A DNA stretch of 40,375 nt from Candidatus Uhrbacteria bacterium (GTDB lineage: Bacteria; Patescibacteriota; Patescibacteriia; UBA9934; GWF2-40-263): assembly GCA_016235605.1 (NCBI GenBank), contig JACRJW010000078.1, positions 1 to 40,375 on the forward strand. Reading direction: 5' to 3'. The position numbers and the translations under genes were made by a program. Of the stretch, positions 1-40,375 are shown piece by piece. Position 1 is the first letter of the stretch, and every line of letters begins with the position of its first letter. The notes under the pieces were generated by a model. That model saw only the letters and a program-made list of their open reading frames with translations, was not told the DNA's origin and ran no database searches.

Positions 1-1
1 G

Positions 2-457
2 TTGATGCTCGCTGGCGTCCTGCTCCTGCCGGCGCTATTCGTCTCCGCGCAAGAGGGGGGACAAAACGGGCAGCAAGACCGTCCGGGCAAGCCTGGCGTC
101 CCGGTCCAGATCGTCTCGATCGCGACGGGAAGCAACGGTTCAGGGACCATCCAAGCGACCCTTGAGCGCGTCCCTGAAAAGGTTACGGAAGATTTCGGTG
201 TAGAGGAAGGAGATACACTGACGATCACCTTTACAGCTGAGACGACATTTTTTAAGGACAAAGAGGAAGCCACGATCAGCGACTTCGCCGTTGGCGATGT
301 GATTTTCGCCGCAGGTGACGTCAATCTCGAGGAGCTCACGGTTGCCGCAGACCACGTCTCGGACCGCCTGCCCAAGTTTACTCCAAAGTGCCAGCATGAG
401 GATGAGGAAGGGAATCCTGTTGATGAGCCCACCAATCAGTCAGACATTCGAGAATAG
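2..457 (+). CDS. Secreted hypothetical protein (DUF5666-like beta-rich); start uncertain at window edge
   Basis: ORF with hydrophobic N-terminus (LAGVLLLPALFVSAQ) then GTIQATLERV...GDTLTITFTAETTFF...DFAVGDVIFAAG pattern; followed by an intrinsic terminator. Confidence 0.55.
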   Translation: MMLAGVLLLPALFVSAQEGGQNGQQDRPGKPGVPVQIVSIATGSNGSGTIQATLERVPEKVTEDFGVEEGDTLTITFTAETTFFKDKEEATISDFAVGDVIFAAGDVNLEELTVAADHVSDRLPKFTPKCQHEDEEGNPVDEPTNQSDIRE

Positions 458-483
458 TGAGACCTGCTTGTCGGCAGGCAGGG

Positions 484-510
484 AGCCGGTCAAAGATGAC
501 CGGCTTTTGG
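484..510 (+). terminator. Intrinsic terminator
   Basis: AGCCGGTCA-aaga-TGACCGGCT followed by tttt; perfect 9-bp stem. Confidence 0.8.
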
Positions 511-724
511 TTTGAATCTGTACATCTTTCCTGTACGATATTGGAGTCATAGAGGTAAAAGTGAAGAGCCAATGGCAGCGTTTGCATGTGGAATGATCTT
601 TGATGTCGCGCAGATCTTGTCTCCAACTTCCATGAGTATTCAGCAATGGCTTCTCTCCTCATCGCATCATTCGGTGCGGTTTTTATTTATCTTGTCACTA
701 TTGATCTTGTCACATTTGGAGTGC

Positions 725-762
725 TGACTTTTTTTCGCCCCTGCGAAATTTTTTCAGCATTG
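725..762. repeat. Palindromic repeat copy A, overlapping the stop codon of the Cas2/PaaX-like gene
   Basis: tgactttttttcgcccctgcgaaattttttcagcattg; 32/38 identical to copy B at 1291-1328 in the same orientation; each copy is itself an imperfect palindrome. Confidence 0.8.
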
Positions 763-1281
763 TTTTTTTCCGAGATAGATCGTAACCCATTTTTGGAGCC
801 TCGCCGATATGACGAACTCCTTCACTTCCTTCAGCACGTCTCGATCTGTTTTCCACACGCTTTGCTGTTCTTGCTCGAAGCCGATATTTTTAAGAAAGTA
901 ACGGAAGGCATCTCTTCCGCTCTTCGCATCGACAGGGACATCGTAAAGGACTAGACAGACGTATCCATCCGGTAACCTGGGATGTTCTTGCATCGACTCA
1001 GTCATTAGCTCCAGCCTTCCTTGGTTGGATAACTCAACGAAAAGTCTCCTCTCGATCTTTTTGGTCTTGATGAGTTTTTTACGTTTCAGATACGCTAATC
1101 GGTTTCGATGTTCTCGACGTTCTTTCATTCTGTCTACAGCCAGCTGCTCCTCAGGATCAAGGCGGTACTGCCGCCTACTCGCCGACTGATGAAACAGTTC
1201 CATCGCCTCCGTTGTGCCATTGTCGATCATCCGCAAGAGGGATGTCATTGCTTCCTTACCTTTGGGTCGTTTCTTCTCCAT
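754..1281 (-). CDS. PaaX-like protein: N-terminal winged-helix-like region plus C-terminal Cas2/ferredoxin-like domain
   Basis: 175 aa; wHTH-like RNRLAYLKRKKLIKTKKIERRLFVELSNQGR; Cas2-like YVCLVLYDVPVDAKSGRDAFRYFLKNIGFEQEQQSVWKTDRDV...VTIYLG. Confidence 0.65.
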   Translation of the reverse strand: MEKKRPKGKEAMTSLLRMIDNGTTEAMELFHQSASRRQYRLDPEEQLAVDRMKERREHRNRLAYLKRKKLIKTKKIERRLFVELSNQGRLELMTESMQEHPRLPDGYVCLVLYDVPVDAKSGRDAFRYFLKNIGFEQEQQSVWKTDRDVLKEVKEFVISARLQKWVTIYLGKKQC

Positions 1282-1290
1282 AGAGGATGT

Positions 1291-1328
1291 TGACTTTTTT
1301 TCGCAGGTGCGAAAATTTGTCAGTATTG
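1291..1328. repeat. Palindromic repeat copy B, 10 bp upstream of the Cas2/PaaX-like start codon
   Basis: tgactttttttcgcaggtgcgaaaatttgtcagtattg; palindrome TGACTTTTTTTCGCA/TGCGAAAATTTGTCA. Confidence 0.8.
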
Positions 1329-1580
1329 ACTCGGTTTAGTTTTGGGGAATGTATAAGATCTGAGCCAATGCAACTTTGGGCTAAGATTACTTTCATGTTG
1401 GTCAATGCAGCGAGCATTGATTTCAAATCAAAATCCCCCGAACACAAAAGCATGTGATTGGGGGAGGTTTGGAGGTTGAAATTTTTAGGGAAGTGTTTGG
1501 CTCACCTCACACATTCATAACATCATTGTTTTGACCTTCCGTCAAGGTTTGACTGGGGATATGTTATACTCAATTTCGCT

Positions 1581-2951
1581 ATGATCCGCCTCTACAACAC
1601 CCTCACGCGACAAAAGGAGGAATTCAAACCGATCCATGAAGGCAAAGTCAGCTTGTACGCCTGTGGGCCGACGGTGTATTGGTTCGCGCACATTGGTAAC
1701 GTGCGACGTTATGTTTTTGATGACATTCTTCGTCGTGTTTTGGAATTTAATGGCCTTGAAGTGAAGCACGTCATGAACATCACCGACGTCGGTCATCTGA
1801 CAGGTGACATGGACGAAGGTGAGGACAAGATGATCGTCGCGATGCGTCGGGAAGGAAAGACCGCTCACGAGATCGCGAAGTTTTATACGGACGCATTTTT
1901 GCAGGACGTCGACCGACTGAATATTCGCAGGGCGAATATCTATCCCAAAGCCACTGACCATATTCCTGAGCAGATCGAGATGATCAAGCATTTGGAGAAG
2001 AACGGATATGCGTATCGAACTTCTGATGGGATCTATTTTGATACATCAAAGTTGGAGAATTACGGACGGTTGTCTCAACAACGCTCGGAAGAAAAAAAAG
2101 CGGGAGCTCGAGTCGAGATGGGAGAGAAACGTCACGCGACGGATTTTGCGCTCTGGAGATTTTCTGGTATGGGAAGTATTCGAGAAATGGAGTGGGAATC
2201 ACCCTGGGGAGTTGGTTTTCCTGGCTGGCACATTGAGTGCTCGGCTATGTCGATGAAATATCTCGACGTCCCCTTTGATATCCACACCGGCGGCGTCGAT
2301 CACATTGCCGTGCATCATGAAAACGAAATCGCTCAGACGCAAGGAGCCGAAGGCATTCTGGAAGCCAACTTCTGGATGCATAGCGAGTTTCTCACGGTGG
2401 ACAACGGCAAGATGAGCAAGTCGCTCGGAAACCTCTACACGATCGATGATCTGATCGCAAAGGGTTACGATCCGCTCGCGTATCGTTATTTCGTTTTGTC
2501 TGCGCATTATCGTTCCAAGATCAACTTCACCTTTGAGGCGCTCGACGCCGCGCAAAACGCTCTCACGAAACTTCGCGAAACGGTCCGTGATTGGGACGAA
2601 CCAGATGTCGGTTGTGCAGAGCTCGAGGAAAAATTTCTTGCGGCGATGAATGATGACCTTGGTACGCCCCAAGCTCTTGCGATTGTCTGGGAACTTGTGA
2701 ATGCGGATCTTCCCACCGGTGCCAAGGCTGAATCGATTCTGCGCATGGATCAAGTTCTGGGATTACGACTCAAAGAATACGTCGCTCACAGGGTGCAGGT
2801 TCCTTCTGTGGTGCAAGATCTTGTTGAACAACGAGAAGAGGCGCGAAACGCTAAGGACTGGAAGCGATCAGATGAATTGCGTAAACAGATCGAGATTCTT
2901 GGTTTCCTTGTTGAGGATACTCCAGGCGGTTCTCACATCAAAAAGTTCTAA
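1581..2951 (+). CDS. cysS: Cysteinyl-tRNA synthetase
   Basis: Class I aa[35 protein letters not shown]. Confidence 0.97.
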
Positions 2952-3005
2952 AGATCGTGGGGATAACCCGCGGTTTTTTCTTTTTGTGGTAAAATAGAAA
3001 CGATT

Positions 3006-3530
3006 ATGGGTGATGGTAGAGAAAAAGATTTGCCAGTGGTAAAGCCGGTTGAAACGCCGGTTGTGGTTGACGCTGTTCGCGAGAGCGCTCCAGAGATGCT
3101 GGAGGGAAGTGAGACAGGAGAATCGCCAAAAGAAGCCGTGATGATGAAGGAGCCAAGGACAAGGGAGACGGCTGCGAGCGCGCCTGCGCCGGTTGTCTCA
3201 ATGCCTGTGCGCATCGTCCCCAAAGCCGGAGATCGCCTGACAAAAGAAATTGAAGACATTCTCTCCGAGGATCTCACAGACCTGTATCTTGCGATGCCTC
3301 CTGAGAAGCAGCAGCAATTCAAAACCAAAGGAGAGGAGACAACCTCAAAGGTTCGTGAGTTGGTGCGTGCGGCCAAGGTGAACGCGAAGAAAATTTTTCA
3401 ACTCATCCGTGACTGGCTGAAGGTCATTCCAGCTGTGAACCGATTTTTTCTCGAGCAAGAGGCAAAAATCAAGACCGATAAAATTTTGCTCGTGAGTGAG
3501 GAGGAGAAAAAACGAAACGAAACGATGTGA
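3006..3530 (+). CDS. Hypothetical protein, possible partner of downstream ATPase
   Basis: 174-aa ORF; overlaps next gene by 4 nt (ATGA); near-leaderless promoter-like TGG-TAAAAT upstream. Confidence 0.7.
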   Translation: MGDGREKDLPVVKPVETPVVVDAVRESAPEMLEGSETGESPKEAVMMKEPRTRETAASAPAPVVSMPVRIVPKAGDRLTKEIEDILSEDLTDLYLAMPPEKQQQFKTKGEETTSKVRELVRAAKVNAKKIFQLIRDWLKVIPAVNRFFLEQEAKIKTDKILLVSEEEKKRNETM

Positions 3531-6076
3531 TGAGTCTACTTCAATCTGGTTTGCAGACAAGCGCACAACCTGCACGAGCGGTCACACAGGGGGATCTTTA
3601 TGTTTCTGGGCTGATCGTATGGTCCCTGTTGGGCCTGTTCGTCCTGATCGGTTCTTTGTTTCTTGTGAGGATGTTGTTACGTCGATACGCGCGGGCCAAA
3701 CAAGCCACGTTCAATCGAGTGACGCTTCTGGTGACGCTCCCAAAGTTTCGACGCGAAGAAGAAAGTGAACGGGGAGGGACAAAAGAACAAATCAAGGAAG
3801 AGATCGCCGCCGCTGAAATTTTTTTCTCTGCGGTGGGTGGGCTCAGGGCCCAGCATGGCTTCCACGCCTGGCTGTTTGGACGCAGTGATGAAATCGCGTT
3901 TGAGATCGTCTCCCACAACAAACGCATCAGATTTTACGTCTCGGTCCCTGTGGCGATGCGCCAGATGGTTGAACAACAATTGTCCGCTGCGTATCCAGAT
4001 GTCTACCTGGAAGAAGTCGAAGATTACAATATCTTCCAACCCACAGGCGTGATGGTCGGCAGTCATCTCGTGTTCCGTCGGCAAAGCGCGTTTCCCATCA
4101 AAACCTACACGACTCTTGAAAAAGATCCGCTCAATGCGATCACGAACATCCTCTCAAAACTTCCAGAGGAGGACGGGGCGGCGTTTCAATTTTTGGTGCG
4201 ATCTTCGTATGCCAGATGGCGCAAGCCCGGTATCAAGATCGCCAGCGACATGCAACAAGGAATGAAACTTGATGAGGCGATCAAAGGCAAAAAAGCAAAA
4301 AAAATAGATTTCCTGGAACTGGCAGGGTTCGGGGGCGATAAACCAAAGGAACCGGAAAAAGAATATCGTTTGTCACCGTTGGAGGATCAGATCGTGAAAG
4401 GCTTGCAAGAGAAGGCTAGCAAGGCGGGCATGGACGTGTGCATCCGTCTGGTGAGCGCTTCCAAAACCGCCGAGGCCGCACAATCTCTCATGCAAAATAT
4501 GCTGAACGCCTTTGCGCAGTTCAACATCTATGAGTACGGCAATTCGTTCGTAAAAGTGATCCCAAGGCGCAAAAAACGGATCATCCAAGATTTTATTTAT
4601 CGGACGTTTGATGAACGCAATACCGTTGTCGTGAATGCCGAGGAGATGGCGAGCCTGTGGCACTTGCCGCTCCCTTGGACGGATACGCCCAACATCCAGT
4701 GGCTCATCGCGCGCAAAGGCCCTGCGCCTGCCAACGTTCCAGGGCCTGAGGATGGCGATATCGAATTGGGCTACAACATGTTCCGTGGGATCAAGACGCC
4801 CGTGTGGATGAAAGCGCTCGATCGTACCCGACACATGTACATCATCGGCAAGTCCGGTTCTGGTAAGTCCCAGTTGATTGCCAGTCTTGCCTTGCAAGAT
4901 ATCCGCGCAGGTCACGGGGTCGCCGTCGTGGAGCCGCACGGCGATCTCATTGAACAGATCCTAGCGAACATTCCCAAAGAGCGTGTGGATGACGTGATCG
5001 TGTTCAATCCCTCCGACGTCGATCGCCCGATGGGTCTCAATATGCTGGAGGCTAAGGACGAAAGCATGAAGGATTTTGCGGCGCAGGAAATGGTGGCGAT
5101 TTTTTACAAGCTGTTTCCGCCTGAGATGATCGGCCCCATGTTTGAGCACCACATGCGAAACGTGATGCTAACCTTAATGGCCGACACAGAAAATCCAGGA
5201 ACGATCGCTGAGATTCCACGAATGTTTTCTGATGTTGATTTTCAACAAAAGTGGCGCGCAAAAGTCACCGATCCCGTGATTCAGTCCTACTGGGTGAACG
5301 AGGTGGACAAGACGTCTGACTTCCACAAGTCGGAAATGCTCGGCTACTTGATCTCCAAAGTTGGACGCTTTGTGGAAAATGAAATGATGCGGAACATCAT
5401 CGGCCAGACGCGATCGAGTTTTGATTTCCGCGACGTCATGGACAAGAAGAAAATTTTGCTCGTGAACCTCTCAAAAGGAAAAACCGGGGACGTGAACGCC
5501 GAGCTCTTGGGTCTCATCATCGTGTCCAAGCTGCAGATGGCGGCTCTCACACGCGCCGATATCCCCGAAGACCAGCGCCACGACTTTTATCTCTACATCG
5601 ATGAGTTCCAAAACTTCATCACGGATTCGATCGCCACGATTTTGTCCGAGGCGCGTAAGTATCGTCTGAACCTCATCATCGCCCACCAGTACATCGGCCA
5701 GCTCGTGAAAAATAACGACACGAAAATCCGCGATGCCGTGTTTGGCAACGTGGGAACAAACTTTGTCGCGCGCATTGGGCCTGAGGACGTAGAGACGCTC
5801 GAGAAACTCTACGCGCCGGAGTTTTCTGGGTATGATATGATCAACTCCGATAAGTTTACGTGGTATGTGAAGATGATCGTCGATAATGCCCAGATCAAAC
5901 CCTTTACGCTCAACTTCAAGCCGCCGCCAAAAGGAGATGTTGAGCTCGCGACCGCGATCAAAGAACTTTCGCGTCTCAAGTATGGACGGGATCGGGCGAT
6001 TGTCACGGCCGACCTTGCTGAGAGGATGCAGATGGTGAACCTGGGGCCGGTCACCACGAAACCTGGAGAATTTTAA
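3527..6076 (+). CDS. TraD/TraG-like (type IV secretion DNA-binding domain) P-loop ATPase with N-terminal membrane segment
   Basis: Walker A IIGKSGSGKSQLIA; VVEPHGDLIEQIL; DFYLYIDEFQNFI; N-terminal TM LIVWSLLGLFVLIGSLFLV. Confidence 0.85.
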   Translation: MMSLLQSGLQTSAQPARAVTQGDLYVSGLIVWSLLGLFVLIGSLFLVRMLLRRYARAKQATFNRVTLLVTLPKFRREEESERGGTKEQIKEEIAAAEIFFSAVGGLRAQHGFHAWLFGRSDEIAFEIVSHNKRIRFYVSVPVAMRQMVEQQLSAAYPDVYLEEVEDYNIFQPTGVMVGSHLVFRRQSAFPIKTYTTLEKDPLNAITNILSKLPEEDGAAFQFLVRSSYARWRKPGIKIASDMQQGMKLDEAIKGKKAKKIDFLELAGFGGDKPKEPEKEYRLSPLEDQIVKGLQEKASKAGMDVCIRLVSASKTAEAAQSLMQNMLNAFAQFNIYEYGNSFVKVIPRRKKRIIQDFIYRTFDERNTVVVNAEEMASLWHLPLPWTDTPNIQWLIARKGPAPANVPGPEDGDIELGYNMFRGIKTPVWMKALDRTRHMYIIGKSGSGKSQLIASLALQDIRAGHGVAVVEPHGDLIEQILANIPKERVDDVIVFNPSDVDRPMGLNMLEAKDESMKDFAAQEMVAIFYKLFPPEMIGPMFEHHMRNVMLTLMADTENPGTIAEIPRMFSDVDFQQKWRAKVTDPVIQSYWVNEVDKTSDFHKSEMLGYLISKVGRFVENEMMRNIIGQTRSSFDFRDVMDKKKILLVNLSKGKTGDVNAELLGLIIVSKLQMAALTRADIPEDQRHDFYLYIDEFQNFITDSIATILSEARKYRLNLIIAHQYIGQLVKNNDTKIRDAVFGNVGTNFVARIGPEDVETLEKLYAPEFSGYDMINSDKFTWYVKMIVDNAQIKPFTLNFKPPPKGDVELATAIKELSRLKYGRDRAIVTADLAERMQMVNLGPVTTKPGEF

Positions 6077-6078
6077 TT

Positions 6079-6699
6079 ATGGACACCTTTCTTGATGAGG
6101 AAGAAGAACTGTTTGAAGCTGAACCGGACGCTCAGCTTCATGCCAACCGTGTGGAGCATGGCGACGTGCGCGGTCGTTTGGCGTTACAAATGTTGAAACA
6201 CGTGCGCGACTCCATGAATCATATTATCCAGCTGCTCGAGGAAGGTGATACGGCGCGAGCTACGCGGCACATGGTTGATTTTGTCTCGAGCAAGAAACGC
6301 ACGGAGACAGAGCTTGAGACCACTTCAGGTTCACGTGTCCTGGAAGGCGTCTTTGACGGCATGGCCATGGTGGGAGGTGACGGCGTGCGTTACGCGGTTC
6401 CAGAGAACTATGCGTCGAAGTCCAAACTGGTGGAAGGGGACATTTTGAAGCTCACCATCAAGCCCGATGGCACCAACGTGTTCAAGCAAATCGGCCCGAT
6501 TGAACGCAGACGTTTGGTGGGTGAACTCGCGCTGGATGCATCCACCCAGGAACCGGTTGTGATGTGCGGACAGGACGTGTATAAAGTGCTTGCCGCGACG
6601 GTTTCCTATTTTAAGGGGATCCCAGGCGATGAGGTCGTGATTCTTGTTCCAAGCGGCGGACGCTGTGTCTGGGCGGCGGTGGAGAGGATCAGTCATTAG
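6079..6699 (+). CDS. Hypothetical protein
   Basis: 206-aa ORF tightly packed between ATPase and dnaX. Confidence 0.75.
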   Translation: MDTFLDEEEELFEAEPDAQLHANRVEHGDVRGRLALQMLKHVRDSMNHIIQLLEEGDTARATRHMVDFVSSKKRTETELETTSGSRVLEGVFDGMAMVGGDGVRYAVPENYASKSKLVEGDILKLTIKPDGTNVFKQIGPIERRRLVGELALDASTQEPVVMCGQDVYKVLAATVSYFKGIPGDEVVILVPSGGRCVWAAVERISH

Positions 6700-6700
6700 T

Positions 6701-8158
6701 ATGTCCAAGGTCATTTATCGAATCTATCGACCAACCACCTTTGGGACCGTGAGCGGGCAAAACCACGTGGTCACTACCCTTCAAAACCAATACGCTTCTG
6801 AGTCCCTGGCTCATGCGTATCTGTTTACGGGTCCGCGCGGGGTTGGCAAAACGACGGTTGCACGGCTCTTGGCGAAGCTCGTGAATTGTTTGGACCCCAA
6901 AAAAAATGAACCGTGCAATACCTGTACGGCTTGCGTGGCGGTGAGCTCAGGAACGGCTCTGGATATGTTTGAGATCGACGCGGCTTCCCACACGGATGTC
7001 GAGCATGTGCGAGAGACGATCATTCAATCCGTGCGGTTTGCCCCAAGCTTGCTCAAAAAGAAAGTGTATATTATCGATGAGGTGCACATGCTCTCGGGAA
7101 GTGCGTTCAACGCGCTGTTGAAGACGCTCGAGGAACCGCCTGAGCACGTCCTTTTTATTTTGGCGACGACGGAGATCCACAAAGTTCCAGAGACTGTTAT
7201 CAGCCGTTGCCAGCGGTTTGATTTTCGAAAAATTTCGCCGGAGGGACTTGTGGGCCGCATGCAGGGGATTGTGAAGGAGGAAGGCGTACAGGTTGATCTG
7301 GACGTCCTTCAGGCCATCGCCAGGCACAGTGGCGGCTGTGCGCGTGACGCTGAAAGTTTGCTCGGCCAAGTCCTGGCGCTTGGTGAAAAGCGGGTCAGCA
7401 TGAAGGAAGCCTCGCTCGTTTTACCGGCAACGTCGTTGGTGTTGGTGGAAGAATTTGTTGGCGCCCTCTGCACCTCCGACGCACAGAGCGCCATCACCCT
7501 GTTGAACACCTATCTTGATCAAGGTGTCGATCTCCATCAGTTTCTTGCTGACACGACTTCCTGGCTCCGTGATCGGCTTCTTGCATCTGTGTCCCAGAAA
7601 GAATTTCAGTTTGCTCCAGCCTTTCTTGGCAAGACGATTGAGGAACTGTTGAGTGCTGAACGTCTGATCCGCTCTGAACACATTCCACAGTTACCTGTGG
7701 AGCTTGCGATTATCAGGATCTGTACAGGAAGAGATGAAGTGCCAAAAAATTTTAAGAAGCAGGAGGTTGATTCGACGTGTCCTCACGTCGAGAGGGCCTC
7801 TCCTTCTCAGGATGACACGACGGTCACGGTCTTTGATACGATCCCTGTGATTAGCCTCGACGAGGTCAAAGAAAAATGGCCGCAGGTGTACGAGCAGATC
7901 AAGTCGTGCAGCGCGTCACTCCCGCTGTTCATGAATTCATGTGAGCTTCGATCCGTTGCCGGGAACCGTGTCGAGATCGGTTTTGAGCACGACCTGTATG
8001 TCCAGACGGTGAACCAAGAAAAGAATCGTCGAACGATTGAAGATGTTTTTGAGAAAGTCTTGGGGAAACGGCTGAGCGTGAAAGCGATCCAGGCCAAGCG
8101 ACCTGAAGAAGCCGCCGTCCAAGAGCTTCTGGCAGAATTCGGTGGGAACGTTATCTAG
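6701..8158 (+). CDS. dnaX: DNA polymerase III subunit gamma/tau
   Basis: HAYLFTGPRGVGKTTVARLLAKLVNC, zinc site CNTCTAC, IIDEVHMLSGSAFNALLKTLEEPPEHVLFILATTE; start at ATG 6701. Confidence 0.96.
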   Translation: MSKVIYRIYRPTTFGTVSGQNHVVTTLQNQYASESLAHAYLFTGPRGVGKTTVARLLAKLVNCLDPKKNEPCNTCTACVAVSSGTALDMFEIDAASHTDVEHVRETIIQSVRFAPSLLKKKVYIIDEVHMLSGSAFNALLKTLEEPPEHVLFILATTEIHKVPETVISRCQRFDFRKISPEGLVGRMQGIVKEEGVQVDLDVLQAIARHSGGCARDAESLLGQVLALGEKRVSMKEASLVLPATSLVLVEEFVGALCTSDAQSAITLLNTYLDQGVDLHQFLADTTSWLRDRLLASVSQKEFQFAPAFLGKTIEELLSAERLIRSEHIPQLPVELAIIRICTGRDEVPKNFKKQEVDSTCPHVERASPSQDDTTVTVFDTIPVISLDEVKEKWPQVYEQIKSCSASLPLFMNSCELRSVAGNRVEIGFEHDLYVQTVNQEKNRRTIEDVFEKVLGKRLSVKAIQAKRPEEAAVQELLAEFGGNVI

Positions 8159-8167
8159 GGAAAAGAA

Positions 8168-8196
8168 AAAACGATCGTCCAGTGACGGTCGTTTTT
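8168..8196 (+). terminator. Intrinsic terminator, possibly bidirectional
   Basis: aaaaACGATCGTCcagtGACGGTCGTtttttt. Confidence 0.85.
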
Positions 8197-8198
8197 TC

Positions 8199-8272
8199 TG
8201 GTTCCCGAGCAGGGATTCGAACCCCGATTGACTGGTTCAGAGCCAGCTGTCCTGCCTTTAGACGACTCGGGA
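8199..8272 (-). tRNA. tRNA-Gln (anticodon CTG), CCA encoded
   Basis: Acceptor TCCCGAG/CTCGGGA + ACCA, anticodon arm GCTGG-CTCTGAA-CCAGT, TTCGAAT T-loop. Confidence 0.95.
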
Positions 8273-8309
8273 GTGATAAGCGGCGAAATTATATCGAGTT
8301 CAAGCGCTA

Positions 8310-8338
8310 TTGACAAGGAGGGCTTATTCTGGTATTCT
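8310..8338 (+). promoter_or_regulatory. Sigma70-type promoter for the zinc-finger ORF
   Basis: TTGACA - 17 nt - TATTCT. Confidence 0.7.
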
Positions 8339-8395
8339 CCTTCCACTCGCAATGCACACGGCTACGCGAGTTCTCCCTCAACCACGGGGAAACCA

Positions 8396-8587
8396 ATGCA
8401 GAATTGCCCGGATCCGCACTGCCACTTCAAGACCAACAAACCCGGAGGGATGGACTCTCACCTGAAGACGAACCCGCACCATCAGGCGGGCGCGAAGTTC
8501 CGGGAGTTCAAGGGACACAACGCCAACCAGAACAAGAAGTCGCCCAAGAACGGCGGCAAGGGTGGCGAGGGGGCACGCGCCAAGTAG
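8396..8587 (+). CDS. Small C2H2 zinc-finger-like protein with basic tail (63 aa)
   Basis: MQNCPDPHCHFKTNKPGGMDSHLKTNPHHQ: C-x4-C-x12-H-x5-H; Lys/Gly/Asn-rich C-terminus; own promoter and terminator. Confidence 0.7.
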   Translation: MQNCPDPHCHFKTNKPGGMDSHLKTNPHHQAGAKFREFKGHNANQNKKSPKNGGKGGEGARAK

Positions 8588-8609
8588 CTCGTCAGCTCAG
8601 GACGACTCG

Positions 8610-8646
8610 GTCGAGCTCAGCTCGACGAGGGATGAGTCAGACATCC
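8610..8646 (+). other. Two consecutive 3'-UTR hairpins
   Basis: GTCGAGC-tca-GCTCGAC (8610-8626) and GGATG-agtcaga-CATCC (8630-8646). Confidence 0.55.
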
Positions 8647-8657
8647 TCTCCTGCTCG

Positions 8658-8702
8658 CCCGCCCAAGCTTTTGGGGAAAAAGCAAGGGCGGGTTTTATTT
8701 TT
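8658..8702 (+). terminator. Intrinsic terminator between convergent genes
   Basis: CCCGCCC-aa-GCTTTT-gggga-AAAAGC-aa-GGGCGGG followed by ttttattttt. Confidence 0.85.
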
Positions 8703-9567
8703 GTACAGCAAACTCAATAATCGCACCGGCAATGTCCTGTCCCGTCACTCTCTCCAACTCTTTGAACCCAGGGTTTGAATTCACTTCCAGGAGCAGTGGT
8801 CCTTTCAACGAACGGATGAGATCTACGCCGGCGATGTCGAGATCGAATAATTTTGCTGCGCGAGTCGCCAGATCCTGTTCCTCGTTTGTGAGGTTCACGA
8901 TCGATCCTGTTCCTCCGTTGGACGTATTGGCACGGACGTCTCCTTCAGGCGCGGTTCGCTCCATGGTCGCGAGCACACGACCGCCCAAAACAAATACACG
9001 GAGATCTTTGTGCTGTGTCTGTCCGATGAACTCCTCGACGATCATAGGATTGCCGTCTCGTACTGCAAGATACTCTGCGATCGGCTGGAGCGTTTCTGCA
9101 TCCTGCGCGTAAAAAACGCCTTTGCCATGCGTCCCAAACGCAACTTTCAGGATCACAGGGAAGCCAATGTCCTGTGCGATCTTGAGGGCGCCCTGAGGAC
9201 CTCGACAGACTCCCCATCGAGGACACGGCAAACCCTGCTCAGCAAAAAACACATGTTGAGTGATTTTGTTTTTGGCCCAGGCAAAACTCGGGGACGCGTT
9301 GATGACTTTGTAGCCGGCACTCACAAGCATCTGCACGGCGTACGTTCGCAAACTCGGTTCCTCGATAAAGTTGGGACGAGAGATGATGACGTCTAGGCGT
9401 GGGAGTGGTTGGTTCTGGTGGAGGATGTGTCCTTCCGTGAACGACAAATACGGCTCGTAGATTTTCACAAGCTGATGACCACGGGAAGCAGCCGCCGTCT
9501 CAAAACGGTCAGCGCCGGTGTATTGTTCCTGTGAGGGATCAGAGAAGATGAGGAGTCCTATGGTCAT
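8695..9567 (-). CDS. RimK-family ATP-grasp ligase
   Basis: ATP-grasp signatures GFPVILKVAFGTHGKGV, MIVEEFIGQTQHKDLRVFVLGGRV, GPLLLEVNSNPGFK. Confidence 0.9.
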   Translation of the reverse strand: MTIGLLIFSDPSQEQYTGADRFETAAASRGHQLVKIYEPYLSFTEGHILHQNQPLPRLDVIISRPNFIEEPSLRTYAVQMLVSAGYKVINASPSFAWAKNKITQHVFFAEQGLPCPRWGVCRGPQGALKIAQDIGFPVILKVAFGTHGKGVFYAQDAETLQPIAEYLAVRDGNPMIVEEFIGQTQHKDLRVFVLGGRVLATMERTAPEGDVRANTSNGGTGSIVNLTNEEQDLATRAAKLFDLDIAGVDLIRSLKGPLLLEVNSNPGFKELERVTGQDIAGAIIEFAVQK

Positions 9568-9568
9568 A

Positions 9569-10627
9569 TCACTTTGCCATGGGGACACGCTGTGCGGCGA
9601 CAGGGTTCATTGCGTCGCGGTCGCTGAGGGCATCATGGAGCAGTCCGTCCAGCAGGATCTCGTTTAGAATTTCATGGACGGCTTCCACGTTTTCCGTCGT
9701 GTGCAGTCTCTCTTTGAATGGTCGCGCTCCTGGCACGCCACGGAAGTACCACGAGAGGTGTTTACGGAAGGTTTTGATTCCGGCAGGACCATATTGTTCG
9801 AGGTGATAGGCAAGGTGAGCCTTGATCACACGGATACGTTCCTCAAGCGTCACCTGAGTTGGGATCTTTCCCTGAAGGACGTCCGCGATCTGGGAAAAGA
9901 TCCAAGGGTTGCCCAGCGCTCCGCGGGCGATGAGGACGCCATCGGTTTTGGTTTGATTGAGCGCGCTCAGTGTCAATGGTGCCGAGTGGATGTCCCCGTT
10001 CCCGAGCACGGGAATCGAAAGCGTCGACTTCAATTCACCGATGAGGTTCCAATCAGACTGTCCTGAGTAGCCTTGGGTTTTTGTGCGGCCATGGATGGTG
10101 ATCATGTCGGCACCCGCGTCCTCGATCACTTTGGCAAACGCAAAACACTCACGAGGATCATCCCAGCCCGTGCGGATCTTGATCGAGAGCGGGACCATGA
10201 TCGCGGCTTTCATTTTTTTGATAATCTTGGTGGCGAGCTCAGGCTCCCGCATCAGCGCCGCGCCGTTGAAGTTGTGGACGATTTTGTAGACGGGACAGCC
10301 CATGTTCACGTCAAAGCCTTCTGGATGGTGCTCGGCCTCGATGATGCGCGCGGCTTCCGCCATCGTGTCAGGATCTGAACCGAACAACTGTTGCACGATA
10401 GGACGTTCATCTGGATGAATGTTGGTCATCGTGATCGTTTTGTTGTTTCTGCGGACGACGGCTTCAGAACTCACCATCTCTCGAAACACAATAGGAGAGG
10501 TGGAAAAGGTGGATACGGAACGCACCGTACGACAAAACGCCGAGTCGGTCATGTCGGCCATCGGCGAGAGGGCGATGATAGGGCGGGGGAGTGATTTCCA
10601 ATCCAGTTCCATAAACGGGGAGAGCAT
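9569..10627 (-). CDS. dus: tRNA-dihydrouridine synthase
   Basis: ALSPMADMTDSAFCRTVR, DVNMGCPVYKIV, GADMITIHGRTKTQGYSG, IPVLGNGDI. Confidence 0.95.
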   Translation of the reverse strand: MLSPFMELDWKSLPRPIIALSPMADMTDSAFCRTVRSVSTFSTSPIVFREMVSSEAVVRRNNKTITMTNIHPDERPIVQQLFGSDPDTMAEAARIIEAEHHPEGFDVNMGCPVYKIVHNFNGAALMREPELATKIIKKMKAAIMVPLSIKIRTGWDDPRECFAFAKVIEDAGADMITIHGRTKTQGYSGQSDWNLIGELKSTLSIPVLGNGDIHSAPLTLSALNQTKTDGVLIARGALGNPWIFSQIADVLQGKIPTQVTLEERIRVIKAHLAYHLEQYGPAGIKTFRKHLSWYFRGVPGARPFKERLHTTENVEAVHEILNEILLDGLLHDALSDRDAMNPVAAQRVPMAK

Positions 10628-10666
10628 AGTCGCTTTTTTGTTTTTCATCAAGTATAATCGGCTTAC

Positions 10667-11053
10667 ATGGAAAAAAATACATCCGCCTATTATCTGTACG
10701 GCGCGGCCGCGCTGGTCGTGGTTGGCTTGCTGGCTTTTGCCGTGACAAGAGAATCCGCCCCGTCACCCTACGACGGTTTTGCTCAGTGTCTCTCCGACAG
10801 CGGTATTAAAATGTACGGCGCGTGGTGGTGCCCGCATTGCCAGAATCAAAAAAAGCTTTTTGGAAATTCGTTTGACTTTGTGATCTACGTTGAGTGCTCC
10901 AACGCGGACAAGTCCATGAACCAAACGTGTCAAGACGCTGGGATCGAGGGCTATCCGACGTGGGAACTTGATGATGGAACACGATTGGGTGGCGAGCAGA
11001 GTCTTGAAACGCTCGCGGAACAATCCGGCTGTAAGTTGCCGGCGACGGAATAG
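10667..11053 (+). CDS. Membrane-anchored thioredoxin-like protein (WCPHC motif)
   Basis: N-terminal TM, MYGAWWCPHCQNQKKLFG, GYPTWELDDG. Confidence 0.88.
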   Translation: MEKNTSAYYLYGAAALVVVGLLAFAVTRESAPSPYDGFAQCLSDSGIKMYGAWWCPHCQNQKKLFGNSFDFVIYVECSNADKSMNQTCQDAGIEGYPTWELDDGTRLGGEQSLETLAEQSGCKLPATE

Positions 11054-11056
11054 ACT

Positions 11057-11494
11057 ATGGGAAACAAACGGATCGTCATGGCGCTCTTCGTCCTCGCCCT
11101 CATCGGAATTGGACTTTCGACGTACTCCCTCCTGCACAATCAAGGGTTTGCTTCTGGGGTGTTTTGCACGATCGGGGAAAAGTTGAATTGCGACGTGGTG
11201 AATAAAGGACCTTACTCGGTCATGCTGGGCGTGCCCGTGGCGCTCATCGGGGTCATCGGTTATCTGTTTCTCGTTGCGGCAGCCGGACTGAAGCTCAAAA
11301 ATCCTACAGATAAAAGTCTCACGAAGTTCCTCACGCTCTCATCGATCGGCGGGTTTCTCTTCGCACTGTATCTCAGCGGCATCGAAGCGTTTATTTTGGA
11401 AACGTGGTGTCTCGTCTGTCTCACCTCACAAGTAACGATTTTCGCCATCATGATCCTGTCTCTTTTGCTCCTACATAAAGAAAATAGGTTGTAG
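11057..11494 (+). CDS. Vitamin K epoxide reductase (VKOR) family membrane protein
   Basis: Multiple TMs, LNCDVVNKGPYSVMLGVPVALIG, WCLVCLTSQ CxxC. Confidence 0.9.
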   Translation: MGNKRIVMALFVLALIGIGLSTYSLLHNQGFASGVFCTIGEKLNCDVVNKGPYSVMLGVPVALIGVIGYLFLVAAAGLKLKNPTDKSLTKFLTLSSIGGFLFALYLSGIEAFILETWCLVCLTSQVTIFAIMILSLLLLHKENRL

Positions 11495-11534
11495 TCATTC
11501 GAATCCCTAATACCTACTCCCTACAACTTCATTT

Positions 11535-12932
11535 ATGAAACTCACATTTCACGGCGCGGCAAGGGAAGTGACAGGCTCATGCCATCAAGTCGAAGTACAA
11601 GACGCGAACGGTAAAACGCATCAGTATTTGTTTGACTGCGGGATGTTTCAAGGTGAGCACATGTGTGGAAGCAAAAATAAAGATCACTTCAAGTTTGATC
11701 CAGCGATGATTGAAGCCGTGTTTGTCTCGCATCCGCACGCCGATCACACCGGACGTCTGGCAAAGATCGTGAGCGAAGGGTTCAGAGGGCCGATTTACAT
11801 GGTTGAGCCGTGCGTGGGTTTGTCAAAACTGGTCCTGGAGGACGCGCATCACATCATGAAAGAGGAAGCCGAGAAATGTGGGAGCGAGATGTTGTACGAG
11901 ATGGAAGACGTGAATCGGGCCTTTGAACAAGTAAAGGCTGTGAGTTATCACGAACATCTGCAAGTCGCGCCCGGCATCGTGGTGATGTTTCACGAGGCGG
12001 GACACGTGCTTGGGTCCGCTTATATCTCGATCGATGCACCCGCCGACGCTTACGCCTTGGCGGGCAGGGAGGGAAAGCGACTCGTGTACTCAGGGGACAT
12101 CGGCAACGACAACGTGCCGATCCTGCCTGACACAGAACCCATGTCTCACGCGGACGTCGTGATCTGTGAATCAACCTACGGCCACCGCGAGCACGAGCCG
12201 ATCGAGCAACGTTCACGCCTCTTGAAGGAAGCCATAGTGCACATCATCCATGATCGTGGTGTGCTCATGATCCCCGCGTTTTCGATCGAGCGGACGCAAG
12301 AGCTGCTCTATGAGATCGACCAGTTGCTGCAAAAAGATTTGAAGACAAAAATCCCTATTTTCCTTGATAGTCCCATGGCGATTCGGGCGACCGAGCTGTA
12401 TCGCCAGTATCAAAATTATTTGAAGTTTGACGCACCGCTCGTCGCCCAGCCAGATAGGGATTTTTTTAGCTTCCCAAATTTGCGGGAGACGTTCAGCCGC
12501 GAGGAATCAAAAACGATCAACGACACGACGCCGCCCATGATCATCATCGCCGGGTCTGGCATGATGTCAGGCGGGCGCATCATGCACCACTTGCGTCGGT
12601 ATCTGCCGGACCACAAAAATCGTCTGCTCATCATCGGGTATGTTGCGAAAGGGACATTGGGTCGGCGCATTTATGAAGGTGCCAAGCAAGTGAAAATTTT
12701 TGGTGACGACATCCCTGTCCATGCCCATGTGAGCGCGATCGGCGCCTTCTCCGCCCACGGTGACATGAACAAACTCACGCGCTGGCTACGACCTGAGGAT
12801 GGCAAGGTTCCAAAGAAGATTTTTCTCGTCCACGGGGATCCAGAAGCCAAAGAAGTTTTCGCCACGCATCTGCGGCACACGTTTGGAACTGAGGTGGTGA
12901 TCCCCGAGTATCAGAGTACATACGAGGCTTGA
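11535..12932 (+). CDS. MBL-fold / beta-CASP RNA-processing metallohydrolase
   Basis: VSHPHADHTGRL, CESTYGHREHEP, IPAFSIERTQELL, IAGSGMMSGGRIMHHL, VHGDPEA. Confidence 0.93.
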   Translation: MKLTFHGAAREVTGSCHQVEVQDANGKTHQYLFDCGMFQGEHMCGSKNKDHFKFDPAMIEAVFVSHPHADHTGRLAKIVSEGFRGPIYMVEPCVGLSKLVLEDAHHIMKEEAEKCGSEMLYEMEDVNRAFEQVKAVSYHEHLQVAPGIVVMFHEAGHVLGSAYISIDAPADAYALAGREGKRLVYSGDIGNDNVPILPDTEPMSHADVVICESTYGHREHEPIEQRSRLLKEAIVHIIHDRGVLMIPAFSIERTQELLYEIDQLLQKDLKTKIPIFLDSPMAIRATELYRQYQNYLKFDAPLVAQPDRDFFSFPNLRETFSREESKTINDTTPPMIIIAGSGMMSGGRIMHHLRRYLPDHKNRLLIIGYVAKGTLGRRIYEGAKQVKIFGDDIPVHAHVSAIGAFSAHGDMNKLTRWLRPEDGKVPKKIFLVHGDPEAKEVFATHLRHTFGTEVVIPEYQSTYEA

Positions 12933-12936
12933 GACA

Positions 12937-12965
12937 TTGACTCAGCAAGACCATCATGTTATACC
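12937..12965 (+). promoter_or_regulatory. Promoter for tRNA-Met/metG
   Basis: TTGACT - 17 nt - TATACC. Confidence 0.75.
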
Positions 12966-12968
12966 GTC

Positions 12969-12999
12969 ACCTGACGTCCAAGGCGGTCAAACGTCAGGT
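12969..12999 (+). other. 5' leader hairpin at predicted transcript start
   Basis: ACCTGACGT-ccaaggcggtcaa-ACGTCAGGT, perfect 9-bp arms. Confidence 0.6.
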
Positions 13000-13010
13000 T
13001 GATGGATTCT

Positions 13011-13088
13011 GGCACGTTAGCTCAGTGGCTCTAGAGCGAAAGACTCATAATCTTTAGGTCACCGGTTCAAATCCGGTACGTGCCACCA
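13011..13088 (+). tRNA. tRNA-Met (anticodon CAT), CCA encoded; Ile2 identity not excluded
   Basis: ggcacgt/acgtgcc acceptor, AAAGA-CTCATAA-TCTTT, ttcaaat T-loop, ACCA. Confidence 0.95.
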
Positions 13089-13159
13089 CTCTTCGGAGGA
13101 CGCCACCATCTGGAGGTGCCCCATTTCCTCACCGTCTACTTTCACCCATGGAGACAGGC

Positions 13160-14833
13160 ATGTCTCGAGAGATCTACATCGGTTCTGCTTGGCCCTACGT
13201 CAATGGGCCTCTGCACCTGGGTCACGTGGCGGCGCTTTTGCCCGCAGACGTGATTGCCCGTTACCATCGTCTGGTCGGTGACCGCGTGCTATGGACCTCG
13301 GGGTCCGACTGCCACGGCACGCCGATCACCGAACGCGCACGCAAAGAAGGCCGTACTCCCCGCGAAGTGGCGAAGGAGTTCCACGACGTCATTTCCCACA
13401 CGTTCGATCGTTTGGGATTTTCTTACTCGCTCTACTGGGCGACGATGGAGTCCGAGCACATCTCGTACGTTCAGGAAAGCTTCCGCATGTTGTATGATCT
13501 GGGCCTCATCATTGAGGACGACTACCAACATGCGTACTGTGCGCTGTGTCAGGATACCCGCACGGATCGCGAGATTACGGGTCGGTGTCCGCACTGTGGA
13601 AACGATGCACGCGGTGATCAGTGCGACACATGCGGGGAAGTGCTGAACCCCAGTGAGCTCAAGAACCCGGTGTGCTCCAAGTGTGCAGGCGCCATCACCT
13701 TCGAGATCACGCGCGAACTTTTCTTCGACCTGCCGGCGGTCGAGACGCGATTGCGCGAGTGGGTCACCACGCAAACGCACTGGCGCGACAACGCCAAGAG
13801 TTGGACGCAAGGGTGGCTCGATCAAGGCCTCAAGCCCCGCGCGATTACCCGGAAGATCAACTGGGGCATTCCTGTCCCTCTTCCTGGTTGGGAGGATCGG
13901 CGGATCTATGTCTGGTTCGAGGCTGTGCACGGGTACTGGACGGCGAGCCGGCAATGGGCGGTTGCACAGAACTCAAATTCGGAATCCTGGCGTCCGTTCT
14001 GGGACGCGGACAACCCGAATCTTCTCACCTACTACGTCATCGGCAAGGACAACATTCCGTTCCACACTCTGATGTGGCCAGCGATCCTCATCGCTGAGAG
14101 GCGTGCCCTTCCATGGCAGATTGTCGCAAGCGAGTACCTCGTGTTTGAGGATCGCAAGCTCTCAACCTCCAAGGGGTGGGTGCTCTGGGCGGATGACGCG
14201 CTTGACCGCTACGATCCGGATTTTCTTCGCTACTTCCTGATCGCACACGGTCCCGAACATCGCGATACGAACTTCACCTGGGATCGATTCGCTCTGTCCG
14301 TAAACGGCGAGTTGATCGACAACTACGGCAACTTGGTACAGCGCGTACTCTCCTTCGCCAGCAAGCGGTTCGACGGGAAGGTGCCGCTGGCGTTTGAACT
14401 CGACGAACGGGACGAGCAGATGCTCAACCGTGCGGACAACACTTTCGCGCAGGTGGGCAGTGCGATTGAACGCACGGAGTTCAAGCAAGCCCTTGAGATG
14501 ATCATGGCGCTCGTGAGAAGCGCGAATCAGTACCTGAACGACGCTGCGCCCTGGACGCAGATCAAGACTGACGCGGTGCGCGCGGGGACGACGGTCGCTG
14601 TGGCACTGAACGTGATCATGGCACTTTCAATCCTGACCGAGCCGTTCCTGCCGTTTCAGGCAAAGCGGGTGCGTTCCATGCTTCCGATGGCGGACGAGGA
14701 CTTCCGCTGGGCGATGCCTTTGCTCAAGACCGGCGTCCCATTTGGTGACGTACAGACACTCTTCACCAAGATCGAACCCTCCATAATCGAAGAGGAACAT
14801 CGACGTCTGGAGGCTCAGCTCAAGGGACTCTGA
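13160..14833 (+). CDS. metG: Methionyl-tRNA synthetase
   Basis: YIGSAWPYVNGPLHLGH, zinc knuckles CPHCGNDARGDQCDTC, KLSTSKG; start 13160 has GGAG 6 nt upstream. Confidence 0.96.
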   Translation: MSREIYIGSAWPYVNGPLHLGHVAALLPADVIARYHRLVGDRVLWTSGSDCHGTPITERARKEGRTPREVAKEFHDVISHTFDRLGFSYSLYWATMESEHISYVQESFRMLYDLGLIIEDDYQHAYCALCQDTRTDREITGRCPHCGNDARGDQCDTCGEVLNPSELKNPVCSKCAGAITFEITRELFFDLPAVETRLREWVTTQTHWRDNAKSWTQGWLDQGLKPRAITRKINWGIPVPLPGWEDRRIYVWFEAVHGYWTASRQWAVAQNSNSESWRPFWDADNPNLLTYYVIGKDNIPFHTLMWPAILIAERRALPWQIVASEYLVFEDRKLSTSKGWVLWADDALDRYDPDFLRYFLIAHGPEHRDTNFTWDRFALSVNGELIDNYGNLVQRVLSFASKRFDGKVPLAFELDERDEQMLNRADNTFAQVGSAIERTEFKQALEMIMALVRSANQYLNDAAPWTQIKTDAVRAGTTVAVALNVIMALSILTEPFLPFQAKRVRSMLPMADEDFRWAMPLLKTGVPFGDVQTLFTKIEPSIIEEEHRRLEAQLKGL

Positions 14834-14841
14834 CAACGTAT

Positions 14842-14869
14842 CCGGACACCACTCGTGTCCGGTTTTTTT
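14842..14869 (+). terminator. Intrinsic terminator of metG
   Basis: CCGGACAC-cactc-GTGTCCGG-ttttttt. Confidence 0.9.
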
Positions 14870-14877
14870 AATAAAAT

Positions 14878-14896
14878 CCCTGACATGAGGTCAGGG
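14878..14896 (-). terminator. Intrinsic terminator of the convergent GCS2 gene
   Basis: CCCTGAC-atgag-GTCAGGG; T-rich stretch follows on the minus strand. Confidence 0.7.
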
Positions 14897-14903
14897 GAGA
14901 AGA

Positions 14904-16256
14904 TTATCGGCCGGCGATGAGATGCTCGACCAGTGCGTTGATGCCGCCCTTTTCGAAGACGGCGAGTTTGCGGTGCGCCGGCGAGGTCGAGTCCAGAACG
15001 CGTTGCTTAAGAGGCGCGAGCAGAACTTCCTCGCCCAGACCGCGATATCGAAGACCTTCATCGGCGAGAGTGAGAACATGGTGTGCCGCTTTGGCAAGCG
15101 TCGGTGACCGCAGGCCCTGCATGAGAGCCGTCCTCTGCAGCGCCCGCCAGTCCTGATGCGTCTTGGACGAACGGACGAACGCGAGGGCGTTCTCGAGATT
15201 TTCGACGAGGCCGAGCGCCAGGGCGTCGGAAGCCACGGCGTCCTTGTTCTGACAGCTTGGGCGTACTTCGATGGTTCCGAAGGTGACGCGTGCTCGCGCC
15301 TGCCACCAGACCGTTCCTTCATGGTTGAGGTATGCGTTGCGCTTCTTTGGTTCCGAGAGGTTTCCGTTCTCCCGCGCGGACCAGTTCATGAACGACGCTC
15401 CCGGACTTTCGACTGACCGGCCATGAACGCGCACGATGAACGGCGCGTTGATCAGGAACTCCGCGAGTTCGGCGAAGGACGAAGGGGCTTGTTCCGTGCG
15501 AGCCGCTCCATTGGAGGAAGGCGGACCACACAGCACGTTGTCCCAGTAACCGTGATCGACGGTGAATCGGTACCAGGCATCCTGGCGTGTTGCCAGCATC
15601 CCCTCCGGATCCGGTTGACCCGCCCAGACAGGCGAGTTTGCGTTCAATGCGATGAACACGGCAGAAAGAGCGAGGAACATTTCCAAGACGGGGACGACCT
15701 CGTCGCGGGTGACATCGATGTGCACCTGCGAAGAGGCGGTGAGCGTGTTCATGTGAACCGTGGGAGGGAACAGACGGCGGAAGATTTCTCCGCGCCCTTT
15801 GGGTGCCCAGAGTTTTTCCGAAGGGAACGTCCTGGGCTGGATGGCGTAGTCCTGAAGCCGGAAGAAGCCGTGATCCGCCAGGCGACCGTCCAGGAAGCCG
15901 AGGATGTCTGCGCGCACGCCGACATGATTGAACAGGTTCCCCACATGCGGGAAGCCGATCTCGAGCGTCCCGTAGCCGACATCCATGCCGACTTCCAGAT
16001 CGTTTCGATGTACACCGACCGTCGCTCCAGTTACTGCGTCTTGCTTAGGTTTCCAACCGTCCTTCATGAGGTCATGAAAGAGTGGTGAGATGTCCACGGC
16101 GTATCCTTGAGCATCAACGACGATGAATTCCTCCTCGGGTCCCGTGTGACGGGGTCCGAAGAGTTCAGTCGGGAACGCCCCTTCGATGAGCTGCTGGACG
16201 AATGTGCGGACAGGCTGCGTATGAGCGGTTGAATCCACTTGGTTTTCTCCATCCAT
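14904..16256 (-). CDS. Glutamate-cysteine ligase family 2 (GCS2)-like ATP-grasp-type ligase
   Basis: RHTGPEEEFIVVDAQG N-terminal motif, GTLEIGFPHVGN, SSQVHIDVTRDE, TFGTIEVRPSCQ. Confidence 0.75.
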   Translation of the reverse strand: MDGENQVDSTAHTQPVRTFVQQLIEGAFPTELFGPRHTGPEEEFIVVDAQGYAVDISPLFHDLMKDGWKPKQDAVTGATVGVHRNDLEVGMDVGYGTLEIGFPHVGNLFNHVGVRADILGFLDGRLADHGFFRLQDYAIQPRTFPSEKLWAPKGRGEIFRRLFPPTVHMNTLTASSQVHIDVTRDEVVPVLEMFLALSAVFIALNANSPVWAGQPDPEGMLATRQDAWYRFTVDHGYWDNVLCGPPSSNGAARTEQAPSSFAELAEFLINAPFIVRVHGRSVESPGASFMNWSARENGNLSEPKKRNAYLNHEGTVWWQARARVTFGTIEVRPSCQNKDAVASDALALGLVENLENALAFVRSSKTHQDWRALQRTALMQGLRSPTLAKAAHHVLTLADEGLRYRGLGEEVLLAPLKQRVLDSTSPAHRKLAVFEKGGINALVEHLIAGR

Positions 16257-16279
16257 TCGGGTTCAAAGACGCGAGTTCT

Positions 16280-16308
16280 ATTGTAGTCACCCATAAAATA
16301 AGTGTCAA
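16280..16308 (-). promoter_or_regulatory. Promoter for GCS2 gene
   Basis: Minus strand TTGACA - 17 nt - TACAAT. Confidence 0.8.
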
Positions 16309-16327
16309 TTCTGAACGCTTGACACTT
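16300..16327. repeat. Perfect 9-bp inverted repeat joining two divergent -35 boxes
   Basis: AAGTGTCAA-ttctgaacgc-TTGACACTT. Confidence 0.85.
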
Positions 16328-16347
16328 TTTTATCCCTCCATTAACCT
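16319..16347 (+). promoter_or_regulatory. Promoter for metK
   Basis: TTGACA - 17 nt - TAACCT. Confidence 0.6.
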
Positions 16348-16408
16348 TCCCATGTCCGATATTCCGTCGGATGTTCGTCAACAATCAAGGCCAATTTCAG
16401 GAGTTACA

Positions 16409-17530
16409 ATGCCCCCTGACGACATGATGTCCGAGATGTCCATGGTTTGCCCTCTTCGCGGTGGTCACATCACCGTCGAGTCGGTCGGTCCTGGTCATCC
16501 CGACAAGGTGTGTGACCAGATCAGCGATGCCGTACTCGACGCGGCGCTCGCCGGCGATCCAAACTCGCGGGTGGCCATCGAGTCCACCGGCAAGAGCCGG
16601 ATCAAGCTCATCGGCGAGATGACCACGAACTCGGAGATCGATCTTCCGGAACTCGCGATGCGGGTCCACCGCGAGATCGGCTACCGCGACGACGAGGTTG
16701 GAGGCGTGGACGTGGACATCGTCAAGCAGTCGGGTGACATCGCCCAGGGCACCAATCTGAAGGTGAAGGGTGCCGGCGATCAGGGCATCATGGTGGGCTA
16801 CGCCGTGGATACCCCGGACTTCGACTACATGCCGATCGCCTACACGCTCGCGCGCCGTCTCATCCAGCGCCTCGACGCGGTTCGAAACGCCAGAACCCTG
16901 ACGTTCCTGCGTCCGGACTGCAAGTCGCAGGTGGTGATGCGCAACGGCAAGGTCGAGCGGGTGACCATCGCGACCCAGCACACCGCGGATGTGGAACTCG
17001 ACGAACTCCGCGAAGCGGTGCACCGCGAGATCATCGTTCCGGTGGTGGGCGACATCCCGTTCGACCCCCGCCAGATCAACGGCACGGGCCGGTTCGTGAA
17101 CGGATCCTTCGCGGCCGACGCGGGGGTCACCGGTCGCAAGATCGTCGTCGACCAGTACGGCCCGTGGGTTCCCGTGGGCGGCGGCGCCTTCTCCGGCAAG
17201 GATCCGAGCAAGGTCGATCGCACGGCCGCCTACATGGCGCGTCACATCGCCAAGACCATCGTCATGCGCAAGATGGCGACGGAGGCGGTGATCCACTTCG
17301 CCTTCACGATCGGCCTCACCGAGCCCGATTCGGTGGGTGTGCGCGTGTTCGGCGCCGAGGATCCCGAGTTCAACTTCGAGAACTGGATCCGCGACAACTT
17401 CCCGCTCTCTCCCGGCGGCATGATCGAGTACCTCGGCCTCACCAAGCCCGAGGGGTGGAGCTACCAGTCGGCCGCGTCCTACGGCCACTTCGGTCGCCCC
17501 GAGTTCCCCTGGGAGAAGGTGACCGTCTAG
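16409..17530 (+). CDS. metK: S-adenosylmethionine synthetase
   Basis: VESVGPGHPDKVCDQISDAVLDA, GAGDQGIMVGYA, GGGAFSGKDPSKVDR; SD AGGAG before ATG 16409. Confidence 0.96.
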   Translation: MPPDDMMSEMSMVCPLRGGHITVESVGPGHPDKVCDQISDAVLDAALAGDPNSRVAIESTGKSRIKLIGEMTTNSEIDLPELAMRVHREIGYRDDEVGGVDVDIVKQSGDIAQGTNLKVKGAGDQGIMVGYAVDTPDFDYMPIAYTLARRLIQRLDAVRNARTLTFLRPDCKSQVVMRNGKVERVTIATQHTADVELDELREAVHREIIVPVVGDIPFDPRQINGTGRFVNGSFAADAGVTGRKIVVDQYGPWVPVGGGAFSGKDPSKVDRTAAYMARHIAKTIVMRKMATEAVIHFAFTIGLTEPDSVGVRVFGAEDPEFNFENWIRDNFPLSPGGMIEYLGLTKPEGWSYQSAASYGHFGRPEFPWEKVTV

Positions 17531-17556
17531 TCGTTCGACTTCCGTCGAATGGACTC

Positions 17557-17588
17557 CCGAGTGTGAAAGCACTCGGTTTTTTATTTGC
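17557..17588 (+). terminator. Intrinsic terminator of metK
   Basis: CCGAGTG-tgaaag-CACTCGG-ttttttattt. Confidence 0.88.
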
Positions 17589-17619
17589 CTTTCCTGCGGT
17601 CGCATCCTACACTGACTGC

Positions 17620-18597
17620 ATGAATTCTCCGTTTCTCCTTCCATCTTCTGTTTGTCATGTGCACGGCACGGAACCAGGGCCACGCGTGGTTGTGTTCGGC
17701 GGAACGCACGGAGATGAGACAATGGGCGTACAGGTGGTGCACAACATCCTGGAAGCGCTTGGATCTCCAGAGGGCGCGCCCACGGGGCAGATCACTTCTA
17801 CTTTCGTGAAAGGTGATCTCTTTTTAGGAATTGGAAATCCCGAGGCCGTCGCGTTAGGCAAACGCAGTGTCAGTGGAATCCGTGACCTGAATCGATGTTT
17901 CCATGAGACGTTTTTTAGCAGTCCTGAAGCCTTGAGGATTCCCGACCAGCAACGCGCGGCAGAACTCAAGGATTTGTTGGCGAGCGCTGATTATTTTTTT
18001 GATCTGCATTCCGTGACGGCAAAAGAAACCATTCCTTTCGTGGGACTCACGACGTTTTCTCCTCGACACGCCGAAGTGTGTCGGTCTATTCCCGTCCATC
18101 ACATCCTCGACGTTCAGGCGATCCTTGGACAGGACGTTGGGCTCGCGATCGCCGAGCTCACGCAGACGCCCACGACCTGTTCTTGGGTGAACCGTCATGG
18201 TGGTGTTGGGCTGGCCTATGAAATGGGTTATCAGGAAGATGCCGCATCCGTGCCGAGTGCTACGGCAGTGATCGTCAACTTACTCGTAAAGGTCGGTGTA
18301 GTCCACGGGAGGCTTCGGGAGATTTTGAAGGTTGATCGAGAACAAATAGACTCTGTGCCAGACCAACGTGTCTATCGTCTCGTGCATTGCGAGCGTAATC
18401 GTTTCCATGGGTTTCACTATGCACATCCCCGCTACACGCAAAGTTTTGCATCTGTGAAAGCTGGCGAGTTGATCGGTCAGTACGAGGATGGAGAAAAAGT
18501 GTGTGCCACTCATGAAGGTCTTCTTGCGTTTCCCGCAGGAGAGCAGACACTCACCAACAATCAAAGTCTTTTTTATCTTGCGGTACCCGTCTCATGA
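17620..18597 (+). CDS. Succinylglutamate desuccinylase/aspartoacylase-like zinc carboxypeptidase-fold protein
   Basis: FGGTHGDETMG, DLNRCF, YFFDLHS zinc-site pattern of the AstE/AspA family. Confidence 0.85.
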   Translation: MNSPFLLPSSVCHVHGTEPGPRVVVFGGTHGDETMGVQVVHNILEALGSPEGAPTGQITSTFVKGDLFLGIGNPEAVALGKRSVSGIRDLNRCFHETFFSSPEALRIPDQQRAAELKDLLASADYFFDLHSVTAKETIPFVGLTTFSPRHAEVCRSIPVHHILDVQAILGQDVGLAIAELTQTPTTCSWVNRHGGVGLAYEMGYQEDAASVPSATAVIVNLLVKVGVVHGRLREILKVDREQIDSVPDQRVYRLVHCERNRFHGFHYAHPRYTQSFASVKAGELIGQYEDGEKVCATHEGLLAFPAGEQTLTNNQSLFYLAVPVS

Positions 18598-18676
18598 ACG
18601 TGGCAGAGCCTTTTCGCGCCAGTTGACGCATTTTTGAATCAGGAATAGGGTTGAGGCGCCCAATAACGGAGGGCCT

Positions 18677-19927
18677 GTGTCAAAAGATCTTCCTGCCGTT
18701 TCGCCAGAAACCTTCTCCCTTCACGGCGGCTACGATCCCGCACGTAGTGAGGGTGCGGTGAAGCCTCCATTGTTCGCTACTTCCACGTTCGCGGTCAAGA
18801 CGGCCGTGGAGCTCGCAGGATGGTTCCGGCAGGCGTACGGCCTGGATGGCAAGCCCCCCAGTGCGCCCGACGGGCTCATCTACTCGCGCCTCGTGAATCC
18901 CGACCTGCAGATTTTCGAGGAGCGCTGGTCGGTGTACGAGGGCGCGGAGCAGTCCGCTCTGTGCGCGAGCGGCATGGCTGCCATTGTCACGGCGCTCCTT
19001 ACCTTGTGTCGGCCGGGTGATACGGTGCTCTACTCCGTCCCTGTCTACGGTGGGACGGACTACTTCATGGAGCACCTCCTTCCCGCGTTCAACATCCATA
19101 CGCAGTCGTTCCCGGTCACTGCCTCCGGTGAGGACGTGACCGCATTGATCGCTCAGTGTCAGCACGACGACCAAAAGGTGAAAGTCGTCTACCTCGAGTC
19201 GCCGGCCAACCCAACGCTTTCGCTCGCAGACGTGGGCGGAATCGCTCGGGCGGTGCATGCTCTGGGTGCATTGCGTCCAATGCTCGTCGTGGACAACACG
19301 GTGCTCGGACCTGTGTTCTATCGGCCGATGGAATTGGGCGCTGACCTCGTGGTCCATTCAGCCACCAAGTCGATTGGCGGGCACAGTGATCTCATCGCCG
19401 GCATCGTGTGCGGTTCCTCCGAGCTGATCGCTGGCGTGAAGGCGACGCGTACTATCTTCGGTACCATGGCCGACCCGCACACGGCATGGCTTCTGCTACG
19501 CAGCCTGGAGACCTACAAGGTACGTGTGGAAGCGGCCGAAAAGAAAGCCGAAAAGGTTGTCGCGTTCCTGCGTGTACATCCGACTGTGGAAGAAGTCTTC
19601 TTCCCGGACACGTGCGGCGGTGAACAGAGCGCATGCGCGCGCAGCCAGTGCTCGGGGCACGGGTCACTCCTTTCGTTCACGGTGCGCGGAGGCCGTGAAG
19701 CGGCGTACTGCGTGCTCGACCACCTGCGCGTGACGCGTCTGGCCGTGAGCCTGGGCAGCACCGAGTCGCTCGCCGAACATCCGCGCACGCACACCCATTC
19801 GGACATCACTCCTGCAGATCTCGACCGCTTCGGGATCACCGAGGGGATGATCCGTCTCTCCGTCGGTCTGGAAGATGCCGACGACATTATCGCCGATCTC
19901 GCGCAGGCGCTGAACGAACTGCTCTAA
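18677..19927 (+). CDS. Cys/Met metabolism PLP-dependent enzyme (cystathionine/methionine gamma-lyase or synthase family)
   Basis: YSRLVNPDLQIFEER, ASGMAAIVTAL, VVDNTVLGP, VVHSATKSIGGHSDLIAG; GTG start with GGAGGG SD. Confidence 0.9.
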   Translation: MSKDLPAVSPETFSLHGGYDPARSEGAVKPPLFATSTFAVKTAVELAGWFRQAYGLDGKPPSAPDGLIYSRLVNPDLQIFEERWSVYEGAEQSALCASGMAAIVTALLTLCRPGDTVLYSVPVYGGTDYFMEHLLPAFNIHTQSFPVTASGEDVTALIAQCQHDDQKVKVVYLESPANPTLSLADVGGIARAVHALGALRPMLVVDNTVLGPVFYRPMELGADLVVHSATKSIGGHSDLIAGIVCGSSELIAGVKATRTIFGTMADPHTAWLLLRSLETYKVRVEAAEKKAEKVVAFLRVHPTVEEVFFPDTCGGEQSACARSQCSGHGSLLSFTVRGGREAAYCVLDHLRVTRLAVSLGSTESLAEHPRTHTHSDITPADLDRFGITEGMIRLSVGLEDADDIIADLAQALNELL

Positions 19928-19936
19928 CCTACGCAT

Positions 19937-19965
19937 GGTGCACTCACTGAGTGCGCTTTTCTTTT
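19937..19965 (+). terminator. Intrinsic terminator
   Basis: gtGCACTCAcTGAGTGCgcttttcttttt. Confidence 0.75.
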
Positions 19966-20014
19966 TGGGCCACACTCGACGCTCATGGAGATTTCCGCTA
20001 GGATACCCTCGCTT

Positions 20015-21814
20015 ATGGCTGATCAGTCTCGCATTCGAAACTTCTGCATCATTGCGCATATCGATCACGGAAAGTCGACCCTGGCGGATCGGCTTTTGGA
20101 GTTAACCGGCACGGTGGATAAGCGCAACATGAAGGCGCAGATTTTGGATTCTATGGATTTGGAGCGCGAGAAGGGGATTACGATTAAACTCACGCCGGCG
20201 AGGATGGGGTACAAGGATCACGTCTTGAATCTCATCGACACCCCGGGCCACGTCGATTTTACCTACGAGGTTTCGCGATCGCTGGCAGCTGTCGAAGGCG
20301 CGATTCTTCTTGTGGATGCGACGCAAGGTGTTCAGGCGCAGACGATTGGAAACTTGTATCTGGCGATGGAGGAAAATCTCGAGATCATTCCCGTCCTTAA
20401 CAAAATCGATTTGCCAGCGGCTGATGTCGACGCCCGTGCGGCGGAGCTTATGCAACTCATCGGTTGCAAGCGTGAGGAGATTTTGTGTGTGAGCGGGAAG
20501 ACGGGCGAGGGCGTGATGGAATTGCTCGATGCGATCGTCACGCGCATTCCACCTCCTGCTGGAAATCCCACCGCTCCAACACGCGCACTCATTTTTGATT
20601 CTTTCTATGACGACTACCGCGGGGTGATGGCGTATGTCCGTGTGGTGGACGGCGCACTGAAAAAAAGACAGAAGGTAAAGATGATCGCCACGCATTATCA
20701 GCTCGAACTTTTGGAAGTCGGCGCGGTGACGCCAAACGGCTTGGTTGCCGCCCCCACGCTTGAGTGCGGACAGATCGGATACGTGGTCACGGGACTCAAA
20801 GAGATTAGTGGATGTCGCGTGGGAGATACGATTTCCACTCTGTCACTCAACGACTCAACGACTCAACCACTTCCTGGTTACAAAGAAGTGAAACCCATGG
20901 TCTACGCTGGAGTTTTTCCGCGTGAGGGCGACGACTTTCACAAATTGCGCGAGGCGATGGAGCGACTCAAGTTGAATGACTCGGCGCTCATCTACGAGCC
21001 AGAGCATTCACCGGCGATTGGATATGGATTTCGGTGTGGGTTGCTTGGAATGTTGCATTTAGAGATTTTGAAGGAGCGGTTAGAGCGTGAGTTCAACTTG
21101 AGCCTTGTGGTGACCGTGCCATCGGTTGGGTATGAAGTTGTTTTGCGCAGCAGGGAGACGCGGATCATCAAGTCTCCACTGGAGTTGCCCGACCCTTCAC
21201 ACATCGAACAGATCCGTGAGCCGTGGGTGAAACTCGATCTCGTGTCGCCGTCCGAATACATCGGCTCCATTATGACACTCATGCAAGAGTGGCGCGGCGT
21301 GTATACGACGACCGAGTATCTTTCTGGTGACCGCGCGATTTTGCATTATGAAATCCCACTCTCGATGGTGATCGTTGATTTTTACGATAAGCTGAAGAGT
21401 GTGACGGCGGGCTACGCGTCCATGAACTACGAGGTGATCGGCTATCGTGTGGCCGACGTGGTGCGCATGGACATGTTGGTTGCAGAGGAAGCCGTGGATG
21501 CGTTTGCGACGCTTGTGTATCGCGATGAGGCCGAGAAAACAGGTCGGCGTATGGCGACCATTTTGAAGGACTCGATACCAAAGGAAAATTTTGTCATCAA
21601 AATTCAAGCGGCCGTGGGAGGAAAGATCGTGGCGTCGGAGCGAATCTCGGCGATGCGCAAGGATGTGACTGCTGGGCTTTACGGGGGTGATGTGACACGC
21701 AAACGGAAATTGCTCGAGAAACAAAAGAAAGGAAAGGCAAAGATGGCGGCGCTGGGCAAAGGCAAGGTGAGTATCCCCACGGAGGCATATCTAAAAGTAT
21801 TGAAAAGGGAATAA
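20015..21814 (+). CDS. lepA: Elongation factor 4
   Basis: IRNFCIIAHIDHGKSTLADRLLELTG, DTPGHVDFTYEVSRSLAA, LNKIDLPAAD; start ATG 20015. Confidence 0.97.
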   Translation: MADQSRIRNFCIIAHIDHGKSTLADRLLELTGTVDKRNMKAQILDSMDLEREKGITIKLTPARMGYKDHVLNLIDTPGHVDFTYEVSRSLAAVEGAILLVDATQGVQAQTIGNLYLAMEENLEIIPVLNKIDLPAADVDARAAELMQLIGCKREEILCVSGKTGEGVMELLDAIVTRIPPPAGNPTAPTRALIFDSFYDDYRGVMAYVRVVDGALKKRQKVKMIATHYQLELLEVGAVTPNGLVAAPTLECGQIGYVVTGLKEISGCRVGDTISTLSLNDSTTQPLPGYKEVKPMVYAGVFPREGDDFHKLREAMERLKLNDSALIYEPEHSPAIGYGFRCGLLGMLHLEILKERLEREFNLSLVVTVPSVGYEVVLRSRETRIIKSPLELPDPSHIEQIREPWVKLDLVSPSEYIGSIMTLMQEWRGVYTTTEYLSGDRAILHYEIPLSMVIVDFYDKLKSVTAGYASMNYEVIGYRVADVVRMDMLVAEEAVDAFATLVYRDEAEKTGRRMATILKDSIPKENFVIKIQAAVGGKIVASERISAMRKDVTAGLYGGDVTRKRKLLEKQKKGKAKMAALGKGKVSIPTEAYLKVLKRE

Positions 21815-21821
21815 CGACATC

Positions 21822-21920
21822 AGAGAAACCTCTAAATTTTCATCTCAGGTCTGTCCGACCCCACGCTGACTGTTATATGGGGCTCGCCAGACCGTTCAAC
21901 AAAAATTTAGAAGTTTCTCT
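21822..21920. repeat. Nested long inverted repeat / candidate structured RNA upstream of recJ
   Basis: Outer arms AGAGAAACCTCTAAATTTT / AAAATTTAGAAGTTTCTCT (18/19); inner arms GGTCTG/CAGACC and CCCCA/TGGGG. Confidence 0.8.
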
Positions 21921-21921
21921 C

Positions 21922-23658
21922 ATGTCTAGGAGTATGAAATGGACGGTCGCTGTGTCATTATCCGAAGCTGCACGCGCGTCGTTTCCAGAAATCGATCCGG
22001 TGTTGTTGCAGCTACTTTGGAATCGTGGAATGCGCACTCAGGAAGAGATTGATGTCTACCTTGGACCAGATTGGAGTCGGGATGCGTTTGCACCTGATCT
22101 TTTTTTGAGGATGAAGGAGGCGGTAGCTCGAGTTTTTCGATCGTTGGAGAGTGCGGAGGTCATCACCGTGCATGGCGACTATGATGCCGATGGTGTGTGT
22201 GGATCGGCGGTACTGCTCTCGACCCTGAGAGATATTTGTCGCGCACTGAGTTTTGATGAAAAAAAAGTAACGAGCTATATTCCGCATCGAGAAAAAGAAG
22301 GCTACGGGATGAGCGTCGGAACGATCGAACATCTGGGCGCACACGATCACACCAAGCTCGTGATCACGGTCGACTGCGGGATCAGCAACAAGCCGGCGAT
22401 TGGTCGAGGGCGAGAGCTTGGGATCGACACGATCGTCTGCGATCACCACACGATGCCCGCAGAACTTCCCGATGCGATCCTGATCCATCCACTCGTTCCT
22501 GGAGAAACGTATCCGAATAAGTTTTTGTGTGGAACCGGTGTGGCGTTCAAGCTCGCCAGCGCGCTTATCGAACAAGCCCGGCGACGAGGGGCGGCTTTTG
22601 TTGAAGGTCACGAGAAATGGCTGCTCGATTTGGTCGCGATCGCGACGGTGACAGACGTGATGCCGCTTACGGGAGAGAATCGTGTGTTGGAAAAATTCGG
22701 TTTGCTTGTTTTGAACAAGACCAAACGCAAGGGACTCGTGAAACTTCTTGAGGTTGCAGGGTCTACGATCGGTGAGCTCGACACAGTCTCGATTGGTTTT
22801 CAGATCGGTCCACGGTTGAACGCCGCGGGACGAATGACGCATGCGAGCGCGGCCCTTGAGCTTCTGTTGGAGGAAGACGATCTGCGTGCGACAACATTGG
22901 CGATGCAGCTGCACGAAACGAACATCGCGCGACAGAAAGCCTCACAGCAGATGTATGTGGAGGCGAAGGCACAGCTGGGCGATGTGAGCGGACAGAAGCT
23001 CCTTGTTGCCGTCCAGGATGGTTGGGGCGCGGGACTGGTTGGGCTGGTCGCAGGCAAGCTCCTGAACGAATATCATCGTCCGGTGCTCGTCGTCGGTCGA
23101 GATGGAGATACGTTTGTCGGCTCAGGTCGCAGTATCGAAGGGTTTGATGTGACTGCCGCGCTGCGAACGGCGAGTGAGTCCTTGGATAAATTTGGTGGTC
23201 ATCCCCAAGCGTGTGGATTTTCGGTGACCGGTGAGGAGCGATTTGCAAAGGCCGTCGAGGTCATGCAGGCGTTTGCGCAGGCGCAGATCGACGACGCTCT
23301 CCTGAGTCCATCGCTCAAGATCGATGCGGACATCCAGCTCGAGGATATCACGTGGAGGCTGTTTGAGCATGTGCAGAAGTTGCTCCCGTTTGGCACAGGC
23401 AATCCAAAGCCGCTGTTCATCTCCCGAGCGGTGAAAGTCGTGGCGTTCTCTGCCGTGGGAAAAGACGAGAGCCATCTCAAGCTGCGCGTTCAGTCAAAGG
23501 CTGGTAAAATAGTGGGCGCCATCGGTTTTCGTTTCGGCGAGTGGGTTTCCAAGTTGTCGCTTGGCTGCCCCATCGATCTTGTCTACGAGGTCGATGTAAA
23601 CGAATGGAACGGCAGTCGAGAGTTGCAGATTAAAATTGTCGATTTTGTATGCTCGTAA
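21922..23658 (+). CDS. recJ: Single-stranded-DNA-specific exonuclease
   Basis: VHGDYDADGVCGSAVL, VITVDCGISN, VCDHHTMP, GPRLNAAGRMTHA, GGHPQACGFSV; exact start ambiguous (21877, 21922 or 21934). Confidence 0.94.
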   Translation: MSRSMKWTVAVSLSEAARASFPEIDPVLLQLLWNRGMRTQEEIDVYLGPDWSRDAFAPDLFLRMKEAVARVFRSLESAEVITVHGDYDADGVCGSAVLLSTLRDICRALSFDEKKVTSYIPHREKEGYGMSVGTIEHLGAHDHTKLVITVDCGISNKPAIGRGRELGIDTIVCDHHTMPAELPDAILIHPLVPGETYPNKFLCGTGVAFKLASALIEQARRRGAAFVEGHEKWLLDLVAIATVTDVMPLTGENRVLEKFGLLVLNKTKRKGLVKLLEVAGSTIGELDTVSIGFQIGPRLNAAGRMTHASAALELLLEEDDLRATTLAMQLHETNIARQKASQQMYVEAKAQLGDVSGQKLLVAVQDGWGAGLVGLVAGKLLNEYHRPVLVVGRDGDTFVGSGRSIEGFDVTAALRTASESLDKFGGHPQACGFSVTGEERFAKAVEVMQAFAQAQIDDALLSPSLKIDADIQLEDITWRLFEHVQKLLPFGTGNPKPLFISRAVKVVAFSAVGKDESHLKLRVQSKAGKIVGAIGFRFGEWVSKLSLGCPIDLVYEVDVNEWNGSRELQIKIVDFVCS

Positions 23659-24053
23659 AAATTTTTACCGATGGAGGATCGCGGGGGAATCCGGGGCCGG
23701 CGGCGTCGGGAGCGGTGATTCAGTCTGCCGCAGGAGTGACGATCGCTCATGTCTCGAAATACTTGGGAAAGTCAACGAACAACCAGGCTGAGTACACGGC
23801 GATCATTATCGGACTCAAGAAGGCGCATGAGCTTGGTGCGACGTCGGTTTCGATGTTTATGGATTCTGAGCTCGCGTGCAAACAGTTAAACGGTGTGTAT
23901 CGCGTGAAGGATCCTGAGATCGCCAAACGGTTTTTGGAGATCAAAAACTTGATGCACCATTTTACACGAGTGACGTTCACCCACGTCCGCCGTGAGAAAA
24001 ACACACAAGCCGATGCGATTGTGAACAGGTGTTTGGATGCTCAGCATTGTTAG
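23649..24053 (+). CDS. rnhA: Ribonuclease HI family protein
   Basis: IFTDGGSRGNPGPAASGAVI, STNNQAEYTA, FMDSELACKQLNG, HVRREKNTQADAIVN. Confidence 0.93.
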   Translation: MLVKIFTDGGSRGNPGPAASGAVIQSAAGVTIAHVSKYLGKSTNNQAEYTAIIIGLKKAHELGATSVSMFMDSELACKQLNGVYRVKDPEIAKRFLEIKNLMHHFTRVTFTHVRREKNTQADAIVNRCLDAQHC

Positions 24054-24075
24054 CCGTGGTATACTGATGATCGTT

Positions 24076-25194
24076 ATGGGGCTCTTTGGGAAGAAAAAGC
24101 CAGACAGTTTTTTGGGGGTCGACATTGGAGCGAGCTCTGTTAAGGTTGTCGAGTTTGTAAACAAGAAAGGCCGCGCGACATTGCTGACGTATGGCTATGG
24201 TGAGCTTCCTACGGCTGAGGCAGGGGATACGTTGTTTGACAATCCCAAGGCTGCCGGCGAACTTCTTGCGTGTGTGTGTAAAGAATCTGGATGCACTTCC
24301 ACGGCCGTCATGGCAGCCCTGCCGACATCCAACGTCTTCTCGACGATCCTTTCCATTCCTGAAGTGAAAGACATGAGGCAGCGGCAATCGGTCGTGAATA
24401 CGGAAGTGGCAAAACTTTCACCGTTGCCACTGTCCGAGATGATCCTTCAGACGACGTTTTTGGACGATGTCGCCAAGCCTGACAAGAAAGCAGAAAAAAA
24501 GATCGGTGCCATCCCTGAGGCTCCCAAGGAAAAAGCAAAAGATTTTCGTGTCCTAGTCACCGGCGCCGCCAAGACGTTCATCCAGAAATACATCGAGACA
24601 TTCAAGGCGGCCAAGCTGAATTTGCAAGCGATTGATACGGAAGCCTTGGCGCTTGTGCGTTCGCTCGTGGGAAAGGACAAGGGCGCCATCCTGATGCTTG
24701 ATATCGGTTCCAAGCGCACGAACATCATCATCGTGGAGAAAGGGATTCCGTTTGTGTCACGTTCGATTACCATCGGCGGGAATACCGTTACCTCACAGTT
24801 GATGCGCACGATGGGGTTGTCGGAAATGGACGCGGATCGTGTGAAACGCGATCTTGGCATTGCGCCGAGGCAGGACACAGGCCTCGCCGGCGGGCTGCCA
24901 AAATTGCTTGAACCGATCATGCAACCGCTCTTAAACGAAATCCGTTACGCGTTTCAACTCTACGCCAACATGGAACTGGCACAGATCAAGAAGGTGGAAA
25001 AAATTATTGTGACCGGCGGATCCGCGCACCTCCCTCGCATCCCAGACTATCTCGCACAGATGTTGAATATGAACGTGTATCGAGGGGATCCGTGGGCGCG
25101 CGTGGTGTATCCGGCAGATCTTGCAAGCGTTTTGGAAGAGATCGGACCGCGGATGAGTGTAGCGGTTGGACTCGCGATGCGAGAAATGGATTAG
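24076..25194 (+). CDS. pilM: Type IV pilus assembly protein PilM
   Basis: MGLFGKKKPDSFLGVDIGASSVKVVEF; ILMLDIGSKRTNIIIVEKG actin-like fold; linked to pilin genes. Confidence 0.9.
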   Translation: MGLFGKKKPDSFLGVDIGASSVKVVEFVNKKGRATLLTYGYGELPTAEAGDTLFDNPKAAGELLACVCKESGCTSTAVMAALPTSNVFSTILSIPEVKDMRQRQSVVNTEVAKLSPLPLSEMILQTTFLDDVAKPDKKAEKKIGAIPEAPKEKAKDFRVLVTGAAKTFIQKYIETFKAAKLNLQAIDTEALALVRSLVGKDKGAILMLDIGSKRTNIIIVEKGIPFVSRSITIGGNTVTSQLMRTMGLSEMDADRVKRDLGIAPRQDTGLAGGLPKLLEPIMQPLLNEIRYAFQLYANMELAQIKKVEKIIVTGGSAHLPRIPDYLAQMLNMNVYRGDPWARVVYPADLASVLEEIGPRMSVAVGLAMREMD

Positions 25195-25195
25195 T

Positions 25196-25573
25196 ATGGC
25201 ACGACCAAAAAAACGTAGTATCCTTTTGATCGATCAAGACGCCCATCTGCTGTCGATCTACGAGAAACGATTTGAGGCGGCAGGGTGGAAAGTGGCGAGT
25301 GCCAGAAGTTTTCCAGAGGGGAAAAAGCGGTTGGCGCGTTTGGTCCCAGACGCCATAGTGATGGATCTCCATCCTCTGGCAGGAGGGCTCATTTTCCTGG
25401 AGGATGCGTACAAAGATCCGCGCATGGCTTCCGTGGTTCGGGTGGTCCTCACGGACGTCGGTGATCGGCGGACGGTGAAAGAGGTCGAAGGGCTTGGCAT
25501 CAAAGCGTATGTGCTCAAAGGTCACGTTTCTCCCTCAGAGTTGATCAACAAAATTAAATCCTCCCTCGTATGA
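25196..25573 (+). CDS. Response-regulator receiver-like protein
   Basis: SILLIDQDAHLLSIYEKRFEAAGWKV, PDAIVMDLHP, LGIKAYVLKGHVSPSEL. Confidence 0.85.
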   Translation: MARPKKRSILLIDQDAHLLSIYEKRFEAAGWKVASARSFPEGKKRLARLVPDAIVMDLHPLAGGLIFLEDAYKDPRMASVVRVVLTDVGDRRTVKEVEGLGIKAYVLKGHVSPSELINKIKSSLV

Positions 25574-26073
25574 AAAATAAAAGAGGCTTTACGCTCGTCG
25601 AGATCTTAGTCATCGTGGCGATCATTGCACTGGTCACGACGTTCGCGGCTGTGGCCGTGAACTCTGCGCGTTCCAAACAGCGCGATGCCACACGGCTTTC
25701 CAATGTGCGCCAGATCCAGTCCGCGCTTGAGGACTCGTTTAACGAAACGAACACGTATCCAGACGGTACCCTTCTTCCGTTGGGGGATGCCACGCAGAGC
25801 GTCTGTCTTGGATCGAGCGGATTTTCTTCGGACTGCTCAAGCGAGGATTCTGTCTTTTTGCGCGTGGTGCCTGAGACCTACGAGGACGGACTGGACGGCA
25901 TCGTGACCTGTGGTGAACCGGCCCGCAGAGCGTTCTGTTATTCGGTGCGTGACGACGGCGATGCCTATGTGATTTATTTTGAACTCGAGAATGCTTTTTC
26001 TCCCGTTGGCCTACAAGCGGGCGTGAATTGTGCCACGCCGGATGGCATAGAAGCAGGAACGTGCAGTGATTAG
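25570..26073 (+). CDS. Type IV prepilin-like protein
   Basis: KRGFTLVEILVIVAIIALVTTFAAVAVNSARSKQRDATRLSNVRQIQSAL. Confidence 0.93.
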   Translation: MKNKRGFTLVEILVIVAIIALVTTFAAVAVNSARSKQRDATRLSNVRQIQSALEDSFNETNTYPDGTLLPLGDATQSVCLGSSGFSSDCSSEDSVFLRVVPETYEDGLDGIVTCGEPARRAFCYSVRDDGDAYVIYFELENAFSPVGLQAGVNCATPDGIEAGTCSD

Positions 26074-26075
26074 GT

Positions 26076-28837
<2,762 letters not shown>

Positions 28838-28845
28838 TATACAAC

Positions 28846-28934
28846 CTTGAGCCTCGTCACGGCGCAGACCCTGCCGGTGCTCGCTGACGCTGCGCTGCCG
28901 ATCAGGGTCAGACGCCGTGCCACTCAAGTTTTTT
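28846..28934 (+). terminator. Nested triple-stem hairpin plus T-run between ligA and gatC (terminator and/or structured RNA)
   Basis: CTTGAG...CTCAAG, CACGGCG...CGCCGTG, GACCCTG...CAGGGTC nested perfectly, followed by TTTTTT. Confidence 0.75.
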
Positions 28935-28948
28935 GTTCGCCGTTACTT

Positions 28949-29254
28949 ATGAAATTTACTCGTGAAGAAATTCTCCAGATCGCCAAGCTCTCGCGTCTTC
29001 ATTTGGAAGAAGAAGAGGTTGAAGAATACCGTGAGTCCCTCGGCTCGATTTTGGATTACGTGGCGAAGCTTCAGGAGTTGAATACCGATGACGTGCCAGA
29101 ATTACAGCACGCGGCGAAAATGGAGAACGTCTTTCGAGAAGATGTGGTGGAAGGATGTGATGCCGATGTTCGACGTCGCGCGATTGAGAATTTTACAAAC
29201 AAGGAAGGGGATCTTCTAAAAGTCCAAGCGGTGTTTGAGGGACGCACAGAATAA
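28949..29254 (+). CDS. gatC: Asp-tRNA(Asn)/Glu-tRNA(Gln) amidotransferase subunit C
   Basis: FTREEILQIAKLSRLHLEEEEVEEYRESLGSILDYVAKLQELNTDDVPEL; upstream of gatA. Confidence 0.95.
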   Translation: MKFTREEILQIAKLSRLHLEEEEVEEYRESLGSILDYVAKLQELNTDDVPELQHAAKMENVFREDVVEGCDADVRRRAIENFTNKEGDLLKVQAVFEGRTE

Positions 29255-29255
29255 T

Positions 29256-30701
29256 ATGGATGACTTGTTGACGGTCACGGTCGCAAAAAAACTACTCGAG
29301 AAGGGAACGATAAGTTCAGAGACGCTCGTGAGTATGTGCCTTGAACGCATCAAGGCTCAGGATGAAAAGACGCATGCATTTTTGGGTTTGTCGCAAACGG
29401 CCATTGAGGAAGCGCGTGCTATTGACGTGCGTCGCAAAGCGGGTGATGAGCTCGGTCCACTTGCTGGCATCCCGGTCGCCATGAAGGACAACATGCTCGT
29501 GCAGGGCTGGGAGTCCACAGCAGGCGCGCTCATTTTGGAGGGCCACAAGGGAGCGTACAACGCGACGGTCACACAACGATTGAAAGATGCTGGCGCGATT
29601 TTGATTGGTCGCACAAACATGGACGACGCGGCGATGGGATCCTCAACCGAGACTTCACATTGGGGGCCAACAAAAAATCCATGGGACACCACAAAAGTTC
29701 CAGGAGGCTCAAGCGGAGGTTCAGCAGCGGCTGTGGCGGCTGGATTTGTTCCAGTGGCCTTTGGATCTGATACCGGTGGATCGATTCGCCAGCCGGCGTC
29801 ACTCTGCGGAGTCGTTGGGCTTAAACCAACCTATGGCCGCGTGTCTCGTTATGGTTTGATCGCGCTCTCGTCAAGCCTCGATCAGATTGGTCTGTTTGCG
29901 CACACCGTGGAAGACGCTAGCCTCATGTTGCAAGTCATCGAAGGAAAAGATCCGCATGATGCAACGTCGGTTGATCTTACACAGACAACGGTTCCAGAGT
30001 TGATCGAGAAGGACGTCAGTGGATTGAGACTTGGTCTTCCAAAAGAGTACTTCCTCGAAGGCATGGATCCTCAAGTCAAAAAAACGGTGCTTGAGGCTGT
30101 CGAGCGTCTAGAAAAAGCGGGCGCAAAGATCGAAGAGATCTCGTTGCCGCATGCTGAGTACGCGCTCGCAACGTACTATATCATCCAGCCTGCTGAGGCA
30201 TCATCAAACCTTGGACGCTTTGACGGTTTGCGCTACGGGTATCACTCAAGCGGCCAGAATTTGAAAGAGACCTACGAGCGGACGCGCGGCGAAGGGTTTG
30301 GTAGGGAAGTGAAGCGCCGCATCATGCTTGGCTCCTACACGCTCTCGGCCGGCTACTACGATGCGTATTATCGCAAGGCGCTTAAAGTGCGGTCGCTCAT
30401 CAAAAAAGATTTCGATGACGCACTGAAAATCGTCGACGCGATCGTGACACCGACCAGTCCATCCGTCGCCTGGGGACTCGGCGAAAAATTCAACGATCCT
30501 CTCACGATGTATCTCTCCGACATCTACACCATCACCGCCAACCTCGCGACCATTCCCGCCATGTCGATCCCGTGTGGATTTGTGGATGACCTCCCAGTCG
30601 GTTTACAGATTATGGGCAAGCCGTTTGATGAGTACACGCTATTTAAGATTGGTGCGACGTATCAGTCACTGACGGATTGGCATCTTCGAACTCCTTCATG
30701 A
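29256..30701 (+). CDS. gatA: Asp-tRNA(Asn)/Glu-tRNA(Gln) amidotransferase subunit A
   Basis: Amidase signature GGSSGGSAAAVAAGFVPVAFGSDTGGSIRQPAS. Confidence 0.97.
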   Translation: MDDLLTVTVAKKLLEKGTISSETLVSMCLERIKAQDEKTHAFLGLSQTAIEEARAIDVRRKAGDELGPLAGIPVAMKDNMLVQGWESTAGALILEGHKGAYNATVTQRLKDAGAILIGRTNMDDAAMGSSTETSHWGPTKNPWDTTKVPGGSSGGSAAAVAAGFVPVAFGSDTGGSIRQPASLCGVVGLKPTYGRVSRYGLIALSSSLDQIGLFAHTVEDASLMLQVIEGKDPHDATSVDLTQTTVPELIEKDVSGLRLGLPKEYFLEGMDPQVKKTVLEAVERLEKAGAKIEEISLPHAEYALATYYIIQPAEASSNLGRFDGLRYGYHSSGQNLKETYERTRGEGFGREVKRRIMLGSYTLSAGYYDAYYRKALKVRSLIKKDFDDALKIVDAIVTPTSPSVAWGLGEKFNDPLTMYLSDIYTITANLATIPAMSIPCGFVDDLPVGLQIMGKPFDEYTLFKIGATYQSLTDWHLRTPS

Positions 30702-31453
30702 TCCCTTATTTCCAATTATTGTCGTTTGATCTTGGTCCCATTCCTATCCAGGTGTGGGGACTTATGGTCGCCTTGGGAATTTTGGCGGCAACGTGGGTAG
30801 CTGCGAAGATGGCGAAAACGCGCGGACAGGATCCACAGGTTATTTGGGATCTGTCCGCTAGGGTGATCATCGCCGCATTTATCGGCGCCAGACTCATTCA
30901 CGCGGTTTACGAGCCAGCAACGTACCTTCAAGATCCTCTCGAATTTTTTCGTATTTGGCATGGCGGCTTCTCGATCATGGGAGGATTCCTCGGAGCGCTT
31001 CCGGCTGGCATCTGGTTCCTGCGCAAAAAATACGTCGATGTTTATGCCTACGCAGACACCGCCGTGTTCGGCCTCCCGCTAGGAATTTTCATCGGTCGCA
31101 TCGGTTGCTTCCTCATCCACGACCATCCAGGCACGCTTACCGATTTTGCTCTGGGCGTAAAGTATCCCGACGGCGTTCGTCATGACCTAGGTCTCTACGA
31201 TTCGATCAATGGATTGATTTTGTTCCTGCTATTCCTCTGGCTCGCTCATCGCAAGATGAAGACAGGAACGTTCGTTGTCGTGTTCCTTCTTTGGTACGGC
31301 GTCGTGAGATTTTTTTCTGACTTTCTTCGCGCCACCAACGGCCCGATTGTGGACACTCGATATTTCAATCTGACGCCAGCGCAGTATCTGGCCGTGGTGA
31401 TGGTGGTCGGGGGAGTGTGGATGTGGAGAAGGAAATTGCCGACGGAAGTTTGA
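30698..31453 (+). CDS. lgt: Prolipoprotein diacylglyceryl transferase
   Basis: Multi-TM, WHGGFSIMGGFLGAL, FIGRIGCFLIHDHPG. Confidence 0.93.
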   Translation: MIPYFQLLSFDLGPIPIQVWGLMVALGILAATWVAAKMAKTRGQDPQVIWDLSARVIIAAFIGARLIHAVYEPATYLQDPLEFFRIWHGGFSIMGGFLGALPAGIWFLRKKYVDVYAYADTAVFGLPLGIFIGRIGCFLIHDHPGTLTDFALGVKYPDGVRHDLGLYDSINGLILFLLFLWLAHRKMKTGTFVVVFLLWYGVVRFFSDFLRATNGPIVDTRYFNLTPAQYLAVVMVVGGVWMWRRKLPTEV

Positions 31454-31468
31454 CAAAAAGCTCAACAA

Positions 31469-31498
31469 AAAATAGCCTAGAGACAAGGCTATTTTGAT
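31469..31498 (+). terminator. Intrinsic terminator
   Basis: AAAATAGCCT-agagaca-AGGCTATTTT-gattt. Confidence 0.85.
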
Positions 31499-31526
31499 TT
31501 ATTAAAAGTCATTTTCATTCTCACCT

Positions 31527-32282
31527 ATGGCGCGTACACCGAAACTTTCTGAGGACAGCCTGGAACTCCTTGGACTGACCGCGAAGGATATGACCGTCTA
31601 CACGGCACTGCTCAAACTCGGTACAGCTCCACTGCGACGGATTGCAGAGGAGTCTGGCCATAATCGAGGCACAGTGTATGACGCGCTTAAGCATCTCCTT
31701 GATTTGGGACTGGTGTCCCACGTGGACGCCAAGACCCATCGATATTTCACGGCCGAGGATCCGCACAAGCTGCGAGGCCTCGCGACACGCCGCGAAGTCG
31801 CCATTCAAGAAGTGCAACTGAACCTTGCAGACGTCGTGCCGCAGTTGCAGGAACTTCTTGGGAGAAGCGCCCATCGTCCAACCGTGTGGTACTACGAGGG
31901 TGAACAAGGTGTGCGGGATATTCTTGAGGATCTTCTCAAGGTAACGGAGCGCGCAGATTCGAAATTGTTTCGTGTGTATTCCTCCGAAGGCATTCGTGAC
32001 CTGATTGCGCATGCCTGGCCAGGTTTCATCAAGCATCGTATTGCCAAACATGTTCGCGTCAGAGCGATTGCGATCGGCAAAGGCGGTCGTACGCACGGAC
32101 TCGATGAACGTAAATGGCTGTCGCAGTCCGACTCGGCGCCGTCGTACATTTTCATCTATCCAGGCAAGACCGCGTTTGTCTCACTTGACGATCGTCGTCA
32201 GCTATTCGGTGTGATCATCGACGATGAAGCCGTTTCGGCCACACAGGAGATGATTTTCGATGCCTTGTGGAAGATGATGTGA
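31527..32282 (+). CDS. TrmB-like transcriptional regulator
   Basis: LGLTAKDMTVYTALLKLGTAPLRRIAEESGHNRGTVYDALKHLLDLGLVSHVDAKTHRYFTAEDPHKL. Confidence 0.85.
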   Translation: MARTPKLSEDSLELLGLTAKDMTVYTALLKLGTAPLRRIAEESGHNRGTVYDALKHLLDLGLVSHVDAKTHRYFTAEDPHKLRGLATRREVAIQEVQLNLADVVPQLQELLGRSAHRPTVWYYEGEQGVRDILEDLLKVTERADSKLFRVYSSEGIRDLIAHAWPGFIKHRIAKHVRVRAIAIGKGGRTHGLDERKWLSQSDSAPSYIFIYPGKTAFVSLDDRRQLFGVIIDDEAVSATQEMIFDALWKMM

Positions 32283-32291
32283 TTTTGTTTT

Positions 32292-32350
32292 GGGGTCAGG
32301 TCGGGCTATGGGCTTTTTTCATAAAATAGCCCGTAGCCCGACCTGACCCC
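32292..32350. repeat. Long inverted repeat (22-bp arms), candidate bidirectional terminator / REP-like element
   Basis: GGGGTCAGGTCGGGCTATGGGC-15 nt-GCCCGTAGCCCGACCTGACCCC, 21/22 paired. Confidence 0.85.
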
Positions 32351-32357
32351 CATTCAT

Positions 32358-32720
32358 TTACCCCCAAAAACCTTTTGGACTTTTTGTTGAGGGTGGGGGA
32401 GAGACAGGCTTGTGTTCTGATTTGAGATTTTGGACGAACTGCGCGATTCTGTTCATTTCAGCTTCCACCAGCGGCCCTTCGTATTCCCCGGCGTGGGCTG
32501 AGGTCCCGTGGTAGCTCGCCGCCTTCTGGTCCACATGCAGGTTCACTTGTATGCCACCGCCGTGATCTTCGATGTAGGCGTGGTAGCGCGGAAACAGTTC
32601 ACCGGTGACGCGCAGGGTGTAGCTCAACTGTCCTTCATGTCCGCGATGTTCGCCGTAGCCCAGTCGTCGTACGAAACCGCGCGCGTTCTCACTCAGGGGG
32701 CCAGGAAAAAACTGTTTCAT
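32358..32720 (-). CDS. Hypothetical protein, paralog 1 of tandem pair
   Basis: FPRYHAYIEDHGGGIQVNLHVDQKAASYHGTSAHAGEYEGPLVEAEMNRIAQFV resembles the neighbouring ORF. Confidence 0.75.
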   Translation of the reverse strand: MKQFFPGPLSENARGFVRRLGYGEHRGHEGQLSYTLRVTGELFPRYHAYIEDHGGGIQVNLHVDQKAASYHGTSAHAGEYEGPLVEAEMNRIAQFVQNLKSEHKPVSPPPSTKSPKGFWG

Positions 32721-33196
32721 AGTTTGGATCTGAAGGTAAACAAGATTTCAAAAAGGGAACGCTTCACTTTTTCTGGAGCCGTTGCCTTCATGTTCGAATG
32801 GTTGGGGCGATTGATTTCCCCGATCGTCTGTTTCCCACTGACCGCCTGCACGACTCGATGCATCTCCTCATCAACGCGCCCACCCTCGTACGCCCACGGT
32901 TGATCGTGGTTCCCTCTGTGGGTAATGCTGTCGAGTGCATCAAGATGGAGGTCGATCTCGATGCCATTTTCGCGAACGGATACCAGCGCATGGAACCGCG
33001 GAAACGGCGGGTCATTGAGACTTCGGTGATAGCATGATCTCCCAACATCGACACAATGCCGAACATAGCTCGCACGAGCCATAAGTGCGTCTGAGGTCTG
33101 TTTTTCTGGGTTGGGTATGAATCGACGCATATCCCACAAACACTGTACATGCTCTTGACAATTAAGCCAAAAATTTGGTTTACTTTTATTGCTCAT
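32717..33196 (-). CDS. Hypothetical protein, paralog 2 of tandem pair
   Basis: FPRFHALVSVRENGIEIDLHLDALDSITHRGNHDQPWAYEGGRVDEEMHRVVQAV; 4-nt overlap with paralog 1. Confidence 0.75.
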   Translation of the reverse strand: MSNKSKPNFWLNCQEHVQCLWDMRRFIPNPEKQTSDALMARASYVRHCVDVGRSCYHRSLNDPPFPRFHALVSVRENGIEIDLHLDALDSITHRGNHDQPWAYEGGRVDEEMHRVVQAVSGKQTIGEINRPNHSNMKATAPEKVKRSLFEILFTFRSKL

Positions 33197-33216
33197 GTGA
33201 GCAGGAGGTTCTCGTC

Positions 33217-33765
33217 ATGCGACATTATTTTTTTCTGGGCGCGCTTTCGATTCTCTCCGCGGTCAGCTTTCCCAGTTCCGCCTCAGCGTGTCCATGTGAA
33301 TGTCCGACGGCAGAGGAACCTGTGGCTGAACAGACGGTGACCATCACCGCGATCGAACAGCCCGAGATTCCCGCCGCGCGCCAGTTCGTTGTCGTGCCGC
33401 TCGATCCCGCATCCGTCGCAGGACAAGACGCCGTGAAGGTCGTCGCTGGCGTCATGACTCCAGAGCGTGTGACACATCGCGCCTTCGATGCCGAGATGAT
33501 CGAATCGACGTGGCTCGTTCCGTTCACGTGCGAGGAACTTGATCGCGTGGTCAACGCGGTCTATGCCCGTCACGGTTTTTTCTTCCCCAAGGGCGAAACT
33601 CGCGTCTCCTTCCTCCACTTCGACCTGCGCTATCAGCCCGACATGAACCAGAAGGTCATCCAGATCGAAGCGAAATTCACGAGCCAGGATCAGCTCACGC
33701 TCCTGCGCGCCGAGATGGCTCTGGAGAACCACAACTGCGTGAGCGAGGAGCGAAATGCAGACTGA
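33217..33765 (+). CDS. Secreted protein with YARHG-like motif
   Basis: Signal peptide MRHYFFLGALSILSAVSFPSSASA; CEELDRVVNAVYARHGFFFPKGE; SD AGGAGG. Confidence 0.75.
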   Translation: MRHYFFLGALSILSAVSFPSSASACPCECPTAEEPVAEQTVTITAIEQPEIPAARQFVVVPLDPASVAGQDAVKVVAGVMTPERVTHRAFDAEMIESTWLVPFTCEELDRVVNAVYARHGFFFPKGETRVSFLHFDLRYQPDMNQKVIQIEAKFTSQDQLTLLRAEMALENHNCVSEERNAD

Positions 33766-33781
33766 TCTTGTCCACCCGCGT

Positions 33782-33811
33782 TTCCCTAGGACACACCTGG
33801 GGATTTTCTTT
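33782..33811 (+). terminator. Intrinsic terminator
   Basis: TCCCTAGG-acaca-CCTGGGGA-ttttctttt. Confidence 0.6.
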
Positions 33812-33846
33812 TCCAGAAGACTTTGTTATAGTTTCGACCGTCTTGT

Positions 33847-33934
33847 GGAGAGGTCGCATAGTGGCCTAGTGCGCTCGCTTGGAAAGCGAGTATGCCGAAA
33901 GGTATCCAGGGTTCGAATCCCTGCCTCTCCGCCA
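33847..33934 (+). tRNA. tRNA-Ser (anticodon GGA), CCA encoded
   Basis: ggagagg acceptor, CTCGC-TTGGAAA-GCGAG anticodon arm, long variable arm, gttcgaatc T-arm, GCCA. Confidence 0.96.
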
Positions 33935-33935
33935 T

Positions 33936-33970
33936 AAAAAATCCACTGCTTTGTGCAGCGGATTTTTTTT
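33936..33970. terminator. Intrinsic terminator (bidirectional)
   Basis: aaaaaATCCACTGCtttgtGCAGCGGATtttttttt. Confidence 0.88.
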
Positions 33971-33980
33971 CGACACAAAG

Positions 33981-34385
33981 TCACTTCACCTTCACCACGC
34001 AACTTGCCAGAATGACATCGGGTTTGAAGCCTTCGATTTTTGCTCCCCTCCCTCTGCTTAAATCGCGCAAGACATTCATCACCTCGCCAGCGATGGCGCC
34101 GGTGCCGTGGCCGTAGATCACGCGGACCATCTTTCCAGGATTCTCACTGAGCAATTTGTCGATGCCAAACGCCACGTCCTCACGATGCATGCCGTGAAAA
34201 TCGACGTTGGGTAAGAGTTTGTCCATCATGGCGATGTTAAGCTGCTGGTCCAAAGTCATCTCCTCGTCCGGCTGGTTTTCACCTTTTTTGGCCGCCAGGC
34301 GTTCTTTTTTTGTTGGGGCGACCCAAGTGTCCAGTTGATCTTTTTTTGGCTGGGCTCCTCGTCCCATTTCTGCGCGTCTGCCCAT
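33981..34385 (-). CDS. Smr/MutS2-type domain protein
   Basis: NVDFHGMHREDVAFGIDKLLSE...VRVIYGHGTGAIAGEVMNVL. Confidence 0.87.
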   Translation of the reverse strand: MGRRAEMGRGAQPKKDQLDTWVAPTKKERLAAKKGENQPDEEMTLDQQLNIAMMDKLLPNVDFHGMHREDVAFGIDKLLSENPGKMVRVIYGHGTGAIAGEVMNVLRDLSRGRGAKIEGFKPDVILASCVVKVK

Positions 34386-34436
34386 AGGATTGAGCGGATA
34401 ATGTTTTTCAATACAGTGATTATACCAGATCGATTT

Positions 34437-36287
34437 ATGAGCCTCGGTTATGGTAGGCTAGGGGACAGTATGGACCCCAAGGATGAGATTAAACAAAAAA
34501 TTGACATCGTCGAGCTTGTGGGTGAGTACGTCCAGCTCAAGGTGGCTGGGTCTTCGGGACTGAAAGGGCTGTGCCCGTTTCATGGCGAGAAGACGCCGAG
34601 CTTCCATGTCTCGCGCGATCGGCAGATTTGGCATTGCTTTGGATGCGGCGAGGGAGGCGACTGTTTTGCCTTCACGATGAAGATGGACGGGATGTCGTTT
34701 CCCGAGGCGCTTATGCATCTGGGAAAAAAGACCGGCGTGGAAGTCCGACGCCTTCCGACGGTGGAGACGAATGCAAAGTCAAGAATGTATCAGGTGAATG
34801 AACTGGCGCAAAAATTTTTTCGAAAAGTGCTTTTGGATTCTGGGAGCGCGGCATCGGCTCGAGCGTATGTGGAGTCACGGGCTATTCCTCTGGAACTCGC
34901 GGAGCTCTTTGGAATCGGTTTTGCGCCGGACGAATGGGACGCACTGTCTCAATTTCTCCGCAAGCGCGGATTCTCCGAGGTGGAGCTCATCGAGGCAGGA
35001 GTCTCCCTGAAGAAAAAAAGCGGTGTAGGCGTGATCGATCGATTTCGAAATCGGCTGATGATTCCACTGCGTGATCATCATGGGAATACGGTTGGGTTTA
35101 CAGGGCGCTCGCTTCCGACCTACAACCTACAACCTACAACCTTCGATTCGCCTAAATACATGAACTCACCCGAGACGCCGGTGTATCATAAAGGTTCGCT
35201 CGTTTTTGGTCTTGATTTGGCCAAACGCTGCATTCGAGAGAAAGGTTTTGTCGTGATCGTGGAAGGGAATCTCGACGTGGTTGCCTCGCACAAAGCTTAT
35301 GTGGAAAATATCATTGCGAGCTCCGGCACCGCTCTGACACAAGACCAACTGATTCTTCTCAAGCGCTACACCGAGACAGCCGTATTTGCATTTGATGCGG
35401 ACGCGGCGGGATTTGCCGCAGCAAAAAAGGGGATCAGTCTGGCCCGTGGGCTTGGGTTTGATGTGCGTGCGGCGATTCTTCCAGACGGTGTGAAGGATCC
35501 AGACGAGCTGGTGCAGAAAGATCCGACCGCATGGAAAAATCTTGTTGAGAAGTCTGTGCCGATCATGGAATTTTTGATCGCGCACGTCACCAAGGGAAAA
35601 GATTTGCGACAGGTTGATGACAAGCGTGTCGTGGCCAAGGAACTCTTGCCAGCCATTTCTGAAATGTCGTCCGTGGTTGAGCGTGAGCATTGGCTGCAGA
35701 TCGTTGCGGACCTTTTGAGTATCTCGTCTGATCAGTTGCGTTCTTCCTTGCAGCCCAAACCCTCGGAGCCCTTGAAGCCCTCGCAGCCTTCGACGCCCTT
35801 GAAGCCCCTCCCAAAAGACGAACAAGCCCGCCGGCTTCTTTTCGGCTACGCGATTCAGACTTCATCACAGTTTCAAACCATCCTTTCGCGTTTAGAACCT
35901 TTTCTAACTTCCTACAACCTACAACCTACGACCTACGACCTTTCCCTGTGGATAACCCTTTACAAGCTCTCCCGCAGCGCGTATGATCCAAGCAGTCAAG
36001 CAGCTAAAACATCGCATTTTTCAAGGATTCGTACTCTCACGTCCGGTCATCCCCACCAAGAAGCCCTCGAGGCACTTCTTGATACATCACTTTTGATGGC
36101 CGAAGAAACGTTTGGAGACATCCCTGAATCACAGATGCTGCAGCAAATTGAACATCTTTTCTCTCTCTTGAACACGCTGAGTACCAGTCGTGATCGTGAG
36201 GCGTTGGCGCGAGCGTTGCGTCAAGCGGAGCTTGCGGGAGATGAAGAAGAAGTCAAGCGTCTTTTAAGTACCATGCCTCGATTATGA
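34437..36287 (+). CDS. dnaG: DNA primase (alternative start 34470)
   Basis: CHC2 zinc finger [55 protein letters not shown]. Confidence 0.96.
35118..35141 (+). repeat. In-frame heptanucleotide repeat in dnaG
   Basis: ACCTACA x3 followed by ACC. Confidence 0.9.
35911..35940 (+). repeat. Second heptanucleotide repeat tract in dnaG
   Basis: cctaca-acctaca-acctacg-acctacg-acc. Confidence 0.9.
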
Positions 36288-37525
36288 AGAAGCCGCACAA
36301 GAAAAAAAATCGTTATCACTCGCAAAAAAAGAAAGTGGTAAAGCCACAGCAGAAGAAGAAAATGCAGGCGAAGAAATTTCCTGCGGTCAAAAAATATGTT
36401 CACGTTGCTGAGCCAAAGATCCGTTACAAGCGCGCGGAGCCGCCATCGGAGATCGTGCTTGAGAAACTCGTCGACAAGGGCATGCGCCGCGGGTACATCA
36501 CCGAGAACGAGATTCTTTTTACGTTTACGGATCTCGAGGACTATCTTGATGTCTTTGAGGATTTTTTGGATGAGCTCGAGCGCGTGGGTGTGCACTTTGT
36601 CGAAGTGAAGGAAGGCATCCTTGGTCGCGAGAAAGAACGAGGCGATGTGTACGACAAGATTCGCGTCAGTGAAGACGCACGTCGCACCGTGTTGCCAGAC
36701 ATCACGCAGGACTCCATCCAAATGTACTTGCGCGAGATCGGCAAGATCCCGTTGCTCACAGGAGAAATGGAAGTTGCGCTGGCCAAGCGTAAGGAACGCA
36801 ACGAAAAAGAAGCCGAGCGTCGGCTCATTGAGGCGAACTTGCGCCTCGTCGTTTCAATCGCGAAAAAATTCGTCGGCAAGTCCATGTCGCTCTTGGATTT
36901 GATTCAGGAAGGCAACATCGGTTTGTTCCGCGCCGTGAAAAAATTTGAATATCGTAAAGGCTACAAATTTTCTACCTATGCGACTTGGTGGATTCGCCAA
37001 GCGATCACACGCGCGCTTGCCGACCAGTCTCGCACGATCCGTATTCCAGTGCACATGGTGGAGACGATTAACAAGTTTCAACAAATTGAGCGTCAGCTCA
37101 TCCAAGACTTGGGACGCGAACCGCTCGCCGAGGAAATCGCCGCCGAAATGGGACAACCGATCGAGAAAGTTCGCCACATCCGAAAAATTTCACAAGAAAC
37201 GGTCTCGCTTGAAACGTCCGTGGGAGACGATGACGAAGATTCCAAGCTCGAAGACTTTATCGAGGACGTGAAAACAATCTCGCCAGACCGTACCGCCGCG
37301 CGTGAGCTTCTCAAAGACTACGTGAACAAAGCGATGGAAGGTCTCACTCCGCGTGAGCAGAAGATTCTTGAAATGCGCTTCGGCCTCACCGACGGCGTGA
37401 GTCACACCTTGGAAGAAGTCGGCCGCGAATTCGACGTCACCCGCGAACGTATCCGCCAAATCGAAGCCAAGGCGCTTGAAAAGATCCAAGCCAATCCTTT
37501 GATCGAGAAGTTGAGGGATTACTAA
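36284..37525 (+). CDS. rpoD: RNA polymerase primary sigma factor
   Basis: [61 protein letters not shown]; region 4 [25 protein letters not shown]. Confidence 0.97.
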
Positions 37526-37527
37526 AT

Positions 37528-37552
37528 GGGGTCAGGTCCGGAATCGGGAATT
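37528..37552 (+). repeat. Inverted repeat, left copy
   Basis: GGGGTCAGGTCCGGAATCGGGAATT; 24/25 complementary to 39067-39091. Confidence 0.9.
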
Positions 37553-37584
37553 CGTTGGACACAAAACATTACCCGGTAACGTCG

Positions 37585-37606
37585 TTTTGGCTGAGCTGAG
37601 CCAAAA
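37585..37606. terminator. Hairpin downstream of minus-strand cassette
   Basis: TTTTGGCT-gagctg-AGCCAAAA. Confidence 0.5.
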
Positions 37607-37626
37607 TAGAAAACCGCCTGTCGCTT

Positions 37627-38067
37627 TTACAGCTTCAGACGGTAGAGGTTGGTGTCGCGAACGGCGAATCCAAGAGAGCGGTAGAGACGGTTCGCAGCCT
37701 CGCGTTCTGGCTCACTGCACAAGTCGATGCGTTCGATGCCGATCTCGCGCGCGTGGGCGATGAGCTGGAGCGTCAACTCTCTGCCGATGCCGCGACCGCG
37801 ATACATCCTGTCAACGACGACGTCCTCGATGTGGCCGCTCACGTGGCTGATCGAGAACATCGCGACCAACAGAGCCGTGCCGACGATATCTCCCTCAAGC
37901 TCGTCATCGCGAGCGACGACGAGCTCGTGGGTCAGAGCCGTCGTGTGGAGATCAGTGAGCGTGAGTTCACGAGGAGCAGAAGAGAGCTGTCGGATCAGCC
38001 GCACGAGTTGCGCGTGATCCTTGATCGTCGGATTGATGAGACGCGAGTACGTGATCATTTGGCACAC
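37627..38067 (-). CDS. GNAT-family N-acetyltransferase
   Basis: HIEDVVVDRMYRGRGIGRELTLQLIAHAREIGIERIDLCSEPEREAANRLYRSLGF. Confidence 0.9.
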   Translation of the reverse strand: MCQMITYSRLINPTIKDHAQLVRLIRQLSSAPRELTLTDLHTTALTHELVVARDDELEGDIVGTALLVAMFSISHVSGHIEDVVVDRMYRGRGIGRELTLQLIAHAREIGIERIDLCSEPEREAANRLYRSLGFAVRDTNLYRLKL

Positions 38068-38702
38068 TTCTGGTTGATGGAGAGAATCACATCGAGGGCT
38101 TGTGGTAGATCGTTCACGACATGATGTGCGTCGTCAGATCGGCGGATGTCGTCGCTCCGGCGAATTTGGATACGATGGACGTCTGGCGCGATCGTGGCCA
38201 CTTGCTCATGCTCCCGCGCGCTGTCGTCCAAGAAGACCACATGTCCCGATACCGATGCACCACGGAGGATGACAGCCTTTTCGCCCGCCGTTGTGAAGTG
38301 CATCTCACGGAAGAATCCAGCAGGACGATCCAGGCCGTCGATCTTCAACTGCTGGTACGCACGATCGCCGAAGGTGAGGATCGATCGAGTGAGTCCGTGC
38401 TGTTTGAGAGCCTCCAAAAAGGCTGTTGTGTCGCTGTAGTTGATAGCACCCGAACGCACCCTTGCCTGGAAACGTGCACGTAGTTCCTTTGCCCACTTCA
38501 AGTCTGGATCGACGTCCATGGCACGCAGATGTCCCTCGAGCGTGTAGAGGTCACCGCGTTCCCAGATCATCACTCCTTGTGCGTACACGTGATCCGCTTT
38601 CAGATTCAGCCGCTCGGCGAGCTGGTTGATCCAGAGCGTCTGCCACAGTGGAAAGACGTTTACGAGCGTGAGGTCAAGGTCAAGGAAAAGATGGAGGTGC
38701 AT
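38055..38702 (-). CDS. HAD-family hydrolase
   Basis: LFLDLDLTLVNVFPLW, SILTFGD, GHVVFLDDSAREHEQV. Confidence 0.85.
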   Translation of the reverse strand: MHLHLFLDLDLTLVNVFPLWQTLWINQLAERLNLKADHVYAQGVMIWERGDLYTLEGHLRAMDVDPDLKWAKELRARFQARVRSGAINYSDTTAFLEALKQHGLTRSILTFGDRAYQQLKIDGLDRPAGFFREMHFTTAGEKAVILRGASVSGHVVFLDDSAREHEQVATIAPDVHRIQIRRSDDIRRSDDAHHVVNDLPQALDVILSINQKCAK

Positions 38703-39013
38703 CAGTTGATCCTGGTGGCGCGGAAGCGACCCTTGGCCAGTTCGCGGCCGTCGCGTTCGACCGTGAAGCCGCCTTGGATACCATCATCGCCCTGCTCGAT
38801 CACTCCGCGGACGCGGTGCTGTCTGGAACCGCTCGCGAATGGTGCGTCGGAGAATTGTCCATGTGCGTCGGCTTGAGCCTCTCCTTCGCCGTAGTCGCCG
38901 ATGCGGAAACGCGTGCGGCCGTTGCCGAGTTTTTCGATCTCGATGATCGCTTCTTGTTGTTGCCTCCCCGTTGGGGTGACACTGACATGACCACGATAAC
39001 GTTCAGAGGACAT
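38702..39013 (-). CDS. Hypothetical protein (start uncertain, ORF open to 39064)
   Basis: Overlapping start/stop with HAD gene; GC-rich codon usage matching neighbours. Confidence 0.6.
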   Translation of the reverse strand: MSSERYRGHVSVTPTGRQQQEAIIEIEKLGNGRTRFRIGDYGEGEAQADAHGQFSDAPFASGSRQHRVRGVIEQGDDGIQGGFTVERDGRELAKGRFRATRIN

Positions 39014-39066
39014 GGATGCTCCAGGACGAGGAGGGAGACTAGCATGAAGACAAATGGAGTTCAAGA

Positions 39067-39091
39067 AATTCCCGATTCCGGATCTGACCCC
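39067..39091 (-). repeat. Inverted repeat, right copy
   Basis: AATTCCCGATTCCGGATCTGACCCC. Confidence 0.9.
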
Positions 39092-39180
39092 GCATCAGCT
39101 GAAGTTGGCGCTTCCAAGCTCCTGCAACGATTTCAGGTGTGCTACGATATACCTGATGCAAGGTCGAACGATTAAAAATT

Positions 39181-39813
39181 ATGGAAAACGAAACGGAGGT
39201 GATAGCCCATGCACAACGTGATCCAGAGGCGTTCGGCCGGTTGTACGATACGTACTACCAGCCGACCTTTGGCTTTCTGTATAGTCGCACGGGCAACGCC
39301 GAGGTGGCGAAGGATTTGGTGAGTGAGACGTTTTTTCAAGCTCTGAAGAATCTGCATCGTTACAAACCGCGCAAGGGCGCCAGTTTCAAATCCTGGCTGT
39401 TCGCGATCGCGGTGGCGCAAATAGGCAACTACTATCGTAGCCGCTCTCGGTACCTCGAAGTCACCACAGACGAAGCGCCAGAGATCATCGGTCGCGAAGA
39501 CTTTCGGCCAGATGTTGCCTACCGCATGGGCGAAGACGCGACAGAGCTCGAGGGAAAGATCGAACTGCTCCGGCGCATGATGGCGAAGTTGAACCAACGA
39601 CAGCAGGATATTTTGACCTTACGATTTTTTTCACACATGAGCGTCCCCGACATTGCCGGTACGCTCTCCATGAAAGAAGGGACGATTAAATCACATATCC
39701 ATCGGGCACTGAAAAAATTACAGGTGCTTATGCTCTCTGAGAGAGAGGGAGCCATGCAGGAGGCGCAACCGCAATCAAAAAAAGAATATGAACCGAGAAC
39801 CGCTCAAAATTGA
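39181..39813 (+). CDS. ECF-family RNA polymerase sigma factor
   Basis: DPEAFGRLYDTYYQPTFGFLYSRTGNAEVAKDLVSETFFQALKNL; region 4 LNQRQQDILTLRFFSHMSVPDIAGTLSMKEGTIKSHIHRALKKLQ. Confidence 0.93.
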   Translation: MENETEVIAHAQRDPEAFGRLYDTYYQPTFGFLYSRTGNAEVAKDLVSETFFQALKNLHRYKPRKGASFKSWLFAIAVAQIGNYYRSRSRYLEVTTDEAPEIIGREDFRPDVAYRMGEDATELEGKIELLRRMMAKLNQRQQDILTLRFFSHMSVPDIAGTLSMKEGTIKSHIHRALKKLQVLMLSEREGAMQEAQPQSKKEYEPRTAQN

Positions 39814-40222
39814 AGAGATCCTCCAGTTGATGGAACGTGTTGATGTCCCTGAGGATACGACTCATCGCTACGAGCTTCGTCGCCGTCTTTTGTGCTCGCG
39901 GTTTTTTGAGACGGATCGTGTACCTCACCGTCGTTGGAATCGGTTGCTCACCTATACAGCTCCCTTGCTTGCTGGCGGGATGATGGTGGGTGTGTTCAGT
40001 TTGTTTGCGGTATCGACCTCTGAATCTATCGGGGCTCCCAGCTTGATCTCCTCCAATACCTTTGTGGGCCAGAGAGAGAGTGGACCTAAGCCGACGCTTA
40101 ATGCCTTTCTTTCAAGTTCGTCTGGACCGAGAGTTCAGCTAGCGGATATCGAGACGCTTGTGCCACAGAGGGCCGTGCGGTTTGTTCCTGTGTCCGAACA
40201 CACAGCCGTCTTGACACAGTAG
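39788..40222 (+). CDS. Single-TM protein, probable anti-sigma-like partner
   Basis: Overlaps ECF sigma gene; cytosolic N-terminus, one TM (LLTYTAPLLAGGMMVGVFSLFAV), extracytoplasmic tail. Confidence 0.6.
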   Translation: MNREPLKIEEILQLMERVDVPEDTTHRYELRRRLLCSRFFETDRVPHRRWNRLLTYTAPLLAGGMMVGVFSLFAVSTSESIGAPSLISSNTFVGQRESGPKPTLNAFLSSSSGPRVQLADIETLVPQRAVRFVPVSEHTAVLTQ

Positions 40223-40315
40223 ACTTGTCCTGTGATGTTACAATTGCAGCAATTAGGGTTACCGCATAGCCTCCGTCGAAGCGTACGCTAGTGAAAGGCA
40301 ATAAGCCTTTTATCT

Positions 40316-40375
40316 ATGCAAACACGTCGAGCGGACTCTGAGCTTGTGCGTCTTAAACAAACAGTCCTCGACGAA
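40316..40375 (+). CDS. Partial CDS running off the window
   Basis: ATG then open frame MQTRRADSELVRLKQTVLDE to the end. Confidence 0.4.
   Translation, partial: MQTRRADSELVRLKQTVLDE

Follow-up and report, generated by a model that had tools for sequence, protein, structure and literature searches.

Transposon-end repeats at the edges of an accessory three-gene operon between rpoD and an ECF sigma factor gene in Candidatus Uhrbacteria

The window analysed here, the whole of a 40,375-nucleotide contig from a 1.2-Mb Candidatus Uhrbacteria genome (G000), contains a minus-strand operon of three genes, lying between the gene for the primary sigma factor and a gene for an ECF sigma factor and edged by a nearly perfect pair of 25-bp inverted repeats. 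The two repeats are ordinary copies of a transposon end of a known kind (TIRYT) that is dispersed throughout the genome; repeats and accessory operon are both real, and the segment that they enclose appears to combine parts with different histories. The reading that joins these observations, and that we consider fairly probable, takes the repeats as transposon remnants at the edges of an accessory interval in which an operon was locally assembled by piecemeal turnover. The proposal that the segment is a mobile cassette is less likely than piecemeal turnover, and unproven.

The repeat-bounded segment

The features of the interval and its surroundings are the following.

32292..32350, no strand: 59-bp hairpin pair of the related type B repeat, GGGCTAT/GGGCTTT (repeat search and folding; an orthologous pair lies on contig C4 of the sister species G002)
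36284..37525, plus strand: rpoD, primary sigma factor, left core neighbour (Pfam Sigma70 r1.1, r1.2, r2, r3, r4)
37528..37552, plus strand: left TIRYT-type terminal repeat, constant core GGGGTCAGGTC plus two similar heptamers, CGGAATC/GGGAATT
37585..37606, no strand: inverted repeat TTTTGGCTgagctgAGCCAAAA, plausible bidirectional terminator for rpoD and the operon (read from the sequence)
37627..38067, minus strand: GNAT acetyltransferase, 146 aa, operon gene 3 (Pfam PF00583, E 1.9e-17)
38055..38702, minus strand: HAD phosphatase, 215 aa, operon gene 2 (alignments, AlphaFold, Foldseek)
38702..39013, minus strand: UNK, 103-aa all-beta protein, operon gene 1 (likely start ATG at 39013; the mechanical ORF extends to a TTG at 39064)
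39036..39064, minus strand: UNK promoter, TTGAAC-17 bp-TAGTCT (conserved in G002)
39067..39091, minus strand: right TIRYT-type terminal repeat, GGGGTCAGATCCGGAATCGGGAATT, 1 mismatch
39123..39152, plus strand: ECF promoter element, TGCAACG-N-CGATATAC (upstream regions aligned by eye)
39181..39813, plus strand: ECF sigma factor gene, right core neighbour (Pfam Sigma70_r2, r4_2)

A first, sequence-only reading had placed 25-bp inverted repeats with one mismatch exactly around a minus-strand three-gene operon, with the left repeat beginning 2 bp after the rpoD stop codon and with no transposase inside, and all of this stands. The left repeat, GGGGTCAGGTCCGGAATCGGGAATT, begins 2 bp beyond the TAA at 37523-37525; its inverted partner at 39067-39091 matches it at 24/25 positions; the pair ranks top among the inverted pairs of the whole window, can be extended from 25 bp with 1 mismatch to 33 bp at 88%, and is expected 0 times in shuffled sequence. 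The bracketed 1564 bp encode only GNAT, HAD and UNK, in neighbouring frames that overlap by 1-13 bp (13 bp for GNAT and HAD), and no transposase remnant was recognised there. The further statement that the right repeat abuts the first ORF is true of the longest UNK frame, which reaches the TTG at 39064, but not of the likely start, the ATG at 39013; with that start the right repeat really abuts the UNK promoter. Homology with G002 around UNK begins at this promoter, that is, at the inner edge of the right repeat. At the other end of the operon, TTTTGGCTgagctgAGCCAAAA is plausible as a candidate terminator serving both rpoD and the operon.

The three operon genes are indeed richer in GC (56-61%) than rpoD and the ECF gene (51-52%), as had been pointed out. 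As a sign of foreign origin this was considered and rejected: UNK, which is shared vertically with G002, has 61% GC in both species, so GC content is uninformative here.

The flanking genes are conserved. The rpoD protein is 90-96% identical in congeners, and orthologues of the ECF gene adjoin rpoD in relatives. An element resembling TGCAACG...CGATATAC also precedes the ECF gene in G001, G002, G006, G007 and G016; it is likely to be an autoregulatory promoter recognised by the ECF factor itself. The next conserved region after the ECF gene, by synteny, is mutY. The window ends (40223-40375) in the start of an apparent transposase gene, and another contig of the genome (C71) opens with a transposase 3' end followed by mutY; the two contigs probably lie on either side of an insertion sequence.

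A dispersed transposon end

The 11-bp outer core, GGGGTCAGGTC, occurs 26 times in the genome (0 times when reversed, as a control), and a census of the 25-mer with mismatches allowed lists 23 copies, among them two pairs, one opening contig C9 and one opening C44, that look like a single pair counted twice. Copies are found as hairpin pairs of 55-59 bp (a further one lies at C56:4666-4724), as solitary copies, some of them within genes, at the ends of transposase genes, and at contig ends where the assembly broke. Both 25-bp copies in the window carry GGGGTCAG at the outer end and with it the motif GGGGWSAS. Scanned with the type-A pattern, GTDB r220 gave matches nearly all in Candidatus Uhrbacteria; viral contigs do not contain the pattern, and the papers returned by a literature search with the core are all unrelated.

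What these ends belong to is clearest in G002, where an intact 298-aa Y1 transposase frame exactly fills the space between two 25-bp ends of this type (C1:20499-21402). Its product matches Pfam Y1_Tnp and falls just under the cut-off of NCBIfam REP_Tyr_transpos (77.5 vs 80); a C-terminal HTH is matched below threshold in 2/4 transposases. The Y1 transposase elements with repeat ends in G000 are a shortened one (C56:9857-10533), a decayed one (C111:17800-18547) and a remnant (C61); no intact type-A transposase was found in the assembly. The suggestion of REP-type boundary repeats was thus correct to the extent that the repeats are transposon-associated and bound Y1/HUH transposase genes, in the manner of TIRYTs.

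Positions of the repeat are vertically inherited at several loci, including one inside mutY in three species, where the copy in G000 is of type A and G001 and G002 carry a repeat at the same position. This single copy lies in frame within the gene (L133:701-1594 on C71 of G000; L112:5149-6039; L141:4848-5741). A hairpin pair likewise lies in frame, at the same position in two species, inside a glycosyltransferase-like gene (L122:4204-5298 on C56 of G000; L147:4035-5135 on C3 of G002). Elsewhere, on C34 of G000 (L131:5996-7098), a gene for a PP2C-type phosphatase has a type-B repeat on either side; the two repeats are in direct orientation, and CGTATATACGAACTTTCG follows each of them.

Two heptamers of similar sequence make up the inner 14 bp of the repeat, and from subtype to subtype they change in concert. 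Their summed identity is 3.99/7, vs 2.39 +/- 0.13 in shuffles, for 76 distinct 14-bp tails drawn from all copies fetched, a sample in which some tails match by chance or come from related copies. The subtypes of G000 and G002 are not the same at orthologous sites, and the change is often identical in the two heptamers.

The claim that the repeats bound a non-autonomous mobile cassette finds no support in this census: copies are common and dispersed, often stand alone and even lie inside genes. A common repeat unlinked to insertion boundaries had been named beforehand as the outcome that would tell against the cassette, and this is largely what was found.

The rpoD-ECF gap in relatives

Comparison of the junction across genomes, as had been proposed, bears out the accessory nature of the operon. 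The junction is empty in five genera (G004, G006, G007, G010, G016), with the ECF gene ~60-170 bp after rpoD. In G001, of the same genus, a Nudix gene and a small ORF lie between rpoD and the ECF gene, without repeats; other genes follow rpoD in G003, G013 and G017, the one directly after rpoD in G017 being the same dehydrogenase-like gene as in G002; and in G015 a TIRYT transposase element directly follows rpoD. Content differs even among congeners. Empty junctions in some genera and varied inserts in others mark the rpoD-ECF gap as an accessory site.

Separate histories of UNK and the HAD-GNAT pair

The sister species G002 has an UNK orthologue with 80% protein identity, on the same strand and upstream of the ECF gene; it is unaccompanied by HAD and GNAT, and no repeat stands at its promoter. 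The DNA identity of UNK between the two species is 77.7%, similar to that of rpoD (78%) and the ECF gene (80%), and UNK therefore looks vertically inherited. It appears to be older than the present repeat-bounded arrangement. A search of the class genomes matched only G002 and G047, and no UNK relative was confirmed in viral contigs.

The G002 locus is divided between two contigs. On C4, rpoD and a 312-aa ORF are followed by the last 21 codons of rpoD in a second copy; a type-A2 repeat and a 384-aa ORF come next, and the start of an IS30-like transposase gene lies at the contig end. C1, when turned, carries the 3' end of an IS30-like transposase gene, a PPS-like gene, UNK, a dihydroorotase-like gene, a dihydroorotate-dehydrogenase-like gene, a repeat, a transposase gene, a repeat, the ECF gene and the mutY region (the names of these G002 genes are our reading of the sequences). 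The simplest join, one of four possible among the IS30 partners, would place UNK within the rpoD-ECF interval on the same strand as in the window. This order, rpoD...UNK...ECF, is supported by the IS30 halves at both contig ends and by synteny with G001, in which rpoD, insert, ECF gene and mutY lie on a single contig. The stretch L111:2600-3610 of C4, with the 312-aa ORF between rpoD and the second copy of its last 21 codons, looks like DNA inserted at the rpoD 3' end along with a copy of that end. Departure of UNK from a shared dihydroorotase locus was also considered; G000, G001 and G003 all lack this gene, so the idea yielded no donor site.

At the thresholds used, G001-G003 have neither HAD nor GNAT. 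The pair recurs in the same order in two genera of another family, with a 20-bp overlap in G067 (compare 13 bp in G000) and abutting in G038; at these two loci there are no repeats and no UNK near the pair. HAD and GNAT thus behave as a separate coupled module, to judge by gene order. HAD has no relatives at E<=1e-15 in 381 genomes of the class and no close relatives in GTDB r220; since HAD and GNAT are without close relatives, the date of their arrival cannot be fixed. The idea that GNAT, HAD and the small protein form a self-contained module is supported for the recurring HAD-GNAT pair; UNK stands in G002 without both. With UNK shared with G002 and HAD-GNAT recurring elsewhere, the segment combines parts of different history.

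Predicted functions

HAD is predicted with confidence to fold as a capped phosphatase (AlphaFold pLDDT 94.6); its model matches HAD phosphatases and haloacid dehalogenases in Foldseek, and its catalytic residues (DxDxT, T110, K142, DD159-160) are intact in alignments. GNAT retains motif A, RGRGIG, the acetyl-CoA loop. HAD and GNAT are probably co-translated and probably act on one small metabolite. The best solved relatives of GNAT include several glucosamine-phosphate acetyltransferases and those of the HAD profile include N-acylneuraminate-9-phosphatase; from these remote matches, an amino-sugar phosphate would be our guess at the substrate. UNK is predicted to form a small barrel of 8 strands (pLDDT 93.3), for which a fold search gave barrel-like folds only and no solved fold at E<=0.001; the barrel may bind a ligand. 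PADLOC returned nothing for GNAT, HAD or UNK.

Origin of the arrangement

The favoured reading, local assembly by piecemeal turnover, would run as follows. The repeats are copies of the terminal inverted repeat of a TIRYT-type Y1/HUH transposon, which is scattered over Uhrbacterial genomes in the form of complete elements, paired hairpins and single copies. UNK and its promoter would already have lain between rpoD and the ECF gene before the split from G002, and the coupled HAD-GNAT pair would later have been added, or lost in G002. The repeats would most likely be remnants of transposon copies inserted in two gaps and not the working ends of a three-gene unit. Several things count against this reading: both repeats are of the same subtype, face inward and differ at a single base; the right repeat lies exactly at the boundary of the UNK promoter; the join of C4 and C1 in G002 is one of four; the arrival of HAD and GNAT is undatable; and with random placement of ~nine type-A loci an inward pair within 1.56 kb has a chance of ~2% (~4% over all types). 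The copies are not randomly placed, however: one lies nearby in mutY, and the repeat recurs at the interval in G002 and beside rpoD in G015.

A rival reading starts from an ancestral full TIRYT element between rpoD and the ECF gene; its transposase gene would have been deleted or replaced, and genes nearby would have come to lie between the two ends that survived. In G002, type-A2 repeats face inward from two places, one after the second rpoD 3' end and one ahead of the ECF gene, and a transposase lies on the ECF side; G015 has its transposase element directly after rpoD; and the homology of the UNK promoter stops at the inner edge of the repeat. The repeat-to-gene distances differ, however, between G000 and G002 (2 vs 6 bp at rpoD, 31 vs 7 bp before the ECF promoter), and the segment holds no recognised transposase remnant. 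The pair is suggestive of such a former full element at the site but falls short of demonstrating a moving cassette; we regard capture by an old element as possible, though unlikely.

More doubtful still is a passenger model, in which a TIRYT transposase, acting on the two ends, brought all 1564 bp as one non-autonomous element to their place between rpoD and the ECF gene. The nearly identical, inward, same-type ends at the segment edges, improbable by random placement (~2-4%), the empty sites in other genera and a compact layout resembling the 0.9-kb transposase elements would all fit. But neither the 381 class genomes nor a search of GTDB r220 with the HAD yielded a second copy; the flanks bear no clear target duplication; G000 offers no intact type-A transposase; and UNK appears to predate the arrangement. 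The proposed search for the same repeat around other cassettes went against the idea as well: among the other same-type inward pairs in the stretches examined none was seen with a non-transposase operon, the longer ones holding a transposase and the rest being short or hairpins (the short ones partly inspected). Neither the same unit elsewhere nor an exact empty/filled polymorphism was found; congeners differ piecemeal. The broader notion that TIRYT ends can carry passenger operons, with inward repeats around a multigene segment and a Y1/HUH transposase acting in trans, we hold to be similarly improbable.

A role for the repeats as insulating terminators or mRNA-stabilising hairpins of the operon, instead of transposon ends, would suit their placement after rpoD and between divergent promoters and the -31 to -32 kcal/mol hairpins formed by paired copies elsewhere, but deserves scarcely any credence, as single copies fold no better than shuffles (-2.2 kcal/mol), the two arms are 1.5 kb apart, and solitary copies sit inside coding genes.

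Comparison with known systems

TIRYTs, or TIRtrons (Di Nocera et al. 2013, PMC3733652; subclass 2.1 in PMC6006769), are described as a Y1/HUH transposase between long terminal inverted repeats that start GGGGWSAS; the repeats are dispersed as singles, dimers and clusters, single repeats are not hairpins, and some transposases have a weak C-terminal HTH (PMC3733652). To that extent the likeness is close: GGGGWSAS is present in both window repeats, the same repeat bounds Y1/HUH transposases in G000 and G002, window-type repeats occur as singles and pairs, and the singles are not hairpins. Of the four transposases, two have matches to an HTH, both below threshold. Unlike an autonomous TIRtron, the window segment holds an operon and no transposase between its repeats; and the two similar heptamers in the inner part of the Uhrbacterial repeat are without counterpart in the available part of the published TIRYT description.

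REPINs of the REP-RAYT system (PMC3116915) are inverted pairs of ~55-60 bp that form hairpins, and their solitary copies are seen as remnants. Paired hairpins, solitary copies and the transposase superfamily are common to both, but the window repeats lack the GTAG tag or foot and form no hairpin within a single repeat. MITEs, of 70-300 bp, are non-coding (PMC3733652). The window segment resembles them in having terminal repeats without an internal transposase, and differs in its 1.56 kb, its three genes and its unproven movement. Integron gene cassettes are likewise small accessory genes beside short repeats; unlike them, the window shows no integrase, attC structure or array, and its repeats are dispersed transposon ends. 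With the in-frame palindromic elements of Rickettsia the window-type repeats share their occurrence in frame inside coding genes.

Passenger mobilisation, if shown, would give the small-genomed Patescibacteria a new way of gaining genes, through a gene-cassette system that needs no integrase. On the favoured reading of remnants and piecemeal turnover, the locus is instructive in another way: a bracketing inverted repeat can mislead, and comparison with a sister species splits an apparent cassette into parts of separate history. In addition, Candidatus Uhrbacteria joins the groups with TIRYT repeats, and the gap between rpoD and the ECF gene stands out as a site of gene turnover.
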